From Chloroflexota bacterium (lineage in GTDB: Bacteria; Chloroflexota; Dehalococcoidia; Lucifugimonadales; UBA3495): a DNA stretch of 64,000 nucleotides. A program made the translations under genes and the position numbers. How positions within the stretch are numbered: the stretch's first letter is position 1; every line of letters starts with the position of its first letter. This document shows, piece by piece, positions 1 to 64,000 of this stretch. Under the pieces are notes generated by a model. That model was not told the DNA's origin, made no database searches, and worked only from the letters and a program-made list of their open reading frames with translations. Location of the stretch: positions 24,988 through 88,987 of the forward strand of contig JAPPGG010000047.1 in NCBI GenBank assembly GCA_028875055.1, written 5' to 3'.

Positions 1-1
1 G

Positions 2-220
2 CGGGACGAGATGGGCCAGCAGATCGGGCAGTTGAGGACGGAAATGAACCAGCAGTATGGTTCGCTGCGGGACGAGATGAACCGGCGATTCGATGAGCAG
101 GATGTGCGTATTCGCGGCCTGGAGCAAGGGCAATCCTACCTGTCGGGCCAGTTTTCGGCGCTCAAGGACTACTTCACCCATGCCTCCGATTTGGGGAATG
201 CTCCCGAAAACGTTGACTGA
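2..220 (+). CDS. Coiled-coil protein, 3' fragment (5' end outside window)
   Basis: The reading frame is open from the window edge (R-D-E before the first visible Met at 11), so this is the C-terminal part of a longer gene. The visible part begins with three 11-residue repeats, each starting R(D/T)EM (about residues 1-33), as in a hendecad coiled coil, then a tail ending in APENVD. Function is unknown; short Glu/Arg/Gln coiled-coil proteins of this sort are common and usually unassigned. The TldD-type gene follows 123 bases downstream on the same strand. Confidence 0.6.
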   Translation, partial: RDEMGQQIGQLRTEMNQQYGSLRDEMNRRFDEQDVRIRGLEQGQSYLSGQFSALKDYFTHASDLGNAPENVD

Positions 221-343
221 CAACCAGCCTGGTGAAGCACGGGCTGAGAGAGCGGCAGCCAGATACCGGCGTCCACCCACCTTTGCGGCATGCAGCGTCA
301 AAGACGTTACTTTTCCAGTGACAATCCAGCAGGACGCGTCACG

Positions 344-1912
344 ATGCCTCACACCGTAACCGTAGAAGACCTGGACGCCATACGGCCCAAGCTGCAGTGG
401 CTGGTGACCGAGCGGGCCAGGTCTCTGCCCAAGTTCCGTTACTGCGACCTGCGCATCCAGATCCGTGAGGAGAAGTGGGGCGCCGCCGAAAATGGCGAGG
501 AGAAGGCCAGCTCCGATAATGTGACCCTTGACTTCGGGGTGCGGCTCATCGCCCAGGAACGAATGTCCGCCGCGGGCTTTTACGGGCAGGTACTGGGGGC
601 GGCGGACCTGGACCGCATTGAATCCGTTGTGTGGGAGGGCATTGGCCAGGCCCACCAGCGCGCCCGCTCCAATGCCCGCAAGAAGTCCCAGACCTGGCGG
701 CGCTTCCCTGCGCTGGCCCACAGCCTGGACGATACGTTTCTGGCCCGGGTTCCGGTGGCCGAAGATACCATAGCGGCAACCTATGAGGTGGACCCCCGGG
801 CCGTGTCCGTAGAAGAGACGGTAAGAATGGCCGTGGACGGGTGCAAGGCGGCCACCAGCCGCGCCAGGAACGTCCTGTTCACCGCCGCATCAACCAGCAC
901 CTTCCTGCTGAGGGAGCTTTTTCTCAGCTCCGACGGGGCCAACATCGACCAGTCCTTTGCCCAGACCGAGGGCTTCATCTTTGTCATCTGCGGCAGCGCC
1001 AACGGCAATTACGAGCTGTACGATTCCACGGGCCACCAGCGGGGCTGGGAAGCGCTGACCCGGGGGTATCACAACGGGCCCATTGACCTGCCGGACTACA
1101 CCACCTTTTGCCGCAACCTGGGCAGGGATGCCTCGGACGTGGCCGCCGCGCCGCCGCTGCGCCCACCGGACAGGGAAGTACCCATAGTCACCGACCCCAA
1201 TTTCAACACCCTGCTGGTGCACGAGGTGGTAGGGCATCCCTCGGAGCTGGACCGGGCTTTGAAGTACGAAACTGCCTACGCGGGGCGGTCGTGGTTCCTG
1301 AAGAACCTGCACGACAATCAGCTGGGGCAGCAGATTGCGTCGCCGCTGGTTACGGCCTATTCCGACCCGCTGATGGAGGGGTACGGTTCGTTCAAATACG
1401 ACCACGAGGGTACGCCGGCCCGCCGGGCGTACATAATCCGGGACGGGGTGCTGGAAGAGTTCCTGAATAACCGGCAGACGGCAGCGATTATGAATGCCGC
1501 GCCCAACGGTTCGGCCCGGGCCACCGAGGCCCACCTGGCGCCCCTGATCCGTATGACAAATACGGTTTTCGCCCCCGGGCAACGCGACCCCAGGGAAATA
1601 ATCTCCGAGGTGGACTCAGGCTATTACGTGGTGGGACACCGCACCCCTTCCATTGCCGAATCCCGGGAGAACTTCCGCATAACGGCGGTGAAGGTGTACG
1701 AGATTGAACGGGGTCAGGTAGGCCGGTTGTATCGCGACGGGGGCATTACGGCCGATTCCCGCAACTACTTCCAGTCCATTGACGCGGTGGGCAGCGACCT
1801 GCGGGTGAACCCCATTCCCAACTGCGGGAAGGGGCAGCCCATGCAGGCCAAGCGGATGAGCAACGGCGGCCCCACCATGAGGGGAATTGCGAGGCTGACG
1901 GGTCCGGGGTGA
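344..1912 (+). CDS. tldD: TldD/PmbA family metalloprotease
   Basis: This is a 522-residue protein of the TldD/PmbA family, cytoplasmic zinc proteases that in other bacteria act as TldD/TldE heterodimers on small peptides and unfolded substrates. The zinc motif HEVVGH is at residues 293-298, matching the family HExxxH. The C-terminal beta-rich part contains the family-type segment YGSFKYDHEGTPARR. I chose the ATG at 344 (MPHTVTVEDL) because the alternative ATG at 290 adds 18 residues of no family character. No TldE partner lies downstream; it may be elsewhere or absent. Family call is firm, substrate unknown. Confidence 0.85.
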   Translation: MPHTVTVEDLDAIRPKLQWLVTERARSLPKFRYCDLRIQIREEKWGAAENGEEKASSDNVTLDFGVRLIAQERMSAAGFYGQVLGAADLDRIESVVWEGIGQAHQRARSNARKKSQTWRRFPALAHSLDDTFLARVPVAEDTIAATYEVDPRAVSVEETVRMAVDGCKAATSRARNVLFTAASTSTFLLRELFLSSDGANIDQSFAQTEGFIFVICGSANGNYELYDSTGHQRGWEALTRGYHNGPIDLPDYTTFCRNLGRDASDVAAAPPLRPPDREVPIVTDPNFNTLLVHEVVGHPSELDRALKYETAYAGRSWFLKNLHDNQLGQQIASPLVTAYSDPLMEGYGSFKYDHEGTPARRAYIIRDGVLEEFLNNRQTAAIMNAAPNGSARATEAHLAPLIRMTNTVFAPGQRDPREIISEVDSGYYVVGHRTPSIAESRENFRITAVKVYEIERGQVGRLYRDGGITADSRNYFQSIDAVGSDLRVNPIPNCGKGQPMQAKRMSNGGPTMRGIARLTGPG

Positions 1913-1942
1913 GGCGGGGTCAGAAGTACGGGATAAAAGGAT

Positions 1943-1965
1943 GGGGCGGGCTTCAAGTCCGCCCC
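1943..1965 (+). terminator. GC-rich hairpin after the TldD gene
   Basis: GGGGCGG (1943-1949) pairs with CCGCCCC (1959-1965) just past the TldD stop and before the convergent gene. There is no clean T-run, only GGTTTC, so termination is plausible but not certain. The stem sequence also resembles the 'GGGGCGG..CCGCCCC' repeats at 15.99 and 24.0 kb. Confidence 0.4.
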
Positions 1966-1969
1966 GGTT

Positions 1970-2278
1970 TCAGTTCAGGGAGAAGGCGGGCCCGGGGGTG
2001 CGGGTCTGCTCGTTGACCAGGAAGGAGGCGCTGTCCCTGCCGTAGATGGTGTCCAGTTCCACGTCGAAACGCTGACCGCCGAAGTGGCCTAGGACCTCGT
2101 ACTTGTGGTCGGTGCGCAGAGTTCCCTCAAACTCGGAACCGGATACCTTGCGCTGGTCTTCGTCCTGCAGGTACATCTCCACGGCCGCGGTCATCAGTCC
2201 CTGCATATCCTCCTCGGAAAGATAGACCGCGCCCCGCAGAAAGATGTAACCCCATCGTATTCCCAGGTGTTCCAGCAT
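1970..2278 (-). CDS. Hypothetical protein, 102 aa
   Basis: I do not recognise this protein. It is small, soluble and acidic, with no signal peptide, no membrane segment and no cysteine pair. The N-terminal half is helix-prone (SEEDMQGLMTAAVEMYLQDED) and the C-terminal half looks beta-rich (HKYEVLGHFGGQRFDVELDTIYG). It starts 77 bases after the LLM monooxygenase stop on the same strand, so the two may be co-transcribed. It is a credible gene because the opposing frames carry no better candidate, but no function can be given. Confidence 0.55.
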   Translation of the reverse strand: MLEHLGIRWGYIFLRGAVYLSEEDMQGLMTAAVEMYLQDEDQRKVSGSEFEGTLRTDHKYEVLGHFGGQRFDVELDTIYGRDSASFLVNEQTRTPGPAFSLN

Positions 2279-2355
2279 TGTTTACGAGTTTTTCAGCTTG
2301 GTGACAGTCCGGCGATGCCCGCTTCTGAAGCGTTGCCCTGCTGCTCTCCGTCAAT

Positions 2356-3546
2356 TTAGTTATCCGCCGGTACGGCCACGTTGCCCTGGTTCTTGAACTG
2401 GGGCATGACCTCTTTGCCGAACCATTCCAGCTGTTCCAGGATGACCTTCTGGGGCGTGCCCACCACCGAACCGACGTTAATCTGGGTCAGGCCCGGGTAC
2501 ATTTCCTGGATGTTGTTGATTTTCTCGGCCACCAGTTCCGGCGGGCCGCAGAGCCAGGAGCCGGCCCGGACGCCGTCCTCGATGGAAGGCAGCCCGGCGG
2601 AGCGCGCCCGGGAAGGGTCTCCCAGGGCCACTATCTGCTCGTCCGACAGGCCGTGGAAGAAGCCCAGGGGCGCGAACATCTTCATATTTTCTTCGAAGAA
2701 CAGGCGGGCTTCACTCATGGCCTTTTCCTCGGTGTCGGCGAGGTGGATGGAGAAGCCGATAATCAGGTCGCCGCCCAGTTCCGTCTCCTTGCCGGCCTTG
2801 GCGAGGGTTTCCCGCCAGCGTCGCACCACATCCATGGTGGCCCCGCCGGCCGCCGCGCCGCCGCCGATCATGCCCTTGATGCCGTGCTTGACCATGAAGT
2901 CCATGGCCCGCTGGCTGCCTCCCACCACCGGCTGGTAGCATTCCACCGGCAGGTATTTGGGCCTGGGGACCAGGGTGATTTCCTTGAGGTCGTAGCCCCG
3001 GTAGGGGACGTCGGGCGGGATGTTGTAATGCTTGCCGTGGTGGGAGAAGGAGCGTTCGTTGAAGGCCTTGAACATCACCTCCACCTGCTCCTCGAACAGC
3101 TCGCGGTTGGCGTCCTGGTCAATTATCGGGGCGTCGAAGGTCTCGACCTCGCGGGTGTGGTAGCCGCGGCCCACGCCGAACACCACGCGGCCGTCGGTCA
3201 GGATGTCGGCGGTGGCGTAGTCTTCCGCCATGCGCAGGGGGTTCCACATGGGCGCGATGTTGAAGCCGCATCCGATTTTGAGCTTCTTGGTCAGGTGGGC
3301 CAGGTGGACAGCAAACAGCATCAGGTTGGGGATGCACTCGTAGCCTTCCCGCTGGAAATGGTGTTCGGCCATCCAGAAAGTCTCGTAGTCCAGCCGGTCC
3401 ATGACGCCGGCAATGGCCTCGGCCTTGTCGAAGACGGTGGCCAGGTGCTCGTCCGGAAGCCAGCGGTCGTTGAGCGCGGTGGCGTCCAGCCCGATATCCT
3501 CGAAGTCAACGTGCCCGGCAAACAGGCTGCCAAACCTGGTAATCAT
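2356..3546 (-). CDS. LLM class flavin-dependent monooxygenase
   Basis: A 396-residue luciferase-like (LLM) flavin-dependent oxidoreductase. The family is a TIM barrel that uses reduced FMN or F420 to oxidise organic substrates. Seen here: EHHFQREGYECIPN near residue 62, the GVGRGYHTREVETF segment typical of the family, and a conserved C-terminal barrel. It is clearly paralogous to the protein at 52886-54055, sharing EHHFQREGYEC, FNI-PMW-PLR-AEDYA-ADIL and the DVPYRGY block, but less to its divergent neighbour at 3786. Substrate and cofactor choice cannot be read from sequence. Confidence 0.88.
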   Translation of the reverse strand: MITRFGSLFAGHVDFEDIGLDATALNDRWLPDEHLATVFDKAEAIAGVMDRLDYETFWMAEHHFQREGYECIPNLMLFAVHLAHLTKKLKIGCGFNIAPMWNPLRMAEDYATADILTDGRVVFGVGRGYHTREVETFDAPIIDQDANRELFEEQVEVMFKAFNERSFSHHGKHYNIPPDVPYRGYDLKEITLVPRPKYLPVECYQPVVGGSQRAMDFMVKHGIKGMIGGGAAAGGATMDVVRRWRETLAKAGKETELGGDLIIGFSIHLADTEEKAMSEARLFFEENMKMFAPLGFFHGLSDEQIVALGDPSRARSAGLPSIEDGVRAGSWLCGPPELVAEKINNIQEMYPGLTQINVGSVVGTPQKVILEQLEWFGKEVMPQFKNQGNVAVPADN

Positions 3547-3589
3547 TCAGGCCCCTCCAGGGATGCAGAATAGGGATTGCCTGCGGGGC

Positions 3590-3595
3590 ATTATA
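3590..3595 (-). promoter_or_regulatory. -10 element (TATAAT) for the minus-strand LLM gene
   Basis: TATAAT on the minus strand lies 44 bases upstream of the LLM start at 3546, in the gap between the two divergent LLM genes. No convincing -35 box is present at 17 bases. Confidence 0.4.
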
Positions 3596-3785
3596 GCGGA
3601 TTGGGGGTTGCTGCGGGTAACTGAGAGTCGGCAACAACCAGGTCCTGTTTGCCCGACTCGCGCACCTGCCTTCGCCCCATCCGGCCGCGCCGTGCTATGC
3701 TGGCAGCAAAGGAATGGCCGGTGGCTTGACCCGTATGCTCAGCTTGCGAGAGGGCGTTGAACTGCCAGCCAATTAGAGGTTTTGG

Positions 3786-4919
3786 ATGAGATTTGCGGCC
3801 TTTACCACCGTAGCGGCGTCGGCGGGAGAAGCAACCAGCGCCGCCGACATCATAGACAACCTGCGCGAGCAGGCCAGGCTTGCGGAAGAGCTGGGCTTTG
3901 AGGCTATCTGGCTGGGCGAGCACCACTTCGGGCTGTACGGTTCGGGCGATCTGCCCAATCCCATCCTGCTGGGCGCGGACCTGGCGGCCCATACCTCCAG
4001 AATTCGGATAGGCCAGATGGCCAATATAGCTACCTGGTGGCACCCCATCCGGTTGGCCGAAGACCTGGCGATGTTGGACAACATGAGCAGGGGACGGGTG
4101 GAAGTCGGCTTTGGACGGGGTGTGTGGCCCTACGAGGGGCCCCAGTTTCATCCCAACGCCGACCCGCGCAAGGACCAGGAGAACCGGGAGCTGTTCCAGG
4201 AGACGGTGGAGATAGTCCGAAAAATCTGGGCGGAAGAGTACTTCTCGCACCGGGGCGCCAACTACACCTTTCCCGCCGAGGACACGGTTTTCTCCCACCC
4301 CGGTTTTCCGCCGGACCCGGCCTGGCACGAGGATGGGCGGGTGGCCAGGCTGCGGGTGACGCCGAGACCGTACCAGAAGCCCCATCCCCCGCTGTGGATG
4401 ACGGTGTCCACGGACAGGTCGGTTTCCACCGCCGCAGAAATGGGGCTGCAGGCGTGCTACTGGCAGCCCCCGCCGCAGCGGATACGGCAACGAATGGAGC
4501 TGTACGCCGAGGTGAGGTCCGGAGTTGAGGGACGTGCTTTCCGTACGGGCGAGGGCCAGGGGGTGATGCGGTCCACCTACGTTTCCACGTCCATGGAGCG
4601 GGCCCGGGCCGAGGCGGAGAGGGCGGTAATGTCCGCCTTCATCTTCAACGACCCCTTCCGGGGACGGCAGGTATTCACCAACCCGGGCGAGGAACTGGGG
4701 GATTCGGTGGAACTGGACTGGGACTTCCTGGAACCGCGCACTCTGCTGGTTGGTTCCCCGGAAAACGTGGTAGAGAGAGTGCAGGAATTGCAGGAAGTAT
4801 GCAACCTGGAGTACCTGCTGGTGGAGTTCGCTCACGCCGGACTGACCCAGGGGCAGATGCTGAAGAACCTGGAGAACTTCGGCGATAAGGTAATGCCCCG
4901 GTTCAGGAGTCCGGGGTAA
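3786..4919 (+). CDS. LLM class flavin-dependent oxidoreductase
   Basis: A 377-residue luciferase-like monooxygenase, divergent from the LLM gene at 2356-3546. Typical family features are AEELGFEAIWLGEHHFG near residues 36-50, the DNMSRGRVEVGFGRG block near residue 98, and a C-terminal SPENVVERVQELQEV segment. The start ATG at 3786 begins MRFAAFTTVAAS, a normal first beta strand for the family. It is more like alkanal/pristinamycin-type LLM proteins than like its neighbour. Substrate unknown. Confidence 0.87.
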   Translation: MRFAAFTTVAASAGEATSAADIIDNLREQARLAEELGFEAIWLGEHHFGLYGSGDLPNPILLGADLAAHTSRIRIGQMANIATWWHPIRLAEDLAMLDNMSRGRVEVGFGRGVWPYEGPQFHPNADPRKDQENRELFQETVEIVRKIWAEEYFSHRGANYTFPAEDTVFSHPGFPPDPAWHEDGRVARLRVTPRPYQKPHPPLWMTVSTDRSVSTAAEMGLQACYWQPPPQRIRQRMELYAEVRSGVEGRAFRTGEGQGVMRSTYVSTSMERARAEAERAVMSAFIFNDPFRGRQVFTNPGEELGDSVELDWDFLEPRTLLVGSPENVVERVQELQEVCNLEYLLVEFAHAGLTQGQMLKNLENFGDKVMPRFRSPG

Positions 4920-5031
4920 GGGTCTTCAGGGCACAGGCACGGCGCCCCGGGTGGCATGGCCGGTTGGCGCCGGGCCCGGCGCAATTTGAGCGGGAGTTTC
5001 AGTATGACTGCCTAGCGCCAGCTTGGGGAGT

Positions 5032-5132
5032 GTTCCATTTCAGGCGCTACCGCACCGGCGGGACGGCCGAAATGTAGCCAGGTCGGGTTTCAAACCCGAC
5101 CCTACCTGCATCAACCACCTGAATCGCAACGC
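5032..5132 (+). repeat. Dispersed repeat, family B copy 1
   Basis: About 100 bases that recur at 23979-24080. Shared landmarks are GTTCCATTTCAGG at the left, CGAAATGTAGCCAGG in the middle, a hairpin CGGGTTTCAAACCCG, and ATCAACCACCTG near the right end. No reading frame is conserved. It forms, with the repeat at 5145, most of the 563-base gap between the LLM gene and the VOC gene. Confidence 0.7.
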
Positions 5133-5135
5133 TAA

Positions 5136-5351
5136 CCCCAGGGTGCAGGGCAATCGGGCTTTAGTTGAATGCCATAGTGAGCGAAGCCGAATCGTCTAAA
5201 ATCTATCCCTGGAACCACCTCACTATCCTCAGCCCGGCTGAGGCTGAAGACTTCAGGCCCTTCGGAATGCTCAGGGCGGCATGACCCTTGCCTACCGAAT
5301 TGGCGCCCCCTGTAAACTGAATCTATAACGCGATTGCCCTGCTCCAGGCTG
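5136..5351. mobile_element. MITE-like repeat, family A copy 1, with degenerate 10-bp target duplication
   Basis: The core runs 5146-5341 (196 bp). It opens CAGGGCAATCG and closes CGATTGCCCTG, a perfect 11-bp terminal inverted repeat that extends to 12. The flanking 10-mers are CCCCAGGGTG (5136-5145) and CTCCAGGCTG (5342-5351), matching at 8 of 10, as expected of an old target duplication. Inside are the family landmarks CCCTTCGGAATGCTCAGGG and AATCTATAACGCGATTG. No protein is encoded, so movement would need a transposase supplied in trans. Confidence 0.65.
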
Positions 5352-5382
5352 GAGTGATGGCCGCGTTCTCGAGGCCGTGGTG

Positions 5383-5388
5383 TATAAT
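5383..5388 (+). promoter_or_regulatory. -10 element TATAAT upstream of the VOC gene
   Basis: TATAAT about 95 bases upstream of the VOC start, immediately after the family A repeat. No good -35 box, so tentative. Confidence 0.3.
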
Positions 5389-5482
5389 TCTCCGGCTGTC
5401 GAGACGATGGACAACCGATCAGGACGGGTTTCTGTCTCTCCGCAATCTCTTACACAATCTCATAAAGGAAGTGTTGCCGACA

Positions 5483-6262
5483 ATGCCTGTAGTAACCAGC
5501 CATGCGCCCGGCAGCTTTTGCTGGGTTGACCTTTCCACCACCGACGCTGAAGCGTCCAAGAACTTTTACTCGCGCCTGCTGGGGTGGACCTCCATCGACA
5601 ATCCCGCCGGGGAGGGCATGGTCTATTCCATGATGCAGAAGGACGGTAAGAACGTCTGCGGGCTGTACGAAATGGGGCCCGGAATGGAGGGGGTCCCGCC
5701 CCACTGGAGCAGCTATATCTCGGTGCCTGACGTGGACGCAACGGTGGAGCGGGTGACTGCCGCCGGCGGTTCCGTGGTTATGGGGCCCGGTGATGTGTTT
5801 GAAGCCGGAAGGATGGCCTTCGCCGCCGACCCCACCGGCGCCGTCTTTGGCATGTGGCAGCCAAGGGAGCACATAGGAGCCGAACTGATATATGCCCCCG
5901 GCGCCCTGGGCTGGAATGAGCTGTACACCCACGATCCGGATGCCGCGGCCGGCTTCTACGACACCATTTTCGGGTGGAGCCGGGCCGTTAACCAGCCGGG
6001 GGACCAGGGGGTTGATTACCACGAGTTCACCAATAGCGGCAATCCGGTGGGCGGAATGATGCAGATTCGGCCCGAGTGGGGAGAAGTTCCCCCCAACTGG
6101 TCGGTGTATTTCTGCGTGGATGACTGCGCCGCCAGCCTGGCAGAGGCGGAGGGTATGGGCGCAGAAGTGATAGTTCCGTTGACCCCAGTGGGGAATATAC
6201 AGTTTGCGTTTTTGAAGGACCCGCAAGGGGTGTACGTGGGCATTGCGCAGGTGATGGGGTAG
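5483..6262 (+). CDS. VOC family protein with two glyoxalase-like domains
   Basis: A 259-residue protein with two vicinal-oxygen-chelate (glyoxalase/bleomycin-resistance) modules, about residues 8-125 and 135-258. Each begins with a WVDL or WNEL strand and a KNFYSRLLGW or AGFYDTIFGW helix. Such tandem proteins bind a divalent metal or act as small-molecule binding or dioxygenase-like enzymes. I chose ATG 5483 (MPVVTSHAPG), preceded by AAAGGAAGTG, over the frame start at 5354, which adds 43 residues unlike the family. Function within the superfamily is not resolvable. Confidence 0.8.
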   Translation: MPVVTSHAPGSFCWVDLSTTDAEASKNFYSRLLGWTSIDNPAGEGMVYSMMQKDGKNVCGLYEMGPGMEGVPPHWSSYISVPDVDATVERVTAAGGSVVMGPGDVFEAGRMAFAADPTGAVFGMWQPREHIGAELIYAPGALGWNELYTHDPDAAAGFYDTIFGWSRAVNQPGDQGVDYHEFTNSGNPVGGMMQIRPEWGEVPPNWSVYFCVDDCAASLAEAEGMGAEVIVPLTPVGNIQFAFLKDPQGVYVGIAQVMG

Positions 6263-6431
6263 GGGGCTGTGAAGAGCCTCGCGAATCCTTGTGGACCGAT
6301 GACCTTTCAGAGGGGGAAGGAATGCGGGGCCAGGCCGCCGTTTTCGACGGTGAACGCGGGCGGCAGCCAGGAAGATTTGCCGTATTACATTACCCATTTG
6401 AATGTTAAACCCAAATTAGTATCAAAAACTG

Positions 6432-6460
6432 TTGACAACGGATTATGGCGCCATTACAAT
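6432..6460 (+). promoter_or_regulatory. Consensus sigma-70-type promoter
   Basis: TTGACA (6432-6437), exactly 17 bases, then TACAAT (6455-6460). This is among the best promoters in the window. Transcription should begin near 6467 and enter the structured leader. The stretch 6263-6431 before it shows no gene or repeat that I can recognise. Confidence 0.75.
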
Positions 6461-6466
6461 TCCTGA

Positions 6467-6597
6467 CAATGTTAGTCAGGAATACCTGCATTTGCTGTTG
6501 TACTTGTCCGCCCCCATAGGGAGCGGGTAAGTCTTTACGTCCAACAGAGACCCCAGCGCCCACCAAGCTTTTCGCCGTTTGGTGGGCGTATTTTTTT
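6467..6597 (+). ncRNA. Structured leader or small RNA ahead of the siroheme reductase
   Basis: About 130 nt between the promoter and an intrinsic terminator. The first part folds CTGTTG (near 6494-6499) against CAACAG (near 6542-6547), enclosing a CCGCcCCC-ATA-GGGaGCGG hairpin. The terminator hairpin follows directly. CCTGAC/GTCAGG at 6462-6480 is a further possible stem at the very 5' end. It does not match SAM, cobalamin, TPP, glycine, fluoride, Moco, 6S, SRP or tmRNA cores that I know. It may be a cis-acting attenuator for the reductase, starting 77 bases after the T-run, or an independent small RNA. Confidence 0.45.
6557..6597 (+). terminator. Intrinsic terminator in the reductase leader
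   Basis: CGCCCACCAA (6557-6566) pairs perfectly with TTGGTGGGCG (6579-6588), followed by TA and seven Ts (6591-6597). It lies upstream of the reductase gene and downstream of a strong promoter, so read-through would have to be controlled or a second start used. Confidence 0.8.
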
Positions 6598-6673
6598 GGC
6601 TTGAGCCTGGGGACGAGAATAGCGAACTCCACGGCAGCCAGGCAAGAAACTTCGGGAATTACAGGAGGCCACA

Positions 6674-8509
6674 GTGACCACGAAGACCGGACAGTCCCAG
6701 GAGGAGATCTACCGCGAGAGCCTTGACCTGGCCTCAACCGCGCCGGGTGTTATCCCGTTCATGGAGAGCGAGGTCCAGCGGTTTGAGGCGGAGTCCGCCA
6801 GGTTCCAGTCGGGGGAACAGGACAACCTGGAATTCACCCCCTTCCGGCTGCGGCAGGGCGTGTACGGCCAGCGGCAGGCCGACGTGCAGATGATCCGGGT
6901 GAAGATTCCCGGCGGGATTCTGACCGCCGACGCCATGGATGCGCTGGGCGACATCGCGGAACAGCACGCTCCCCTGGGCAAGGGCCACATAACCACCCGG
7001 GAGAACATCCAGTTCCACCACATCCCCCTGCCCGAATGTCCTGACGTTCTGCGCAAGCTGGGGACGGTGGGACTGACCAGCCGCGAAGCCTGCGGCAACA
7101 CCGTTCGGAACGTGGTGGGATCGCCCACCGCCGGAGTGGACGCCGAGGAAATCTTTGACCCGACTCCGTACCTGACCGGGTACGTCCGGTTTGGAGTGCG
7201 CCATCCCATCACCCAGTCCTTCCCCCGCAAGTTCAAGTCCGCCTTTACCGGCATTGACAGCCGCGATACTGTGGCCGCGGCCATCCAGGACCTGACCTAT
7301 GTTTCCCAGGTCAGGGTTGAGGACGGGGTGGAGAAGCGGGGTTTCAAGGTTTACGTGGGCGGCGGCACTTCCATTATGCCCAGGCTGGCCAAGCCCCTGT
7401 ACGAGTTCCTGCCCGAGGATGACTATCTGCGGCTGGCCCTGGCAGTGTGGACCGTGTTCGACAAGGCCGACTCTCTCCGCAAGAATCGCATGATGGCCCG
7501 CCTGAAGGTGTTGATTGACCGCATCGGCCTGGACGAGTTCCGGAACCTGGTGGAGGCGGAACTGGCCGAAATCGGCCCCATTGACCCCAAGGAGTACATT
7601 GCCGACGAGGATATCTACCAGGAGAGTCCCCCGGACCTGTCGTCGCTCTCGGCCAGCGGGTCGGGCAACGGCGGCGGCGAGTACAATTACTGGCTGGAAA
7701 CGAACGTGGTGGCCCAGAAGCAGGCCGGCTACAACATTGTTTACGTCAAGCCGGTCCGGGGGGACCTGACTCCGGAACAGTTCCGGGGTCTGGCGGACAT
7801 CCTGCGCCGCTACACCGGCGGCCGGTCCAACGCTACCCAGGAACAGAACCTGGCCCTGCGCTGGGTTCCGGACGGCTATCTGCACGACGTGTGGGAGGCC
7901 CTGGGCGCCATTGACCTGAACGAACCCGGCGCTCACAGCATCAACAATGTGGTGTCCTGCCCCGGCACCGATAGCTGCAAGCTGGGCATTACCGCGTCCA
8001 TGGGCCTGGCCAAGGCAGTGCGCGAAGAACTGGGAAGCTGGAACGGCCTGATGGAGGACGACGGGGTCAAGAAGATCCGAATCAAGATGAGCGGCTGCCC
8101 CAACGGCTGCGGCCTGCACCACATCGCCAACATCGGCTTCCACGGGGCGGCCATCAAGGGCCCCGACGGCAGCCAGATACCCGCCTACGAAATGTTCCTG
8201 GGCGGCAACTACGGCGATAACAAGGTTGAGGACTCCCGCATCGGCACCCGAATACCCAAGGTCAAGGTTCCCGCCAAGCTGGTGCCCGGCATGATCCGCG
8301 AGATCGCGACCTATTACAAGGACAACCGGCAGGACGGCGAGAGCTTCAACAGTTTCCTGGACCGGGTGGGGATCGAGGAACTGACCTCGGTTGCCGCTGA
8401 AATCCAGGAGTCGGCGGCCAGCAAAGAGGTGGGCGGCGACCTGTACGTGGACTGGGAACGTACCAGCAACTATGTCCTGGAGCGTGGCGAAGGAGAGTGC
8501 GCCGTATAG
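6674..8509 (+). CDS. Siroheme nitrite/sulfite reductase
   Basis: A 611-residue assimilatory-type reductase that passes six electrons to nitrite or sulfite through a coupled siroheme and [4Fe-4S] cluster. Cluster ligands are C429 and C435 (CPGTDSC, CX5C) and C475 and C479 (SGCPNGCG, CX3C). Two ferredoxin-like half domains flank them. The start is GTG at 6674, with AGGAGG 5 bases upstream. Nitrite versus sulfite preference cannot be told from these motifs. HemD, which makes the siroheme precursor, lies 375 bases downstream on the same strand, with a TM2 gene between. Confidence 0.9.
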   Translation: MTTKTGQSQEEIYRESLDLASTAPGVIPFMESEVQRFEAESARFQSGEQDNLEFTPFRLRQGVYGQRQADVQMIRVKIPGGILTADAMDALGDIAEQHAPLGKGHITTRENIQFHHIPLPECPDVLRKLGTVGLTSREACGNTVRNVVGSPTAGVDAEEIFDPTPYLTGYVRFGVRHPITQSFPRKFKSAFTGIDSRDTVAAAIQDLTYVSQVRVEDGVEKRGFKVYVGGGTSIMPRLAKPLYEFLPEDDYLRLALAVWTVFDKADSLRKNRMMARLKVLIDRIGLDEFRNLVEAELAEIGPIDPKEYIADEDIYQESPPDLSSLSASGSGNGGGEYNYWLETNVVAQKQAGYNIVYVKPVRGDLTPEQFRGLADILRRYTGGRSNATQEQNLALRWVPDGYLHDVWEALGAIDLNEPGAHSINNVVSCPGTDSCKLGITASMGLAKAVREELGSWNGLMEDDGVKKIRIKMSGCPNGCGLHHIANIGFHGAAIKGPDGSQIPAYEMFLGGNYGDNKVEDSRIGTRIPKVKVPAKLVPGMIREIATYYKDNRQDGESFNSFLDRVGIEELTSVAAEIQESAASKEVGGDLYVDWERTSNYVLERGEGECAV

Positions 8510-8578
8510 CCAGGGAGGGCCGGAGCGCGCCAGGACCAGGCCACCCAATTGACTCTCGTGAGGAAGGAGTGGGTGCTT

Positions 8579-8824
8579 ATGGTGGAGAAAAGCAAGAGCA
8601 AGGTAGCAGCGGGCGTGTTGGCGTTACTCCTTGGCGGCCTGGGGGTGCACAAGTTTTACCTGGGGCGCGTGGGCGCGGGCATCGTGCATATCATCCTGTC
8701 CATTATCATCATCGGCATACCGGTGAACTGGGTAATATGCCTGATTGAGGCCATCATTTATTTCACGAAGTCTGATGGGGAGTTTCACCAGACTTACGTA
8801 GTTAACCGGAAGAGTTTCTTCTAG
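8579..8824 (+). CDS. TM2 domain membrane protein
   Basis: An 81-residue protein with the TM2 fold: a first helix AAGVLALLLGGLGVHKFYLGR, a short turn, then a second hydrophobic helix (HIILSIIIIGIPVNWVICLIEAI) and a tail with the family-style YVVNRKSFF ending. TM2 proteins are small inner-membrane proteins of unknown role. ATG 8579 is preferred because AGGAAGGAG sits nine bases upstream; the longer frame from 8549 lacks such a site. It follows the reductase by 69 bases and may share its transcript. Confidence 0.8.
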   Translation: MVEKSKSKVAAGVLALLLGGLGVHKFYLGRVGAGIVHIILSIIIIGIPVNWVICLIEAIIYFTKSDGEFHQTYVVNRKSFF

Positions 8825-8883
8825 CAGACCGCCAACTGGTGGCCCGGCTACATCAGATTGTTGCGAACAGCGGACTATAGACT

Positions 8884-9726
8884 TTGCCCTCTCTGAACGG
8901 AAGGACTGTTGCATTTGTGGAAGCCCGGATGACCTCGGAAATGGCCGGGCTCATCGAGCGTCACGGCGGTGTTCCCTACCCCGCCCCGGTGCTGCAGGAA
9001 GTTTACCTCAAGGACAGTCCCGAGGTTCAACAACTGGTCCTGGACACCTGCGCCGGCCGGATTGATGCCGTGACCCTGCTTACCGGTGTGGGCACTCAGG
9101 CCCTCGTTTCCACCGCCGCCGCCATGGGGCGCGAGGAGGAATTTATTGCGGCGCTCGACTGCCTGACGGTCATAGCGCGCAGTCCCAAGCCAGCCCGGGT
9201 GCTGCGGCGTCACAAAATCCACATAGACGTGATGCCTCCCGAGCCATACACCACCGCAGACCTGGTCAACAGCCTGCAGGAATGGGACCTCTCCGGCAAG
9301 GTTGTCGCACTGCAGCATTACGGTGGCCCCAACCGGCCCCTGGTGGCTCACCTGCAGGAAAAGGGCGCGGAAGTCCGCGAAGTCACCCTTTACACCTGGG
9401 GTCTGCCCGAGGACGAGGCTCCAGTGCTGGCCATGATTGACGACATTGCCGGCGGCGGGATAGACGCCATCGCCTTTACCAGCCAACCCCAGGTGGGCAA
9501 TCTGCTGACCATCGCCGCCAAGGCCGAGAAGGAAGAGGTCCTGCGGGCGTCCCTGGGCGCGCAGACCGAGTCGGGCAACATTGGCCGGGATGCGGGAGCG
9601 GTGGTAGCTTCCATTGGCCCGGTGTGCAGCCGCCGACTGCGAGCGGCGGACATTCCGGTGGACGTGGAGCCGGAACATCCCCACATGGGCAGCATGGTGC
9701 TGGCCCTGGTTGACTATTTTGGGTAA
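8884..9726 (+). CDS. hemD: Uroporphyrinogen-III synthase
   Basis: A 280-residue HemD-like protein. The enzyme closes hydroxymethylbilane to uroporphyrinogen III, the branch point to heme, siroheme and corrinoids. HemD is poorly conserved, but the two-domain alpha/beta pattern, the hinge near residue 35 and the segments LTGVGTQALV, ALQHYGGPNRPLVAHLQEKGAEV and AIAFTSQPQVGNLL are characteristic. The start is TTG at 8884 without a clear ribosome site, so it could lie slightly elsewhere. Its position beside a siroheme enzyme supports the call. Confidence 0.82.
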   Translation: MPSLNGRTVAFVEARMTSEMAGLIERHGGVPYPAPVLQEVYLKDSPEVQQLVLDTCAGRIDAVTLLTGVGTQALVSTAAAMGREEEFIAALDCLTVIARSPKPARVLRRHKIHIDVMPPEPYTTADLVNSLQEWDLSGKVVALQHYGGPNRPLVAHLQEKGAEVREVTLYTWGLPEDEAPVLAMIDDIAGGGIDAIAFTSQPQVGNLLTIAAKAEKEEVLRASLGAQTESGNIGRDAGAVVASIGPVCSRRLRAADIPVDVEPEHPHMGSMVLALVDYFG

Positions 9727-9791
9727 CCGCCACACCCTTCATAGAGCTGCATACCCATCCTGCTGTCTTCACTTTTGAACCGCCCCAAGCC

Positions 9792-9928
9792 CCACTCCTT
9801 TCTGGGCAACCGCGCTGAAGAGAAGGAATTTAGGCCCTTCGGCAGGCTCAGGGCGACATGACTTTTGCCTGCCGAATTTGTGCCCCCTATAGCCAGAATC
9901 TATAACGCGATTGCCCTGGCACTCCATA
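9792..9928. mobile_element. MITE-like repeat, family A copy 3 (short form)
   Basis: Core 9802-9918 (117 bp), from CTGGGCAACCGCG to CGCGATTGCCCTG, imperfect inverted ends. Flanking 10-mers CCACTCCTTT and GCACTCCATA match at 7 of 10, in the same register as copies 1 and 4. Internal CCCTTCGGCAGGCTCAGGGCGACATGA is intact; about 80 bases of the longer copies are missing. It occupies the 388-base gap before the next gene. Confidence 0.55.
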
Positions 9929-10063
9929 CGGGACATGGGTTTCCTTTCAGGTGGTCGAGTTACCCGCAGACGCGGCTCGGAGACCTCCCGTCCCCTTGGC
10001 ATTAGATTCTGTCCCCATGCCAAACCACACGAATGGGCACGCCGACCGCATGCGGCCAATGAG

Positions 10064-10092
10064 CGACATTCCACCCTCCATTGCCTTATAAT
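10064..10092 (+). promoter_or_regulatory. Putative promoter, CGACAT-17-TATAAT
   Basis: TATAAT at 10087-10092 with a weak -35 (CGACAT, 10064-10069) 17 bases upstream; the start codon follows 23 to 32 bases later. Confidence 0.45.
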
Positions 10093-10114
10093 CCCCGCTG
10101 AATTCAGCAATGGA

Positions 10115-10528
10115 ATGACGTTAATGAAGGTTTACGTGGCCAGTTCCTGGCGCAATGAGGTGTATCCCGAGGTGGTGGAGGTGCTGCGGCAGGCCGGCCA
10201 CGAAGTGTATGACTTTCGACACCAGGGAAGTTCCGGCTGGAATCCCGCCGAAATGACTTCAAGCAAGCTTTTCAGCTTCCTGGACCACCCCAGGGTGCAG
10301 TCCATATTCCAGCGAGACATGGAGGCCCTGGTGGCCAGCGACGCCGTGGTATGCGTTTTGCCCTGTGGCCGCTCGGCCCACCTGGAACTGGGCTACGGCA
10401 TCGGAGCAGGGAAGCGCACGGTGCTTCTGTGGCATGATGGGGATGCCCCGGACATTATGCACAAGGCGGTGGACGCGATCGTATTTGAGGTTTCGGAAAT
10501 ACCCGGGGCGTTGGAAGGCGGGCAGTAG
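10115..10528 (+). CDS. Nucleoside 2-deoxyribosyltransferase-like protein
   Basis: A 137-residue Rossmann-like protein. The start strand KVYVASSWRN, followed by PEVVEVLRQAGHEVYDFR, and the later CGRSAHLELGYGIGAGK match the deoxyribosyltransferase-like fold, where the conserved Glu of the HLELG segment is the nucleophile. These enzymes move deoxyribose between bases or hydrolyse nucleotides; distant relatives act in signalling. Start is ATG 10115 or ATG 10124 (MKVYVASSW), the latter fitting the domain better. It stands alone between repeats. Confidence 0.7.
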   Translation: MTLMKVYVASSWRNEVYPEVVEVLRQAGHEVYDFRHQGSSGWNPAEMTSSKLFSFLDHPRVQSIFQRDMEALVASDAVVCVLPCGRSAHLELGYGIGAGKRTVLLWHDGDAPDIMHKAVDAIVFEVSEIPGALEGGQ

Positions 10529-10559
10529 GGGGATGAGGCAAGGCGGTTCCCTTTCGACA

Positions 10560-10790
10560 TCAGTGGTTACCCCTTTACTTCGTTAGTGGTGGCGGGCTCA
10601 GGTCCCGGTTTCGGTACGTGGTGAGCTTTTCGGACCAGAGGCGCGTCCCTTTCGACGGGTTCGTGGCGAGCAGGCAGCGAGAATGGGTAAGTCCACCGCG
10701 CCTCGCTAGAAGGGCTTCGAGCTGTAGTGACAAGGACGTTGAATAATCAGGCCGGCGCCTTGAGTGGCGCCGGCCTGATTGTTAGGGAAA
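10560..10790 (+). other. Intergenic region with strong hairpin, possible non-coding RNA
   Basis: There is no plausible gene here. Several short complementary segments occur (GCTCA with TGAGC, GGTCC with GGACC, alternative to each other), and it closes with a perfect 15-bp stem, AATCAGGCCGGCGCC (10745-10759) against GGCGCCGGCCTGATT (10766-10780). No consensus promoter was found and it does not fit tmRNA, RNase P or SRP cores. It may be a structured RNA or simply a bidirectional terminator after the gene at 10115. Confidence 0.3.
10745..10780. terminator. Perfect 15-bp hairpin, possible bidirectional terminator
   Basis: Perfect inverted repeat with a 6-base loop (TTGAGT). It is flanked by GAAT and GTTAG, so the T content after the stem is thin. 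It may terminate the plus-strand transcript. Confidence 0.45.
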
Positions 10791-10891
10791 GCCTGTACAA
10801 AAATCACCCGGAAGGCCGTCAATTGTGAGTGGAAGCGACTCGCGGAAGGGCGCCGCCCCCACTTCTGACCATCCCCCGTCAAGGGATAAGG

Positions 10892-11108
10892 ATCTTGTGA
10901 GCAGGGCTATCGCATGAAAGTTTCGTCCTACAGCCGGCCAGTATCCACAAGGCAAAGCTATGTCGCCCTGAGCTTGCCGAAGGGCCTGAAATCCCTCCCC
11001 ACGGCCTAACTACGGGTCCGAAAGCCAGTTGGTGGGAAGGAGTTTAGATGCTTCGGCAAGCTCAGAATGACAATTTACTCACTCATGCGATTGCCCTGAT
11101 CTTGTGAG
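10892..11108. mobile_element. MITE-like repeat, family A copy 4, with perfect 10-bp target duplication
   Basis: Core 10902-11098 (197 bp) opens CAGGGCTATCGC and closes GCGATTGCCCTG (one mismatch). It is flanked on both sides by ATCTTGTGAG (10892-10901 and 11099-11108), a perfect 10-bp direct repeat. This is the clearest sign in the window that the family transposes. Inside are GTCGCCCTGAGCTTGCCGAAGG and its inverse CTTCGGCAAGCTCAG. It ends seven bases before the stop codon of the NIPSNAP gene. Confidence 0.75.
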
Positions 11109-11114
11109 GGGCTT

Positions 11115-11435
11115 CTAGTCTGGCTGCGGGGCGAAGTCGGGGGAAAGCATCAGCCAGGTCTTTTGCTTCACTATCAGGCCGCGAACCGCGGGGAGGTACT
11201 TGCCGGTCCAGTCGGGGTCCCTGGCCACCTGGGCCTTGGCTTCATCGAAATGTTCGTAGTCCCGGTAGGCCCAGATGTGGACTACCTGGTTCAGTTCCCC
11301 GATTTCACTGTAATACCAGCCCGCCAGCTTTACGCCGTACTTGGCCCGAATGGGTATGGACATCTCCTGGACGGCCTTCATGTAATCGGGGATGGCCCCG
11401 GGCTGAAATGTGTATTGTCGAAAATCGTAGATCAT
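11115..11435 (-). CDS. NIPSNAP family protein
   Basis: A 106-residue dimeric alpha/beta-barrel (ferredoxin-like) protein of the NIPSNAP family. Seen: MIYDFRQYTFQPGAIPDYM at the start, a central strand with HIWAYRDYEHFDEAK, and a C-terminal WLMLSPDF strand. Family members often sit beside oxidoreductases; biochemical role is unclear. The Gfo/Idh/MocA gene lies 151 bases upstream on the same strand, so both may belong to one transcript. Confidence 0.85.
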   Translation of the reverse strand: MIYDFRQYTFQPGAIPDYMKAVQEMSIPIRAKYGVKLAGWYYSEIGELNQVVHIWAYRDYEHFDEAKAQVARDPDWTGKYLPAVRGLIVKQKTWLMLSPDFAPQPD

Positions 11436-11586
11436 ATCTTTTGCCTCCGTTTATGTTTTCCGCTGGGGTTGGATTGTACCTGTACGAGGGCAGGTGTCCA
11501 GGGTTGCTGCCAAAGCGCCGGCGCTGGCCCCTGGTCTGCCGGCGGGCGATGGCAAGGACCCTCGTTCCTTCTCGGGACGTTTACGC

Positions 11587-12693
11587 CTACCCTATCTCAA
11601 CCTCCCGACCTTCGTCCGACGCCTGGCGGATGGCGTCCACCAGGTAGTGGAGGTTGACGGCCGTGGCGAAGTCGGGCTGGCAGTCCTGGCCCGAGCGTAT
11701 AGCCTGGCCGAACTGGTAGTACATCTGTCCCACGTTGAATGCCTCGCCCCTGGGCATGCTTTCCAGCACGTTCACGAAGCGGCCCGGGATTTCCAGGGGC
11801 TGCAGTTCCCCCGGTCCCTGGACTCCGCTCAACTCCATATCCCGCAACTGGGGCGAGTCCACCGAGCTGGCCGAAAGGGTGCCCTTGCTGCCGTAAATCT
11901 CCATCTTCAGCCCGCTGCCGGCCCAGGGGTTGCTGGCCACGTGCACCGAAGCCACTCCTCCTTCCTGCAATCGCCCGCTGATCAGGATGTTGTCAGGGGA
12001 GGTTACGGGTAGGCGCTTGTCCGTGTCCGTCTCGTACCATTCTTTGGTCTGGGTGGAGACCACACCCGAGACGTGGCTGAAATCGCCCACCACGTGGCGC
12101 AGGGCGTCGATGCTGTGGCCACAGGCGATGGTAAGGGTGTGGGCGCCCAGCTCGTTGTCCCGCTGCCAGGTACGGGTGGAGTGGCGGGACTGGGAACCGT
12201 CCCTTACGAGGCTGAGGTGACAGGATAGGACATCGCCCACGTAGTCCTGTTCCACCAGTTCCTTCAGGTACTTGATGGCCGGAGCTTCCCGGGCCTGCAA
12301 GCCCACCAGGTTCCGAACTCCCTTTGCCTTGGCCAGGTCAGCCATTTCCTGGGCCTGTGCCGTGGTCTGGCCCAGCGGCCACTCGGTATAGACGTGCTTG
12401 CCGGCGTTGAGGGCGGCCATGGTGGGACCGTAGTGGGAGGGTACCCGCAGCACCACCGCCACCGCGTCAATGTCCGGGTGGGCGATCAGGTCCTGGTAAT
12501 TGTCGAAGGCCATCCTGGCGCCGAAGGCACGGGCCGACTCCTCGGCGCTTTCCATGCGGGTCGTGCAGACGGCGGTAAGCTCGAACTCGGGGCTGGCCAC
12601 CACCGCGGGCAGGTGGGAGCGGGGCGCCCACCCCAGGTGGATGTTCGCTCCGATAATGCCGAGGCGAATTTTCTCGGGAGCGGTTGTCATCAC
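11587..12693 (-). CDS. Gfo/Idh/MocA family oxidoreductase
   Basis: A 368-residue NAD(P)-dependent dehydrogenase of the glucose-fructose oxidoreductase family. The N-terminal Rossmann domain reads LGIIGANIHLGWAPRSHLPAV. HVYTEWPLGQTTAQAQEM (near residue 95) is the usual E-K-P loop region, with WPL in place of KPL, so the usual catalytic Lys is replaced by Trp. The C-terminal beta-sheet domain follows. These enzymes oxidise or reduce sugars and polyols. The substitution leaves the reaction uncertain. Confidence 0.85.
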   Translation of the reverse strand: MMTTAPEKIRLGIIGANIHLGWAPRSHLPAVVASPEFELTAVCTTRMESAEESARAFGARMAFDNYQDLIAHPDIDAVAVVLRVPSHYGPTMAALNAGKHVYTEWPLGQTTAQAQEMADLAKAKGVRNLVGLQAREAPAIKYLKELVEQDYVGDVLSCHLSLVRDGSQSRHSTRTWQRDNELGAHTLTIACGHSIDALRHVVGDFSHVSGVVSTQTKEWYETDTDKRLPVTSPDNILISGRLQEGGVASVHVASNPWAGSGLKMEIYGSKGTLSASSVDSPQLRDMELSGVQGPGELQPLEIPGRFVNVLESMPRGEAFNVGQMYYQFGQAIRSGQDCQPDFATAVNLHYLVDAIRQASDEGREVEIG

Positions 12694-12825
12694 TGTCCTC
12701 CTTCCACTTCGATGACCGATTCGAGGGATTTTCCCCCGCAGGCAGCGAGTAGTTCCGCCCTAATTTACCACAGATACACGCCATAGAAAGGGTAAAGCAG
12801 AGAAGCCCGGCGAACTTCCCCGTTA

Positions 12826-12831
12826 TATAAT
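12826..12831 (+). promoter_or_regulatory. -10 element for the aldo/keto reductase
   Basis: TATAAT 45 bases upstream of the start, followed by GGGAGGCCAGGAG near the ATG. No matching -35 box. Confidence 0.4.
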
Positions 12832-12875
12832 GGTGGCCTACCAGGGAAACAAATGGTAATGGGAGGCCAGGAGAA

Positions 12876-13895
12876 ATGGATATTGCCGGTGGTCCTTTCC
12901 CTTTTGCCGAAGACATGAACATCTGCCGGGTGCTCAACGGCCTGTGGCAGGTCTCCGGCGCCCACGGGCGCATTGACCCCACGGCGGCGCTTAACAGCAT
13001 GGTGGAGTATCACGACGCCGGTTTCACCACGTGGGACCTGGCCGACCACTACGGGCCGGCCGAGGACTTCATCGGGGAGTTTCGGCGGCGGCTGAGGGAA
13101 GAACGGGGATCAGAGGCCCTGGCCGATGTCCAGGCCTTCACCAAATGGGTGCCCCGCCCCGGCCCCATGACCCGGGAAGTTGTGGAGAACAACGTGGATA
13201 TTTCCCTGCGGCGAATGGACGTGGAATGCCTGGACCTGCTGCAGTTCCACTGGTGGGAGTACGGGGACGACCGCTACCTGGAGGCTCTGGGCCGCCTGTC
13301 CGACCTGCGGGAGGCGGGCAAGATAAGTCGCCTGGCCCTGACCAACTTCGATACGGAGCACCTGAAGGTGATCGTAGATGCTGGCATCGAGGTGGTGTCG
13401 AACCAGGTGCAGTATTCCCTGGTGGACATGCGTCCGGCCAGCCAGATGGCGCCCTACTGCCAGGCCAACGGCATCCACCTGCTAACTTACGGCACCTTCT
13501 GCGGGGGACTGTTGTCGGAGAAATACCTGGGGCAGCCGGAACCAGGGGGCAGGGCCCTGGATACGGCCAGCCTGAACAAGTACAAGCAGATGATCAATGC
13601 CTGGGGAGGCTGGGAGCTTTTCCAGGAATTGCTGAGCTGCCTGAAGTCGGTTGCCGACAGGCATGGGGCCAGCATCGCCAACGTGGCGTCGCGGTACATA
13701 CTGGACCGCCCGGCCGTGGCGGGGGTTATCGCCGGAGCGCGCCTGGGCCTGAGCCACCACCGGGAGGACAACGCCCGGGTGTTTGAACTGGCGCTGGAAG
13801 CGGAAGACGAGGCGGCAATTGAAGCGGTTATAGGCGGCGGCCGGGACCTGATGGGTTTAATAGGGGACTGCGGGGACGAGTACCGGCGGCGGTAG
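12876..13895 (+). CDS. Aldo/keto reductase
   Basis: A 339-residue NADP-dependent (beta/alpha)8 reductase. The catalytic tetrad is visible: Asp and Tyr in WDLADHYGPAEDFIGE (near residues 51-66), Lys in AFTKWVP and His in LLQFHWWEYG. GVIAGARLGLSHHREDNARVF near the C-terminus is the usual cofactor-binding region. The ribosome site GGGAGGCCAGGAG precedes ATG 12876. It could reduce sugar or aromatic aldehydes; nothing nearby fixes the substrate. It is divergent from the Gfo/Idh gene. Confidence 0.88.
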   Translation: MDIAGGPFPFAEDMNICRVLNGLWQVSGAHGRIDPTAALNSMVEYHDAGFTTWDLADHYGPAEDFIGEFRRRLREERGSEALADVQAFTKWVPRPGPMTREVVENNVDISLRRMDVECLDLLQFHWWEYGDDRYLEALGRLSDLREAGKISRLALTNFDTEHLKVIVDAGIEVVSNQVQYSLVDMRPASQMAPYCQANGIHLLTYGTFCGGLLSEKYLGQPEPGGRALDTASLNKYKQMINAWGGWELFQELLSCLKSVADRHGASIANVASRYILDRPAVAGVIAGARLGLSHHREDNARVFELALEAEDEAAIEAVIGGGRDLMGLIGDCGDEYRRR

Positions 13896-14100
13896 GGCGA
13901 GACGAGAAGGGGACGCGGTGGGAGCTTGATCTGAACCGGGGTGGCAGGGCGGAACCGCGCGCTCTAGTGAATTGCTTTCTACGGCCATTCGCACCAGGCG
14001 CGGCCTTTCAATACACTGTGGCTCAAGCCCGAACCGGGGAGAAGGGCCGCGCTGCTTGTTCCTGGTATTCTTTGCGGGCCCGGTGTGTCCCCCAGGACAT

Positions 14101-14694
14101 TTACAGAGCCTCCCTGACGGGTAGGTGTAGGTTGGGAATCAGCAGCGGGGTGATGATATCGTCCTCGGCGACGATGGTAGTCTCCCCGTACCCCTCGGGC
14201 GAGGGCTGGGTAAACCTGTGGATCTGCTTATTGGGAAGGTCAACGACCCACAGTTCGGGAATTCCCGCCTGCGCGTAGGCCATACCCTTGGGCCCCAGGT
14301 CCCAGGCCAAGGACGAATCTGATACCTCAATGATCAGCATGACGTCACCCGCGTTGGGCCGGTGGTGTGGTCCGTAGCCATCTTCCCTGTACCGCAGCAG
14401 GGTGAAGTCCGGGTCGGGGGTAAAGCCCTCAGCCAGCCGGATGGTTACCTGACATCTGGGTATGTAACCTTGGGCCCGGTGGTCGCTCAACCACAGGGCG
14501 AGGTCTGCAATCGAGTCTCCGTGGTTATCTCCCATTGGGGGCATAGGCAGGATTTCTCCTCCGATGAGTTCCACCTTGTGGTTCGTGCCAAGGATGCCGG
14601 CTTCGATCAGCCAGTGGTACTGGTCGCTGCTGAAGTGGCACTTCCCGGTCTGCTGCGCTGTTTCCTGCACTGACGCGCCTGGAGTTGTGGTCAT
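14101..14694 (-). CDS. Uma2 family (PD-(D/E)XK) endonuclease-like protein
   Basis: A 197-residue protein of the Uma2 family (DUF820), with a restriction-endonuclease-like fold. Visible are KVELIGGEILPMPP, PDPDFTLLR, LIIEVSDSS and KGMAYAQAGIPELWVVD, which carry the acidic and lysine residues of the PD-(D/E)XK core. Genes of this family are abundant in Chloroflexota and Cyanobacteria; role unknown. I chose ATG 14694 (MTTTPGASV); the longer frame to 14856 adds an arginine-rich tail that looks non-coding. Confidence 0.82.
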   Translation of the reverse strand: MTTTPGASVQETAQQTGKCHFSSDQYHWLIEAGILGTNHKVELIGGEILPMPPMGDNHGDSIADLALWLSDHRAQGYIPRCQVTIRLAEGFTPDPDFTLLRYREDGYGPHHRPNAGDVMLIIEVSDSSLAWDLGPKGMAYAQAGIPELWVVDLPNKQIHRFTQPSPEGYGETTIVAEDDIITPLLIPNLHLPVREAL

Positions 14695-15044
14695 GACTGC
14701 ACCTGCCTTTGGTCTGGTCTCTGCCGTGATTGTACACCTTCGGCGATGCCGCACTACGGGGCAGCGTCGGCAGTTCCCAATTCTCGCAGCAACTATCCGG
14801 GAAATGGCCGTGCCTGCTCTCACGCCCACGGCTGAGACCTGGCTGGAACTGCCCAATTACAAAAGGCTTCGTATGAGACAAGAAAGCCGATCATTCGAGC
14901 AGTTATAATGGCGGCCAGAGTGAAGTCTAAGCCGAGCTTGCCCGGGCGGTTGGGCAATAGCGAGATGTCTCGTGGTTTCCCTCCATTCTAACAAGCTCAC
15001 TTCGGAGAAAATACGAAGCAACTCGATGTAGTTGCAGGAGCGAT
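14695..15044. other. Intergenic region between divergent genes, TATAAT at 14904
   Basis: 350 bases between the Uma2 gene (minus) and an LLM gene (plus). TATAAT at 14904-14909 on the plus strand may serve the LLM gene with a long leader of about 130 nt. Nothing else is recognised. Confidence 0.4.
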
Positions 15045-15947
15045 ATGCAGATAGGCGCTATTTTCCCTCAGACGGAAATCGGGTCTGACCCCGGGGCGAT
15101 CAGGGAGTATGCCCGGGCGGCGGAGGAACTGGGTTATTCCCACCTTTTTATTGCCGATCATGTACTGGGAGCCAGTTCGGACCACCATGCTCACGTTGCG
15201 GATGGCTACTACACCAACCGCAGCATCATCCACGAATCCTTTACCACCATGGGTTACCTGGCCGCAGTCACCCAGCGAATCGGGCTGACCACCGGCATTC
15301 TCATCCTGCCCCAGCGGGCCACCGCCCTGGTTGCCAAGCAGGCGGCGGCCGTGGACGTGCTGAGCGGCGGGCGGCTGAGGCTGGGCATCGGGGTTGGCTG
15401 GAACCACGTGGAATACGAGGCCCTGAACCGGAATTTCCGTGACCGGGGACGCCGCAGCGAGGAACAGATTGCCCTGATGCGGGAGCTTTGGACCAAAGAC
15501 GTGGTGGACTTCCACGGACGCTGGCACCGGGTGGACAACGCCGGGATCAATCCCCTGCCGGTGCAGCGGCCCATACCCGTGTGGCTGGGGGCCGGCAGCA
15601 GCGCCAGCCCGCTGCCTCCTGAACCGGTGCTGAAACGGATAGCCACCATATCCGACGGCTGGTTTCCCAACTTTGAGCCGGAACAACCGGGCCGCGAGGC
15701 CATAGACAAGCTCAGGGAGTACGTCCGCGCCTGCGGCCGGGACGAGTCTGCCGTGGGCATCGAGGGTCGCATCCGCATTGACGGCAAGCAACCTGAAGAC
15801 TGGGTGGACGAAGCCAACGCCTGGCAGGACCTGGGGGCCGTCAGCATTACCGTTGAGGCCCGGCGCGGCGGCCTCAGCGGCGTCGAGCAGCATATTGACG
15901 CCATAGTCCGGTTTCGGGAGGCATTGTCCGGTCTAGGCGACTGGTAG
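15045..15947 (+). CDS. LLM class F420-dependent-like oxidoreductase
   Basis: A 300-residue luciferase-like protein of the shorter, F420-dependent type (like those of actinobacteria). Landmarks are MQIGAIFPQTEIG at the start, LGYSHLFIADHVLG near residue 27, TGILILPQRATALVAKQAAAVDVLSGGRLRLGIGVGWNHVEYEAL, and PEPVLKRIATISDGWFP. The FMN versus F420 choice is inferred from length and the GVGW motif and is not certain. Its own terminator follows. Confidence 0.85.
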   Translation: MQIGAIFPQTEIGSDPGAIREYARAAEELGYSHLFIADHVLGASSDHHAHVADGYYTNRSIIHESFTTMGYLAAVTQRIGLTTGILILPQRATALVAKQAAAVDVLSGGRLRLGIGVGWNHVEYEALNRNFRDRGRRSEEQIALMRELWTKDVVDFHGRWHRVDNAGINPLPVQRPIPVWLGAGSSASPLPPEPVLKRIATISDGWFPNFEPEQPGREAIDKLREYVRACGRDESAVGIEGRIRIDGKQPEDWVDEANAWQDLGAVSITVEARRGGLSGVEQHIDAIVRFREALSGLGDW

Positions 15948-15995
15948 CCTCACCTGTTCCTGTCCTGTACCTTCAGGGCAGCGACGTCAATTGGG

Positions 15996-16030
15996 CGCAG
16001 GGGCGGTTGAATCCGCCCCTGCGTTTCCTT
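15996..16030 (+). terminator. Intrinsic terminator after the LLM gene
   Basis: GCAGGGGCGG (15997-16006) pairs with CCGCCCCTGC (16013-16022), then GTTTCCTTTT. Strong stem, moderately T-rich tail. Confidence 0.7.
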
Positions 16031-16160
16031 TTGCCGGTCAGCCGCCCGGCAGCTTTCTTCCGGAGCAATGCCATCGTAAGGGGACAGGGCCCTGTTCCCG
16101 TGGGCCAGCACGATGGAAATTACATTTCATGAAGAGATAATAAAATGCTTACAATATCTC

Positions 16161-16189
16161 TTGACAGGATACTGTCCCAGGTATATCAT
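16161..16189 (+). promoter_or_regulatory. Strong promoter of miniprotein unit 1
   Basis: TTGACA (16161-16166), 17 bases, TATCAT (16184-16189), in an AT-rich stretch unlike its surroundings. The spacer begins inside an inverted repeat, GACAG-GATA-CTGTC (16163-16176), which a repressor could use. Confidence 0.7.
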
Positions 16190-16211
16190 TACTTCAGATA
16201 TTAAAGTAGTT

Positions 16212-16224
16212 TTAGTATTACTAA
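16212..16224. promoter_or_regulatory. Palindrome TTAGTATTACTAA, possible operator
   Basis: A 13-base palindrome between the -10 box and the ribosome site of miniprotein 1. A similar AT-rich palindrome overlaps the second unit's -10 box. Suggests control by a dimeric repressor; no regulator gene is adjacent. Confidence 0.4.
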
Positions 16225-16246
16225 TTGCCCAAGGAGGTAAACGTTG

Positions 16247-16426
16247 ATGCAATTACACTTTCACGGCAGCGAAGGCAGCAACCAGGACGGGGTTCTTGAC
16301 CGCCTTAACCGGCGCCTGGGCAATGCCATTGAGTGGCTCTCCGGCCCGGCCATGTCCGAACAGGAGCGATTCGACCGGGTAAGGGCCGAGGTCCAGAGCG
16401 ACAAATACGGATACGGCATTCTCTAA
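16247..16426 (+). CDS. Small His-containing 'GPxM' protein 1, 59 aa
   Basis: I do not know this family. It is a 59-residue protein starting MQLHFHGSEGSN, with helix-prone LDRLNRRLGNAIEWLSGPAMSEQERFDRV and a C-terminus KYGYGIL. It shares the H-x-H-F-H start, the L(S/T)GP(A/G)M(S/T) core and the YGxG tail with the protein at 16921. ATG 16247 has an ideal AAGGAGG nine bases upstream (16231-16237). First gene of a two-gene unit with a strong promoter and terminator. Metal binding by the N-terminal His cluster is an inference from the His content and the adjacent copper ATPase. Confidence 0.7.
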   Translation: MQLHFHGSEGSNQDGVLDRLNRRLGNAIEWLSGPAMSEQERFDRVRAEVQSDKYGYGIL

Positions 16427-16464
16427 CCAGCAATCAACAAAAACAGAACAGGAGCACACAGACG

Positions 16465-16656
16465 TTGCTAGAACAGAAGACCAACGAAACTACCCTGGAA
16501 ACAACCACAATCCTTGAGCGTATTGCCCAGCAGATTCTAGTGGCTTACGCCTGGGTATCGGGTCCCGCGATGAGCGAGCAGGACCGCATCAAGGAGGAAC
16601 TGGCCAAGAGCCACAGGCTGGAAATGGAACTGGACTCCACTAGCATAGTCGGCTAG
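16465..16656 (+). CDS. Small 'GPxM' protein 2, 63 aa
   Basis: 63 residues starting at TTG 16465, with AGGAG ten bases upstream. The N-terminal half is polar and Thr-rich, then ILERIAQQILVAYAWVSGPAMSEQDR, so it carries the same VSGPAMSEQ core as its neighbour but no histidine cluster. It ends in STSIVG. It follows protein 1 by 38 bases and is followed at 32 bases by a perfect terminator. No function known. The shared core with proteins 1 and 3 argues that it is a real gene. Confidence 0.65.
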   Translation: MLEQKTNETTLETTTILERIAQQILVAYAWVSGPAMSEQDRIKEELAKSHRLEMELDSTSIVG

Positions 16657-16687
16657 TCCGCCTCTCCCCTCAGCACTGCTGATTTTC

Positions 16688-16729
16688 AGCGGGCTTCCCT
16701 GCTCATTGCAGGGAAGCCCGCTGTTTTTT
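16688..16729 (+). terminator. Perfect intrinsic terminator of miniprotein unit 1
   Basis: AGCGGGCTTCCCTGC (16688-16702) pairs perfectly over 15 bp with GCAGGGAAGCCCGCT (16708-16722), loop TCATT, then GTTTTTTC. Confidence 0.92.
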
Positions 16730-16856
16730 CTTCAGAGCTTGACCGGCTTGATTGAAGCCCCTGGGACTGCGCCGCGACTTGAGCTTGACATAGTGAATCC
16801 TTTCACAGTTGAGCTTGGTGAAAATAATCACATTGTTATGAACAGAGTTATTAGGC

Positions 16857-16889
16857 TTGACACGACTCATATCATAGTGTAATATTACA
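16857..16889 (+). promoter_or_regulatory. Promoter of miniprotein unit 2 with overlapping palindrome
   Basis: TTGACA (16857-16862), 17 bases, TAATAT (16880-16885). The perfect 12-base palindrome TGTAATATTACA (16878-16889) overlaps the -10 box, the position of a classical repressor site. Its shape recalls Fur/Zur-family boxes but does not match any consensus exactly. A further TTGACA at 16785 lacks a good -10. Confidence 0.65.
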
Positions 16890-16920
16890 ACTGTAAGAAC
16901 CAGCGGTACAGGAGGCCCAT

Positions 16921-17112
16921 ATGCATATTCATTTTCATTCCGGACACAACAGCGAGCACGGCCATCCCCACGGCGGGCCGTTCAGCAGGATTACCCGCGA
17001 CCTGGGATCGGCTCTGGACCGTTTGACGGGGCCGGGGATGACGGACCGGCAGCGGGCCAGTCGCCACCGGGCCGAGGCCAGGAACGAGAGGTACGGCAGC
17101 GGGTTGATGTAG
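16921..17112 (+). CDS. Small His-rich 'GPxM' protein 3, 63 aa
   Basis: 63 residues, paralogous to the protein at 16247. The first 18 residues, MHIHFHSGHNSEHGHPHG, hold eight histidines, then FSRITRDLGSALDRLTGPGMTDRQR and a tail ERYGSGLM. A His-rich N-terminus next to a copper ATPase suggests metal binding, but this is inference. ATG 16921 is preceded by AGGAGG (16911-16916, spacing four). First gene of unit 2. Confidence 0.72.
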   Translation: MHIHFHSGHNSEHGHPHGGPFSRITRDLGSALDRLTGPGMTDRQRASRHRAEARNERYGSGLM

Positions 17113-17189
17113 CCATATATTCCGAACGCCTGAATTCATCCAACACCAGGGCAAAGCTAGCGACCGATCGCTGAAACGGAGGTGACACC

Positions 17190-17384
17190 ATGGTAACTTT
17201 GGAAACGCGACAGAAAATCGAAGAATCCCACCAGGAGCTGGAAGAAAAGCTTACCCATCAGGTGTCGGAAATAATTGAGGCCTCCGAAACCGTCGAGGCA
17301 CAGGCCCCGGACCGCACACCTGCGGCGCCGGCCTGGAACTTTTCGATGCCATTTGCGGGAGTGCGGTACTATACCTACGACTAG
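17190..17384 (+). CDS. Small acidic coiled-coil protein 4, 64 aa
   Basis: 64 residues. The N-terminal half is an acidic helix (TRQKIEESHQELEEKLTHQVSEII), then Pro/Ala-rich linker and an aromatic end, GVRYYTYD. It lacks the GPxM core but occupies the same second position in unit 2 that protein 2 holds in unit 1. GGAGG stands nine bases before ATG 17190. The aromatic C-terminus is unusual for a chance frame. No known function. Confidence 0.6.
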   Translation: MVTLETRQKIEESHQELEEKLTHQVSEIIEASETVEAQAPDRTPAAPAWNFSMPFAGVRYYTYD

Positions 17385-17427
17385 ACCCAACACCCTCTCC
17401 TCTCCCTGAACCGTACCCCGCAACTCC

Positions 17428-17454
17428 GAAGCCCCCGGATTTTCCGGGGGCTTC
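17428..17454 (+). terminator. Hairpin after miniprotein unit 2
   Basis: GAAGCCCCCGGA (17428-17439) pairs perfectly with TCCGGGGGCTTC (17443-17454). The T-run is poor (CATTTG). Confidence 0.65.
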
Positions 17455-17509
17455 CATTTGTCCCCGGTATGCCCCCTGTCCCGCCGGAAGTCGTCTCCTC
17501 ACAACACAT

Positions 17510-17539
17510 CTGACCTCAAGCCCCCATCTGGCTTATAAT
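17510..17539 (+). promoter_or_regulatory. Possible promoter for copA
   Basis: TATAAT (17534-17539) with CTGACC (17510-17515) 18 bases upstream, 54 bases before the GTG start. It shares no palindrome with the two miniprotein promoters. Confidence 0.4.
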
Positions 17540-17593
17540 TGCGTTGAAATCATCAGCTTCAGGATACTGGCTAACTGACCGGCGTGGCTTACA

Positions 17594-20140
17594 GTGAAAG
17601 ACGACGTGACAAATTCCCTCGACATTTCCCTGCCGATAAGGGGCATGACCTGCGCCGCCTGCGTGATGCACGTGGAGCACGCCCTGCAGGAGACCCCCGG
17701 AGTTTTGGCGGCTACCGTGAACCTGGCTACCGAGCGAGCGACGATCTCCCTCGAACCCGGGGAATTGCCCCTGGACAAGTTGCGGCATTCAGTGGCCGAC
17801 GCGGGGTACGAAATAGATACTACCGAAACCACCCTGACCGTGGGGGGTATGACCTGCACGGCCTGCGTCAGCCACGTTGAGCATGCCTTGCGGTCGGTCA
17901 ACGGAGTTCTGGACGCTTCCGTCAACCTGGCCACCGAGCGGGCGCGGGTCAACTACGTGCCTGGGCTGGCTGGCATCGCCGAATTTCGGGAATCCCTGGA
18001 GGACAGCGGCTATCGGCTGGACGGGGTGGAAGGCGATGCCCGGGACAATGCGGCGGAACTGGAGAGGCTGGCCCGTACCGAGGAAGTAAGGTACTTCCGC
18101 AATCGGTGCGCGTTCGCCGTAACCGCCGGAGTTATTCTCCTGCTGGGTTCAATGCACGCGCTACCCTGGGTCGGCTTTCTGGACGGCCTGCGACTGGGCA
18201 ACTGGACCGTCTGGCCCTGGGCGCTGTGGCTCCTGGCCACGCCGGTCCAGTTCTGGGCCGGGTGGCCCTTCTACACCTCGGGAATCCCCGCCTTGCGACA
18301 CGGGACCGCCAACATGCACACCCTGGTGGCCCTGGGGTCCACGGTGGCTTATGGATACAGCGCCGGCATCACGCTGCTTTCGGCCTTCGCCCCGGCGTGG
18401 GTCGCCGAGCGGGGCATAGGCAGCGGGGTCTATTTCGATACGGCGGCGCTGATTATCGGGCTTATCCTGCTGGGTCGGTTCCTGGAAGCCCGGGCACGGG
18501 GCCGAACCTCGGAGGCTATCCGCCGCCTTATCGGTTTGCAGCCCAGCACGGCCACGGTGGTGCGGGAGGGCGGCGAAGTGGTGATACCGGTGGACGAACT
18601 TATCCTGGACGACATCGTGGCAGTCCGGCCCGGGGAGCGGGTGCCCACCGACGGCGAGGTTGTTGAGGGCGCTTCGACGGTGGACGAGTCCATGCTGACG
18701 GGAGAGAGCATGCCGGTGGACAAGGAACCGGGTCAGCCCGTCTATGGCGCCACCCTCAACCGGACCGGCTACTTCCGGTTCCGGGTCACCAGGCTGGGCC
18801 AGGAGACGGCGCTTTCCCAGATTATTCGCATGGTGGAAGAGGCCCAGGGTTCCAGGGCGCCGATTCAGCGACTGGCGGACAAGGTTGCATCGGTCTTTGT
18901 GCCTGCTGTCGGAGCGGTGGCGGTGGCGGCCTTCCTTTTCTGGCTGGTCCTGGGCCCGGCGCCGGCCCTGTCCTACGCCGTGCTTACCCTGGTGGCGGTG
19001 CTGATTATCGCCTGCCCCTGCGCGCTGGGCCTGGCCACGCCCACCGCAATTATTGTAGGTACGGGCAAGGGCGCGGAAAGGGGTATTCTCATTCGCAGCG
19101 CCCAGACCCTGGAGACCTCCCACCGGGTGGACACGGTGGTCCTGGACAAGACCGGAACTCTCACCCAGGGCAGGCCCGTGGTGACGGACCTGATTCCGGA
19201 CAGGAGAAACGGGTCGGCCACTGAGACGGAACTCCTGAGGCTGGCCGGGGGCCTGGAACACGGTTCCGAGCACCCCCTGGCTATCGCCATTACGGAGGAT
19301 ACGGAGCGTCGGGGGATTGTTCCGGCGGAAGTATCCGGTTTTGAGGCGCTGCCCGGGCAGGGGGTGACGGGAAGATCTGATGAGGGTCAGCTGCTGCTGG
19401 GCAGCCCGGCTTTCCTGGAAGGGCAGGGGATAGACCTGGACAACCTTTCGGCTGACCTGGCCCGCCTGTCCACGGAAGGCAAGACGCCGGTGGCGCTGGC
19501 GGTAAACGGGTCGGCCCTGGGGGCCATCGGCCTGGCGGACGCGCCCAAAAATGATGCCAGGGCCTCGGTGGCGCAATTGCGGGAACTGGGGTTAGAGGTG
19601 GTAATGCTGACGGGCGACAACCACCGGACGGCCCGACACGTTGCCGACAGCCTGGGCATTTCAAGGGTCGAGGCGGAAACGCTGCCCGGGGAGAAGGTGG
19701 AAGTTATCCGGCGACTGCAGGCGGAAGGGCGTTCGGTGGCCATGGTGGGGGACGGCATCAACGACGCGCCGGCCCTGGCGCAGGCCGACGTGGGACTTGC
19801 CATGGGGGCGGGGACCGATGTGGCGATGGAGTCGGCGGACATAACGCTGATGGGCAACGACGTGGGCAGCGTCATAACGGCCCTGCGCCTGAGCCGGCAG
19901 ACCATGCGGGCCATCAAGCAGAACCTGTTCTGGGCCTTCTTCTACAACGTGCTGCTGATTCCGGTGGCGGCGGGAATTCTGTACCCAGTGTTCGCGGCGC
20001 TGGGGGGCGTTCCCGCGAGCCTGGAGTTCTTCTTTGGAGACCAGGGATTCCTGAATCCGGTGCTGGCGGCCATGGCCATGGCCTTCAGTTCAGTGACGGT
20101 AGTGAGCAACTCGCTGCGGTTGAGGAAGGCGGAGGTGTAG
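17594..20140 (+). CDS. copA: Copper-translocating P-type ATPase
   Basis: An 848-residue heavy-metal P1B-ATPase that exports Cu(I). Two N-terminal HMA domains carry CxxC at C20/C23 (GMTCAAC) and C88/C91 (GMTCTAC). Eight membrane helices include the transport motif CPC at 474-476. The catalytic Asp is D518 in DKTGTLT; the nucleotide site is SEHPLA and the hinge motif [11 protein letters not shown], with the HMA pair, indicates Cu(I)/Ag(I). Start is GTG 17594. No CsoR/CueR regulator adjoins; the His-rich miniprotein units lie immediately upstream. Confidence 0.93.
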
Positions 20141-20181
20141 GCGGGGAACAGTCGGAGGCCGTGCAGGAAGGGAAGGCAGTT

Positions 20182-20565
20182 CTAGCCAGGAAGAGGTTTG
20201 ACATGCTTCTGCAGCCAGTCCTTCAACTCTTCGAAGTTAAAGGCGCCGGTATCGAACAGTCGCATGAAAAAGTTATGAGCCTGCTCATTTTCACATTCAA
20301 TAAAGTGGCCGTTCAAACGCAAGAAAACGTCAACTCCCGCGAAGGCCACCCTCTTGTTGCCGTCCACAAAGGGATGGTTCATTGCCAAGCTTTCCATCAA
20401 CGCCGAAGCTTCTTCAATCAGGTCGGTGTAGTAACCAATCTGGGGCCGCATCAGTGCGGCCTCCAGGGCTCCCATATCGCGAATTCCCGGTGAGCCTCCA
20501 AATCGGTCGATCAAAGCCGCGTGAATGGCCAGGATTTCCTCAAGGGACGGGAATCTTTGGCTCAT
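20182..20565 (-). CDS. doc: Doc-type Fic toxin
   Basis: 127 residues, the length of Doc/death-on-curing proteins. The Fic core HPFVDGNKR (near residues 64-72) supplies the catalytic His and the phosphate-binding loop. Doc phosphorylates elongation factor EF-Tu and so halts translation. The start overlaps the antitoxin stop by four bases (ATGA), typical of a coupled toxin-antitoxin pair. The gene is intact. Its role here is expected to be plasmid-like maintenance or stress arrest. Confidence 0.88.
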   Translation of the reverse strand: MSQRFPSLEEILAIHAALIDRFGGSPGIRDMGALEAALMRPQIGYYTDLIEEASALMESLAMNHPFVDGNKRVAFAGVDVFLRLNGHFIECENEQAHNFFMRLFDTGAFNFEELKDWLQKHVKPLPG

Positions 20566-20789
20566 TGGGCCAACAGATCATACAGGCGCTCATTGCGGTC
20601 AACACTGGCCTGGAAATGGTCCATTACCTCCGGGCGAATATTTCCCGAGTTCTTGTCCTCGATGTAGTGGCGCATGGCTTCTTCGAGAACCGTCTGGAAT
20701 TGGCGTCCCTCTCTCCTGGCGATTTCCCGCATTTCATCCAGGATTTCCGGCGGCGCCTGGCTGGAAAACTTCTGCCGCGCTGCAGCCAT
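20562..20789 (-). CDS. Antitoxin partner of the Doc toxin
   Basis: A 75-residue protein starting MAAARQKFSSQAPPEILDEM. The first half resembles a ribbon-helix-helix DNA-binding domain and the C-terminal half (IRPEVMDHFQASVDRNERLYDLLAQ) is a helix that would bind and inhibit the toxin. It is translated first and overlaps doc by four bases. The longer frame to 20855 lacks support. Repression of its own promoter is expected for this class. Confidence 0.72.
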   Translation of the reverse strand: MAAARQKFSSQAPPEILDEMREIARREGRQFQTVLEEAMRHYIEDKNSGNIRPEVMDHFQASVDRNERLYDLLAQ

Positions 20790-20885
20790 TATGTTACTCT
20801 CCTCAAGGGCCGCCCAACGGCCGGGTGCTTGGCTAATGCGGGTTCGGTGTTTCAAGAGCCAATGGGGCGCTACACCCCCGGGCCG

Positions 20886-21089
20886 TTATCGCTGGGCGGC
20901 TTCTCTCCGCTTGTTCAGGAAAAGTATCAGCCAGATCAGGTTGCCTACGAACAGGGCGCCGGATAGGAACCACAGCGCTGTGCCCGCGATGGGATTCAAT
21001 GCCAGCCCAACTCCCAGGCCCACGTAGAATATGACCACGGCCAGCAGGGCCAGCGCCACGTGCACGGCGATCCTAATTCCGGTTTTCAT
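20886..21089 (-). CDS. Small two-helix membrane protein
   Basis: 67 residues with two hydrophobic helices (ALALLAVVIFYVGLGVGLAL and TALWFLSGALFVGNLIWLIL) separated by an NPIAG turn, ending in a basic NKRREAAQR tail. No domain recognised. It lies 65 bases downstream of secA-strand neighbours but in a separate reading context, and its promoter is not obvious. Confidence 0.55.
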   Translation of the reverse strand: MKTGIRIAVHVALALLAVVIFYVGLGVGLALNPIAGTALWFLSGALFVGNLIWLILFLNKRREAAQR

Positions 21090-21154
21090 TTCGCCAGCCT
21101 CACTTCAGCCTTTACCGGTGGCGGCGGTGGCGCGACACCCCGGAACCGGGTGGC

Positions 21155-23770
21155 TCAGGCGGCCGCGCCGCAACAGCGCTTGTACTTCTTGCCGCTGTTG
21201 CAGGGACACCTGGAGTTGCGGCCCACCTTGGCTCCTCCCACCGCCTGTCGTCCGTTGCCGGTGACCTTCTGCATGGGGCTGGCCTTGGCCGAGTCCGATG
21301 GCCGACGGGCGGCGGCAGCGGGGCGCTGGTTCACGGTAACGTGGAAAAGGGAGTGGACCACGTCCTGCTGCATGCGGTGGAGCAATTCCTGGAAAGTCTT
21401 GTGACCCTCGGTGCGGTACATCACCAGGGGATCGCGCTGGCCGTAGGCGTGGAGGCCGATGCCCGTGCGCAGATTTTCCATGGTGGTGAGGTGGTTGACC
21501 CAGTGGAGGTCTATGGCCCGCAGCAAGAGGAGACGCTCCAGCACGCGCATTTCTTCGGAGCCCAGCTGCTCTTCCCTGGCGGCGTAGGCGGTTTCGGCGT
21601 AGTCGGAAAGAATCCGGCTTACATCCTCCAGCTTGTGGCTGAAGACCCGGTCCTCGTCCTGCAGTTCCGGGGGCAGGGGGCAGATGAGGGCCAGTTCGGA
21701 GATGAGGCCGGTGGCGTCCCAGTTGTCCTGGTGCCGGTCGGGCAAGTGCTTGCGAACCAGGTCGGCAAACTCCTGCCGCAGCATCTCAACGATCTTTTCC
21801 TTCAGGTTGTCACCGTTGAGGATTCGCTCCCGGTCGATGTAGATTACCTCGCGCTGGGTGTTGAGGACGTCGTCAAAGTTGAGCAGGTGCTTGCGAACGT
21901 CGAAGTGGTAACCTTCCACCTTGACCTGGGCGCTGGTTATGGACTTGGTAATCAGCTTGTTTTCGATGGGGGTGTCATCGTCAATGCCGGTCCAGCCCAT
22001 GACGGACTTGATGCGGTCACCGCCGAATCGCTGCATCAGTTCGTCCTCCAGGGCTACGTAGAACTGGGAACTGCCGGGGTCTCCCTGGCGGCCGGACCTT
22101 CCCCGTAGCTGGTTATCTATGCGGCGGGCGTCGTGGTGCTCGGTGCCGATGACGTGGAGGCCGCCCAGTTCGATGACCTTCCGGTGCTCCTCGGCCCAGC
22201 CCGCCCCGTCGGAATTGGCCCCGCCCAGGACGATGTCGGTACCGCGGCCGGCCATGTTGGTGGAAACGGTAACCGCGCCCAGCCGGCCGGCCTGGGAAAC
22301 TATACCCGCTTCCTGCTCGTGGTTCTTGGCGTTCAGTACCTGGTGGGGAACGCCGCGACGCTTCAGCCTTTCGCTCAGGGCCTCGGAGGACTCAATTGAG
22401 GTGGTGCCGACCAGGATGGGCCGGCCCGCTTCGTGGATATCTACAATGTGCTCCACCACGGCGCGCCACTTGGCCTCGGAGGCCTGGAACACCAGGTCCG
22501 CCTCGTCCTGCCGCACCATGGGCACATTGGTGGGAATAACCGCTACCTCCAGCCCGTATATCTTGAAGAACTCGTCCGACTCGGTGGCGGCGGTACCGGT
22601 CATGCCGGCCAGCTTGTCGTACATGCGGAAGTAGTTCTGGAGGGTGATGGTGGCGTAGGTGACGCTTTCGCGCTGGATTTTCAGGCTTTCCTTGGCCTCC
22701 ACGGCCTGGTGCAGGCCGTCGGACCAGCGGCGGCCGAACTGGAGTCGGCCGGTGAACTCGTCAACTATTACCACCTCGCCGTCCCGGATCACGTAGTCCT
22801 TGTCTTTGACCTTCTGCACCTGGGCGGTAAGGGCGTTCTCGATGTAGTGGACCAGGTGGTAGTTGTCGGGGTCGTAGAGGTTGTCCACCCGGGTCCACTG
22901 TTCCATCTTCTCGATGCCCTGCTGGGACAGGGATATGGCCTGGGTGCGTTCGTCTATGGCGTAGTCGGTGTCCGGGTCCAGGCGGGGAACCAGCTTGGCG
23001 AAGGTGTAGTAGTGCTGGACGGGTTCCTCAGCGGGCCCGCTGATGATCAGGGGGGTTCGGGCCTCGTCAATCAGGATGTTGTCCACCTCGTCAACGATGG
23101 CGTAGTGACGGTCCCGCTGCACGCGGAATTCAGGCTCCAGGGACATGTTGTCGCGCAGGTAGTCGAAGCCAAATTCGTTGTTGGTGCCGTACAGCACGTC
23201 GGCGCCATATGCTTCCTGGCGGGAAACCTCCCGCAGGAACTTCATCGCGCTGGGGCCGCTGGTATATTCGGGGTCGTAAATATAGGACGAATCGTGCTGC
23301 AGGCAGCCCACGGTCAGGCCCAGGCTGTGGTAGATGGGTCCCATCCACACCGGGTCGCGGCGGGCCAGGTAGTCGTTTACCGTCACCACGTGGACGCCCC
23401 GACCGGTGAGGGCATTCAGGTACACGGGCAGGGTGGCCACCAGGGTCTTGCCTTCGCCGGTCCTCATTTCGGCGATCTGGCCCCGGTGGAGGACGATGCC
23501 GCCAATAAGCTGGACGTCATAGTGGCGCTGGCCCAGGTTCCGGCGGGCCACCTCGCGCACGGCGGCGAAGGCCTCGGGCAGCAGGTGGTCCAGGGACTCT
23601 CCCCGGTCCAGGCGGCCGCGGAACTGGGCGGTCATACCCAGCAGTTCCTCGCTGGAACGGGCCTGCATGTCAGGTTCCAGGTCGTTAATGACTGGAACCA
23701 GGGTTTCGGCGATTTTGTCGATGGCCTTTTCGCCGGGGTCGCCAATAATTTTACGGAGCAATGTAACCAT
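21155..23770 (-). CDS. secA: Preprotein translocase ATPase SecA
   Basis: 871 residues, full length. SecA drives protein export through SecYEG. Visible are the Walker A segment MRTGEGKTLVATLP, the DEAD-box region VDEVDNILIDEARTPLIISGP, the preprotein-binding domain, the helicase motif NMAGRGTDIVLGG, RGRSGRQGDPG, and the C-terminal zinc finger CPCNSGKKYKRCC (CxCx8CC) that binds SecB or the membrane. ATG 23770 begins MVTLLRKIIGDP. Its leader carries a hairpin. Confidence 0.96.
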   Translation of the reverse strand: MVTLLRKIIGDPGEKAIDKIAETLVPVINDLEPDMQARSSEELLGMTAQFRGRLDRGESLDHLLPEAFAAVREVARRNLGQRHYDVQLIGGIVLHRGQIAEMRTGEGKTLVATLPVYLNALTGRGVHVVTVNDYLARRDPVWMGPIYHSLGLTVGCLQHDSSYIYDPEYTSGPSAMKFLREVSRQEAYGADVLYGTNNEFGFDYLRDNMSLEPEFRVQRDRHYAIVDEVDNILIDEARTPLIISGPAEEPVQHYYTFAKLVPRLDPDTDYAIDERTQAISLSQQGIEKMEQWTRVDNLYDPDNYHLVHYIENALTAQVQKVKDKDYVIRDGEVVIVDEFTGRLQFGRRWSDGLHQAVEAKESLKIQRESVTYATITLQNYFRMYDKLAGMTGTAATESDEFFKIYGLEVAVIPTNVPMVRQDEADLVFQASEAKWRAVVEHIVDIHEAGRPILVGTTSIESSEALSERLKRRGVPHQVLNAKNHEQEAGIVSQAGRLGAVTVSTNMAGRGTDIVLGGANSDGAGWAEEHRKVIELGGLHVIGTEHHDARRIDNQLRGRSGRQGDPGSSQFYVALEDELMQRFGGDRIKSVMGWTGIDDDTPIENKLITKSITSAQVKVEGYHFDVRKHLLNFDDVLNTQREVIYIDRERILNGDNLKEKIVEMLRQEFADLVRKHLPDRHQDNWDATGLISELALICPLPPELQDEDRVFSHKLEDVSRILSDYAETAYAAREEQLGSEEMRVLERLLLLRAIDLHWVNHLTTMENLRTGIGLHAYGQRDPLVMYRTEGHKTFQELLHRMQQDVVHSLFHVTVNQRPAAAARRPSDSAKASPMQKVTGNGRQAVGGAKVGRNSRCPCNSGKKYKRCCGAAA

Positions 23771-23807
23771 GCTGAACTACCTTAACTACCAGGTTTTCTG
23801 AAGGACA

Positions 23808-23830
23808 GGCGTATCGATTGCTGATACGCC
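23808..23830 (-). promoter_or_regulatory. Hairpin in the secA leader
   Basis: GGCGTATC and GATACGCC, 8 bp, loop 7, 38 bases upstream of the secA start on the minus strand. It may regulate translation, as secA is often autoregulated in other bacteria, but no SecM-like peptide was seen. A weak -10 (TACAAT) on the minus strand lies at 23940-23945. Confidence 0.35.
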
Positions 23831-23978
23831 CAACTCTTTCGGACGGTTTGGGGCAGGGGGAGTTGATACAAGGGGAATCCAGTGGGCAGACCCCTTGGCA
23901 CCCTACTGAAGGACGCCCTGCCTTAGAGAATTGTACCCGAACAGGACAAGACTTGCACATCGGGGTTATTGAGGAGGC

Positions 23979-24080
23979 GTTCCATTTCAGGTGGTATGGC
24001 CCGGGCAGAACGGTCGAAATGTAGCCAGGACGGGTTTGAAACCCGCCCCTACCGGTTATCAACCACCTGGATCGCGACGC
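23979..24080 (+). repeat. Dispersed repeat, family B copy 2
   Basis: Second copy of the repeat at 5032, with GTTCCATTTCAGGTGG, CGAAATGTAGCCAGG, CGGGTTTGAAACCCG and ATCAACCACCTGGATCG. Together with the element at 24199 it fills most of the 583-base gap upstream of the MFS gene. Confidence 0.7.
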
Positions 24081-24198
24081 GCCTGTCCTTGTAACAGTTC
24101 AAAGTTGATGAGTCACGATACCCTGGAAGGCGTTAATCCGGCGCTGGCCTGAGTCCAGTATGGCTGACGGCGCTTACAGGTCAAGGGCCGCAGGGATT

Positions 24199-24227
24199 CC
24201 TGGATACCGGCCTTCGCCGGTATGACG
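24199..24227 (+). repeat. Short palindromic repeat, family D copy 1
   Basis: ATACCGGCCTTCGCCGGTAT (24204-24223) within CCTGGATACCGGCCTTCGCCGGTATGACG, a REP-like palindrome found widely in bacterial intergenic DNA; a relative occurs at 27591. Confidence 0.6.
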
Positions 24228-24295
24228 GATCTGGCTGGCATGGAAATCCCACCAATTCTTAACTCTTACCTCTCCTGCCCTTTTCTTGACAGATT

Positions 24296-24324
24296 TCAGG
24301 TTTGAAAGCAGTATAGGGCATATC
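24296..24324 (+). promoter_or_regulatory. Putative promoter of the MFS gene
   Basis: TTGACA (24296-24301), 17 bases, CAGTAT (24319-24324). The -35 is perfect, the -10 weak. It is 30 bases before the TTG start. Confidence 0.45.
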
Positions 24325-24353
24325 CCACGGGACCCCGTCCAAAGGATATCCTT

Positions 24354-25805
24354 TTGAACTTCAACCTCAGACCTTCCCAGCTGGCTTTCGGAAACCGTCA
24401 AGTACATTACGCCTGGGTAATCGTAGCCGCCGCCGCGCTGATGCGGCTGGGATCGTCCAGCTTCCGCACCTCCTCCAGCATACTTATACCACGCCTGGTG
24501 GAAACCTTCGGGTGGAGCTACGGTATGGTAGGGCTGGCCTTCTCGCTGCAGTGGGTGGTTTCGGGCATGTTCGGCACCCCGGCCGGGTGGCTGGGCGACC
24601 GGTACGGAGTGCGGTTCACCATGGTGGTGGGGGCCTTTCTGTTCGTCATCGGGATGGTGCTTACCGCCACGGTAAACAGCCTTTGGGAGTTCTACCTTTA
24701 CTTTGGAATCATCCTGAGCGCGGCCATGGGAATCTTCCAGGTGCCCCTGACCGCCGGAGTAACCCAGTGGTTCCACCGCAGGCTGGGCGTGGGTATGGGA
24801 TTGCTGCAGGCATCCCAGGGTCTGGGGCCTCTGGTGGCGGTGCCCTTAATTCTGCTGATCATAGCTGGGTTCAGTGGAGCCCCCGCTGGCTGGGTGGCGT
24901 GGATCCCCGGCGTGGAGACCCTGTTTGGCGACGAGGAAAAAGGTCTCAGGGCGGCCTTCTGGATACCCGGGATAATTGGCGGCCTGGTATTGCTGGCCCT
25001 TATTCGCCTGTTCTACGACGAGCCCGCATCCATCGGCCTGCGCCCGCTGGGCATGTCGGCCGAGGAGCCGGTGCGGCAGCTGCAGTCGGGCGAGGCGGCC
25101 AAGGCCAGGTCCAAGGTATTTCTGAAGCAGGTGGTGCCGACGACGGCTTTCTGGAACCTGATCGGCATACATTATTGGGGCTGTGCCGGGCACGCCATAG
25201 TAATGGTGTTCATCGTGGCGATGGCGGAGGAGGCCGGAGTTTCCAAGGGGCTGGCGGCGGGAACCTTTATTGCCCTGACGGTCACCAGCACCCTGACCCG
25301 TTTCGCGGTGCCCATCCTGGCCGACCATTTGGGCAGCAAGGGCGTAATGGGCGTTTGCTTCTTCCTGCAGGTGGCGCCGGTGGGGCTGCTGTTCTTTGCC
25401 GACACCGCGTGGATGTTCTACGTGTTCGCCATTCTTTTCGGAATCGGGTTTGGCGGCGAGATGACGGCCTTCCCGATAATCAACCGCCAGTATTACGGCA
25501 ACGCTCCCATTGGCACCCCCTACGGTTTCCAGATGATGGGGGCCGGATTCGGCATGGCCTCGGGAGCGGCCATCGGGGGATTGCTCCGGGACTTGACCGA
25601 GGGTTTCTCATATCCGGCGATCATAGCTTCCGGCGATTTTACGGCCACCATAGCCGCTTCACTGGCGCTCAGCGGACTGGGAGTAGTTTCCATAGTGCTG
25701 CTGCCCAATACCGGCCACCACCAGTTGCCTCACTGGGAGGATGCCCTGCCTGAAGAGTATCGCAGTTCACCGCAGCCGAACCGGGCGGGCGCAGCGGGGG
25801 ACTAG
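24354..25805 (+). CDS. MFS transporter
   Basis: A 483-residue major facilitator carrier with about 12 membrane helices and a large loop after helix 6. The N-terminal half has AAALMRLGSSSFRTSSSILIP and the loop motif GWLGDRYGVRFTMVVG. It resembles oxalate/formate-antiporter-type MFS proteins by architecture. Start is TTG 24354 with AAAGGAT upstream. A hydantoinase-like amidohydrolase follows 110 bases downstream on the same strand, so the carrier may import its substrate; this is inference. Confidence 0.82.
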   Translation: MNFNLRPSQLAFGNRQVHYAWVIVAAAALMRLGSSSFRTSSSILIPRLVETFGWSYGMVGLAFSLQWVVSGMFGTPAGWLGDRYGVRFTMVVGAFLFVIGMVLTATVNSLWEFYLYFGIILSAAMGIFQVPLTAGVTQWFHRRLGVGMGLLQASQGLGPLVAVPLILLIIAGFSGAPAGWVAWIPGVETLFGDEEKGLRAAFWIPGIIGGLVLLALIRLFYDEPASIGLRPLGMSAEEPVRQLQSGEAAKARSKVFLKQVVPTTAFWNLIGIHYWGCAGHAIVMVFIVAMAEEAGVSKGLAAGTFIALTVTSTLTRFAVPILADHLGSKGVMGVCFFLQVAPVGLLFFADTAWMFYVFAILFGIGFGGEMTAFPIINRQYYGNAPIGTPYGFQMMGAGFGMASGAAIGGLLRDLTEGFSYPAIIASGDFTATIAASLALSGLGVVSIVLLPNTGHHQLPHWEDALPEEYRSSPQPNRAGAAGD

Positions 25806-25915
25806 ACCAGCCGCAAATATGAGGACTATGCCTCTCGTTTATGGGAAAATGTAGAGGTACAATTCGTCGCAAACGGGGACGGGCAAGCACATAATCGGGA
25901 GACAGGAGGGGGAGC

Positions 25916-27340
25916 ATGTTTGACCTGATAATCCGCAATGGCCAGGTGGTAACGCCCTGGGGAGTGGGTGACTGGGACGTGGCGATACAGGGCGAGAAAA
26001 TCGTCGCCGTAGCTGCCAACCATACCCTGACGGAAGAAACGGCCCGGGTTATAGATGCTACCGGCAAGGTGGTGGTACCTGGAGGAATTGAGCCCCACGC
26101 GCACGTTTACGCTCCCATAATGGGCCAGGGGGACCTGAAGACAGCGCCCCCGGACCAGGTGAGCCGGGCCGCCCTGTTCGGCGGGACCACGACCATCCTG
26201 GACTTTGCCATCCAGTATCCCGGAATCGACATCAGCCAGGCCATCCAGGAACGCACCAATGTCTGGCAGGGCAACTCCTACGCCGACTACGCCCACCACC
26301 TGATGCTGCTGGGCGACATTTCCGACAATGTACTGGGGCAGCTGAACGAGCACATCCAGGACGGCTTTTCCAGCGTCAAGATTTTCACCACCAACATCCG
26401 CCCGCCCAGCATGGCCGGGGAGCCGCGCATGGTGCGCATGGGCCACCTGCACGACCTTATGGAACAGGTGCAGCGGCACGGGGCCATGCTTATGGTGCAT
26501 GCCGAAGACGACGACATGGTCCAGCACATGTACCGCAAGCTGACGGAGCAGGAGCAGACGGAGTGGTGGAACATGCACCTGGTCCACAGCAATGAGTCCG
26601 AGGACGTCTCTTTCCGGCGAGTGCTGCGGGTGGCGGAATGGACGGGTTCGCCGGTGTATTTCGTCCACGTCAGCGCGCGGGAGGGCCTGACCGCCGTCCT
26701 GGAAGCCCGGGCAAACGGGCGGCCCGTTTATGGAGAGACCTTGCACAACTATTGCTGCTTCAATGCCGAGAACTACAAGGAAGAGAACGGCATGAAGTAC
26801 CACACTTACCCGTCCCTGAAATCGGAAGAGGACCGGCAGGCCCTGTGGCGGGGAATAGTCCAGGGCGGGCTGAGCACCATGGCCACCGACGAATACTGCA
26901 CGTCCTGGGACGTGAAGATTTCGGGCAAGCTGGTAACCGACGTGACCGGCGGGCACAACGGGGCGGAGACGCGGATGGGTGTCACCTTCAGCGAAGGGGT
27001 GTCGCGCCAGGGAATGTCATTGCAGCGCTTTGTGGACGTGACCTCGGCCAACGCCGCCAAGATTATGGGTCTCTACCCCCGGAAGGGCGTGATAGCCCCG
27101 GGCAGCGACGCGGACATCGTCCTGATCGACCCCAACATCAAGCGGCCCCTGACCATGGACGATTTCCACATTTCCGACTACAGCATATGGGAAGGGTTCG
27201 AGGCGGCCGGCTGGCCGGTAATGACCATTTTGCGGGGCATGGTAGCGGTGGAAGACGGCAGACTGCGCACCGGAAACGGGAGCGGCAAGTTCGTCCGCCG
27301 CAAGGTGGACCCGGAAGTGGCCAACCGTCCCGCCGCTTAG
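25916..27340 (+). CDS. Dihydropyrimidinase/D-hydantoinase-like amidohydrolase
   Basis: 474 residues, the usual length of cyclic-amide hydrolases. Metal ligands seen: H61 and H63 (PHAH), K155 in SSVKIF, the carbamylated lysine, His in YFVHVS, and Asp in the later ATDEYCTSW. They open dihydropyrimidines or hydantoins, as in pyrimidine catabolism. CLLDF-type segments are weak, and 4-hydroxy-ring substrates are possible, so I do not give a gene symbol. Preceded by an MFS carrier and closed by an intrinsic terminator. Confidence 0.83.
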   Translation: MFDLIIRNGQVVTPWGVGDWDVAIQGEKIVAVAANHTLTEETARVIDATGKVVVPGGIEPHAHVYAPIMGQGDLKTAPPDQVSRAALFGGTTTILDFAIQYPGIDISQAIQERTNVWQGNSYADYAHHLMLLGDISDNVLGQLNEHIQDGFSSVKIFTTNIRPPSMAGEPRMVRMGHLHDLMEQVQRHGAMLMVHAEDDDMVQHMYRKLTEQEQTEWWNMHLVHSNESEDVSFRRVLRVAEWTGSPVYFVHVSAREGLTAVLEARANGRPVYGETLHNYCCFNAENYKEENGMKYHTYPSLKSEEDRQALWRGIVQGGLSTMATDEYCTSWDVKISGKLVTDVTGGHNGAETRMGVTFSEGVSRQGMSLQRFVDVTSANAAKIMGLYPRKGVIAPGSDADIVLIDPNIKRPLTMDDFHISDYSIWEGFEAAGWPVMTILRGMVAVEDGRLRTGNGSGKFVRRKVDPEVANRPAA

Positions 27341-27367
27341 GGGACCCTACCGGCAGGCAAGAAAGTT

Positions 27368-27393
27368 GGGGCGCCGGAGAGGCGCCCCTTTTT
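27368..27393 (+). terminator. Intrinsic terminator after the amidohydrolase
   Basis: GGGGCGCC (27368-27375) pairs with GGCGCCCC (27381-27388), loop GGAGA, then TTTTT. Confidence 0.9.
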
Positions 27394-27590
27394 CGTTTGC
27401 CCGTTCTTTAATTGACCTGGATTGGGCTTGACGCCGCAGATGTGTTTGTACCTGACTTCATTGCGCTTGAAACTGGCGAAAGCCGGAATCCGGAACCCTG
27501 ACCGGTCTAGTGGTTCAACTGCTTTGAAATGATGGTTGGCGTTTGTCTTTCGCCATTCCCTTGAGAACCTGACTTACATATTTTGTCGAG

Positions 27591-27610
27591 GTTCCCGCCT
27601 GCGCGGGAAC
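27591..27610 (+). repeat. Short palindromic repeat, family D copy 2
   Basis: GTTCCCGCCTGCGCGGGAAC, a palindrome related to the one at 24204. It is in the 416-base gap between the amidohydrolase and the convergent lipB. Confidence 0.55.
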
Positions 27611-27756
27611 GACGGTTTAGCCCGAACCCATCAATACAAACCAGTTGAGCTACGAGTTTCCGCACTGCCTCCCAAATGTCTGCTCTCGCGTTCAGTAACG
27701 AGAGATGGGTCGGGCAGCTTGTGCCTTCCGAGTACGTTTCGTCCGGGGCATGGTTG

Positions 27757-28506
27757 TCAGTCCAGGGTTTCCTCGTCCATCTCCACCCGAACTATGTCCC
27801 CCATCCGGAAGCCCATGGCTTCACCAAAGCGGTAGGCCACCCGTTCCTGGAAGTCTTCCATCAGGGGCGGTCTGGCCCGTGCTGCAATGTTGCCCAGCAC
27901 TTGTGAAATGGAAGTGACCGGCCGGTCCGTTATCCCGCAGGGCACGATGAGACCGAACTTGGACAGGTCGGGGTTTACGTTGATGGCGAAGCCGTGGTGG
28001 GCGATGTGGCGGCTGATCTTCACGCCGATGGCGGCGATCTTGGCGCCGTCCACCCAGACGCCGGTGAGCCCCGGCTCAACGCCCGCCTCGATTCCCAGGT
28101 CTGCCAGGGCGGCGATGATAACCTGCTCCAGGGTGCGGACGTACTTCAATGGGCCGCCCCAGTCCCGCAGGTTGACGATGGGGTAGGCCACCAACTGGCC
28201 CGGGCCGTGGTAGGTAACCTGCCCTCCCCGGTCCGTTTCCACCACGCTGACGCCCGCGCAGGCCAGTTCATAGCGCGAGACGGGAATATGTTCCGGCCTG
28301 GACAGCCTCCCCCGGGTGACAACGTGGGGGTGTTGCAACAGAAGCAGGGTGTTGGGTTCGTTGCCGGCGTGGACCGCGTCAACCAGGTCGGTCTGAAGAT
28401 CCCAGGCACGGCCGTATTCGACCGTTCCAAGGGCGACGACCTGGCAGAAGGGCTTTTCGGGGGCCGGCAGTGAACCGGCCAGGGGTTGGTCCAGAAGATT
28501 GCTCAT
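27757..28506 (-). CDS. lipB: Octanoyltransferase LipB
   Basis: A 249-residue lipoyl(octanoyl)transferase. It moves octanoate from acyl-ACP to the lipoyl domains of dehydrogenase E2 subunits; LipA then inserts sulfur. The family core is visible: GGQVTYHGPGQLVAYPI, GVWVDGAKIAAIGVKI with the catalytic Lys, and the Cys in LIVPCGITDRPV. I chose ATG 28506 (MSNLLDQPL). It is the last gene of the E1-E2 operon, and its product would modify the E2 encoded just upstream. Confidence 0.92.
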   Translation of the reverse strand: MSNLLDQPLAGSLPAPEKPFCQVVALGTVEYGRAWDLQTDLVDAVHAGNEPNTLLLLQHPHVVTRGRLSRPEHIPVSRYELACAGVSVVETDRGGQVTYHGPGQLVAYPIVNLRDWGGPLKYVRTLEQVIIAALADLGIEAGVEPGLTGVWVDGAKIAAIGVKISRHIAHHGFAINVNPDLSKFGLIVPCGITDRPVTSISQVLGNIAARARPPLMEDFQERVAYRFGEAMGFRMGDIVRVEMDEETLD

Positions 28507-28533
28507 GCGCGGGAAGTCTCCATACAAGCAAAT

Positions 28534-28560
28534 CAGGGCAACCACAAGGGTTGCCCCTAC
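28534..28560. repeat. Short palindromic repeat, family E
   Basis: AGGGCAACC (28534-28542) against GGTTGCCCC, ending CCCCTACG, a REP-like hairpin common in intergenic DNA, between lipB and the E2 gene. Confidence 0.5.
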
Positions 28561-28596
28561 GATCAGTTACCAGGTTCCAGCGGGTTGACAGGATTA

Positions 28597-30018
28597 TCAG
28601 GCGTTGTCGGGCCCGATTTCTTCCAGCCGGCGTTTCATGGACTGCATGAAGGCGCTGGACTCGGCGCCGTCGTTAATGCGGTGGTCGAAGGACATGCAGA
28701 GGTTCATCATTGAGCGGATGGCGATGGCGTCGTTGATGACCACCGGCCGCTTCTGAATCGCCTCGGTGGTCATAATGGCCGCCTGCGGGTAGTTGATAAT
28801 GGGCTGGGAAACCACCGAACCCAGGGCTCCCGTGTTATTCAGGGTGAAGGTGCCGCCCTGGACGTCGTCGATGGTCAGCTTGTTATCCCGGGCCCGCTGG
28901 GCGAGGTCGGCCACCGCGTGGGCCAGGCCGGAAAGGCTGAGGCGGTCGGCGTTGTGAATAACGGGGACCACCAGGCCGTTGGGGGCGGCAACGGCCAGGC
29001 CGATGTTCAGTCGCTTCTTCAGGACTATCTTGTCCTCACCCCAGGTGGCGTTGAAGGTGGGGTTCTCCTTCAGTGTTTCGACCAGGGCCCGCAGGACGAA
29101 GGGCAGGTAGGTCAGGTCAACGCCCTCGCGCTGGCGGAAGGACTCGCGCATGGCAGTTCGCGCGGCCACCAGGTTGGTAACGTCCACCTCCACCGTGCTC
29201 CAGGCGTGGGGTATCCGGCTGACGCTGCGGACCATGGCCTCGGCAATCATGCGGCGGACCGGGGTCAGGGGCAGAAATTCCTCGTCGCCTGCTTCCAACG
29301 ACTCTGGCTGGGGTGCAGGGGCGGCGGGGGCTGCATCCGTACTGTCCAGGTACCTGAGGACATCGTCCCGGGTGATGCGGCCTCCCATGCCGGTGCCGGT
29401 GATGAGAGCCAGGTCAACGTCGTGGTCTCGGGCGAGGCGGCGTACGGCGGGCGAGAGCCGGGCGCGGCCATCCCGGCCGGACGCGGTCACCACGGGGGTC
29501 TCGATGGCGACCTGAGCGGCGAGGGATGCAGCCAGCGCGGCGGCAGGTTCCGGCGGCGGGGCCGGCGGGCTGTCGTCGCCCGCGCCGCCCCCGGTGGGGC
29601 CGATCATGGTGGCGGAAGTGTTCAGGTAGCCGATCCGGCTGACGGGGGGCGCTTCCTGCGCCGGGACCGGTTCAGGAATGGAAGCCGGCGTTGCTTCGGA
29701 AACGGCGGGTGCACCGGTGGCGGCGGATTTTACTTCCCCAGGGTCGGCGGGGACAGGTTCGGCGGAAGCGGACTGGCCGTCGGCGGTCTCCACCTCGGCA
29801 ATTGGGGCGCCCATGGGAATGGTCTGGCCTTCCTCGGCCAGGATTTTCAGGAGGGACCCGTCAACCGGCGAAGGAACTTCCATAGTGACCTTGTCGGTCA
29901 CCACTTCCACCAGGGGCTCGTAGCGTTCAATCCGGTCGCCCGGCTGCTTGAGCCATTTGCCGATGGTGCCTTCGACGACCGATTCGCCGACGTGGGGAAG
30001 TTCTATAGTCTGGGCCAA
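28597..30018 (-). CDS. 2-oxoacid dehydrogenase E2 (dihydrolipoyl acyltransferase)
   Basis: 473 residues: an N-terminal lipoyl domain (MAQTIELPHVGESVVEG, with the lipoylated Lys in TDKVTMEVPSP), a Pro/Ala/Glu-rich linker, a peripheral subunit-binding domain (LSPAVRRLARDHDVDLALITGTGMGGRITRDDVLRYL), and a C-terminal catalytic domain with the trimer motif FDHRINDGAE. Most like the branched-chain or pyruvate type; substrate cannot be settled. It is separated from E1-beta by a toxin-antitoxin-like pair. E3 (lipoamide dehydrogenase) is not in the window. Confidence 0.9.
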   Translation of the reverse strand: MAQTIELPHVGESVVEGTIGKWLKQPGDRIERYEPLVEVVTDKVTMEVPSPVDGSLLKILAEEGQTIPMGAPIAEVETADGQSASAEPVPADPGEVKSAATGAPAVSEATPASIPEPVPAQEAPPVSRIGYLNTSATMIGPTGGGAGDDSPPAPPPEPAAALAASLAAQVAIETPVVTASGRDGRARLSPAVRRLARDHDVDLALITGTGMGGRITRDDVLRYLDSTDAAPAAPAPQPESLEAGDEEFLPLTPVRRMIAEAMVRSVSRIPHAWSTVEVDVTNLVAARTAMRESFRQREGVDLTYLPFVLRALVETLKENPTFNATWGEDKIVLKKRLNIGLAVAAPNGLVVPVIHNADRLSLSGLAHAVADLAQRARDNKLTIDDVQGGTFTLNNTGALGSVVSQPIINYPQAAIMTTEAIQKRPVVINDAIAIRSMMNLCMSFDHRINDGAESSAFMQSMKRRLEEIGPDNA

Positions 30019-30036
30019 GGTTTCACCACCCCTGGG

Positions 30037-30468
30037 TCAAATAGGTGCATGTTCGACCAATCGAATACGGTCCTGAAATCGGTGAAAGTCGGCTTCATTA
30101 AACGTCAGCAGCCTGCTCTCGCCGTAAGCCAGCATTGTCGCGACAATATTGGCGTCGTGGACCTGTTTGCCGCCTATTGGAACCTGGCGGCAAAGCAATA
30201 GCAGCCAATCCGTTACCGTGGAGCCATCCTCCAACACCTCGAAATTAGCGGCCAGCCTCTCAACATCTCCAAGAGCTTCAAGGCGAGTAATCGGAACTGG
30301 CCAAATTTGAGGTCGGGTAACTACTGCAAGATACTCGCGCAAGACCTGACGACTGATACGAACCGGGTCGCCTTGCTTTAACGCACTCTCGAGACTCGCA
30401 CGGGCAACCTGATGGTCTGGAGCCTCCAGGAATCTGGTATTTACCAGCACGTTGGTGTCAACAAACAT
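30037..30468 (-). CDS. PIN-domain (VapC-like) ribonuclease toxin
   Basis: 143 residues of the PIN fold. Acidic metal ligands are Asp4 in MFVDTNVLV, Glu in LREYLAVV, and Asp in VHDANIVATM. PIN toxins of the VapC kind cut tRNA or other RNA, held in check by an antitoxin. It lies 20 bases after the DUF7662 gene in the same direction and 18 bases before the E2 gene. It is intact. The pair is likely a toxin-antitoxin module. Confidence 0.85.
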   Translation of the reverse strand: MFVDTNVLVNTRFLEAPDHQVARASLESALKQGDPVRISRQVLREYLAVVTRPQIWPVPITRLEALGDVERLAANFEVLEDGSTVTDWLLLLCRQVPIGGKQVHDANIVATMLAYGESRLLTFNEADFHRFQDRIRLVEHAPI

Positions 30469-30488
30469 CTGGTCCAGCAGTTTCCGGC

Positions 30489-30872
30489 CTAGTAAATGTC
30501 CTCTCGCCGCAAGCTCAAGTTGGCCGGCCAGTTACCTGCTGAGCGCACCGGCCAAAACTCGGCCAGACGTGAGGTACGCTCTCTGTACTGGGACTTGCGC
30601 CGGAGCAAAAGTGTTTCGGCCACCAAATCAACCTCTGCCGTTTCCCATCCGGCCGCGCTCCAGGCCAATGCGTGGCTATGAGCATGGCGTAACCCATTGG
30701 CCCACCAGGGCCGGTGGCGGCGGGCGGAGGACGGAAGCCTGAAACCAACAATTGACTCAATCTCCCCGAAAGTGGTCCTCCATTCCGAGGTTGAGAGGTC
30801 GGAAAGGTGGAAAAAAAGCCTATTGTATTTTCCCGTGGAGGCCCTCTGCTGGAAGTCTTGCTCAGTACTCAT
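30489..30872 (-). CDS. DUF7662 domain protein, putative antitoxin partner
   Basis: 127 residues, with FGEIESIVGFRLPSSARRHRPWWANG followed by HALAWSAAGWETAEVDLVAETLLLRR, which I recognise as the DUF7662 pattern (E-I-E-...-LP-SAR-H-R-WWAN, and A-W-...-GW). ATG 30872 is chosen because TATAAT stands immediately upstream. It is next to a PIN toxin, which suggests an antitoxin or a DNA-binding role, but biochemical function is not established. The C-terminal tail is basic. Confidence 0.7.
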   Translation of the reverse strand: MSTEQDFQQRASTGKYNRLFFHLSDLSTSEWRTTFGEIESIVGFRLPSSARRHRPWWANGLRHAHSHALAWSAAGWETAEVDLVAETLLLRRKSQYRERTSRLAEFWPVRSAGNWPANLSLRREDIY

Positions 30873-30876
30873 AGCA

Positions 30877-30882
30877 ATTATA
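30877..30882 (-). promoter_or_regulatory. -10 element of the DUF7662/PIN pair, giving a leaderless transcript
   Basis: TATAAT on the minus strand ends four bases before ATG 30872, so transcription would begin at or very near the start codon. The pair thus has its own promoter inside the E1-E2 operon. Confidence 0.5.
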
Positions 30883-30931
30883 GTGCTTCTGCCGCGTGTA
30901 ACGGGTATGGCTATCTGTCGATGGATTTTCG

Positions 30932-31918
30932 CTAGTATGCCGCCAGGTTGCGCAGGGCCTGGGCTATTTTCTGGGTGTTGGGCATGTAGGCGTCTTCCAG
31001 GGTTTGGGCGAAGGGCATGGTGGGCACGTCGGGGCCGCAAACCCGGCCGATGGGGGCGTCCAGGTAGTCGAAGGCCTGGTCGGCGGCCAGGGCGGCGATT
31101 TCGGAGCCTATGCCGCCGGTGATGTTGTCTTCGTGGACGATGAGCAGTTTGCCGGTCTTTTTCACCGACTCCAGGACGGTCTCCGTATCCAGCGGCTTCA
31201 GGGTGCGGAGGTCCACCACTTCCACCTGGGCCACGCCCTCGGCGGCCAACAGTTCGGCAGCTTCCAGGCAATAGTGGACCATCAGGCCATAGCTGACTAC
31301 CGTAATGTTCTGTCCTGGACGCTTTACTTCCGCCTTGCCAATGGGGAGAACATAGTCCTCTTCCGGTACATCGCCGCGCACCAGGCGGTAGGTCTTCTTG
31401 TGCTCCAGGAAGACCACCGGGTTGTTGTCGCGAATGGCGGACTTGAGCAGGCCCTTGGCGTCGTAGGGGGTGGCTGGCGCAATCACCTTCAGGCCCGGAG
31501 TGTGGAAGAAGTAGGCCTCCACATTCTGGGAATGGAACAGGCCGCCGCGAATGCCGCCGCCGTAGGGTATCCGGATAGTAACCGGCGCATTGAGGCTGCC
31601 ATCGCTGCCGTAGCAGACGCGGGCCGCCTCGCCTATAAGCTGGTTGACCGCGGGCCAGAGGAAGTCGGCGAACTCCACCTCGGGGATGGGGCGCATTCCC
31701 CGGAAGGAGGCGCCCAGGGCAATGCCCATAATGGAGGCCTCGGCCAGGGGCGTGTCAATAACCCGCTCGGGGCCGAACTCCTCGATAAAGCCCTGGGTGG
31801 CGAGGAACACTCCGCCGCGCCAGCCCACGTCTTCGCCCATGACGAAAACGTGCTCGTCGCGCTGCATTTCCTCCCTCATGGCTTCCCGTACGGCTTCTAT
31901 TACGCTCTTGACGGCCAT
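30932..31918 (-). CDS. 2-oxoacid dehydrogenase E1 component, beta subunit
   Basis: 328 residues, the standard length. The transketolase-like pyrimidine domain has VFVMGEDVGWRGGVFLATQGF near residue 26, with the conserved Glu that activates thiamine diphosphate, and a C-terminal domain with LLIVHEDNITGGIGSEIAALAADQAF. It pairs with the alpha subunit upstream to decarboxylate a 2-oxoacid. ATG 31918 (MAVKSVIEAV) is preferred; the frame extends further but has no family character. The start is 52 bases after the E1-alpha stop. Confidence 0.92.
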   Translation of the reverse strand: MAVKSVIEAVREAMREEMQRDEHVFVMGEDVGWRGGVFLATQGFIEEFGPERVIDTPLAEASIMGIALGASFRGMRPIPEVEFADFLWPAVNQLIGEAARVCYGSDGSLNAPVTIRIPYGGGIRGGLFHSQNVEAYFFHTPGLKVIAPATPYDAKGLLKSAIRDNNPVVFLEHKKTYRLVRGDVPEEDYVLPIGKAEVKRPGQNITVVSYGLMVHYCLEAAELLAAEGVAQVEVVDLRTLKPLDTETVLESVKKTGKLLIVHEDNITGGIGSEIAALAADQAFDYLDAPIGRVCGPDVPTMPFAQTLEDAYMPNTQKIAQALRNLAAY

Positions 31919-31970
31919 TGGTATTCCTTTACTAGTCTTTCCACGAAGGGCGCGGACCTGCTCCAGGGAG

Positions 31971-33011
31971 CTAGGGCGCGTAAACGTTCTTGTGGAGATC
32001 GGAGGCATCCGGCGGGAGCGCGGCGTCGGCGGCGTCGGTAGCCTCATTGACGGCGCGGCGAGCCTGGGCCCGGATTTCCTCCTGCTGCTCCTCGGTCAGG
32101 TAGCCCTGTTCCAGCATAAAACTGCTGAAGGCGGCAACCGGGTCCTTCTCCCGAACAGCGTCAATTTCTTCTTTGGGCCGGTAGCGGGAGTCGTCATCGT
32201 CGGTGGTGTGGGGCATCAGGCGTTCCAGCTTCATCTCCAGCATAACCGGGCCCTCGCGGCGGGCGTGATTTATCGCTTCCCGGCAGGCTTCATAGGAGGC
32301 CAGCAGGTCGAGGCCGTCCACGATGAGGCCCGGGAAGCCGTAACCTTCAGCCCGGTTGGCGACGTCGCCGATGGCCATCTGCATCCGCTGGGGGACGGAG
32401 ATGGCATAGGCGTTGTTTTCGCAGACAAATACCACGGGCAGCTTGTGAACGCCGGCGAAGTTCATCGCCTCGTGGGTCTCGCCCTGGCTGGAGGCGCCGT
32501 CGCCGAAATAAACGAAGATCACCTTGTCGTCACCCAACATCTTGCAGGCCAGGGCATAGCCGACCGCCTGGGTCAACTGGGCGGCCACCACGTTGGAGGT
32601 CTGGATGACGTTGTGCTCCAGGTCGGCGCCCTGAAGGGGGAACTGGCGGGCGTTGCTGTAGGGGTCCCCCTCCTTGCCCATAAAGGAGAGCATTACCTGG
32701 GTAGGAGTAAGGCCTGCGCCCATTTTCAGTGAGAGGTCGCGGTAATAGGGGAAGAAGAAGCAGTTCCCGTCCTTTTCGGCGGCCAGCAGACTGCCGAGCT
32801 GGGCGGCTTCGTGGCCCTGACCCGAGGCGGCGATGGGCACTTTCCCCTGCCGGTTCATCATCCAGATGCGCTCGTCAATGGTCCGGATGGTCACCATCCG
32901 GCGATAGAAGTCAACCAGGTCCTCCGGCGTTATGCCCTGGGGCAGCTGACGGGATATATCGGCCGCAATACCATCGGCGTGGCCGTCAGTCTGGTTGGTC
33001 AACTGTGTCAT
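31971..33011 (-). CDS. 2-oxoacid dehydrogenase E1 component, alpha subunit
   Basis: 346 residues. The thiamine diphosphate motif is GDGASSQGETHEAMNFAGVHKLPVVFVCENN (GDG-x26-NN). Upstream are ASGQGHEAAQLG and FPYYRDLSLKMGAGL. The length and the phosphorylation-loop region YRPKEEIDAV suggest the branched-chain or pyruvate type. ATG 33011 begins MTQLTNQTDG. First gene of a minus-strand operon (E1-alpha, E1-beta, TA pair, E2, LipB). Confidence 0.92.
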   Translation of the reverse strand: MTQLTNQTDGHADGIAADISRQLPQGITPEDLVDFYRRMVTIRTIDERIWMMNRQGKVPIAASGQGHEAAQLGSLLAAEKDGNCFFFPYYRDLSLKMGAGLTPTQVMLSFMGKEGDPYSNARQFPLQGADLEHNVIQTSNVVAAQLTQAVGYALACKMLGDDKVIFVYFGDGASSQGETHEAMNFAGVHKLPVVFVCENNAYAISVPQRMQMAIGDVANRAEGYGFPGLIVDGLDLLASYEACREAINHARREGPVMLEMKLERLMPHTTDDDDSRYRPKEEIDAVREKDPVAAFSSFMLEQGYLTEEQQEEIRAQARRAVNEATDAADAALPPDASDLHKNVYAP

Positions 33012-33099
33012 GGTTTCCTCCGGTGAACGAACCGGGCTGGTCTGGAGTCTAGCGGACGGTCTGGTCGAAGGGCGCTGGAAAACTAATGTATGCAAGGCA

Positions 33100-33128
33100 A
33101 TTATATATGCTGGGGTGGGGGTGGGCAA
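33100..33128 (-). promoter_or_regulatory. Promoter of the E1-E2-LipB operon
   Basis: Minus strand: TTGCCC, 17 bases, TATAAT (-10 at 33100-33105). It leaves an untranslated leader of about 80 bases ahead of E1-alpha. Confidence 0.5.
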
Positions 33129-33146
33129 ACGCAGTCGGGCGGCAGG

Positions 33147-33377
33147 GCAGGGCAATCGCGTTTTAATTGAAGGTCATGCCGAGGGAAGCCGAAGCATCTG
33201 AAATCTATCTCATGGAAGTACCTTCACTACACGCACTACACGCAGCCGGGCTGAGGATGGGGACGTCAGGCCCTTCGGCAGAGTTTACCCTGAGCCGGAC
33301 CGAAGGGTTCAGGGAAACATGATCTCCTGCCTGCCGAAATTATGCCCCCATAGTCTGAATCCATAACGCGATTGCCT
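33147..33377. mobile_element. MITE-like repeat, family A copy 2
   Basis: Opens GCAGGGCAATCGCG and closes CGCGATTGCC (10-bp inverted ends). Contains GGTCATGCCGAGGGAAGCCGAAGC, CCCTTCGGCAGAGTTTACCCTGAGC and AATCCATAACGCGATTG. No target duplication is visible. It lies between two divergent operons, right beside the -35 box of the act operon. Confidence 0.6.
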
Positions 33378-33392
33378 CGCCTTTACATACCC

Positions 33393-33421
33393 TTGACACC
33401 CCCTAAAGACTGTGATAATTT
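33393..33421 (+). promoter_or_regulatory. Promoter of the act operon
   Basis: TTGACA (33393-33398), 17 bases, TAATTT (33416-33421); a GATAAT overlapping it gives a 15-base alternative. About 76 bases ahead of the first gene. Confidence 0.6.
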
Positions 33422-33496
33422 TCACTAGGTTTGCTACCCGGGGAGGTTCAGGATACGCCCCGGAATCGAATCAGGGTATTTTCCAAGGCAGGACCG

Positions 33497-33793
33497 ATGG
33501 GCGATCCAAACGCGTTAACCAACATAGACTGGGTCAATATCTCCAATTGGCTCACCATGTACTGGATTGCTTTTCCCCTGGTTATCATCACCGCCTTCAC
33601 CTTGATGATTGCCCACGCCTTTATCCCCTCCGCTATCCAGACCGGCCACCTGCCCAGTGTTTTCGGCCGCCTGGTCTGGCCCCTTACCTTCGTGGCAGTG
33701 GCGGTATGGGTGGTGGCGTGGATTTTCTGGATTTCGGTGATGCTGTTGACCCCGGAAATGCTGGGCAACATATACGAAAGGTTCCTGGTCTAG
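33497..33793 (+). CDS. Small two-helix membrane protein, first gene of the act operon
   Basis: 98 residues with two strong helices, WIAFPLVIITAFTLMIAHAFIP and LVWPLTFVAVAVWVVAWIFWISVML. No domain recognised. It precedes actA by 124 bases and follows the operon promoter, so it is likely an accessory subunit or assembly factor of alternative complex III or of a partner oxidase. The start ATG 33497 (MGDPNALTNID) has AGG-rich sequence upstream. Not known from standard act operons that I recall. Confidence 0.65.
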   Translation: MGDPNALTNIDWVNISNWLTMYWIAFPLVIITAFTLMIAHAFIPSAIQTGHLPSVFGRLVWPLTFVAVAVWVVAWIFWISVMLLTPEMLGNIYERFLV

Positions 33794-33917
33794 TTTCAGG
33801 ATGCGGCCGGTACGGGAACGCATCCTTTCTAACATTGAAGAATCTTCCCGGACTGGCCGGTCTTCAGCCGGATGACAGTCCGGCCGGATACTAAGAGATA
33901 GGCAGGTTTTGGCGCCG

Positions 33918-34586
33918 ATGAGGCCAAGCGCAAATATCATTCCACTGGCCATTGTAGGTTTGGTCGTCACCGGCATCGTCGGGTTCCTGGTCGCAATAAT
34001 CTTTATATCCTGGTTTTCTAACCCGCCGTTCGGGCTGGGCAACGCCCCGGCGCAACCCATTGATTTCCCCCATACCGTCCATGCCGGTTCCGTAGAGGAA
34101 GGCGGCGTGGGCATTGCCTGCGAGTTCTGCCACCGCAATGTGACCGAAGGCGCGGCGGCAACAGTGCCCGCGGTGGAACAGTGCGTTTTCTGCCACCAGC
34201 AGATCAATCCGGAGAACCTGGTGGCCTCGGCCTCGTCCAGCGCGGACCAGGCCCAGATGCAGCTGGTGGTGGACAAGTTTAACGACAACGACCCCATCAA
34301 CTGGGAGCGGGTGCACCGGATACCGGACCACGTGAGGTTTGTGCATGAAGCCCACATCCGGTTCCTGACGGAGGGTCAGCCGCGAACGGTAGCCATGCCC
34401 ATGGGAGACGGACAACCCCGTCAGTTGCCTTTGACCAACCAGCAGGCCTGTTCGGTCTGTCACGGGGATGTGGCCAGCATGAACGAAGTCCAGCCCACGG
34501 GCGGGCAGTCGCTGAAGATGGGCACCTGCGTGGACTGTCACCGAGAGCTTAACGTGGGCACCGACTGTACTATCTGTCACAAGTAA
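33918..34586 (+). CDS. actA: Alternative complex III subunit ActA, pentaheme cytochrome c
   Basis: A 222-residue membrane-anchored multiheme cytochrome: one N-terminal helix (IIPLAIVGLVVTGIVGFLVAIIF), then five CxxCH heme sites (CEFCH, CVFCH, CSVCH, CVDCH, CTICH). Five hemes and a single anchor match ActA, which passes electrons within alternative complex III, a quinol:cytochrome c oxidoreductase. Start is ATG 33918; TTG 33909 is three residues longer. Distal heme ligands are probably the nearby His residues (HTVH, HEAH). Confidence 0.85.
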   Translation: MRPSANIIPLAIVGLVVTGIVGFLVAIIFISWFSNPPFGLGNAPAQPIDFPHTVHAGSVEEGGVGIACEFCHRNVTEGAAATVPAVEQCVFCHQQINPENLVASASSSADQAQMQLVVDKFNDNDPINWERVHRIPDHVRFVHEAHIRFLTEGQPRTVAMPMGDGQPRQLPLTNQQACSVCHGDVASMNEVQPTGGQSLKMGTCVDCHRELNVGTDCTICHK

Positions 34587-34638
34587 ACGGCTGTCACAAG
34601 TAATCGGCGCAAGCCAAAATGATCGAAGGCATCAACGT

Positions 34639-36939
34639 ATGAAACTGACACGGCGCAATTTCCTGGCCTGGGCCGGCCTCTCCGCTGTAGGAGCGGTGGC
34701 TTGTGATGTTATCCAGGACGAGGAACTGAGCCTCCAGAGCCCCGCGTCCCTGCCCGAGGACCTGGTCAAGGGGCGGGACAACTGGTACGCCACCCTGGGT
34801 GGTCAGGCCACCGACGGCGAAGGCGTAATAGTGCGGGTGATGGAGGGGCGCGCCAAGAAGATCCAGGGCAACCCCAAGTATCCGGTCAACCAGGGCAAGC
34901 AGAGTGTGCGGTCTGAGGCCGGCCTCCAGGCCCTGTACCACCCTGACCGGATTTCCGGTCCGCTGCAGCGCACCGGCCCGCGCGGTTCCGGGCAGTACCG
35001 GTCCATTCAGTGGGAGCCCGAGGCGCTGGACATTCTCCGCCGGGAACTGCGCGCCCGCAGCCAGGGTATGGTGTTGATAACCGAGCCGCTGCGGGGAACG
35101 CTGGGTATGATCGCCGACCGATTCGCCACGTCGGCGGGCGGACGTCACCTGGGCTTTGAAGCGCTGGATGATACGACCTACCGGGCCGCCATAAAGGGCG
35201 TATTCGACCAGGACCGGCTTCCCGACTTCGATATCTCCAACGCTAATTACGTGATCTCCTTCGGGGCTGATTTCCTGTCCACCTGGAAGGGATCGACCCG
35301 CCTGTCCACCGCTTACGGCGAATTCCGGCAGGGCAACAAGCGCCAGACCCAGGGTTCCAGGGGATACCTGGTGCACGTGGATCCCCGCTTCTCGATGACG
35401 GCGGCCAATGCGGACGAGTGGCTGCCCATACGACCGGGCATGGAGGGCTACCTGGCCCTCAGCCTGGCCTACGTGATTATCAGCGAAGGGATGCAGGCTG
35501 AGGGCGTTGACGTGGATGCTCTGACCAACGGTCAGGGCGCCGCAGCCCTGGCTGCCTTCGCTCCCGAGCAGATTGCCGGTCAGCTGGGCATTCCGGAGCA
35601 GTTGCACGAGGGCAAGTCTGCCGCCGAGAAGATTCGGGACCTGGCCAGCAACTTTATGCACCACGGCCCCAGCATTGCCCTGGGCGGGGACAGCGCCGGA
35701 GCCCATACCAACGGCCAGTTTAATCTGATGGCCATTTACGCCCTGAACTACCTGGCGGGCAGTGTCGGCAGCGGCGGAGGCATGCGCTTCAGCCCGGAAA
35801 GTCCCCTCGGAAACCTGGCGGACGCCGCCACAGTGGGAAGCGCGCAGGACTGGGCCGGGGTGGCCAACGATATCCGCAGCGGCCGGACCAGGATGGTGCT
35901 GGTGCACGATGCCAACCCGGTGCACGGGCTGCCCGCGTCGATGGCATTTGAGTCGGCGCTCAACCGCGAGGAAGTTTTCATCGTCAGCTTCTCTTCCTTT
36001 ATGGATGAGACCACGGCGCTGGCGGACCTGATACTTCCGGACCGGGTTTTCCTGGAGGGCTGGGGCGATGACGTTCCCGAGCCTGGCCCGGGATATGAAG
36101 TAATCGGAATGCAGCAGCCGGTGGTAAACCCGCTCAGCGACCTGGACCCCCGGAGTTTCGGGGACATACTGCTGAGCATGGCCCAGGAGATGGGCCAGGA
36201 GAGCGTACTGCCCTGGACCAGCGTCGAAGAGGCTTTGAAGTCCGGCGCGGAGGCCCTGTACAACACGGGCCGCGGCACTTCCAGCCATGCGGCTTCGGCC
36301 GACGACCTGTGGAACATGATGCTTCGCCAGGGTGGCTGGTGGGACGAAAATGCCAGGGGCCCGGTTCCCAGCGCACCCGGCGGACTTTTGAATAACATCG
36401 CGGCCCAGGCCAGGGAGCCCGGGTATTCGGGTAACGGGGACTTTTACCTGCTGCCCTTTGCTCACAACACGCTGATGGACGGCCGGCTGGCCCACATTCC
36501 CTGGATGCAGGGAGTGCCGGACCCCATTACCACCGTCACCTGGCAGACCTGGGTGGAATTGAACAGCAGCACGGCCTCGCAGATGGGCCTGCGCGAAGGC
36601 GACATAGTCAGCGTTGCCACTGATGCCGGCAGTATTTCCGGCGTCCTGTATCCCAACCCCGCGCTGCCGCCAAACGTGGTGGCGGTGCCCCTGGGACAAG
36701 GGAGAAAGGTGGGCTCGGAATATGCCACCAGCGGGGACTCGCGGGAGAGTTCCAATGCGCTGGACCTGCTGTCAGCCGGTCATCTGACCGAGAGCGGGGG
36801 GCTGGCATGGGCGGGACACCGGGCGTCGGTTTCGGGTACGGGCGAGAGCCTGAAAATTGCCAAGTTTGAGGGCATTTTCCCGGCGCGGCAGATCGGCCAC
36901 ACTGCGGGTGAAGCGGTCATCATCGTTACCAACCACTAG
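34639..36939 (+). CDS. actB: Alternative complex III subunit ActB, molybdopterin-oxidoreductase-like part
   Basis: 766 residues, molybdopterin-oxidoreductase fold. A twin-arginine signal (RRNFLAWAG, residues 5-13) indicates folded export. In true family members a CxxCxxxC iron-sulfur motif precedes the VxVxxGxxKKIxGNP region; here the N-terminus goes straight to DNWYATLGGQATDGEGVIVRV without it, consistent with the known loss of Mo and cluster in ActB. In Rhodothermus ActB is one chain with the iron-sulfur domain; here that domain is a separate gene, 70 bases downstream. Confidence 0.85.
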   Translation: MKLTRRNFLAWAGLSAVGAVACDVIQDEELSLQSPASLPEDLVKGRDNWYATLGGQATDGEGVIVRVMEGRAKKIQGNPKYPVNQGKQSVRSEAGLQALYHPDRISGPLQRTGPRGSGQYRSIQWEPEALDILRRELRARSQGMVLITEPLRGTLGMIADRFATSAGGRHLGFEALDDTTYRAAIKGVFDQDRLPDFDISNANYVISFGADFLSTWKGSTRLSTAYGEFRQGNKRQTQGSRGYLVHVDPRFSMTAANADEWLPIRPGMEGYLALSLAYVIISEGMQAEGVDVDALTNGQGAAALAAFAPEQIAGQLGIPEQLHEGKSAAEKIRDLASNFMHHGPSIALGGDSAGAHTNGQFNLMAIYALNYLAGSVGSGGGMRFSPESPLGNLADAATVGSAQDWAGVANDIRSGRTRMVLVHDANPVHGLPASMAFESALNREEVFIVSFSSFMDETTALADLILPDRVFLEGWGDDVPEPGPGYEVIGMQQPVVNPLSDLDPRSFGDILLSMAQEMGQESVLPWTSVEEALKSGAEALYNTGRGTSSHAASADDLWNMMLRQGGWWDENARGPVPSAPGGLLNNIAAQAREPGYSGNGDFYLLPFAHNTLMDGRLAHIPWMQGVPDPITTVTWQTWVELNSSTASQMGLREGDIVSVATDAGSISGVLYPNPALPPNVVAVPLGQGRKVGSEYATSGDSRESSNALDLLSAGHLTESGGLAWAGHRASVSGTGESLKIAKFEGIFPARQIGHTAGEAVIIVTNH

Positions 36940-37009
36940 ATTCGGTCGGTTGCCGGCACGAATCGGGTGAAGAGGAAGGGAGTCGTCAGGCTTCCGGACG
37001 GGAAGAAGA

Positions 37010-37795
37010 ATGGTTACAAGCCGTATAGATCATAAATGGGGAATGGTGGTTGACCTGGACCGCTGCAACGGTTGCCAGGCCTGCGTAATAGCCTGCCAGG
37101 TTGAGAACAACCTGCCCATCAACGACAAGAACGCTTTCCTCCAGAACCGGGCTTACGAGTGGATCCGGATTGAGCGGTACTGGGAGGGGGACTACCCCAA
37201 CATCAAGGCCCGGTTCATTCCGGTGATGTGCCAGCACTGCGAGAATGCGCCGTGCGAACCGGTGTGCCCGGTATTCGCCACCTATCACAACGATGAAGGG
37301 CTTAACGTCCAGATTTATAACCGCTGCGTGGGCACCAGGTACTGCATCAACAACTGCCCCTACCAGGTGCGGTTCTTCAACTACTGGCATCCCAACTGGC
37401 CCGAGAGGCTGCAGAACCAGCTGAATCCCGACGTAACGGTACGGACCAGGGGCATTACCGAGAAGTGCACCTTCTGCATTCAGCGGCTGCGCCGAGGGCA
37501 GATACAGGTGGAGCGTCGGGCAGGCGGGGAGCTGAATGACGGTACGCTGAAGTCGGGGAACCACATGCCCGCCTGTGTGCAGGCCTGCCCCACCAACGCG
37601 CTGACTTTCGGCGACCAGAACGACGTTCACAGTCCGGTAAAGCCTTACTTCGAGGACGTGAACCGGTACAACATCCACCACGAGAAAGAACGCAAGACCC
37701 GCGGTTATCGAGTTCTCGAAGAGATGAATACCAAACCTAACGTGATTTACCTGAAGAAGGTTGATCCCAACCTGGGTGGCGGACACCATGGCTAG
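37010..37795 (+). CDS. Alternative complex III ActB iron-sulfur part
   Basis: 261 residues of a DmsB/PsrB-type ferredoxin with four cluster motifs: CNGCQACVIAC, CQHCENAPCEPVC, CVGTRYCINNC, and CTFC plus CVQAC near the C-terminus. They would form three or four clusters wiring quinol oxidation to ActA. The last eight bases overlap actC, so translation is coupled. As a separate gene it represents a split ActB. Start ATG 37010 with GGAAGAAG upstream. Confidence 0.85.
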   Translation: MVTSRIDHKWGMVVDLDRCNGCQACVIACQVENNLPINDKNAFLQNRAYEWIRIERYWEGDYPNIKARFIPVMCQHCENAPCEPVCPVFATYHNDEGLNVQIYNRCVGTRYCINNCPYQVRFFNYWHPNWPERLQNQLNPDVTVRTRGITEKCTFCIQRLRRGQIQVERRAGGELNDGTLKSGNHMPACVQACPTNALTFGDQNDVHSPVKPYFEDVNRYNIHHEKERKTRGYRVLEEMNTKPNVIYLKKVDPNLGGGHHG

Positions 37796-39224
37796 CAGCG
37801 CAGAACAGCATCACGGTGGCGGGCACGGGCACGGTCAGCACGCCGGAATGTGGGTATTCCCGGTAAGGGAGGAAATTACCCGGGACGTTGCCGGCAAGAC
37901 CTTTGCCATGCCTTCGCCCTATAAGCTGGCCCTGGGTATCGCGGCCATTCTGACGATACTTGGCGTGGTGGGGTTCTTCATCCGGGCCTCGTCGGACGGG
38001 TTTGGCAGCCCCGGACCCTGGGGCTACTATGCCGGTATCTTTTCCTTTGTCTTTATGGTGACCGGAGCGGCCCCGCTGGTTGCGGCGGCATTCCGGTTTA
38101 CCAAGAGCCACTGGCGACGCCCCCTGTCCCGGGTGGCGGAACTGTTCGCCATGGTGGGAATAGTCAACATAGTCCTGTTCATCCCCCTGCTGCTGGCAAT
38201 GCCGCCCATAAAGAATCCCGATGTCCAGGGTTCGGACCTGGAAATCCGGCGGACGTTGTGGTTTGAGGTTCCCATAGGGGCTCCCTACACGTGGGATATC
38301 CTTTGCTTCGTGGGACTGGCGTTTTGCAGCGTAATGATTCTGTGGCTTTCCGCGACTCCCGACATGGCGCAGGCGCGGGCCACGGCCACCGGATTTCGCC
38401 GGAGCCTCTACGGGGCGCTGGCGGGATGGTGGTTTGGGACCAAGCGGCAGTGGAACCACCAGAAGGCGGGACTGGCCTTGCTGGGCGCGTTCTACTTCAT
38501 GCTGCTGATCTTCGTGCAGTTTATATTCATCACCGAGTTCGCGATGAGCATGGTGCCCTTCTGGAAGGACTCGGTTCTGCCGCCCATGTACACGGTGATG
38601 AGTTTCCAGACCGGGTTGAGCCTGATCCTGATCGTCATGTTCATCATGCGGCGGTGGGGCGGCTACGAGAACTACATAGGGAAGGCGCCCTTCTGGTCCG
38701 CCAGCAAGATTCTGCTGGGTCTGACGCTGCTGTGGACTTACCATCTTTTCGCCTTCTTCATCACTTACTGGTACGGACGCCTGGAAGTGGAGCAGAACAT
38801 CCTGAAGTACCTGTTCACCCAGCCCTACCTGGTGGTGTTCCTGGGCAACATGCTCTTCAGCTTCTTCATTCCGTTCGCGCTGCTGATCTGGAATCCGCTG
38901 CGCCGGAGTGACTGGGGCCCGCCCCTGGCAGGCCTGGTGGCGCTGGTGGGTTCCCTGCTGTTCAACCTGAGGACCTTCGCGGCGGCATTCAATACCGGCA
39001 ATCACTTTGAGTTCGCCCTGTCTCACGTTCCCGCAGCGGTATGGCCCGACATCTGGGACATCTGCATCATCCTGGGCGGACTGGGAATCGTGGCGCTGGT
39101 TTACCTGTTGTCTGCCAAGCTGTTCCCTCCCATGTCCATCTGGGAAGTTAAGGAGGGGACGCTGTACCAGAAGATGGACACCCTGATGAAGGGCGAGTAC
39201 CTGGTGCTGGCCAAGCCCGAGTAG
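37788..39224 (+). CDS. actC: Alternative complex III subunit ActC, NrfD-like membrane protein
   Basis: 478 residues, about ten membrane helices, NrfD/PsrC family. It has a His-rich N-terminus (HHGGGHGHGQHAG) and a long chain of hydrophobic segments. ActC is the quinol-oxidising membrane core of the complex, and homologues translocate protons in related complexes. ATG 37788 (MASSAEQHHGG) overlaps the previous gene by eight bases. The start at 37761 is longer but would overlap more. Confidence 0.85.
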   Translation: MASSAEQHHGGGHGHGQHAGMWVFPVREEITRDVAGKTFAMPSPYKLALGIAAILTILGVVGFFIRASSDGFGSPGPWGYYAGIFSFVFMVTGAAPLVAAAFRFTKSHWRRPLSRVAELFAMVGIVNIVLFIPLLLAMPPIKNPDVQGSDLEIRRTLWFEVPIGAPYTWDILCFVGLAFCSVMILWLSATPDMAQARATATGFRRSLYGALAGWWFGTKRQWNHQKAGLALLGAFYFMLLIFVQFIFITEFAMSMVPFWKDSVLPPMYTVMSFQTGLSLILIVMFIMRRWGGYENYIGKAPFWSASKILLGLTLLWTYHLFAFFITYWYGRLEVEQNILKYLFTQPYLVVFLGNMLFSFFIPFALLIWNPLRRSDWGPPLAGLVALVGSLLFNLRTFAAAFNTGNHFEFALSHVPAAVWPDIWDICIILGGLGIVALVYLLSAKLFPPMSIWEVKEGTLYQKMDTLMKGEYLVLAKPE

Positions 39225-39330
39225 GCGGCGGCCGGCTGAAATCTCAAGCAAATGACGGGGAGTTCCCCGTCGGCCGGAATCGAGGAAGCGGTTCCGGAAC
39301 CCAGCAAAGGAAGGTAACGCAGGAGCTTCC

Positions 39331-40707
39331 ATGCAGGAAGGCAGAGTCCTAAGTACAAGAGAGATAAACCGGGATTTGCTCCGGTCGATCCTGGACACGC
39401 CCCGGTGGTTCTGGCCGGTGGTGACGGTCCTGGGGTTGATCCTGCTGGTCGCGGCCATCGCCATCGGAATAATGGTGAATCGGGGCCTGGGCGTTACCGG
39501 CCTGAATCGTCCCGTGGCATGGGGCTTCTTCATTACCAACTTCGTGTTCTGGATTGGCATCAGCCACGCCGGTGTGATGCTGTCCGCGATTCTTCGCCTG
39601 GCTAAAGCCGAATGGCGGCGGCCCGCCACCCGAGCCGCCGAGGTGCTGACCCTTTTCTCGCTGATGACGGCGATGATTATGCCCATCGTGCATACGGGTC
39701 GGCCGTGGCGGATTCTGTACTGGGTGTTTCCCTACGACTTTGCCCGCGGCATCTGGCCCAACATCCGGACGCCGCTGGTGTGGGACCCCAGCGCGATTTT
39801 GACTTATCTGACCTCCAGCACACTGTTCGTGATTATCGCGCTGGTGCCCGACTTTGCGGTGCTGCGCGACCACACGACAGGAATCGCCCACCGGGTCTAT
39901 TCCGTGCTGGCCATGGGCTGGGAGGGCAACGCCCGGCAGTGGAAGCTGCAGATTGTGGCAGGGGTGCTCCTGTCCGCGCTGATTTTGCCGGTGTTCGTTT
40001 CGGTGCACAGCATAGTGTCCTGGGACTTCGGCATGGCGGCGGCGGTGAAGTCGTGGCACTCCACCGTGTTTGCCCCATACTTCGTGGTGGGCGCGGTCCA
40101 CTCCGGCGTTTCCGCCGTGGCCTTTGCCCTGATTCTGCTGCGCTGGTGCTACGGCTGGCAGGACTACATCCGTCACGAGCATATCGACGCCCTGGGACGG
40201 CTGCTGATCGTGGTGGCCACGGGCTGGTTCTACTTCCTGGTGATGGAAATCCTGTTCGGAATGTACGGCCGGGAAGCCGACGAACTGATGGTCAGGCAGA
40301 CCCAGTTCACCTACTGGCCCTACAATTTCTGGTTTATCCTGTTCGTTATCACCACATACTTTATTCCGGTAGCTTTGTGGTTGAGCCGGGCGTGGCGTCG
40401 GAACCTGTGGATAATGTCCATTGCCTGTATTTCGGTGAACATCGGAATGTGGCTGGAACGGTTCCTGATCATCGTCCCCGGCCTGATCAACAAGCAGTTG
40501 TTTACCTTTGTCTGGGCGGACTACCGGCCCAGCATATTCGAGTACATCATTATCGGGTCCACCTTTGCGCTGGTGACCCTGCTCATGCTGCTGTTCAGCC
40601 GGGTGTTCCCCCTGGTGCCCTTGTACGACGTCAAGGAAGGGGACGTGCTGAGGACGCAGGTGCAGATCGGCCGCCGGACGGTGCCGGCAACTTTCAGAGA
40701 AGACTAG
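39331..40707 (+). CDS. actF: Second NrfD-like subunit (ActF-like)
   Basis: 458 residues with about ten helices, NrfD family, a paralogue of the preceding subunit. In characterised complexes a second NrfD subunit, ActF, sits in the same membrane arm. Helices include VTVLGLILLVAAIAIGIMV and FVFWIGISHAGVMLSAILRL. Placed after ActC and before ActD, whereas other operons place it last, so the order differs. The ActF label rests on homology and operon position. Confidence 0.8.
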   Translation: MQEGRVLSTREINRDLLRSILDTPRWFWPVVTVLGLILLVAAIAIGIMVNRGLGVTGLNRPVAWGFFITNFVFWIGISHAGVMLSAILRLAKAEWRRPATRAAEVLTLFSLMTAMIMPIVHTGRPWRILYWVFPYDFARGIWPNIRTPLVWDPSAILTYLTSSTLFVIIALVPDFAVLRDHTTGIAHRVYSVLAMGWEGNARQWKLQIVAGVLLSALILPVFVSVHSIVSWDFGMAAAVKSWHSTVFAPYFVVGAVHSGVSAVAFALILLRWCYGWQDYIRHEHIDALGRLLIVVATGWFYFLVMEILFGMYGREADELMVRQTQFTYWPYNFWFILFVITTYFIPVALWLSRAWRRNLWIMSIACISVNIGMWLERFLIIVPGLINKQLFTFVWADYRPSIFEYIIIGSTFALVTLLMLLFSRVFPLVPLYDVKEGDVLRTQVQIGRRTVPATFRED

Positions 40708-40763
40708 TTCCCACGCCCGGAGCGGGCGGGGAGCGATGACGGAGAGGCAGAGAGGTTTTAGCT

Positions 40764-41270
40764 ATGGCGAGACGTCCTATACTGGGAGTGTTTGACAGCG
40801 CCAATTCCGCGGCTGACGCGGGCGACGGCCTGCGGCGGGCAGGTATTCCTGAAACCGACGTGGACTTCCTGACGGATACGCCTTATCCGGAGGGGGCCTT
40901 CGGAGAAAGGGAGGAGCCGCACCGGCTGTACATATTCCCCTTTATTGGCGCGCTGCTGGGGCTGACCTCGGGCATTCTGCTGACATCCATGACCCAGGTG
41001 GCCTACCCCATGGTTACCGGCGGAAAGCCGATCCTGTCCATTCCTCCCATGGCGGTGGTGTGCTATGAAGGCACCATGCTGGGAGCCATCCTCTTTACGG
41101 TGCTGGGTATCATCTTCGAGTCCCGCCTGCCCAAGCTGAAGGCCGGACTGTACGATACCCGCATTACCGAGGGTTACATCGGAGTCCTGGTAAATACCGA
41201 GGAGACCCAGCACGGCGAGGTTGAAACGGCGTTCGGCCAGGCCGGGGCGGTGGACATTAAGAGAGAGTGA
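40764..41270 (+). CDS. actD: Alternative complex III subunit ActD (DUF3341)
   Basis: 168 residues: a soluble N-terminal domain opening RRPILGVFDSANSAADAGDGLR, two membrane helices (LYIFPFIGALLGLTSGILLTSM and GTMLGAILFTVLGIIFESRL), and a C-terminal tail ending in IKRE. This pattern defines ActD (DUF3341). It joins the ActB/ActC arm. ATG 40764 stands 56 bases after the ActF stop. Confidence 0.87.
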   Translation: MARRPILGVFDSANSAADAGDGLRRAGIPETDVDFLTDTPYPEGAFGEREEPHRLYIFPFIGALLGLTSGILLTSMTQVAYPMVTGGKPILSIPPMAVVCYEGTMLGAILFTVLGIIFESRLPKLKAGLYDTRITEGYIGVLVNTEETQHGEVETAFGQAGAVDIKRE

Positions 41271-41358
41271 CGCCGCGGACAGCCGGGGCGGGAACCAACT
41301 TACTGAGAGAATTGGGAATGGCCGGAGGCCGGCGGGGGCCGGTGGAAGGCAACCAGAT

Positions 41359-41907
41359 ATGAGCAAACTTTCCGGAAGACTGATAAATCTGACAGCGAAG
41401 GGACGACAGTTCCGGAGCAGGACATACCTGGGCGTTCTGGCGCTGCTGGTGGGCATGGTGGCCATGGGCTGCTCGCAGGGTTCCTATCCCCTGGATATTT
41501 TCTACGAAATGCATTACCAGCCGTCGTTCAAGGCTCACGAGCCGCCGCGCCTTTCACCTCCGGCCAGCGCTGTGCCCTTCTATGAGGTGCAGGTCTCTAC
41601 CCACGACGGCGGTGAGTTGTACGACATTAATTGCTCGATGTGCCATGGGCCGCTGGGCAGGGGCGACGGCCCCGTTCTTCAGAAGATGGAAGACACGTAT
41701 GGGTATGTGCCCACCGTGCCAGCCGATTTGACCGCCGTGAACGACCCGCTGATGATCGCCAAGGACGTTGCGGGCGTCACCAACATAATGACGGGCGGCC
41801 TGACCGTAATGCCCAGTTTCTCCAAGCTGTTGACTCAAGAGCAGATTGACGCGGTCGCCAACTACGTGGTGGACTGCCTGCAGGGAGTTAACCCGGAGGG
41901 CTGCTAG
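41359..41907 (+). CDS. actE: Alternative complex III subunit ActE, monoheme cytochrome c lipoprotein
   Basis: 182 residues with an N-terminal helix (LGVLALLVGMVAMG) ending in a lipobox-like AMGC (Cys38), then a cytochrome c domain with one CSMCH heme site and a Met ligand in VMPSFSKLL. ActE accepts electrons from the complex and passes them to soluble carriers or an oxidase. ATG 41359 (MSKLSGRL) is preferred to the long frame start at 41221, which overlaps actD. Confidence 0.82.
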   Translation: MSKLSGRLINLTAKGRQFRSRTYLGVLALLVGMVAMGCSQGSYPLDIFYEMHYQPSFKAHEPPRLSPPASAVPFYEVQVSTHDGGELYDINCSMCHGPLGRGDGPVLQKMEDTYGYVPTVPADLTAVNDPLMIAKDVAGVTNIMTGGLTVMPSFSKLLTQEQIDAVANYVVDCLQGVNPEGC

Positions 41908-41959
41908 GTCGGGCAGGTGTTACCTGGGCGGGGCGTAAAGGTCTGCGCCGAGTTTTAGA

Positions 41960-42592
41960 GTGCTTTTCAGAAGATTGAGTGAACCAGGGCAGGTGTTGAG
42001 CCTGCCCTTTGCTTTTTGCCGGACGAGGGCGGGTCTGCTGGCCCTGGCGGTGGGATTTGCGCTGGCGGCGGGCCTGGGGGGTGGGTTTGCCTATGCCCAG
42101 GCCCCCGAGGGCAGCTACGACGAGGAAGAGGCCCAGGCCATAGACCAGATGCTCATGTGCCCGGTGTGTCCCGCCGAGTCAATCGACCAGGCCCAGGTCC
42201 CCCTGGCGCGGCAGATGAGGCAGCGGGTCAGGGAGCTATTGGCCGAAGGAGCCTCGCGCCAGGAAGTCCTGGACTATTTCGCGGACCGCTACGGCCAGTA
42301 CGTGCTGGCTTCTCCGCCGAAATCCGGGTTTAACCTGCTGGCCTGGATATTGCCCATTGCCGGTCTCGTGGCCGCACTGGGGGCCGCCCTGCTGGTCCTG
42401 CGGGCCATGCAAGGCAGGGATAGCGGCCCGGTCGTGCGTGAGACAGTAGCTATCGAGCCGGAGGACAGCCTTGAGCCTTACCTGGCGGCGGTTGACCGGT
42501 CGCTGGACCTGGAGCGTGCCCGGGGCGCCGATGAAGAGGTTGAAGCTGCCGACGACACGGAAACGAATGGTTTCGACGAAGAGCCCCGCTAG
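41960..42592 (+). CDS. ccmH: CcmH-like cytochrome c maturation protein
   Basis: 210 residues: signal anchor (LALAVGFALAAGLGGGFAYAQ), then the CcmH domain with MLMCPVCPAESIDQAQ (CxxC), RQEVLDYFADRYGQYVLASPPKSGFN, a second membrane helix (LLAWILPIAGLVAALGAALLVL) and an acidic tail. CcmH keeps the heme-binding cysteines of apocytochromes reduced. Directly after the act operon, so it probably helps mature the six hemes of ActA and ActE. Start GTG 41960 is the likely one; later starts are possible. Confidence 0.83.
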   Translation: MLFRRLSEPGQVLSLPFAFCRTRAGLLALAVGFALAAGLGGGFAYAQAPEGSYDEEEAQAIDQMLMCPVCPAESIDQAQVPLARQMRQRVRELLAEGASRQEVLDYFADRYGQYVLASPPKSGFNLLAWILPIAGLVAALGAALLVLRAMQGRDSGPVVRETVAIEPEDSLEPYLAAVDRSLDLERARGADEEVEAADDTETNGFDEEPR

Positions 42593-42817
42593 GGCGGCCA
42601 GGGAGCAAGGAGAGCTGGTCGCACCCGCCAGAGGCTGGACGCCACTCTTTCGAAGGTCTGACACCGGTTGAAAAGAATACTGGGCCTCTTTACAGTGTAG
42701 CCACCATTATTCGGAAAGAGCCCAGTGCCAGCGTCTGGCGGGGCTGGGCCAATTGAATCGGAAATACATCACCCATCCTGGCGGGACAGACTCTGTCCCC
42801 TTTGCCGGAGGTTTGCC

Positions 42818-44038
42818 ATGAACTCGAGGGAATACGACGTCGTAATCATCGGCGGCGGCATCATCGGGCTTTCCACGGCCATGCAGTTGGTCCAGAGGTT
42901 CCCCGCGGGCCTGAGGGTGGCGGTGGTGGAAAAGGAAAAGGACCTGGCCACCCACCAGACAGGTCACAACAGCGGCGTGATTCATTCGGGCATCTACTAC
43001 CGGCCGGGATCGCAGAAGGCCCAGTTCTGCGTGGGCGGGGCCCTGGCCCTCAAGCAGTTCTGTGACGAGAACGAGATTGAGTATGACCTGTGCGGCAAGA
43101 CCATAGTTGCCACCGAGGAAGCTGAGCTGCCCCGGTTGGACAACCTGTACGAGCGGGGCGTGGCCAACGGAGTGCCCGGCCTGGAGATGATCGGGCCGGA
43201 ACGGTTGAAGGAAATTGAACCCCACACGTTCGGGCTGCGGGCCCTGTGGTCACCCGCCACGGGCATCATTGACTACGTCAAGGTGAGCGAAGCCTATGCC
43301 TCCAGGCTCCAGGAGCGGGGTGGCGACATTTACATGGATGCGGCGGTCCGGTCCATCGGCGGGGCGTCAGGGGCCATGACCATTGATACAAACCGGGGAA
43401 CGCTGTACGCGTCTCACGTGATTAACTGCGCGGGCCTGTACGCGGACCGGATTGCCGAGATGATGGGAGAGCGGACCAACGTGCGCATCATTCCCTTCCG
43501 CGGCGAGTACTATACGCTGCGGCCCGAGAGCCAATACCTGGTGAAGGGCTTGATTTACCCAGTGCCGGACCCCAGGTTCCCATTCCTGGGAGTCCATTAC
43601 ACCCGCAATATCCACGGCTACGTTGAGGCGGGGCCCAACGCGGTGCTGGCCTTCGCCCGGGAGGGGTACCGCAAGAGCAACGTGGATGTGGCGGAATCGC
43701 TGGGCACCTTTACCTATCCGGGGTTCTGGAAGATGACCGCCAAACACTGGCGCACGGGCGTTTCGGAAATGCACCGCTCCTACAGCAAGGGGGTGTTTGT
43801 CCACGACCTGCAGAAGCTGATTCCGGAGATAAAGGATGAAGACCTGGCCCCGGGAGGAGCCGGTGTTCGCGCCCAGGCGGTGGCCAGTGACGGGGCCCTG
43901 CTGGACGACTTCTCCATCCTGCAGGGGCGGCAGGCAATCCACGTCCTGAATGCGCCGTCCCCCGGCGCCACCTCGTCCCTGTCCATCGGGGCCCACATCG
44001 TGAACCTGGCAGTGGAGAGTTTCGGGCTGGAGGAGTAG
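42818..44038 (+). CDS. L-2-hydroxyglutarate oxidase-like flavoprotein
   Basis: 406 residues of the FAD-dependent oxidase family. The dinucleotide motif is VVIIGGGIIGLSTAMQL near residue 9; then HNSGVIHSGIYYRPGSQKAQFCVGGA, the signature of the L-2-hydroxyglutarate oxidase LhgO group, and GGAGVRAQAV near the C-terminus. LhgO oxidises L-2-hydroxyglutarate to 2-oxoglutarate and feeds the respiratory chain. ATG 42818 is preceded by GGAGG. Fits the nearby respiratory operon, but no link is proved. Confidence 0.85.
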   Translation: MNSREYDVVIIGGGIIGLSTAMQLVQRFPAGLRVAVVEKEKDLATHQTGHNSGVIHSGIYYRPGSQKAQFCVGGALALKQFCDENEIEYDLCGKTIVATEEAELPRLDNLYERGVANGVPGLEMIGPERLKEIEPHTFGLRALWSPATGIIDYVKVSEAYASRLQERGGDIYMDAAVRSIGGASGAMTIDTNRGTLYASHVINCAGLYADRIAEMMGERTNVRIIPFRGEYYTLRPESQYLVKGLIYPVPDPRFPFLGVHYTRNIHGYVEAGPNAVLAFAREGYRKSNVDVAESLGTFTYPGFWKMTAKHWRTGVSEMHRSYSKGVFVHDLQKLIPEIKDEDLAPGGAGVRAQAVASDGALLDDFSILQGRQAIHVLNAPSPGATSSLSIGAHIVNLAVESFGLEE

Positions 44039-44190
44039 GGTCACGGGTGGATTGCTGGACAGTCTACTGCTAGGTGTAGCGAGGTATTTGAATGCGGCGA
44101 GTGGCCGGTTACAATTGCAATGTGATAACACCGGTCTGACTTGAGAAAGTCCGGGTAACTGTTTGCCGAAGGGATGTAGGGGAGGCAGCG

Positions 44191-44481
44191 ATGGCGATGA
44201 ACGCTGAGTTGCACCAGCACATTATAGAAGCAATAGGCAAAAAAATTGGAAATCGGAAACTGGTTTGTCCGGTTTCCGGTCATACTGATTCCTGGGGTGT
44301 GGACATAAACGGCGCCGTACTACCGGTCGCCAATGAGCCAGGGGGACTTGTTTCAGGTCATAACGATGTTTTCCCCGTTGCGGTAATAGTCTGTGAAGAA
44401 TGCGGCTATACCTTTTTGATGAATCTGCTCAAATTGGGTCTGGCCGACGAATTAGGCGCGGAGACGCCTGTCAATGCCTGA
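44191..44481 (+). CDS. Small zinc-ribbon-like hypothetical protein
   Basis: 96 residues, family not identified with certainty. One cysteine stands in KLVCPVSGH and two in VCEECGYTF near residue 70, so a zinc ribbon with a His ligand is possible. GGGAGGCAGCG precedes ATG 44191. Stop overlaps the next gene start by eight bases, so the two are translated together. Confidence 0.6.
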   Translation: MAMNAELHQHIIEAIGKKIGNRKLVCPVSGHTDSWGVDINGAVLPVANEPGGLVSGHNDVFPVAVIVCEECGYTFLMNLLKLGLADELGAETPVNA

Positions 44482-44869
44482 ACCCCCCATCAGTGAAGCG
44501 CAGCCTCCGGATCCTTCTTCCCTTGGCGCCTCCATTGGCAATGTATTGACGGTGACTGTACACAGTGCGGCACTTCACCTGTACACGGTCACGGAAGACC
44601 AGATAGACAGCCTGTCATCCGGCACCTGGCAGATTTATGCAAACCTGGCATCAGTTTGCCTTGGTTCCTTTATATCCCTGATAGGTATCTTTCTTGCAGG
44701 TTTTACCAATCCCTCTATCATGCGCACTGCGCTAACTGCGGGGGCAACGATGGCCGCCCTGGTTCTTTGCGTGCTGTTCGTTGTAATGGCGCTTTCCGGT
44801 TATTGGTCCCACAGGAGGTTGGCGAAGCAGATAATGGAAAGAAGAGGCGACGTGCACTGGGGCCAATAA
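44474..44869 (+). CDS. Small membrane protein, partner of the zinc-ribbon gene
   Basis: 131 residues with a polar N-terminus and two helices (LASVCLGSFISLIGIFLAGF and GATMAALVLCVLFVVMALSGYW). Its start overlaps the previous gene by eight bases. No domain recognised. The pair could be a membrane sensor or a stress module, but nothing supports a specific function. Confidence 0.6.
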   Translation: MPEPPISEAQPPDPSSLGASIGNVLTVTVHSAALHLYTVTEDQIDSLSSGTWQIYANLASVCLGSFISLIGIFLAGFTNPSIMRTALTAGATMAALVLCVLFVVMALSGYWSHRRLAKQIMERRGDVHWGQ

Positions 44870-44983
44870 GCTGCCCCGTCCGGAGGGGATACCTGGTTAC
44901 GTTGGAATTGAAATCCCGCCCTGTGCTTAACTGAAACGGGGCGGGAATTTCCGGGGGGCAATATGTGGTCAGTGCAAACGGGG

Positions 44984-46981
44984 CTATCTTAGCACGTCGC
45001 TCCCTTCCGCCTCGGCGATATAGGCTTGCACGTCGGCTGGCAGCAGGAACCCGTCCTGCTCCAGTTGATGAGCGGCCTCTGCCACGGCCTTCACGTAGTT
45101 TTCTTGGGTCCCGTACCGTTCTTCCAGCGAAAGGCGGGGGTCGCCGGAGGCCAGGCGTTCGTCCCTGGTGGTGGCGAAGGGAATATGCTGACCATCGGCC
45201 TCGCCGCCGTCGTTCTCCCCGTAGCCGGCCCCGCGCAGGGCCCAGCCCGTAGTGGTGGCAATGGGGGCGGCGACCGGCGGCAAGCGCACACCGGCTACTT
45301 CATTGCCGTCCCCGTCCACTTTGGAAACGAAGATGGGGTAGGCTGGACGGTCGGCCAGGGATGGAGGGGCATTGGCCACGATTCCCTGGTCAAATTCGGG
45401 GCCGTAGTCCAGGAAGTAGTGAGTGGTAATAACCCCGGTATAGGTAACGCCGGGAATGTCGGGCCAGCCCAGTTCTTCCTGGGGAACATAGCCGGTCTCG
45501 TAACCGGGACGGGTTACGGCGAAGGCGCCGTTTTCCGAGGCCCGGGGAACGCGGCTGGCCGGAGGCTCGATGCCCTCGCTGACCCACCGGTCCAGGGCTA
45601 CCAGCAGGGCCCGGTGGGCGGCGAAGGGACTGACCCCGTTAGTGAACTGCTGGTTTTTGCCTTTCCTGGTCACGTTGCCAACGCCGTGGGACAAGCCGGA
45701 CAACAGATAGTAACGCACGTGGTCGGGGTCGGGCAGGTCATTGCCCTGGCTGTCCGTGTGAAGCTGGGAGCATCCCTTGACCCAATACTCGTTGGCGGTG
45801 TTGATTTCAAGCCGTTTGGGCAGGGTGTCAGAAGCGGCGCCACGCTGGCTGCGGCCCGCCGTCCTGCCGCTGAGGTGGTCGGTGGTTACCTGGTGGCCGA
45901 AGGGGAACACGGCCTCGGGATAGAGATGGTTCTGGCGGTTGCGCTCGGTGCGGTCGGTCTGGGCGAAACGGTAGTTGATCTGGTCGCCGTTTCCGCCGCC
46001 GGTGTGGCTCAGGATGCCGTCGAGGGCTCGCTGCCCGTATTCGTCCTCGTTGAAGCCCAGCATCTGGAAGTCGTTAAGGGTACGGGAAGGCTGGGATATG
46101 GAGTAGCTATAGGTGTAGTCAACGTGGCCAGCCAGGGGGTTGTCCTCGTTTTCGGGGGCGTGGCGCAGGAAGGAGAGAAAATCGCGGGTGGCGGCAAGGC
46201 CAATGCCGGCAACCAGGGGGTCCTTCGCCGTGTAGGTGAACTCGTAGATGTGGCTCTGCCGGAAGGCCTTCCCCTCGGGCAAGAGGCGGATGGCTTTGCC
46301 GTCGTCGGATGTATATTCCCATTCCGAAGCCGGAATCTCGACGGGAGTATCGTCCAGCAGTTCCCGAACTGTCAGGCGGGCGCTCGACCGGTCCAGGGTG
46401 GCGGCGGGGTAGGCCAGTTCGCTGGTCAGGGTGGTCTCGTTGTCGAAGACGATGTACTCGTAGGATGGACCGGTGATGGGCTTTCCCGCCCTGGTGGCCA
46501 CCGGAACGTTGATGGTCATGTCCTCGTGGCCGCTGGCGCTGATGTCCCAGCCGTTGCCCACCACGGCATAGCCCATTGCCATGACGAAGCCGGCGCCGGC
46601 GTCCTCGGCGGTAGTGGGGTTGTTGATGGCCCGGGCCCCGTTGAGCAGGCCCACCCGCATCTGGCCCCGGTTGTTGAAGTCCAGGATAACCCGGCGGTTG
46701 CCCAGTTCCAGGTTGACGGGCTTGAGAATGAAGATGTCGGTGGAATACTCCACCATGCCGCGGGAATTTACGGGAGCCAGTTCAATGTCGGTGATGATGG
46801 CATTGCGGGGGTCATTGGGGTCCAGTTCGCCGTAAGCGACGCCTCGCAGCTTTTCATACTGGCCCACATTGCCGAAGGAGCGTCCTTCAAAGGTGGGAGA
46901 TTCGGAGCGCTCCGGGTCTATAACTATGCGCTGTAGGCCCTGCCTGGCTGCGGCCAGTGCGCCGGCCTGGTGTTGAGTCAT
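44984..46981 (-). CDS. Alpha/beta hydrolase domain protein (PF20091-like)
   Basis: 665 residues; recognised as the large 'alpha/beta hydrolase domain' family by KCxx-like SQLHTDSQGNDLPDP, the N-terminal SPTFEGRSFGNVGQYEKLRGVAYGELDP and the ILDFNNRG and AGAGFVMAMGYAVVGNGWDISA segments. The substrate of this family is generally unknown. No signal peptide is seen, so cytoplasmic location is likely. It stands alone on the minus strand, just past two convergent small genes. Confidence 0.78.
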   Translation of the reverse strand: MTQHQAGALAAARQGLQRIVIDPERSESPTFEGRSFGNVGQYEKLRGVAYGELDPNDPRNAIITDIELAPVNSRGMVEYSTDIFILKPVNLELGNRRVILDFNNRGQMRVGLLNGARAINNPTTAEDAGAGFVMAMGYAVVGNGWDISASGHEDMTINVPVATRAGKPITGPSYEYIVFDNETTLTSELAYPAATLDRSSARLTVRELLDDTPVEIPASEWEYTSDDGKAIRLLPEGKAFRQSHIYEFTYTAKDPLVAGIGLAATRDFLSFLRHAPENEDNPLAGHVDYTYSYSISQPSRTLNDFQMLGFNEDEYGQRALDGILSHTGGGNGDQINYRFAQTDRTERNRQNHLYPEAVFPFGHQVTTDHLSGRTAGRSQRGAASDTLPKRLEINTANEYWVKGCSQLHTDSQGNDLPDPDHVRYYLLSGLSHGVGNVTRKGKNQQFTNGVSPFAAHRALLVALDRWVSEGIEPPASRVPRASENGAFAVTRPGYETGYVPQEELGWPDIPGVTYTGVITTHYFLDYGPEFDQGIVANAPPSLADRPAYPIFVSKVDGDGNEVAGVRLPPVAAPIATTTGWALRGAGYGENDGGEADGQHIPFATTRDERLASGDPRLSLEERYGTQENYVKAVAEAAHQLEQDGFLLPADVQAYIAEAEGSDVLR

Positions 46982-47080
46982 GATGCCGCCTCCGCTGGCG
47001 GGGTCACGGTCGCCCTGCCCCGCTTGTCTTGGGGGTGATGATACAAAGCCGGTGGCAGATGGTCAAACCGGGCGCGCGGC

Positions 47081-47302
47081 CCGGGTCAATGGCGTCATAG
47101 ATTCTGGCTATAGGGGGCACAAATTCGGTAGGCAAAAGTCATGTCGCCCTGAGCCTGCCGAAGGGCCCAAGAGCCTTGTCCTCAGCCCGGTTTCGGGTCC
47201 GTAAGCACGCCTGCAGGTTGGATTCCAGACTCTTCGGCGGCTTTTACCCTGAACCAGGCCGAAGGGCTCAGAGTGACAGTTAGCTAAGGCGCGATTGGCC
47301 TG
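47081..47302. mobile_element. MITE-like repeat, family A copy 5 (reverse orientation)
   Basis: Opens CCGGGTCAATGGCG and closes CGCGATTGGCCTG, with TCATGTCGCCCTGAGCCTGCC and GGCCGAAGGGCTCAGAGTG inside. It is inverted relative to copies 1-3. No target duplication found. It fills most of the 390-base gap before the lipid genes. Confidence 0.55.
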
Positions 47303-47345
47303 AATTCCTGGGTAGTTTCTTAGTCCCGCCGTTTTTCGCATAAGG

Positions 47346-47351
47346 TATAAT
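47346..47351 (+). promoter_or_regulatory. -10 element TATAAT of the lipid operon
   Basis: TATAAT 21 bases before the GTG at 47372 and 78 before ATG 47429. No clear -35. A transcript starting just after it would place the GTG almost at its 5' end. Confidence 0.4.
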
Positions 47352-47371
47352 CTCTTGGGGTTGTTCGCGGA

Positions 47372-47809
47372 GTGGATTGCCCAGTTCAATCAAAGGTTAC
47401 CTGTGTGGACGTAGCTGACGGTTCGGCCATGGATCTGGGGGCGTGGACCCTTACCGAGGAAACGGTGAGGGAATACCTGGAGGCTGTGGGGGACGATCTG
47501 GACCTGTACCTGGAGCGCGGAATGGCGCCGCCCCTTGCCCTCTGCGCCTATGCCCTGGGGGCCATGCTGGAGAAACTGTCGTTGCCCGCCGGCACAATAC
47601 ACAGTATCCAGGAAATGGAGGCGCTGGCCGGAGTCGCCATCGGCGAGGAAATCCGGGGCGAGGCGATGCCCGAGCGCCCCCGTACCCGGGGAGGCCTGCG
47701 GTTTATGAGCGTGGGCTACAGGCTGAGCACGATGTCGGGAGAGGTTGTCCAGACGGGCAAGACCACGGTCTTGACGCCAGAGAGCGAGGCTTCAACGGAC
47801 AATGGCTGA
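47372..47809 (+). CDS. MaoC/FAS1-type dehydratase-like subunit, N-terminal hotdog
   Basis: 145 residues from GTG 47372; starts at 47405 or ATG 47429 are also possible. It has a hotdog-like pattern with LTEETVREYLEAVGDDLDLYLERGMAPPLALCAYALGAML and ends close to the next gene with eight bases of overlap. The pair resembles the HadA/HadB-type (3R)-hydroxyacyl-ACP dehydratase in which one subunit lacks the catalytic loop. This subunit lacks the catalytic Asp-His motif seen in the next gene, so it is likely the structural partner. Confidence 0.68.
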   Translation: MDCPVQSKVTCVDVADGSAMDLGAWTLTEETVREYLEAVGDDLDLYLERGMAPPLALCAYALGAMLEKLSLPAGTIHSIQEMEALAGVAIGEEIRGEAMPERPRTRGGLRFMSVGYRLSTMSGEVVQTGKTTVLTPESEASTDNG

Positions 47810-48209
47810 GACAGCGCTGCCAGAGCTGACGGTGGACATTACCCAGGAACGGCTCAACGCCTACTGCGCGGCGTCGGGCGATCGCAATCCCCTGCACTGG
47901 GACGCCCGGTTTGCGGCTGCAACGCAGTTCGGCGGGGTGATTGCCCACGGCATGCTGACGCTGGCGCTGGTTTCCCGAATGATGGCCGCAGCCTACGGGC
48001 AGGCCTGGCTGGAAACGGGCAGCCTGCGGACGCGATTCAAGGGGGCCGCCCACCTGGGCAGCCGAGTGGCGAGCCGGGGCAGGGTTACCAGAGAAGAGGA
48101 GAAGGACGGCTACCGGCTGGTGACCTGCGCCGTGGCCGTGATAAACGCGGAAACGGACGAAGAACTGGTGACGGGCACTGCCACGGTTAAATTGCGGCAG
48201 GCGGGCTGA
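47802..48209 (+). CDS. MaoC family (R)-specific dehydratase
   Basis: 135 residues with the hydratase-2 motif YCAASGDRNPLHWDARFAAATQFGGVIAHGM, including the catalytic Asp (GDRNPLH) and His. It dehydrates (3R)-hydroxyacyl-ACP or -CoA. Overlap of eight bases with the gene before it indicates a heterodimer. It precedes plsX and fabG, so the group would serve fatty-acid synthesis. Confidence 0.8.
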   Translation: MAETALPELTVDITQERLNAYCAASGDRNPLHWDARFAAATQFGGVIAHGMLTLALVSRMMAAAYGQAWLETGSLRTRFKGAAHLGSRVASRGRVTREEEKDGYRLVTCAVAVINAETDEELVTGTATVKLRQAG

Positions 48210-48263
48210 CGAGCGCGGCCGCCGCCGGCAAAGCATGGGATGCGGAGGTTCAGGTAAGGCAGT

Positions 48264-49313
48264 ATGCAGAGCTTTAATAATCCATCGTCCAGCCCAGGAG
48301 AGCCCATTCGCGTCGCGGTGGATGCCATGGGCGGCGACCATGCCCCCGGGGAAACGGTCAAGGGGGCGGTGGCGGCGCTGGATAGCCACGACATAGAACT
48401 GCTGCTGGTGGGCGACGTTGGCGAAGTTGAAGCGGAACTGGACAAGTATGACCTGAACGGCAGGGCGGTAAGGGTAGTGCCCTCGGTGGGCAAGATCGGG
48501 GACGACGAGCACCCCATGCACGCCTTCCGCCAGAAGCCGGAGGCTTCGGTCATTGTGGGCACCAGGCTGGTCAAGGGAGGAGAGGCCGATGTGCTGGTAT
48601 CGCTGGGCTCCACCGGCGCGTCCATGGCCACGGCAGCCCTGGTACTGGGCGTAATGGAGGGGCTGGAACGTCCCTGCATCGGGGGCCCCTTCCTGGGGCT
48701 GGCGCCGAGCACCGTGCTGATGGATCTGGGCAGCAACGTGGACTGCCGGCCTTCGCAGCTATTGAACTTCGCGGCCCTGGGCTCGGTCTTTGCGCACCGG
48801 TTCCTGGGCACCGAGAATCCCCGCGTCGCCCTGCTCAGTGTCGGGTCCGAGCAGTCCAAGGGCAACCGGCAGGTGCAGGAGAGCTATGAGCTCTTCGAGC
48901 AGAGCCACCTGAACTTCGTGGGCAACGTCGAGGGCATGGACTTCTTCAACGACAAGGCCGACGTGATCGTCTGTGACGGGTTTGTGGGCAATATCCTCAT
49001 CAAGTTCACCGAGGGCATGGGCGCCGCGCTGGGCGGCTATCTGTCGAAGCAGCTGGCGCCCTACATGTCTGAAGAGCAGATGAAGGGGGTGTTCAGCGAA
49101 CTGTGGCAGACCACCAACCTGCCCCGGACCATGGGCGGGCCCCTGTTCGGGGTGAACGGCGCGGTGATTGTAGGCCACGGCTCCTCCAGGGCCGAAGGGG
49201 TGTCCGGAGCTATAAACACGGCGGTGCGCTACGTGGAGATGGGCCTGCTGGACAGCATGCGGGAAGAACTGGAGGAAATCAGCCGCAACGGCCTGACGGG
49301 GGATTTCCGGTAA
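48264..49313 (+). CDS. plsX: Phosphate acyltransferase PlsX
   Basis: 349 residues, the normal length. It makes acyl-phosphate from acyl-ACP for the first step of glycerophospholipid synthesis. Recognised by RVAVDAMGGDHAPGETVKGAV, ASVIVGTRLVKGGEADVLVSLGSTGA and VDCRPSQLLNFAALGSVFA. ATG 48264. The stop overlaps the fabG start by one base (TAATG), so the two are coupled. Confidence 0.93.
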   Translation: MQSFNNPSSSPGEPIRVAVDAMGGDHAPGETVKGAVAALDSHDIELLLVGDVGEVEAELDKYDLNGRAVRVVPSVGKIGDDEHPMHAFRQKPEASVIVGTRLVKGGEADVLVSLGSTGASMATAALVLGVMEGLERPCIGGPFLGLAPSTVLMDLGSNVDCRPSQLLNFAALGSVFAHRFLGTENPRVALLSVGSEQSKGNRQVQESYELFEQSHLNFVGNVEGMDFFNDKADVIVCDGFVGNILIKFTEGMGAALGGYLSKQLAPYMSEEQMKGVFSELWQTTNLPRTMGGPLFGVNGAVIVGHGSSRAEGVSGAINTAVRYVEMGLLDSMREELEEISRNGLTGDFR

Positions 49314-50068
49314 TGGCGGCGGCTCGCCTGGAAGAGCAGGTGGCCCTGGTGACGGGGGCCTCGCGGGGGATAGGCGCGGTGATTGCCCGCAGGCTGGCCC
49401 AGGAGGGAGCCAGGGTTGCGGTGAATTACCAGGCCTCCGGAGAAGCCGCCCTCCAGGTGGTAAACGCCATTGTCCAGTCCGGCGGCGAGGCGGCGATGAT
49501 GGCTGGGGACGTATCCAAGGAGGGGGAAGCCGAAGCCCTGGTAAAGCAGGTGATTGACCAGTGGGGCCGCATCGACATCCTGGTGAACAACGCAGGAATC
49601 ACCCGCGACCGCCTGCTGCTGCGCATGACCTCGGACGACTGGGACCGGGTGCTGGAAGTAAACCTGCGGGGCGCCTTCCTCTGCACCAAGTACGTTATGC
49701 CCCACCTGATTCGCCGGCGGCAGGGACGCATAGTCAACATTTCCTCGGTGGTGGGCCTGGGCGGCAACCCGGGGCAGGCGAACTACGCCGCATCCAAGGC
49801 CGGCCTTATCGGCTTCACCAAGGCCGTAGCCCGGGAGGTGGCGTCGCGGAACATCACCGTCAATGCCCTAGCCCCGGGATTTATAGACACCGGCGGCATG
49901 GTGGACCAGATGACCGAAGAGGCCAGGCGGACGGTGCTGGGAAGGATACCGATGGAGCGGTTCGGCAGCGCCGACGACGTGGCCGAGGCGGTATCGTTCC
50001 TGTGCGGGCCGGGCGCGGGCTACATTACGGGCCAGGTCTTAACCATCGATGGCGGGATGGTGGGGTAG
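49313..50068 (+). CDS. fabG: 3-oxoacyl-ACP reductase
   Basis: 251 residues, short-chain dehydrogenase. NADP motif TGASRGIG at residues 15-22, NNAG, and the catalytic S-Y-K in SSVVGLGGNPGQANYAASK. Position between plsX and a fatty-acid-style dehydratase indicates fatty-acid elongation. Start ATG 49313 overlaps the plsX stop by one base. Confidence 0.92.
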   Translation: MAAARLEEQVALVTGASRGIGAVIARRLAQEGARVAVNYQASGEAALQVVNAIVQSGGEAAMMAGDVSKEGEAEALVKQVIDQWGRIDILVNNAGITRDRLLLRMTSDDWDRVLEVNLRGAFLCTKYVMPHLIRRRQGRIVNISSVVGLGGNPGQANYAASKAGLIGFTKAVAREVASRNITVNALAPGFIDTGGMVDQMTEEARRTVLGRIPMERFGSADDVAEAVSFLCGPGAGYITGQVLTIDGGMVG

Positions 50069-50190
50069 GGACGGCAGCGCCGCCGTCTGCTGCACTCTTC
50101 GCAATCCCTGGCGCTCCGGAAGGCTTCCCGTACGGCATTCGTGAAGGTCACGGTTTCTTAAACGCATTATTCAAGTCGAGAGGTCAATTT

Positions 50191-51078
50191 ATGCCGCACC
50201 CTGCTACCCAACTCCGAAAGCTGCTGAGGGAACCCGGCATAATCATGGCGCCGGGGGCTTATGACTGCCTTACGGCCCGTATCATCCAGAACGCGGGCTT
50301 TCCCGCCGTCAATATGACGGGCGCCGGCACTTCGGTGGCGGCGCTGGGGTACCCGGACCTGGCCCTGGCCACCATGAGCGAAATGGTGGGGAACGCGGCG
50401 GGTATTGCCGCCACAGTGGACGTGCCGGTGATTGCCGATGCCGATACCGGATACGGGGGCATCCTGAATATCCAGCGCACCATCCGCCAGTACCAGCGGG
50501 CCGGCGTGGCCGGGGTGCACATCGAGGACCAGGAATTCCCCAAGCGGTGCGGACACCTGGACAACAAGCGGGTAATCGGCATTGACGAGATGGTGGGCAA
50601 GATACGGGCGGCGGTGGACGCCCGCACCGACGACGATTTCGTCATCATCGTGCGCACTGATGCCCTGGCGGTGACCGGCTGGGACGACACCATGCGCCGG
50701 TGCGAGGCTTTCACCAGGGCCGGCGCCGATGTGCTGTTCGTGGAGGCCATCCGGTCGCCCGAAGAGGCGGAACGGGTGGTGGCCTCGGTGGAAGTACCCC
50801 TGCTTTACAACTTCGTGGAGACGGGCAAGTCACCCCTGTTTACCGCCCGCGAACTGGAGCAACTGGGCTTCAAGCTGGTCATCTACCCGGGGAGCGCAAT
50901 CCTGACCGTCAGCAAGGTGGTTGCCGGACTGATGGAAGAGCTGAAGGTAAAGGGGACCACGGCGCACCTGGTGGACAACATGGTTACCCTGCAGGACTGC
51001 TTTGAACTGATGGGGCTTTCGGAGATGCTGGCCACGGACGAGAGCTATTCCGCCGAGGCGATGCATGCCCAGCCATGA
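50191..51078 (+). CDS. Isocitrate lyase/PEP mutase family enzyme
   Basis: 295 residues of the isocitrate-lyase superfamily (methylisocitrate lyase/oxaloacetate decarboxylase/carboxyphosphonoenolpyruvate mutase). The TIM-barrel core holds VIADADTGYGGILN, EDQEFPKRCGHL (KRCGH in place of the PKKCGH seen in many lyases) and IVRTDALAVTGWDD. The Mg-binding Asp and the catalytic Cys are present, but which of the reactions applies cannot be told. Overlap of four bases with the next gene. ATG 50191 (MPHPATQLRK). Confidence 0.85.
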   Translation: MPHPATQLRKLLREPGIIMAPGAYDCLTARIIQNAGFPAVNMTGAGTSVAALGYPDLALATMSEMVGNAAGIAATVDVPVIADADTGYGGILNIQRTIRQYQRAGVAGVHIEDQEFPKRCGHLDNKRVIGIDEMVGKIRAAVDARTDDDFVIIVRTDALAVTGWDDTMRRCEAFTRAGADVLFVEAIRSPEEAERVVASVEVPLLYNFVETGKSPLFTARELEQLGFKLVIYPGSAILTVSKVVAGLMEELKVKGTTAHLVDNMVTLQDCFELMGLSEMLATDESYSAEAMHAQP

Positions 51079-52148
51079 ATGAAGAGCTGCGGCAGTTCAT
51101 CAAGGAGGCCCTGGAGCTGGGGCAGGAGCGGGACGCCATCCGGCAGGTGCTGCTGGAGGCTGGCTGGCAGGAGCGGGAGGTCCGGAACGCGCTGGGGGCC
51201 TTTGCGGAGGTAGCCTTTCCGGTAGCGGTGCCCCGGCCCAGGCCATACCTGCATGCCCGGGAAGCCTTTCTATACCTGGTATCCTTCATCGCCCTGTATG
51301 TTTTCGCCTTCAGCCTGGGCGCGGTCTTCTTCGGCCTGATTGACTACCATTTTTCGAGTTCCATATACCGCTATGAACCCGGCCCCTCGGCGGCCCAGAC
51401 AACTGCGCTGGCCGCCATCATCGTGGCCTTTCCCCTGTACCTGTTCCTGATGCGGCGACTGGCGGCGGCGGTGGCCGCCGACCCGGAACGGCGGCAGTCG
51501 CTGATTCGCCGGTGGCTCACTTACCTTACCCTGGTTGTAGGGGCGGCGATAATTCTTGGCGACGTGATAGCCCTCCTGGCCCGGCTGCTGGCGGGGGACC
51601 CGACTGCCGGTTTTGTGCTGAAGGTACTGGCAATCCTGCTGATAACCGGCCCCATTTTCGCCTACTACCTGTGGGACATGCGGCAGGCGGAGGACCAGGT
51701 AACCGAGTCGGTAAGCCGGGCGGCGCCGATGCTGCGGGGCCTGGTGATTGGAGCAGTGGTGGTTGTGGTGGCGACCCTGGGCTACTCCATTTACCTGGTC
51801 GGCACTCCGGGGGAGCAGCGGGATGTTCGCCTGGACCGGGAAAGAGTCGGCCACCTGAGGGACATATCCCGCAACATCGATACCTACTACGAGCTGAACG
51901 GGGAAATGCCGGGCAGCCTGGAAGACCTGGTCGGTCCCAGGTTTTACGTGAAATCCATCGAGGACCCGGAAACAGGGGTTCCCTATGAATACTTGATCCT
52001 TGAGGGGAACGCTTACGAGCTTTGCGCCTTCTTCGCCACCGACAACAGGGAGGAAGGAAGGGAGCTGCGTTCCTTCTCCGAGTCGCTGTGGGACCACGGC
52101 CCGGGCAGGGTCTGCTTCCAACTGGAAGCCCAGGCGGAACCCCGATAA
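51075..52148 (+). CDS. DUF5671-domain membrane protein
   Basis: 357 residues. The N-terminal helical domain (MNEELRQFIKEALELGQERDAIRQVLLEAGW) resembles the short helical segment often fused to DUF5671, then four or more helices (FLYLVSFIALYVFAFSLGAVFFGLI, and later ILLITGPIFAYYL), and a C-terminal domain after the last helix at LVIGAVVVVVATLGYSIYLV. Function unknown. It starts inside the stop of the lyase-family gene. Confidence 0.7.
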   Translation: MNEELRQFIKEALELGQERDAIRQVLLEAGWQEREVRNALGAFAEVAFPVAVPRPRPYLHAREAFLYLVSFIALYVFAFSLGAVFFGLIDYHFSSSIYRYEPGPSAAQTTALAAIIVAFPLYLFLMRRLAAAVAADPERRQSLIRRWLTYLTLVVGAAIILGDVIALLARLLAGDPTAGFVLKVLAILLITGPIFAYYLWDMRQAEDQVTESVSRAAPMLRGLVIGAVVVVVATLGYSIYLVGTPGEQRDVRLDRERVGHLRDISRNIDTYYELNGEMPGSLEDLVGPRFYVKSIEDPETGVPYEYLILEGNAYELCAFFATDNREEGRELRSFSESLWDHGPGRVCFQLEAQAEPR

Positions 52149-52186
52149 GCAGCGCCAACCTGCCAGGAAGTCACGGAGGTGTGATT

Positions 52187-52705
52187 ATGGCAAACGTGGT
52201 ATTGGTCATAGATATGGTGCGGGGGTTTGTCGAGCCGGGCCACAACCTCTACTGCGAGGGCTACCGGCCCCTGATTCCCCGCATACAGGCACTGCTGGAA
52301 CGGGAAACCGCCGCCGGTTCCAGGGTGCTGTTCATCTCAGACCATCACCTGCCCGATGACCTGGAGTTCCAGATTTTCCCCGTTCACTGCGTTATTGGCA
52401 CCGAGGAACCGGAGGTAATACCCGAACTGGCCGGATATCTGACCGGCGACAACCTGGTACCCAAGAACCGGTACAGCGGCTTCTTCAACACCGACCTGGA
52501 AAAGAGGCTGGCGGACCTGCAGCCGGAGAAGGTAATCGTCTGCGGGGTTTGCACCGACATTTGCGTCCTGCATACCACCTCGGACGCCCGTAACCGGGAC
52601 TACCGGGTGGAGGTTCCGGCCGACTGCGTGGCCACCTTTGATCCGGACGCCCATACCTGGGCGCTGGGACACCTGGAGAAGATCCTGGGGGCGCAGGTGA
52701 TTTAG
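52187..52705 (+). CDS. Isochorismatase-family cysteine hydrolase
   Basis: 172 residues. Triad: Asp in VLVIDMVRGF (residue 9), Lys in LVPKNRYSGF and Cys in VCGVCTDICVLHT, with a cis-peptide-like region before the Cys. Possibly nicotinamidase-like, but the metal-binding segment FISDHHLPDD is not the nicotinamidase type. AGGTGTG-like site precedes ATG 52187. It follows the DUF5671 gene by 38 bases. Confidence 0.82.
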   Translation: MANVVLVIDMVRGFVEPGHNLYCEGYRPLIPRIQALLERETAAGSRVLFISDHHLPDDLEFQIFPVHCVIGTEEPEVIPELAGYLTGDNLVPKNRYSGFFNTDLEKRLADLQPEKVIVCGVCTDICVLHTTSDARNRDYRVEVPADCVATFDPDAHTWALGHLEKILGAQVI

Positions 52706-52794
52706 GGAGGCGAAAGGGGGAGGGCCGGTTCCGGGTTCAGCGGAAAAGCAGGAGGCGGGAGGCAGCCTGGGCTGCTCATCGTGGTTGAAATTTG

Positions 52795-52822
52795 CAGGGG
52801 CGCGCGGCCGTGCGCCCCTACG
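52795..52822 (+). repeat. GC-rich palindromic repeat, family C copy 1
   Basis: CAGGGGCGCGCGGCCGTGCGCCCCTACG. A near-identical unit occurs at 55314, in each case in the space just after a plus-strand gene. Confidence 0.6.
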
Positions 52823-52885
52823 CTGTGTTGAAGGTCTTCAGATAGCTCCCTGACTCCTGGAGGGGAGAAGAAACTGTTGAGGTAA

Positions 52886-54055
52886 TCAGTTATCGTCTCC
52901 GGCAATGGCGGCTTCCCGGTTGGTGAAGGCGGGCATTACCTCGGCGGCGAACTGGGAGAGCTGGTCCTTGAACTCCAGCCAGGGCATGCCTTCCGGCCAC
53001 TGGAGCATAACGTCCTCCAGCCCGGGGTACTTCTCTTCCATCTCCTGCAGGAAGGGCACAAATCCTTCGCCCGGGCCGCAATACCAGGCCTTCTGCTGCA
53101 CGCCGTCTTCGATGCGGGGGACGCCGGTGGGCGCGCCCGGGGTGCCCCAGGGGCGGCCCTGGGAATCGGTGTAGCGGACAAACCCGAAGGGCGCGAACCA
53201 CTTGTAACGCTCATCGTGGTAGGGCCGGACGCGGTCTATGGCCTTCTGCTGGGTATCATCCAGGCAGAAGCCGAAGCCCAGGCACATATCCTGGCCGAGG
53301 GCGATGTCCCGACCAGCGGCGGTGGCGGCCTGGTGGTAGGAGTTGAACATCCGGTCCACCAGCACTTCGCCGGTGAGGGCGACCATGGCCTTGATACCCC
53401 GCTGGGCGATCCACTCCAGGGTGCGGCCGCTGGCGATGGGCTGCCAGATTTCCACGGGCCGGTTCAAGGGTCGGGGGACCAGGGTCACGTCCTCCACCTG
53501 GTAGCCCCGGTAGGGGACGTCCGGCGGGATGGTGTAGTACTTGCCCTTGTGGCTGAAGGAGTCCTCGTTGAAGGCCTTGAGGATTATCTCCATCTGCTCT
53601 TCAAAGAGTTCGCGGTTGGCGTCGTTGTCGATGACGGGGGCGCCGAAGGTCTCGACCTCGCGGGAGTGATAGCCTCGGCCCACGCCGAAGATGAGGCGGC
53701 CGCCGGTCAGGATGTCGGCCATGGCATAGTCCTCGGCCAGGCGCAGCGGGTGCCACATGGGAACGATGTTGAAGGCGGCGCCGAATTTCAACTGCTTCGT
53801 GAGGCCCGCCAGGTGTACGCCCAGCAGGGTCATATTGGGCAGGCACTCGTAGCCCTCTCGCTGGAAGTGGTGCTCTGCCGTCCACATGCAATGGAAGCCC
53901 AGCTCGTCCAGGTGTTGTGCCAGGGCTACGGCATGGTCGTAGGCCTGCACCAGCTTTTCGTTGGGATACAGCCGGTCGTTGGCCGGCGTGCCGTCGGCGC
54001 CCACGTTGTCCAGGTCAATCTGGCCGACGTACAGAACGGAAAAACGCTTAATCAT
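52886..54055 (-). CDS. LLM class flavin-dependent monooxygenase
   Basis: 389 residues and the closest relative in the window of the protein at 2356-3546. Shared blocks: EHHFQREGYEC near residue 62, PMWHPLRLAEDYA, VGRGYHSREVETFGAP and PPDVPYRGYQVEDVTLVPRP. A luciferase-like (TIM barrel) flavin enzyme; substrate unknown. A minus-strand TATAAT (54152-54157) about 100 bases upstream may serve it. Confidence 0.87.
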   Translation of the reverse strand: MIKRFSVLYVGQIDLDNVGADGTPANDRLYPNEKLVQAYDHAVALAQHLDELGFHCMWTAEHHFQREGYECLPNMTLLGVHLAGLTKQLKFGAAFNIVPMWHPLRLAEDYAMADILTGGRLIFGVGRGYHSREVETFGAPVIDNDANRELFEEQMEIILKAFNEDSFSHKGKYYTIPPDVPYRGYQVEDVTLVPRPLNRPVEIWQPIASGRTLEWIAQRGIKAMVALTGEVLVDRMFNSYHQAATAAGRDIALGQDMCLGFGFCLDDTQQKAIDRVRPYHDERYKWFAPFGFVRYTDSQGRPWGTPGAPTGVPRIEDGVQQKAWYCGPGEGFVPFLQEMEEKYPGLEDVMLQWPEGMPWLEFKDQLSQFAAEVMPAFTNREAAIAGDDN

Positions 54056-54410
54056 TCCCAGTCTCCTCGTGAATTGGGCCCCGCCAGCGGCATGGGTGAC
54101 GGCCCTGCGGTTTGCGGGAACTCCACTTGGGACGCTCTAAAATTCGGCCTAATTATAGCACGGCCCCAAAGGGGTACCTATGGGGATTGCTGGTGTAGAG
54201 CGGGTCAAGCGGGAGGCAGGTGGGGCTGTGGCGCAGTGGCATCGTGGCTGACGAACTTCTGCCCCGGGCTTTCGCTGAATGGGAAAGGTTCAGAAGGACA
54301 CAGACTGGGTCATGGGCATAAGTCCGGGGCAACCCTTATAATCGGCACAAACTCGGCCAGCCCCTGATGTTGGTAGAAAAGGATATGGCTGGCTGTAATG
54401 GAGGTACACC
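54056..54410. other. Intergenic region with divergent -10 elements
   Basis: 355 bases between the minus-strand LLM gene and the plus-strand SDR gene. Minus-strand TATAAT at 54152-54157 and plus-strand TATAAT at 54337-54342. No repeat copy or RNA gene seen. Confidence 0.45.
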
Positions 54411-55187
54411 ATGGAACTGGGTCTGGAAGGAAGAGTCGCAATGGTAACCGGCGGTAGTCGCGGACTGGGTCGGCAGATCGCGGAGGCGCTGGGGAGGGAG
54501 GGATGTTCAGTTGCCATTTGCGCCCGGGATGATGCCCAGTTAAACCAGACAGTGCATGAAATGGCTACGAGAGGCTATTGCATTCAGGGCACCCGGGCAG
54601 ACGTGACCAACGAGGTGGACGCTCACCGCTTTTACGACGAGACTGTGGCGGGCATCGGAGACCCGGATATCCTGGTCAACAACGTGGGGGGCCGCCGGGG
54701 TTCGGTTCTGTTCGAGGAGACCAGCATGGAACAGTTCCGTGAGGGGCTGGAGGTGAACCTGTTCAGCGCCGTGCAGTTAAGCGCCCTGGTCCTGCCCCAC
54801 ATGAAGGCCCAGGGTTGGGGACGCATCATCAGCATATCGTCCATTTACGGAAGGGAGCACGGGGGTTCCATTGACTACATGACCGGCAAGGCGGGGCTGA
54901 TCGCTTTTTCCAAGCACCTGGCCCTGCAGATGGCGCCCCACGGGGTGCTGGTCAACTGCGTCGCCCCGGGGTCCATCGACTTCCCGGGCAGCACCTGGGA
55001 ACGGTTCCAGAATACCCAGCCACCCGAGGTGGTTGCCGAGTTCATTGACCGCAACCTGCCCATGGGCCGTTTTGGCTGGCCTCAGCCCATTGCCGAAACG
55101 GTGGCCTTCCTGGCCTCCGACTGCGCCGACCTGATTACGGGGGCATGCATCAACGTGGACGGTGGTCAGTCGAAGTCGCTCTTTTAG
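54411..55187 (+). CDS. SDR family oxidoreductase
   Basis: 258 residues, classical short-chain dehydrogenase. NADP motif GGSRGLGRQI near residue 15, LVNNVGG, catalytic S-Y-K in SSIYGREHGGSIDYMTGK, and a substrate-loop after CVAPGSID. Resembles 3-oxoacyl-ACP reductase-like or glucose-dehydrogenase-like SDRs. Preceded by TATAAT at 54337 and AATGGAGG before ATG 54411. Substrate unknown. Confidence 0.87.
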   Translation: MELGLEGRVAMVTGGSRGLGRQIAEALGREGCSVAICARDDAQLNQTVHEMATRGYCIQGTRADVTNEVDAHRFYDETVAGIGDPDILVNNVGGRRGSVLFEETSMEQFREGLEVNLFSAVQLSALVLPHMKAQGWGRIISISSIYGREHGGSIDYMTGKAGLIAFSKHLALQMAPHGVLVNCVAPGSIDFPGSTWERFQNTQPPEVVAEFIDRNLPMGRFGWPQPIAETVAFLASDCADLITGACINVDGGQSKSLF

Positions 55188-55313
55188 CCGCTGTTTCAAG
55201 GGGCGCGCGCTGACTGGAGGCTACCTGTGGGAGGGAGTTTGCACTTGCTCAATTTGGCAGTCTGCTGGGGAAGGACAGTCAAGCGCAGTTGAACTGGGGC
55301 GAATTGACGATGC

Positions 55314-55340
55314 GGGGGCGCACGGCCGTGCGCCCCTACC
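55314..55340 (+). repeat. GC-rich palindromic repeat, family C copy 2
   Basis: GGGGGCGCACGGCCGTGCGCCCCTACC, near-identical to the unit at 52795. It lies between the SDR gene and the convergent zinc-ribbon gene. Confidence 0.6.
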
Positions 55341-55379
55341 TCGTTTGATTGAGCTGGAGACTGCCAAAAGGGTCTGGCC

Positions 55380-55598
55380 CTAACCGCCCAGGAGAAAGTC
55401 GGCTACGTTGCCCCACTTGTTTGTGTCGCCCCGGTAAATCTCCGTGTAGCCGCACTGGGAACAGGACACGGTGGTGAACTTTTTGTTCTGCACGTCAAAG
55501 AAGCGGGAGAAACCTCCGCCGGTGGCGCGGAACTCGTCGGTAGTGTAGCTGTTGTTGTTACACTTTATGCAGGAATATGCGGTCCGCTGGGTAGCCAT
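55380..55598 (-). CDS. Zinc-ribbon nucleic-acid-binding-like protein
   Basis: 72 residues with two CxxC motifs: SCIKCNNNS near residue 9 and SCSQCGYTE near residue 46, matching the small zinc-ribbon family (PF09855-like). The middle is GGGFSRFFDVQNKKF. The tail ends in NVADFLLGG. ATG 55598 starts MATQRTAYSC; the ATG two codons earlier is also usable. Role not known; such proteins are often regulators or RNA-binding. Confidence 0.78.
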   Translation of the reverse strand: MATQRTAYSCIKCNNNSYTTDEFRATGGGFSRFFDVQNKKFTTVSCSQCGYTEIYRGDTNKWGNVADFLLGG

Positions 55599-55604
55599 CC
55601 TCAA

Positions 55605-55919
55605 TCCTCCTCACGTCGGCAACCGATGCCGTTCTCATAACAGGCTTTAATCCAGCCTACCAGCGGGGCCGGTTACTTTCAAGAGTTATATAGACGTTGG
55701 TTTAAGTAAACACCTCCTTGCATTACCAAATACATTGAACCAAGGCTGCATCTCGACAATACAGCCCCGGTGATGGCACGCGAGCTGGATTGGCAAGCTC
55801 ACCGCCGACGGGTTCAGGGGCAGGGAGCGGGCCGGAAGCACACATCGTCTTCGATAATCCCTCGACAGGCTCGGGACAAAGGGACTATCGAAGCCAGCGT
55901 CAGCGCACTGAACTGATTT
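55605..55919. other. Intergenic region, no gene seen
   Basis: 315 bases between two minus-strand genes. AT-rich near 55680-55730, with a degenerate piece of family-A-like sequence (CCCTCGACAGGCTCGGGACAAAGGG, near 55859). No gene or clear promoter. Confidence 0.4.
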
Positions 55920-56723
55920 TCAGGGAAGGCTGCCGATGAACTCCCGCCATGCGGCGACGCACTTTTCCGGTTCCGAGTGCTGGACGTAGCCCGTGGCGTT
56001 GGGGATGGCGACCAACCGGCAGTTGGGCATCAGGGCCGCCATGCCCGAGGCCCGGTCCGGGGTATTGGTGTCGCTCCGCTCCGCCACCAGGGCCAGGGCC
56101 GGCGTGTCTATCCGGGGCAGGATGGGCGACAGGTCCTGTTGAGCCAGGTAGGCCAGGGTTTCCATGACCACCCGGGGAGTTGTCGCCATCATCTGCTCAG
56201 CGTACCACTGGTGGTGGGCGGCGGTGGCAGGGTCGGGGGCGATGCGCCGGTCCGCCGACCTTCGCACCCATTCCCCGATGCCCTGGTCCCGGATCAGGTT
56301 GTAATTCTCCAGGTACTGGGGCGCGCCCACAAACTTGTAGGGCGAGGTACAGGTTGTGACCGTGTGGAGCCGTTCGGGATACTCGTAGGCGAACTGGAGG
56401 GCGACGGTGCCGCCGACGGTTTCGCCGACCAGGTGGACCTTGTCCAGCTCCAGGTGGTCCAGCAGGCCCAGCAGATCGCTGGCAAAGCCGCTGAGAGACC
56501 AGTCGTACCCTTCAGGCGGCACTGTGGAACGGCCGAATCCCCGGGCATCGAGCCGGATTACCCGGTACTGGCGGCTCAGCAGGGGCACCCAGGCGTACCA
56601 CAGGCGGCCGTTCTTGGCGTTGCCGTGGTGGAGGACGATGGTTTCAGGTTGCCGCCAGGGGTCGGTATAGTCGTCATCGTCGTAGTACATTTCCAGGTTA
56701 TCTCGCAGTTGTGCTGTGGGCAT
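55920..56723 (-). CDS. Alpha/beta fold hydrolase with Thr at the nucleophile position
   Basis: 267 residues of the alpha/beta hydrolase fold. The oxyanion strand is IVLHHGNAKNGRLWYAW, then DARGFGRS, and the elbow is VGETVGGT (GxTxG) where the usual nucleophile Ser is Thr. The acid and His are plausible in AERSDTNTP and YVQHSEPE. Alteration at the elbow suggests either a non-hydrolytic role or a Thr-nucleophile enzyme. Most similar by pattern to homoserine-acetyltransferase or haloalkane-type hydrolases. Confidence 0.8.
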   Translation of the reverse strand: MPTAQLRDNLEMYYDDDDYTDPWRQPETIVLHHGNAKNGRLWYAWVPLLSRQYRVIRLDARGFGRSTVPPEGYDWSLSGFASDLLGLLDHLELDKVHLVGETVGGTVALQFAYEYPERLHTVTTCTSPYKFVGAPQYLENYNLIRDQGIGEWVRRSADRRIAPDPATAAHHQWYAEQMMATTPRVVMETLAYLAQQDLSPILPRIDTPALALVAERSDTNTPDRASGMAALMPNCRLVAIPNATGYVQHSEPEKCVAAWREFIGSLP

Positions 56724-56795
56724 GGTGGCCTCCTTACTGTCTCTGGAATCGGGTGTTCTGGATACAGGATTACTGTCAAAGCCGGGACCTCTGCG

Positions 56796-57488
56796 TCACT
56801 CCTTCGTGTTGCTCCCCGTTACGCAAACGTCCAGCAGGCAGCAGCCTTCACAAACGGGTGTCTTGCGGCAGGCCCGACCGGCGTGGTGGTCCAGCAGAGC
56901 GTGGAATTCGTTGAACAGCGAAACGTCCAGGGGCAGTTGCCGGTGGAACATCTGCTGCCAGTCGCCGTACCGATTCTTGCCATCGTCCGGGCCAATTCCC
57001 AGCCGCTCCATTATCCGGATGGTGTAGGTGTCGATGACGAAGGAGGGTTTGCCGGCGGCATATACCAGTATATCGTCGGCCGTCTCGGGTCCGATGCCGT
57101 GGATGGACAGGAGCTCCCGGCGCAACGGCTCGGTTTCCCTGGCAAACATGCGTTCCAGGTCGCCGTCATGCCGTCCCAGCACGTGGGCTGCGAAGGCCTT
57201 CAGCTTGGCGGCCTTGGCGTTGAAGTAGCCCGACGGCCGGACAATCTCCGCCAGTGTGTCTTGGGGGCAGTCAGCTATGTCCGGAAAGGACCAGCAGCCG
57301 GCGGCCTTCAGGTTGGCCAGGGCCAGTTCCACGTTTTTCCACGAGGCGGCCTGGGTCAGAATTGCCCCGACGATTACATCGAAGGGTCCGTCGCCCGGCC
57401 ACCAGCCGCGGGGGCCGTACTCTGCCAGCAGCGTGTCGTACAAGGAAAGCAGGGACGGCTGTTTGGAAACTGTTCCGGCGGTTGACAT
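56796..57488 (-). CDS. Endonuclease III-like DNA glycosylase
   Basis: 230 residues of the HhH-GPD family. The helix-hairpin-helix is LLSIHGIGPETADDILVYAAGK, followed by the catalytic Asp in FVIDTYTIRI, and a C-terminal [4Fe-4S] motif CRKTPVCEGCCLLDVC (C-x5-C-x2-C-x5-C). In endonuclease III the HhH has GVGRKTA with a catalytic Lys; here that position is Glu (GIGPETA), as in monofunctional glycosylases such as MutY-like or Mig-like enzymes. It lies nine bases after the SfsA gene in the same direction. Confidence 0.85.
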   Translation of the reverse strand: MSTAGTVSKQPSLLSLYDTLLAEYGPRGWWPGDGPFDVIVGAILTQAASWKNVELALANLKAAGCWSFPDIADCPQDTLAEIVRPSGYFNAKAAKLKAFAAHVLGRHDGDLERMFARETEPLRRELLSIHGIGPETADDILVYAAGKPSFVIDTYTIRIMERLGIGPDDGKNRYGDWQQMFHRQLPLDVSLFNEFHALLDHHAGRACRKTPVCEGCCLLDVCVTGSNTKE

Positions 57489-57497
57489 CCGGACTCC

Positions 57498-58190
57498 TTA
57501 CAGAATGACGGGAATGGGGTGGCCCAGCTTGATCTCTTCCGGAGTGACGGCGCAGATGCAGGCCATAATTTCCACGCCGGCGGCCTGGGCCTCCCGCAGC
57601 GCCTTGCCAAACTCCGGGTCTGATGAATCGTGGGGCTTCAGCGACCTGGCATCACCGCGCTGAACGACAAACAATGCCCCGGCCCGGTGTCCCATGGCGA
57701 CCACCTGCGTCAATGTGTGCAGGTGCTTGATGCCCCGGGTGGTGGGGGCATCGGGAAACAGGGCCATGCCGTCGTCCTCCACCAGGGTAACTGATTTGGT
57801 TTCCAGGTAGCATTTGCCAGGGGGCCCTTCCAGCATCAGGTCCAGGCGGCTGTCGCCGAAGGTGACCTCCCGGCGCACGTCCGGGTAATCGGCGTAGGGT
57901 TCCAGGGCTTGCGCCTGCAGGGCCTCGGCCACCAGGGCATTGGGCAGCCGCGCGTCGGCGGAAACCAGGGTATGCCCCAGGTCCACCAGGGCGAGGTCAT
58001 ACCTGGTCTTGCGATGCTCGCCGGGGGCAGGCGCCAGCAGCAGCCTCCGCCCGGGCTCGAACAACTCCCGCAGCCGGCCCGAGTTGGCAACGTGCACCAA
58101 TTCCTCCCGTCCCGCCACCTCTACCAGCGCGGCGAAGCGGTTCAGGCGGGATATGAAATGTCCTTCTTGCAGGTCGGGATTCAGTTTCAA
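57498..58190 (-). CDS. sfsA: SfsA DNA/RNA nuclease family protein
   Basis: 230 residues, the normal SfsA length. Recognised by GHFISRLNRFAALVEV, VHVANSGRLRELF, and the PD-(D/E)XK core in RLDLMLEGPPGKCYLETKSVTLVEDDGMALFPDAPTTRGIKHLHTL, where Asp, Glu and Lys are in place. SfsA was first described as a sugar fermentation stimulator in E. coli and has a nuclease fold. Paired with a glycosylase gene nine bases downstream, suggesting a role with DNA damage. Confidence 0.9.
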   Translation of the reverse strand: MKLNPDLQEGHFISRLNRFAALVEVAGREELVHVANSGRLRELFEPGRRLLLAPAPGEHRKTRYDLALVDLGHTLVSADARLPNALVAEALQAQALEPYADYPDVRREVTFGDSRLDLMLEGPPGKCYLETKSVTLVEDDGMALFPDAPTTRGIKHLHTLTQVVAMGHRAGALFVVQRGDARSLKPHDSSDPEFGKALREAQAAGVEIMACICAVTPEEIKLGHPIPVIL

Positions 58191-58319
58191 CGGCGCCTCG
58201 GTGGCTGGAGGAAAGCCAGGTCAATTGCTTTTGAAGTGGTTAGGCCGAGCGACGTAGAGGCATCTTATTTCGTACTGGCCAGTCACTCAACCGCACCCAG
58301 GCCTCGGCTCCCGGCGAGG

Positions 58320-58412
58320 AGTTTAGACCCTTCGGCAAGCTCAGGGTGACATGATCTTTTGCTGACGGCGCTGGCACAATTAGAGCCTACACCAAGACGC
58401 GACTGCCATTGG
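58320..58412. repeat. Family A repeat, copy 6 (degenerate)
   Basis: GGAGTTTAGACCCTTCGGC and AAGCTCAGGGTGACATGATC, ending GACGCGACTGCCATTGG, are the family landmarks, but both ends are degenerate. It fills part of the 334-base gap between SfsA and PyrF, where TATAAT (58493-58498) precedes pyrF. Confidence 0.5.
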
Positions 58413-58524
58413 CTGGCCATATGGTAGCAACGGCCCCAATTACTGGCAAACCGGAAGGATGAACGAGGGTGCGGGAGCTGCCCTGGCGGGACTATAATCT
58501 CCTGCAATTGACGGAGAGCTTGCC

Positions 58525-59361
58525 ATGCCCACTTTTCTCGAGAGACTGGACCGTGCCTGTGAAGCCAACCGGAGCCTGGTCTGTGTCGGCCTGGACCCGG
58601 AGCCTTCCCGGCTGCCGGTGCCCGATGTGCTGGACTTCAACAAGGCGATCGTTGACGCTACCGCCGACCTGGTCTGTGCCTACAAGCCAAACCTGTCCTT
58701 TTACGAAGCCCTGGGCATACCGGGCCTGCGGGTGCTGGAAGAGACAGTCCGGCATATTCGCGATACCGCCCCCGATGCCCAGCTTATCGCCGACGCCAAG
58801 CGGGGTGACGGCGGGCCCTCGGCGGCGGCCTACGCAAAGGCAATGTTCCAGGTGTGGGACTTTGACGTGGTGACGGTGAATCCCTGGGGAGGGGGAGAGA
58901 CGTTGCAGCCCTTCCTCGAAGACGAGAGCAAGGGGGTATATATCTGGTGCCGGGGTTCCTACGCCAGCGCCGCCGATTTGCAGGACCTGCCGGTGGACTC
59001 CCCCCACGGCAAGGTCCCCCTGTACGAACACCTGGCCCGTACTTCCCTGGAGTGGAACGGCAACAATAATGTGGGTCTCGTGGTGGGCGCAACGGTCCCC
59101 GAGCAACTGGGTACGGTCAGGAGCATCTGTCCCGACGCGCCTTTCCTGATTCCCGGCATAGGCGCGCAGGGGGGCGACCTGGAGGCCTCGGTCAAGCTGG
59201 GAACGGACGGCAGGGGCAGGAGGGCGGTGATTAACTCATCCAGGGGAGTCATTTACGCCTCGGCGGGGGCGAACTTTGCCGAGGCGGCGCGCCGGGCGGC
59301 CAGCGAACTCAGGGATGCAATCAACCGGACCCTGGAATTTGAGGGAAAAGGGTGGCGCTAG
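58525..59361 (+). CDS. pyrF: Orotidine-5'-phosphate decarboxylase
   Basis: 278 residues of the longer (type 2) PyrF, which converts OMP to UMP. The active-site motif DAKRGDGG, where the Lys/Asp/Asp charge network lies, is near residue 91, and the start segment VCVGLDPEPSRLP and the later NSSRGVIYAS segment are typical. Start ATG 58525. The last ten bases overlap the next gene. The remaining pyrimidine genes are not in the window. Confidence 0.92.
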   Translation: MPTFLERLDRACEANRSLVCVGLDPEPSRLPVPDVLDFNKAIVDATADLVCAYKPNLSFYEALGIPGLRVLEETVRHIRDTAPDAQLIADAKRGDGGPSAAAYAKAMFQVWDFDVVTVNPWGGGETLQPFLEDESKGVYIWCRGSYASAADLQDLPVDSPHGKVPLYEHLARTSLEWNGNNNVGLVVGATVPEQLGTVRSICPDAPFLIPGIGAQGGDLEASVKLGTDGRGRRAVINSSRGVIYASAGANFAEAARRAASELRDAINRTLEFEGKGWR

Positions 59362-59567
59362 AAGTAAGGGTCGGCGACCGGGTGCGCCTGAAGAAACAGC
59401 ACCCCTGCGGCGGCTACCACTGGCAGGTTACCCGCCTGGGGGCCGATATAGGCCTGCTGTGCCTCAACTGCCGCCGCCATGTGATGATTCCCCGGCCTCA
59501 GCTGCAGCGCAGGGTCCGGGAAGTGGTGCCGGCGGAGGTTTCTCCGGACCTGGCAGCGGATCCATAG
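59352..59567 (+). CDS. DUF951 protein
   Basis: 71 residues starting at GTG 59352, which overlaps the pyrF stop. It has VGDRVRLKKQHPCGGYHWQV and DIGLLCLNCRRHVMIPRPQLQRRV, the DUF951 pattern with a Cys/CxxC set that can bind zinc. Function unknown. Translational coupling to pyrF is clear. Confidence 0.85.
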   Translation: MALEVRVGDRVRLKKQHPCGGYHWQVTRLGADIGLLCLNCRRHVMIPRPQLQRRVREVVPAEVSPDLAADP

Positions 59568-59717
59568 GTAGAGGACCGCTCCGCGAGGGAAGCAGCCAGC
59601 AGAAACAGACTCAACCGAAACAGGACCATAAAGGGCCGCCCCGCGACGGAGGCAGCCCTTTGACGGTTTACGTTGGAGCAGCCAGGAAGCGGCTGCAGAG
59701 GAGTCCGGCGGGTCTTG

Positions 59718-60680
59718 CTACCGCCCGCTCTGCACCAGTCCGCCCACCCGCTCGGGGACGGAGGGCGTTGCGGCCTCCCATTCTTCCAGGTGGATGTGGA
59801 AGTCGCTGAGGTGCTTGACCAGGGTGTCCATGAAATTGCGCACGGCGCGGCCCAGGAACTTGCCCCGCAGGGTGCAGACGCCCAGCACGTTGGAGGGGAA
59901 TATGTGCTCCAGGGAGACTACGCCCAGCTTGTCGTGGTCCTCCGGGTGCAGGGTGAAGTCGTTGCCCACGGCGACGCCCATGCCAATTTCCACGTACTGC
60001 TTGACCGATTCGGCGTGGTCCACGGCCAGCACGATGTCAAAGCGGATGCCGGTGTCCTTGAAGGCCTGTTCCAGGTTGCGGCGGGTAAGACTCTCGGGAC
60101 TGGAAAGTATCAGGGGCCAGTTGGCGATTTCCTCAAGCTCGATGGGGTGCTTTTGCAGCAACTGGTGCCCCGGGGGAGTCAGCAGGACGACCTTGTAATC
60201 GAACAGCTTGAAGAACTCCAGCGACGGTTCGTCGATGGGCGGCGGCGACGTAATGGCCAGGTCCAGTTCGCCCGACTTCACCATCTGGATCAGGGTGGTG
60301 TAGGGGCGGGCGGTGAGCTGCAGGCGGACATCGGGGTAGAAGTCCAGGTAGGACTGGATGGGCTTGGGAAGGTGGTGGGTTACAACGTCGGGATAGGCCC
60401 CGATGTGCAGGGAACCCCGCCGCTCGGTGTAGTCCATCTGGGTCTTGAGGGTATCCACGGATTCTACTATTGGGGTTATCAATTCGAGGAATATGGAGCC
60501 TTCGGAGGTGAGCTGGATTGGCCGCTTTATTCGGTCGAACAGGGTGATGCCGAATTCGTCCTCCAGCTTGCGTAAGTGGGTGGTTACGGTGGGCTGACCG
60601 AGCTCCAGCTTGCGCGCCGCCTTGGACACGCTGTGGAGTCGGGCCACATGGTAAAAACTGATAATCTCCCGCAGCTCCAT
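59718..60680 (-). CDS. LysR family transcriptional regulator
   Basis: 320 residues. The N-terminal winged helix is FYHVARLHSVSKAARKLELGQPTVTTHLRKLEDEFGITLFDRI, followed by the ligand-binding domain. It stands divergent from a ferredoxin gene across an AT-rich 174-base space, so it probably regulates that gene or itself. It resembles CysB/Cbl-like regulators in length and in the long-range fold, so sulfur or redox control is a possible role; this is inference. Its start ATG 60680. Confidence 0.9.
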   Translation of the reverse strand: MELREIISFYHVARLHSVSKAARKLELGQPTVTTHLRKLEDEFGITLFDRIKRPIQLTSEGSIFLELITPIVESVDTLKTQMDYTERRGSLHIGAYPDVVTHHLPKPIQSYLDFYPDVRLQLTARPYTTLIQMVKSGELDLAITSPPPIDEPSLEFFKLFDYKVVLLTPPGHQLLQKHPIELEEIANWPLILSSPESLTRRNLEQAFKDTGIRFDIVLAVDHAESVKQYVEIGMGVAVGNDFTLHPEDHDKLGVVSLEHIFPSNVLGVCTLRGKFLGRAVRNFMDTLVKHLSDFHIHLEEWEAATPSVPERVGGLVQSGR

Positions 60681-60854
60681 AATTGCAGGTTACCTCACTA
60701 GGATTTAGGACATATAATACATCGATATAAAATATTATACAATATCGCTTGACAAAATACTAATATCTATTGAGAATTAGGAACGCCTGTGTAAGCCGGA
60801 CAGACCAATAATGATGCACATCTTTGCCTCTGGGTATGAGGAGGGACAGGGCTA
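60681..60854. promoter_or_regulatory. AT-rich divergent promoter region (LysR/ferredoxin)
   Basis: Plus strand: TTGACA (60749-60754), 17 bases, GAGAAT, ahead of the ferredoxin. Minus strand: TATAAT in ATTGTATAATATTTT ahead of the LysR gene. The region is markedly AT-rich, and binding sites for the LysR protein are to be expected here, though none was pinned down. Confidence 0.5.
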
Positions 60855-61097
60855 ATGGCTTTCGTTATTACCGAACCCTGTATCGGGGTCAAAGATGCTT
60901 CCTGTGTTGAAGTGTGTCCCGTGGACTGCATACACACGGACGACGAGGAGGAGATGTACTTCATCAATCCCGATGACTGCATCGACTGCGCCTATTGCGA
61001 GTCCGCCTGCCCGGTAAATGCCATATTTGACGAATTTACGGTTCCCGCCAAGTTCCGGGAATATACCCAGAAGAACCGGGCCTTCTACCGCAAGTAA
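60855..61097 (+). CDS. 7Fe-type ferredoxin
   Basis: 80 residues of the FdxA-type ferredoxin: CIGVKDASCVEVCPVDC in the first part, with CIDCAYCESACPVNAI in the second. The first motif has the spacing of a [3Fe-4S]/[4Fe-4S] seven-iron ferredoxin. Such proteins feed electrons to the siroheme reductase or to P450/other enzymes, so the reductase at 6.7 kb is a possible partner. It is divergent from a LysR gene. Confidence 0.92.
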   Translation: MAFVITEPCIGVKDASCVEVCPVDCIHTDDEEEMYFINPDDCIDCAYCESACPVNAIFDEFTVPAKFREYTQKNRAFYRK

Positions 61098-61212
61098 TCC
61101 CTTGAAACTGTCCCTTGTCGGCAAGAGCCGGCGGGCCCCTCCCAGTGTCCCCAGGCAATCCTGATTTGACGCGCTCCCCGGCAAACGGGCCCGCAAGCAA
61201 AAAGGAACCAGC

Positions 61213-62757
61213 GTGGACCTCTTTTTCCTTATCCTCCGGCGGCTTAACGTCATCGGAAACTTCAAAGAACTGGGCACAGACCGACAACGCAAGGAAACCC
61301 TCATTGGCCTGGCCGCAACCCAGTTGCTGGTGCAGCTGGCCAGCATGCCCATTGCCCTGGTCATCCCTTCGGTAGCCCGCCATTTCGACGTGAACGTGGC
61401 GGAGGCGGCCTGGATGGTCGTAATCCGCCTGCTGATGCTGGGCAGCACCGTATTTCTGGCCGCCCGGCTGGGTCAGAAGTACGGGCACGCCCGGATCTAT
61501 TTCATCGGCGCCATTGTTCTTTCCATGGGCAGCGTAATGGCGGCCACCTCCTTCTCCACCATGCAGTTGATTTTGTGGAGCGGGCTGGTGGGCATCGGCG
61601 GCGCGATGGTGACCGCCAACTCCAACGCCATCCTCTCCATGGTCTTCCCTGCCGAAGAACGGGGGCGGGCCTTCGCTGTGCCGGTGGTTGCCGCCCGTTT
61701 CGGCACCCTCGTAGGCCTGGGAATGTTCGGGCTGTTCCTGCAATTCTTCAGCCTGCAGTGGGGCTGGAGGATGGTGTTCCTGTCGTCCCTGCCCATCGGG
61801 TTGCTGGCAATCTACTGCAGCCTTCCCCTGCTTAAGTACCATGTCCAGCAGAATGTGGCCGAGATGAAGCAGGTCTCCATTAACTACGTGGGCGCCGTGC
61901 TGATGGTAGCCACCCTGGGAGCCTTCATACTTTCCGGGCTACATATCCATGAAGGGGCCGAGTCATTCACCACCCCCGACGCTCTGGGCTACCACATTCC
62001 GATGCACCTGCTGTTCTTTGCCTGCCTGGCCCTCTTCTTCGTCATTCAGCAGCGGAGCGCCGACCCCTTTGTAGAATTCAGGTACTTCAAGCAGAAGTAC
62101 TTCTCGATGGCGCTTTTCACCAACACCTGCTTCCACCTGTCCATGCTGGCGGTGACCACGCTGATACCCATACTGGTGGAGAACGGACTGGGCCAGCCCC
62201 CCATTTTCGTAGCGCTGGTGCTGCTGCCCAACCAGGTTCTGGGCCTGTTCCTGCCAACCCTGGGAGGATGGATCCACGACCGGTACAATCCGCGGTGGCT
62301 GCGTCCCGCTTCCCTGATGCTCATAGCCTCCGGGTTTTTCCTGGCCGGCTTCTTTGCCGACGACATTCCCGTGCTGACGCTGCCTTTGCTGCTGCTGCCG
62401 ATTGCCATAGGGTCCAACTTGTTCAACTCGCCCAACAACGCCACGGTGATGAACTCGCTGCCCGAGAACCGGAGCTTCGCTTCCGGGATGCTGGAGACTA
62501 CGCGGCAGATGGGGCACTCGATAGGAACCACCGTCAGCGCCACCGTGCTGGGCCTGGCCCTGCCCGTGGCCATTGACCTGCTGCCGTCGGCGGAGGCGCA
62601 GACCCACTACCTGAGCGGATTCCAGATATCAGCCCTGGCCGTGGTGTGGATAATGATGTCCGGCGGTATCGTAGCAATCTTCCAGCGCACCCCCACGGGC
62701 AGGTCCCAGCAGCCCCGGGCGGCGCCAGCGCCTCAACCCGGAGGCGGCGATAACTGA
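61213..62757 (+). CDS. MFS transporter, DHA2 (EmrB/QacA-like) family
   Basis: 514 residues, about 14 helices. Landmarks are ARHFDVNVAEAAWMVVIRLLMLGSTVFLAARLGQKYG, SGLVGIGGAMVTANSNAILSMVFPAEERGRAF and SVSATVLG-like segments in the last third. Drug:H+ antiporters of this group export antibiotics, dyes or metabolites. The start is GTG 61213. Some 115 bases after the ferredoxin, in the same direction. A terminator follows. Confidence 0.88.
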   Translation: MDLFFLILRRLNVIGNFKELGTDRQRKETLIGLAATQLLVQLASMPIALVIPSVARHFDVNVAEAAWMVVIRLLMLGSTVFLAARLGQKYGHARIYFIGAIVLSMGSVMAATSFSTMQLILWSGLVGIGGAMVTANSNAILSMVFPAEERGRAFAVPVVAARFGTLVGLGMFGLFLQFFSLQWGWRMVFLSSLPIGLLAIYCSLPLLKYHVQQNVAEMKQVSINYVGAVLMVATLGAFILSGLHIHEGAESFTTPDALGYHIPMHLLFFACLALFFVIQQRSADPFVEFRYFKQKYFSMALFTNTCFHLSMLAVTTLIPILVENGLGQPPIFVALVLLPNQVLGLFLPTLGGWIHDRYNPRWLRPASLMLIASGFFLAGFFADDIPVLTLPLLLLPIAIGSNLFNSPNNATVMNSLPENRSFASGMLETTRQMGHSIGTTVSATVLGLALPVAIDLLPSAEAQTHYLSGFQISALAVVWIMMSGGIVAIFQRTPTGRSQQPRAAPAPQPGGGDN

Positions 62758-62788
62758 GTTTCCCTTTTCCTCGAGAGACCATCAAGAA

Positions 62789-62826
62789 GCACGAAGGAAG
62801 GCGGGGCAAGTCCTTCGTGTTTTCTT
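62789..62826 (+). terminator. Intrinsic terminator after the MFS exporter
   Basis: ACGAAGGA (62791-62798) pairs with TCCTTCGT (62811-62818), then GTTTTCTTG. Confidence 0.7.
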
Positions 62827-62974
62827 GTGGTGACGGGCTGATAATTCAAACACCCCACTTCGTTTCAGAGGAAGGTCCCCGCGTATTAGGCCCGCCGTTG
62901 GTGGACTCTGACAGCGGCGAAGGGATGCGTTCCCCGGGCAGGCCGGTTTCATTCCTGTTGCCGCCCAATTGCGC

Positions 62975-63130
62975 CAGGGCAGGCTTCAATGGTCCTGGTA
63001 ACCCGAGCTTGCCGAAGAGTCTGACCTCCGGGCCGAGAGCCGTAGTCCAGGGCCCGATGGCCGGCAGGCAAATGCAGGCCCAGGTGCTTCGACCCCCGGC
63101 ATGACATTCTTAAGGACGCGATTGCCCACG
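62975..63130. repeat. Family A repeat, copy 7 (degenerate)
   Basis: CAGGGCAGGCTTC at the left, GAGCTTGCCGAAGAG inside, and GGACGCGATTGCCCACG at the right. Terminal inverted repeats are partial. It fills part of the 475-base gap before the final gene. Confidence 0.5.
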
Positions 63131-63232
63131 GTCCGGGGGGCGTTTTGCCAGACGAGGCGGCGCCGGGTAAACTAATCGGGCAATTCTGGACCCAGCTTTT
63201 GAAGCGATGTTGAACTGAAGAGGTAGAGAGCA

Positions 63233-64000
63233 ATGGCCCTGTTTCTGCGGGATGAAGAAGTAAACCAGGCTGTAAATATGGACGACATGCTGGCTGCGAT
63301 TGAGAATATGCAGCGTCACTACGGCCAGGGTGAGGTTATGAACCTGGGGCGACGGAAAATTATCGCGCCAGGTGGCATGCTGTCGGTGATGGGCGGAGGC
63401 CTCTTTTACGACGGCATCCTGGGCGTAAAGACCTACACCGTGGTACAGGGCAAGTATTCCTTCCAGGTAAGCATCTACAACGCCGACACCGGCGAGCTTA
63501 TGTGCTACACCCAGGCCAACCGGCTGGGGCAGCTCCGCACCGGCGCCACCACCGGCGTGGCGGTGAAGTATCTCTCCAATCCCGATGCCGCTACGGTGGG
63601 CATTATCGGGACGGGCTACCAGGCTCCCACGCAGCTGGAGGCGGTCAGCAAGGTGCGAAACCTCAGCAAGGTGAAGGCGTATAGCCGCACGCCCGAGCGG
63701 CGGGAAGCCTTCGCCCAGGCCATGACCAACTCGCTGGGCGTGACGGTTGACGCGGTGGGAAGCAGCGAGGAGGCGGTTTCGGGCAGCGACATCGTCATTT
63801 GCATTGCCGCCGTGCTGGACCCGGTGCTGCAGGGAGAGTGGCTGTCGCCGGGGGCCACGGTCATTGGGGCGGGCCCAACAACCTGGAGAGCGCGAGAGGT
63901 GGACGACGCCACCTTTGCCAGGGCGGCCAAGATTTTTGTGGACTCGCCGGAGCAGGCCCCCATTGAGGTGGGAGACCTGGCCGGGGCCGTGGACCGGGGC
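63233..64000 (+). CDS. Ornithine cyclodeaminase/mu-crystallin family protein (3' end outside window)
   Basis: The frame is open to the window edge, 256 residues so far; the usual length is about 320-340, so about 70-80 residues are missing. Recognised by MALFLRDEEVNQAVNMDDML at the start, QANRLGQLRTGATTGVAVKYL, and the NAD(P) motif VGIIGTGYQAPTQLEAV. The family includes ornithine cyclodeaminase, amino-acid dehydrogenases and ketimine reductases; the substrate cannot be assigned. ATG 63233. Confidence 0.86.
   Translation, partial: MALFLRDEEVNQAVNMDDMLAAIENMQRHYGQGEVMNLGRRKIIAPGGMLSVMGGGLFYDGILGVKTYTVVQGKYSFQVSIYNADTGELMCYTQANRLGQLRTGATTGVAVKYLSNPDAATVGIIGTGYQAPTQLEAVSKVRNLSKVKAYSRTPERREAFAQAMTNSLGVTVDAVGSSEEAVSGSDIVICIAAVLDPVLQGEWLSPGATVIGAGPTTWRAREVDDATFARAAKIFVDSPEQAPIEVGDLAGAVDRG

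Follow-up and report, generated by a model that had tools for sequence, protein, structure and literature searches.

Two pairs of small genes lie directly upstream of copA in the genome of a Chloroflexota bacterium, and the question raised by this locus is what such genes do and whether the metal gene beside them is a guide to their function. They were studied in a stretch of 64,000 nucleotides, here called the window. The genes represent two small-protein families new to the searched databases, and DNA switches together with the relatives of these proteins appear to tie the second pair to the heat-shock system, not to copper. SAR202 bacteria occur in large numbers both in the deep ocean and in sponges. 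To our knowledge they are largely uncultured and their stress response is little described. The public records behind the loci compared here are Chloroflexota, SAR202 and Dehalococcoidia MAGs; from the bin names we read a sponge origin for them.

All features of the locus are on the forward strand unless stated otherwise. Unit 1 starts from a promoter TTGACA-17-TATCAT (16161..16189), kept in 22 relatives, and contains gene a (16247..16426; 59 aa, ATG start, RBS AAGGAGG at 16231, N-terminus with histidines) and gene b (16465..16656; 63 aa, weaker SD, no His-rich N-terminus), followed by an intrinsic terminator of 16 pairs (16687..16723). Unit 2 has a promoter TTGACA-17-TAATAT (16857..16885), gene c (16921..17112; 63 aa, His-rich N-terminus), gene D (17190..17384; 64 aa, a helix and then a C-terminal beta-hairpin motif) and a closing GC hairpin (17429..17453). 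Both promoters are sigma-70-like, and six promoter-like sites were found against 0.9 expected in shuffles. The copA gene (17594..20140), encoding a P-type ATPase with two HMA domains and an E1-E2 ATPase domain, begins 209 bp after gene D. A preliminary description of this locus was borne out in most structural points: the four intact frames of 59-64 aa in two bicistrons, the promoters at 16161 and 16857, the strong SD of the first gene in each unit (a and c), and CopA with two HMA domains within 210 bases. The paralogy of a and c and the repetition of their core in b were likewise recovered, a, b and c being mutually homologous. Two points needed amendment, as the T tract after the unit-2 hairpin is weak and gene b, though intact, has TTG as its start codon. 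Rfam gave no match within 15900-17700.

The four genes are real and conserved. At E <= 0.001, gene a had relatives in 9 of the 59 genomes searched, with the best match (6e-26) in another species; gene D had relatives in 21 of the 59 related genomes. All four genes had dN/dS values of 0.15-0.49 (Nei-Gojobori, NG86), well below 1 and indicative of purifying selection, and relative to the copies in G003 only 3 changes, all synonymous, were seen in 744 coding bases. Small frames are easily misjudged, but homologues in about 40 (GPxM family) and 50 (GVRYY family) genomes, these dN/dS values and the conserved promoters refute a reading as chance frames, which retains next to no probability. The duplicated small-protein system that had been proposed is thus a real one by homology and selection, and two of the conditions named beforehand as refuting it, a lack of homologues and a dN/dS near 1, turned out in its favour. 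The G003 contig (L017), compared with window positions 16013-16250, was near-identical from gene a through copA and diverged upstream of the unit-1 coding region, a pattern suggestive of either recombination or strongly constrained coding sequence.

Genes a, b and c belong to one family, GPxM, named after its core. Of 250 genomes of the order, 44 contained GPxM genes by profile search. Family f1, to which the window belongs, accounted for 42 of these (out of 50 f1 members listed), and the remainder were G043 and a weak match in G099. The GPxM gene of G218 was missed by the profile and recovered through its promoter, the motif being present. A class-wide search of 393 genomes gave no further GPxM except in two f1 members, and the family is almost confined to a single SAR202 Chloroflexota family. 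The proteins are 44-110 aa long with an N-terminus variable in length and composition, His-rich in some genera only. The conserved part is made up of the C-terminal ~42 residues, helix-SGPxM(S/T)-helix, with the consensus YDWLSGPxM(S/T)ExxR in which G and P never vary and R rarely does. A model of gene a places helices at residues 11-31 and 39-55 around the SGPAMS turn, at low confidence (pLDDT 59). Genes a and b occur as a pair in G000-G004 and in G007. The GPxM gene has a GlcD-like oxidase, cysS, ispD/ispF and a hydroxyacid dehydrogenase as neighbours in most genera, in the order ispD-ispF-cysS-glcD-like-[GPxM]-hydroxyacid dehydrogenase in the other f1 genera; in the window's genus and in G007 it is flanked by Gfo/Idh- and aldo-keto-type genes and secA.

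Gene D belongs to a separate and wider family, GVRYY, whose ties to heat-shock loci had gone unnoticed in the preliminary description. Relatives at 38-56% identity were present in G001, G004 and G007. More distant ones, spread over several families, turned up in 50 of 247 genomes from the order, and a sample of 399 further genomes of the phylum contained none. They share a C-terminal element W.Y(S/G).P.AGVRYY(S/T)(Y/F), with GVRY invariant in the aligned set and varying in single members outside it. The C-terminal end of gene D was modelled by AlphaFold2 as a beta-hairpin with pLDDT of about 87-93, the only confident part of the model, and Foldseek gave no significant match for it. Outside the window's genus, GVRYY genes adjoin Hsp20, HspR, DnaJ and ClpB genes in the genera g3, g6, g7, g13 and g16, and an HspR gene in family f6; the neighbouring Hsp20, DnaJ and MerR-type HspR were confirmed by Pfam. 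In other groups the neighbours are UspA or NarL-type regulators, and many of the fetched loci, e.g. those of g2 and f33, contained no heat-shock gene.

The supposition that these proteins belong to no known family held: neither GPxM nor GVRYY had a match above the curated cut-off in Pfam or NCBIfam, PDB sequences were negative, and PHROGs, queried with GPxM, gave no match. Weak matches to HU-HIG (0.1), YtxH (0.063) and a bleomycin-binding protein (1.2) were at chance level and were rejected. In the literature no paper on these proteins was found. The suggestion of a modified peptide fared worse. Ribosomally made and modified precursors (RiPPs) might be expected from the small size, the paralogues and the strongly conserved short motifs; the conservation, however, lies at the C-terminus and the N-terminus varies, which is the opposite of a leader-core plan, no RiPP family match reached the cut-off, and among the recurrent neighbours of both families, which are annotated in part, no modification enzyme or exporter was recognised. 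We consider RiPP-like precursors very improbable.

Metal buffering or a copper chaperone had also been suggested, in which case the His-rich GPxM proteins would be Cu- or Zn-binding and would either supply the neighbouring CopA or protect it. Gene c has 7 His within its first 22 residues, several occur in gene a, and the proximity of copA is kept within the genus (window, L017, L019 and L021). No copA was found beside GPxM in other genera, however, and the DKTGT motif of P-type ATPases was not found in the fetched sister-genus locus L020. The adjacency of copA and GPxM is thus limited to the genus of the window, and a copper role loses its main support; the core recurs in relatives, but not beside copA outside this genus. 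Across the family the number of N-terminal His ranges from 0 to 7, with few or none in the genera g2, g7, g9, g10 and g13, Cys is almost absent and nowhere conserved, and conserved metal ligands were not found. Genes b and D are without His-rich segments, and a terminator-like hairpin separates D from copA. As a family function the metal role was rejected, both the CopA adjacency and the His content being lineage-specific. Metal buffering or copper chaperoning is improbable overall and could be a secondary role in the window's genus; copA is probably a neighbour and not part of the small-protein system.

The promoter regions led in another direction. The unit-2 promoter TTGACACGACTCATATCA is a member of a rare motif, TTGACAC-N6-TATCA, which had 17 exact matches in 14 genomes and none in the reversed control. 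These sites were located upstream of unit 2 in G000-G003 and of GVRYY genes in G007, G013, G016, G019, G026, G104 and G197, as well as ahead of the hspR and dnaK operons (hspR-grpE-dnaK) in G016, G026 and G197; a few preceded other genes, e.g. in L279. In such promoters the motif makes up a HAIR-like repeat, CTTGA-N11-TCAAG; for comparison, HAIR has the published consensus CTTGAGT-N7-ACTCAAG (PMC6102357). In the window the inverted repeat CTTGACACGACTCATATCATA (16856..16876) overlaps the unit-2 -35 box and is a candidate HspR operator; it agrees in 8/10 arm positions, with TCATA for TCAAG in the right arm, a level that 7% of random 180-bp windows also attain. Ahead of hspR-dnaK and of dnaJ-hspR-clpB, the genome of the window itself has repeats of this kind. 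It encodes two proteins resembling HspR, for which HspR is the best match in NCBIfam at 96.4 bits, slightly under the cut-off of 105. Gene e of G004 is without a HAIR-like repeat, and the operator of unit 1 differs from that of unit 2. Further upstream of unit 2, two CRP/FNR-type sites GTGA-N6-TCAC (16793..16806 and 16818..16831, strand unassigned) lie 25 bp apart in G000-G003 and are conserved in G001-G003; about 1% of random 180-bp windows contain sites of this type. A third GTGA-N6-TCAC site is found at 33412-33425, just before an ORF at 33431 and near a multi-CXXCH (multihaem) ORF at 33909-34586, and is a possible CRP/FNR target.

GPxM genes have a promoter of their own. In 22 of these promoters from 15 genera the common sequence was AATATCtcTTGACa.gATAct, then TATcAT at 17 bp, and the pattern, with <=2 mismatches allowed, was present in 33 of 50 family genomes and 12 of 197 others (reversed control in 3 genomes). 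It includes an AATATC..TTGACA.GATA element, within which the unit-1 -35 box is surrounded by a TATC-N9-GATA inverted repeat (16155..16171), a putative operator resembling the LysR-type ATC-N9-GAT site. A near-match to the unit-1 promoter, CAATATCGCTTGACAAAATACT, forms the promoter context of ferredoxin (Fer4, 60855-61097), next to which lies a divergent LysR-type gene (window 60742-61097), and is conserved in G001, G002, G004, G007 and G013. By eye, many GPxM 5' UTRs (L018, L019, L021, L066, L070 and others) have small hairpins with an AGTATT-like loop between the promoter and the RBS.

The GPxM proteins could be seen as small proteins linked to growth or redox state and expressed along with ferredoxin, outside the heat-shock system, unit 2 being one copy recruited late to the HspR regulon. 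The sequence TACAATATCnCTTGACAnnATACT is common to the conserved GPxM promoter and the ferredoxin promoter of the same genome, a short motif marks mainly GPxM and ferredoxin promoters in several genomes, and the ancestral neighbourhood has the GlcD-like oxidase and the hydroxyacid dehydrogenase. The common -35 context may, however, just reflect strong promoters, and the neighbours need not be functional partners because GPxM has its own promoter. GPxM moreover clusters with GVRYY in two genera, which suggests a link to stress. We regard this growth- or redox-linked role as a possible, if rather unlikely, explanation of the family.

The reading we prefer, with a probability of roughly 0.5, is that two lineage-specific families serve the stress response of the SAR202 order, unit 2 being repressed by HspR and its proteins acting as proteostasis accessories. 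From the operators and the neighbours of its relatives we place unit 2 within the HspR regulon, with GPxM as a companion small protein. HspR would repress unit 2 (GPxM-c and GVRYY-D) at the HAIR-like operator overlapping the -35 box, and a CRP/FNR-family protein would probably modulate it through the two upstream sites. Unfolded proteins would titrate the chaperones, HspR would leave its operator, and the pair would be made together with DnaK, ClpB and Hsp20. Unit 1 (GPxM-a and -b) would be a duplicate of an ancestral single-copy GPxM gene, keeping the conserved promoter of that gene. The proteins would most likely act in protein quality control as accessory factors that are small and partly disordered. 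Their conserved C-termini (the beta-hairpin P.AGVRYY and the helix-GPxM-helix) would dock onto a partner, and the fast-evolving N-terminus may tune client or ion binding; the biochemical role would probably be one accessory to proteostasis. The analysis drew on sequence throughout: its findings are the genes and their two families, the selection on them, the operator-like sites and the neighbourhoods, from which HspR and CRP binding, induction and docking are inferred. For GPxM the stress link is drawn from unit 2 in one genus and, in a second genus, from its clustering with D. Apart from unit 2 and the G007 cluster, GPxM genes do not lie in heat-shock loci, and the single-copy ones may have a different job. 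A doubtful extension of this proposal would make the two families one shared module of the HspR regulon, specific to the order, in which the GVRYY and GPxM proteins bind one another or a chaperone and represent an accessory chaperone of a new type.

The proposed arrangement resembles the HspR/HAIR regulon of Streptomyces and Helicobacter in the HAIR-like repeat overlapping the promoter, found here also with the hspR-dnaK and clpB operons; the known members of that regulon are chaperones and proteases, whereas here two uncatalogued small-protein families seem to have been added (PMC6102357). Ruc (Rv0991c of Mycobacterium tuberculosis), a small redox-regulated chaperone co-regulated with Hsp genes, is likewise small and partly disordered and sits in chaperone loci, those of Chloroflexi included (PMC7448276). 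It has, however, a zinc-coordinating N-terminal domain with four Cys (PMC7448276), while GPxM is almost without Cys, gene D of the window has none and GVRYY lacks such a domain; Ruc may be the nearest functional analogue at most, and is not a sequence relative. Genes for small heat-shock proteins of the Hsp20/alpha-crystallin type (PF00011) lie immediately beside GVRYY genes in five genera or more, but the alpha-crystallin domain is absent from GPxM and GVRYY.

Recurrent and very specific operator-like sites together with two uncatalogued families provide a sequence-defined handle on the SAR202 stress regulon, and the families are testable as small proteostasis factors beyond the usual Hsp70/Hsp20 cast. 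The locus also teaches that adjacency to a metal gene and a run of histidines can mislead when a single genome is read.

Finally, the genomes of genus g2 (L201, L202 and L217) carry two tandem GVRYY genes with differing promoters, one of which has TTATC-N9-GATAA around its -10 box, reminiscent of the GPxM TATC-N9-GATA.
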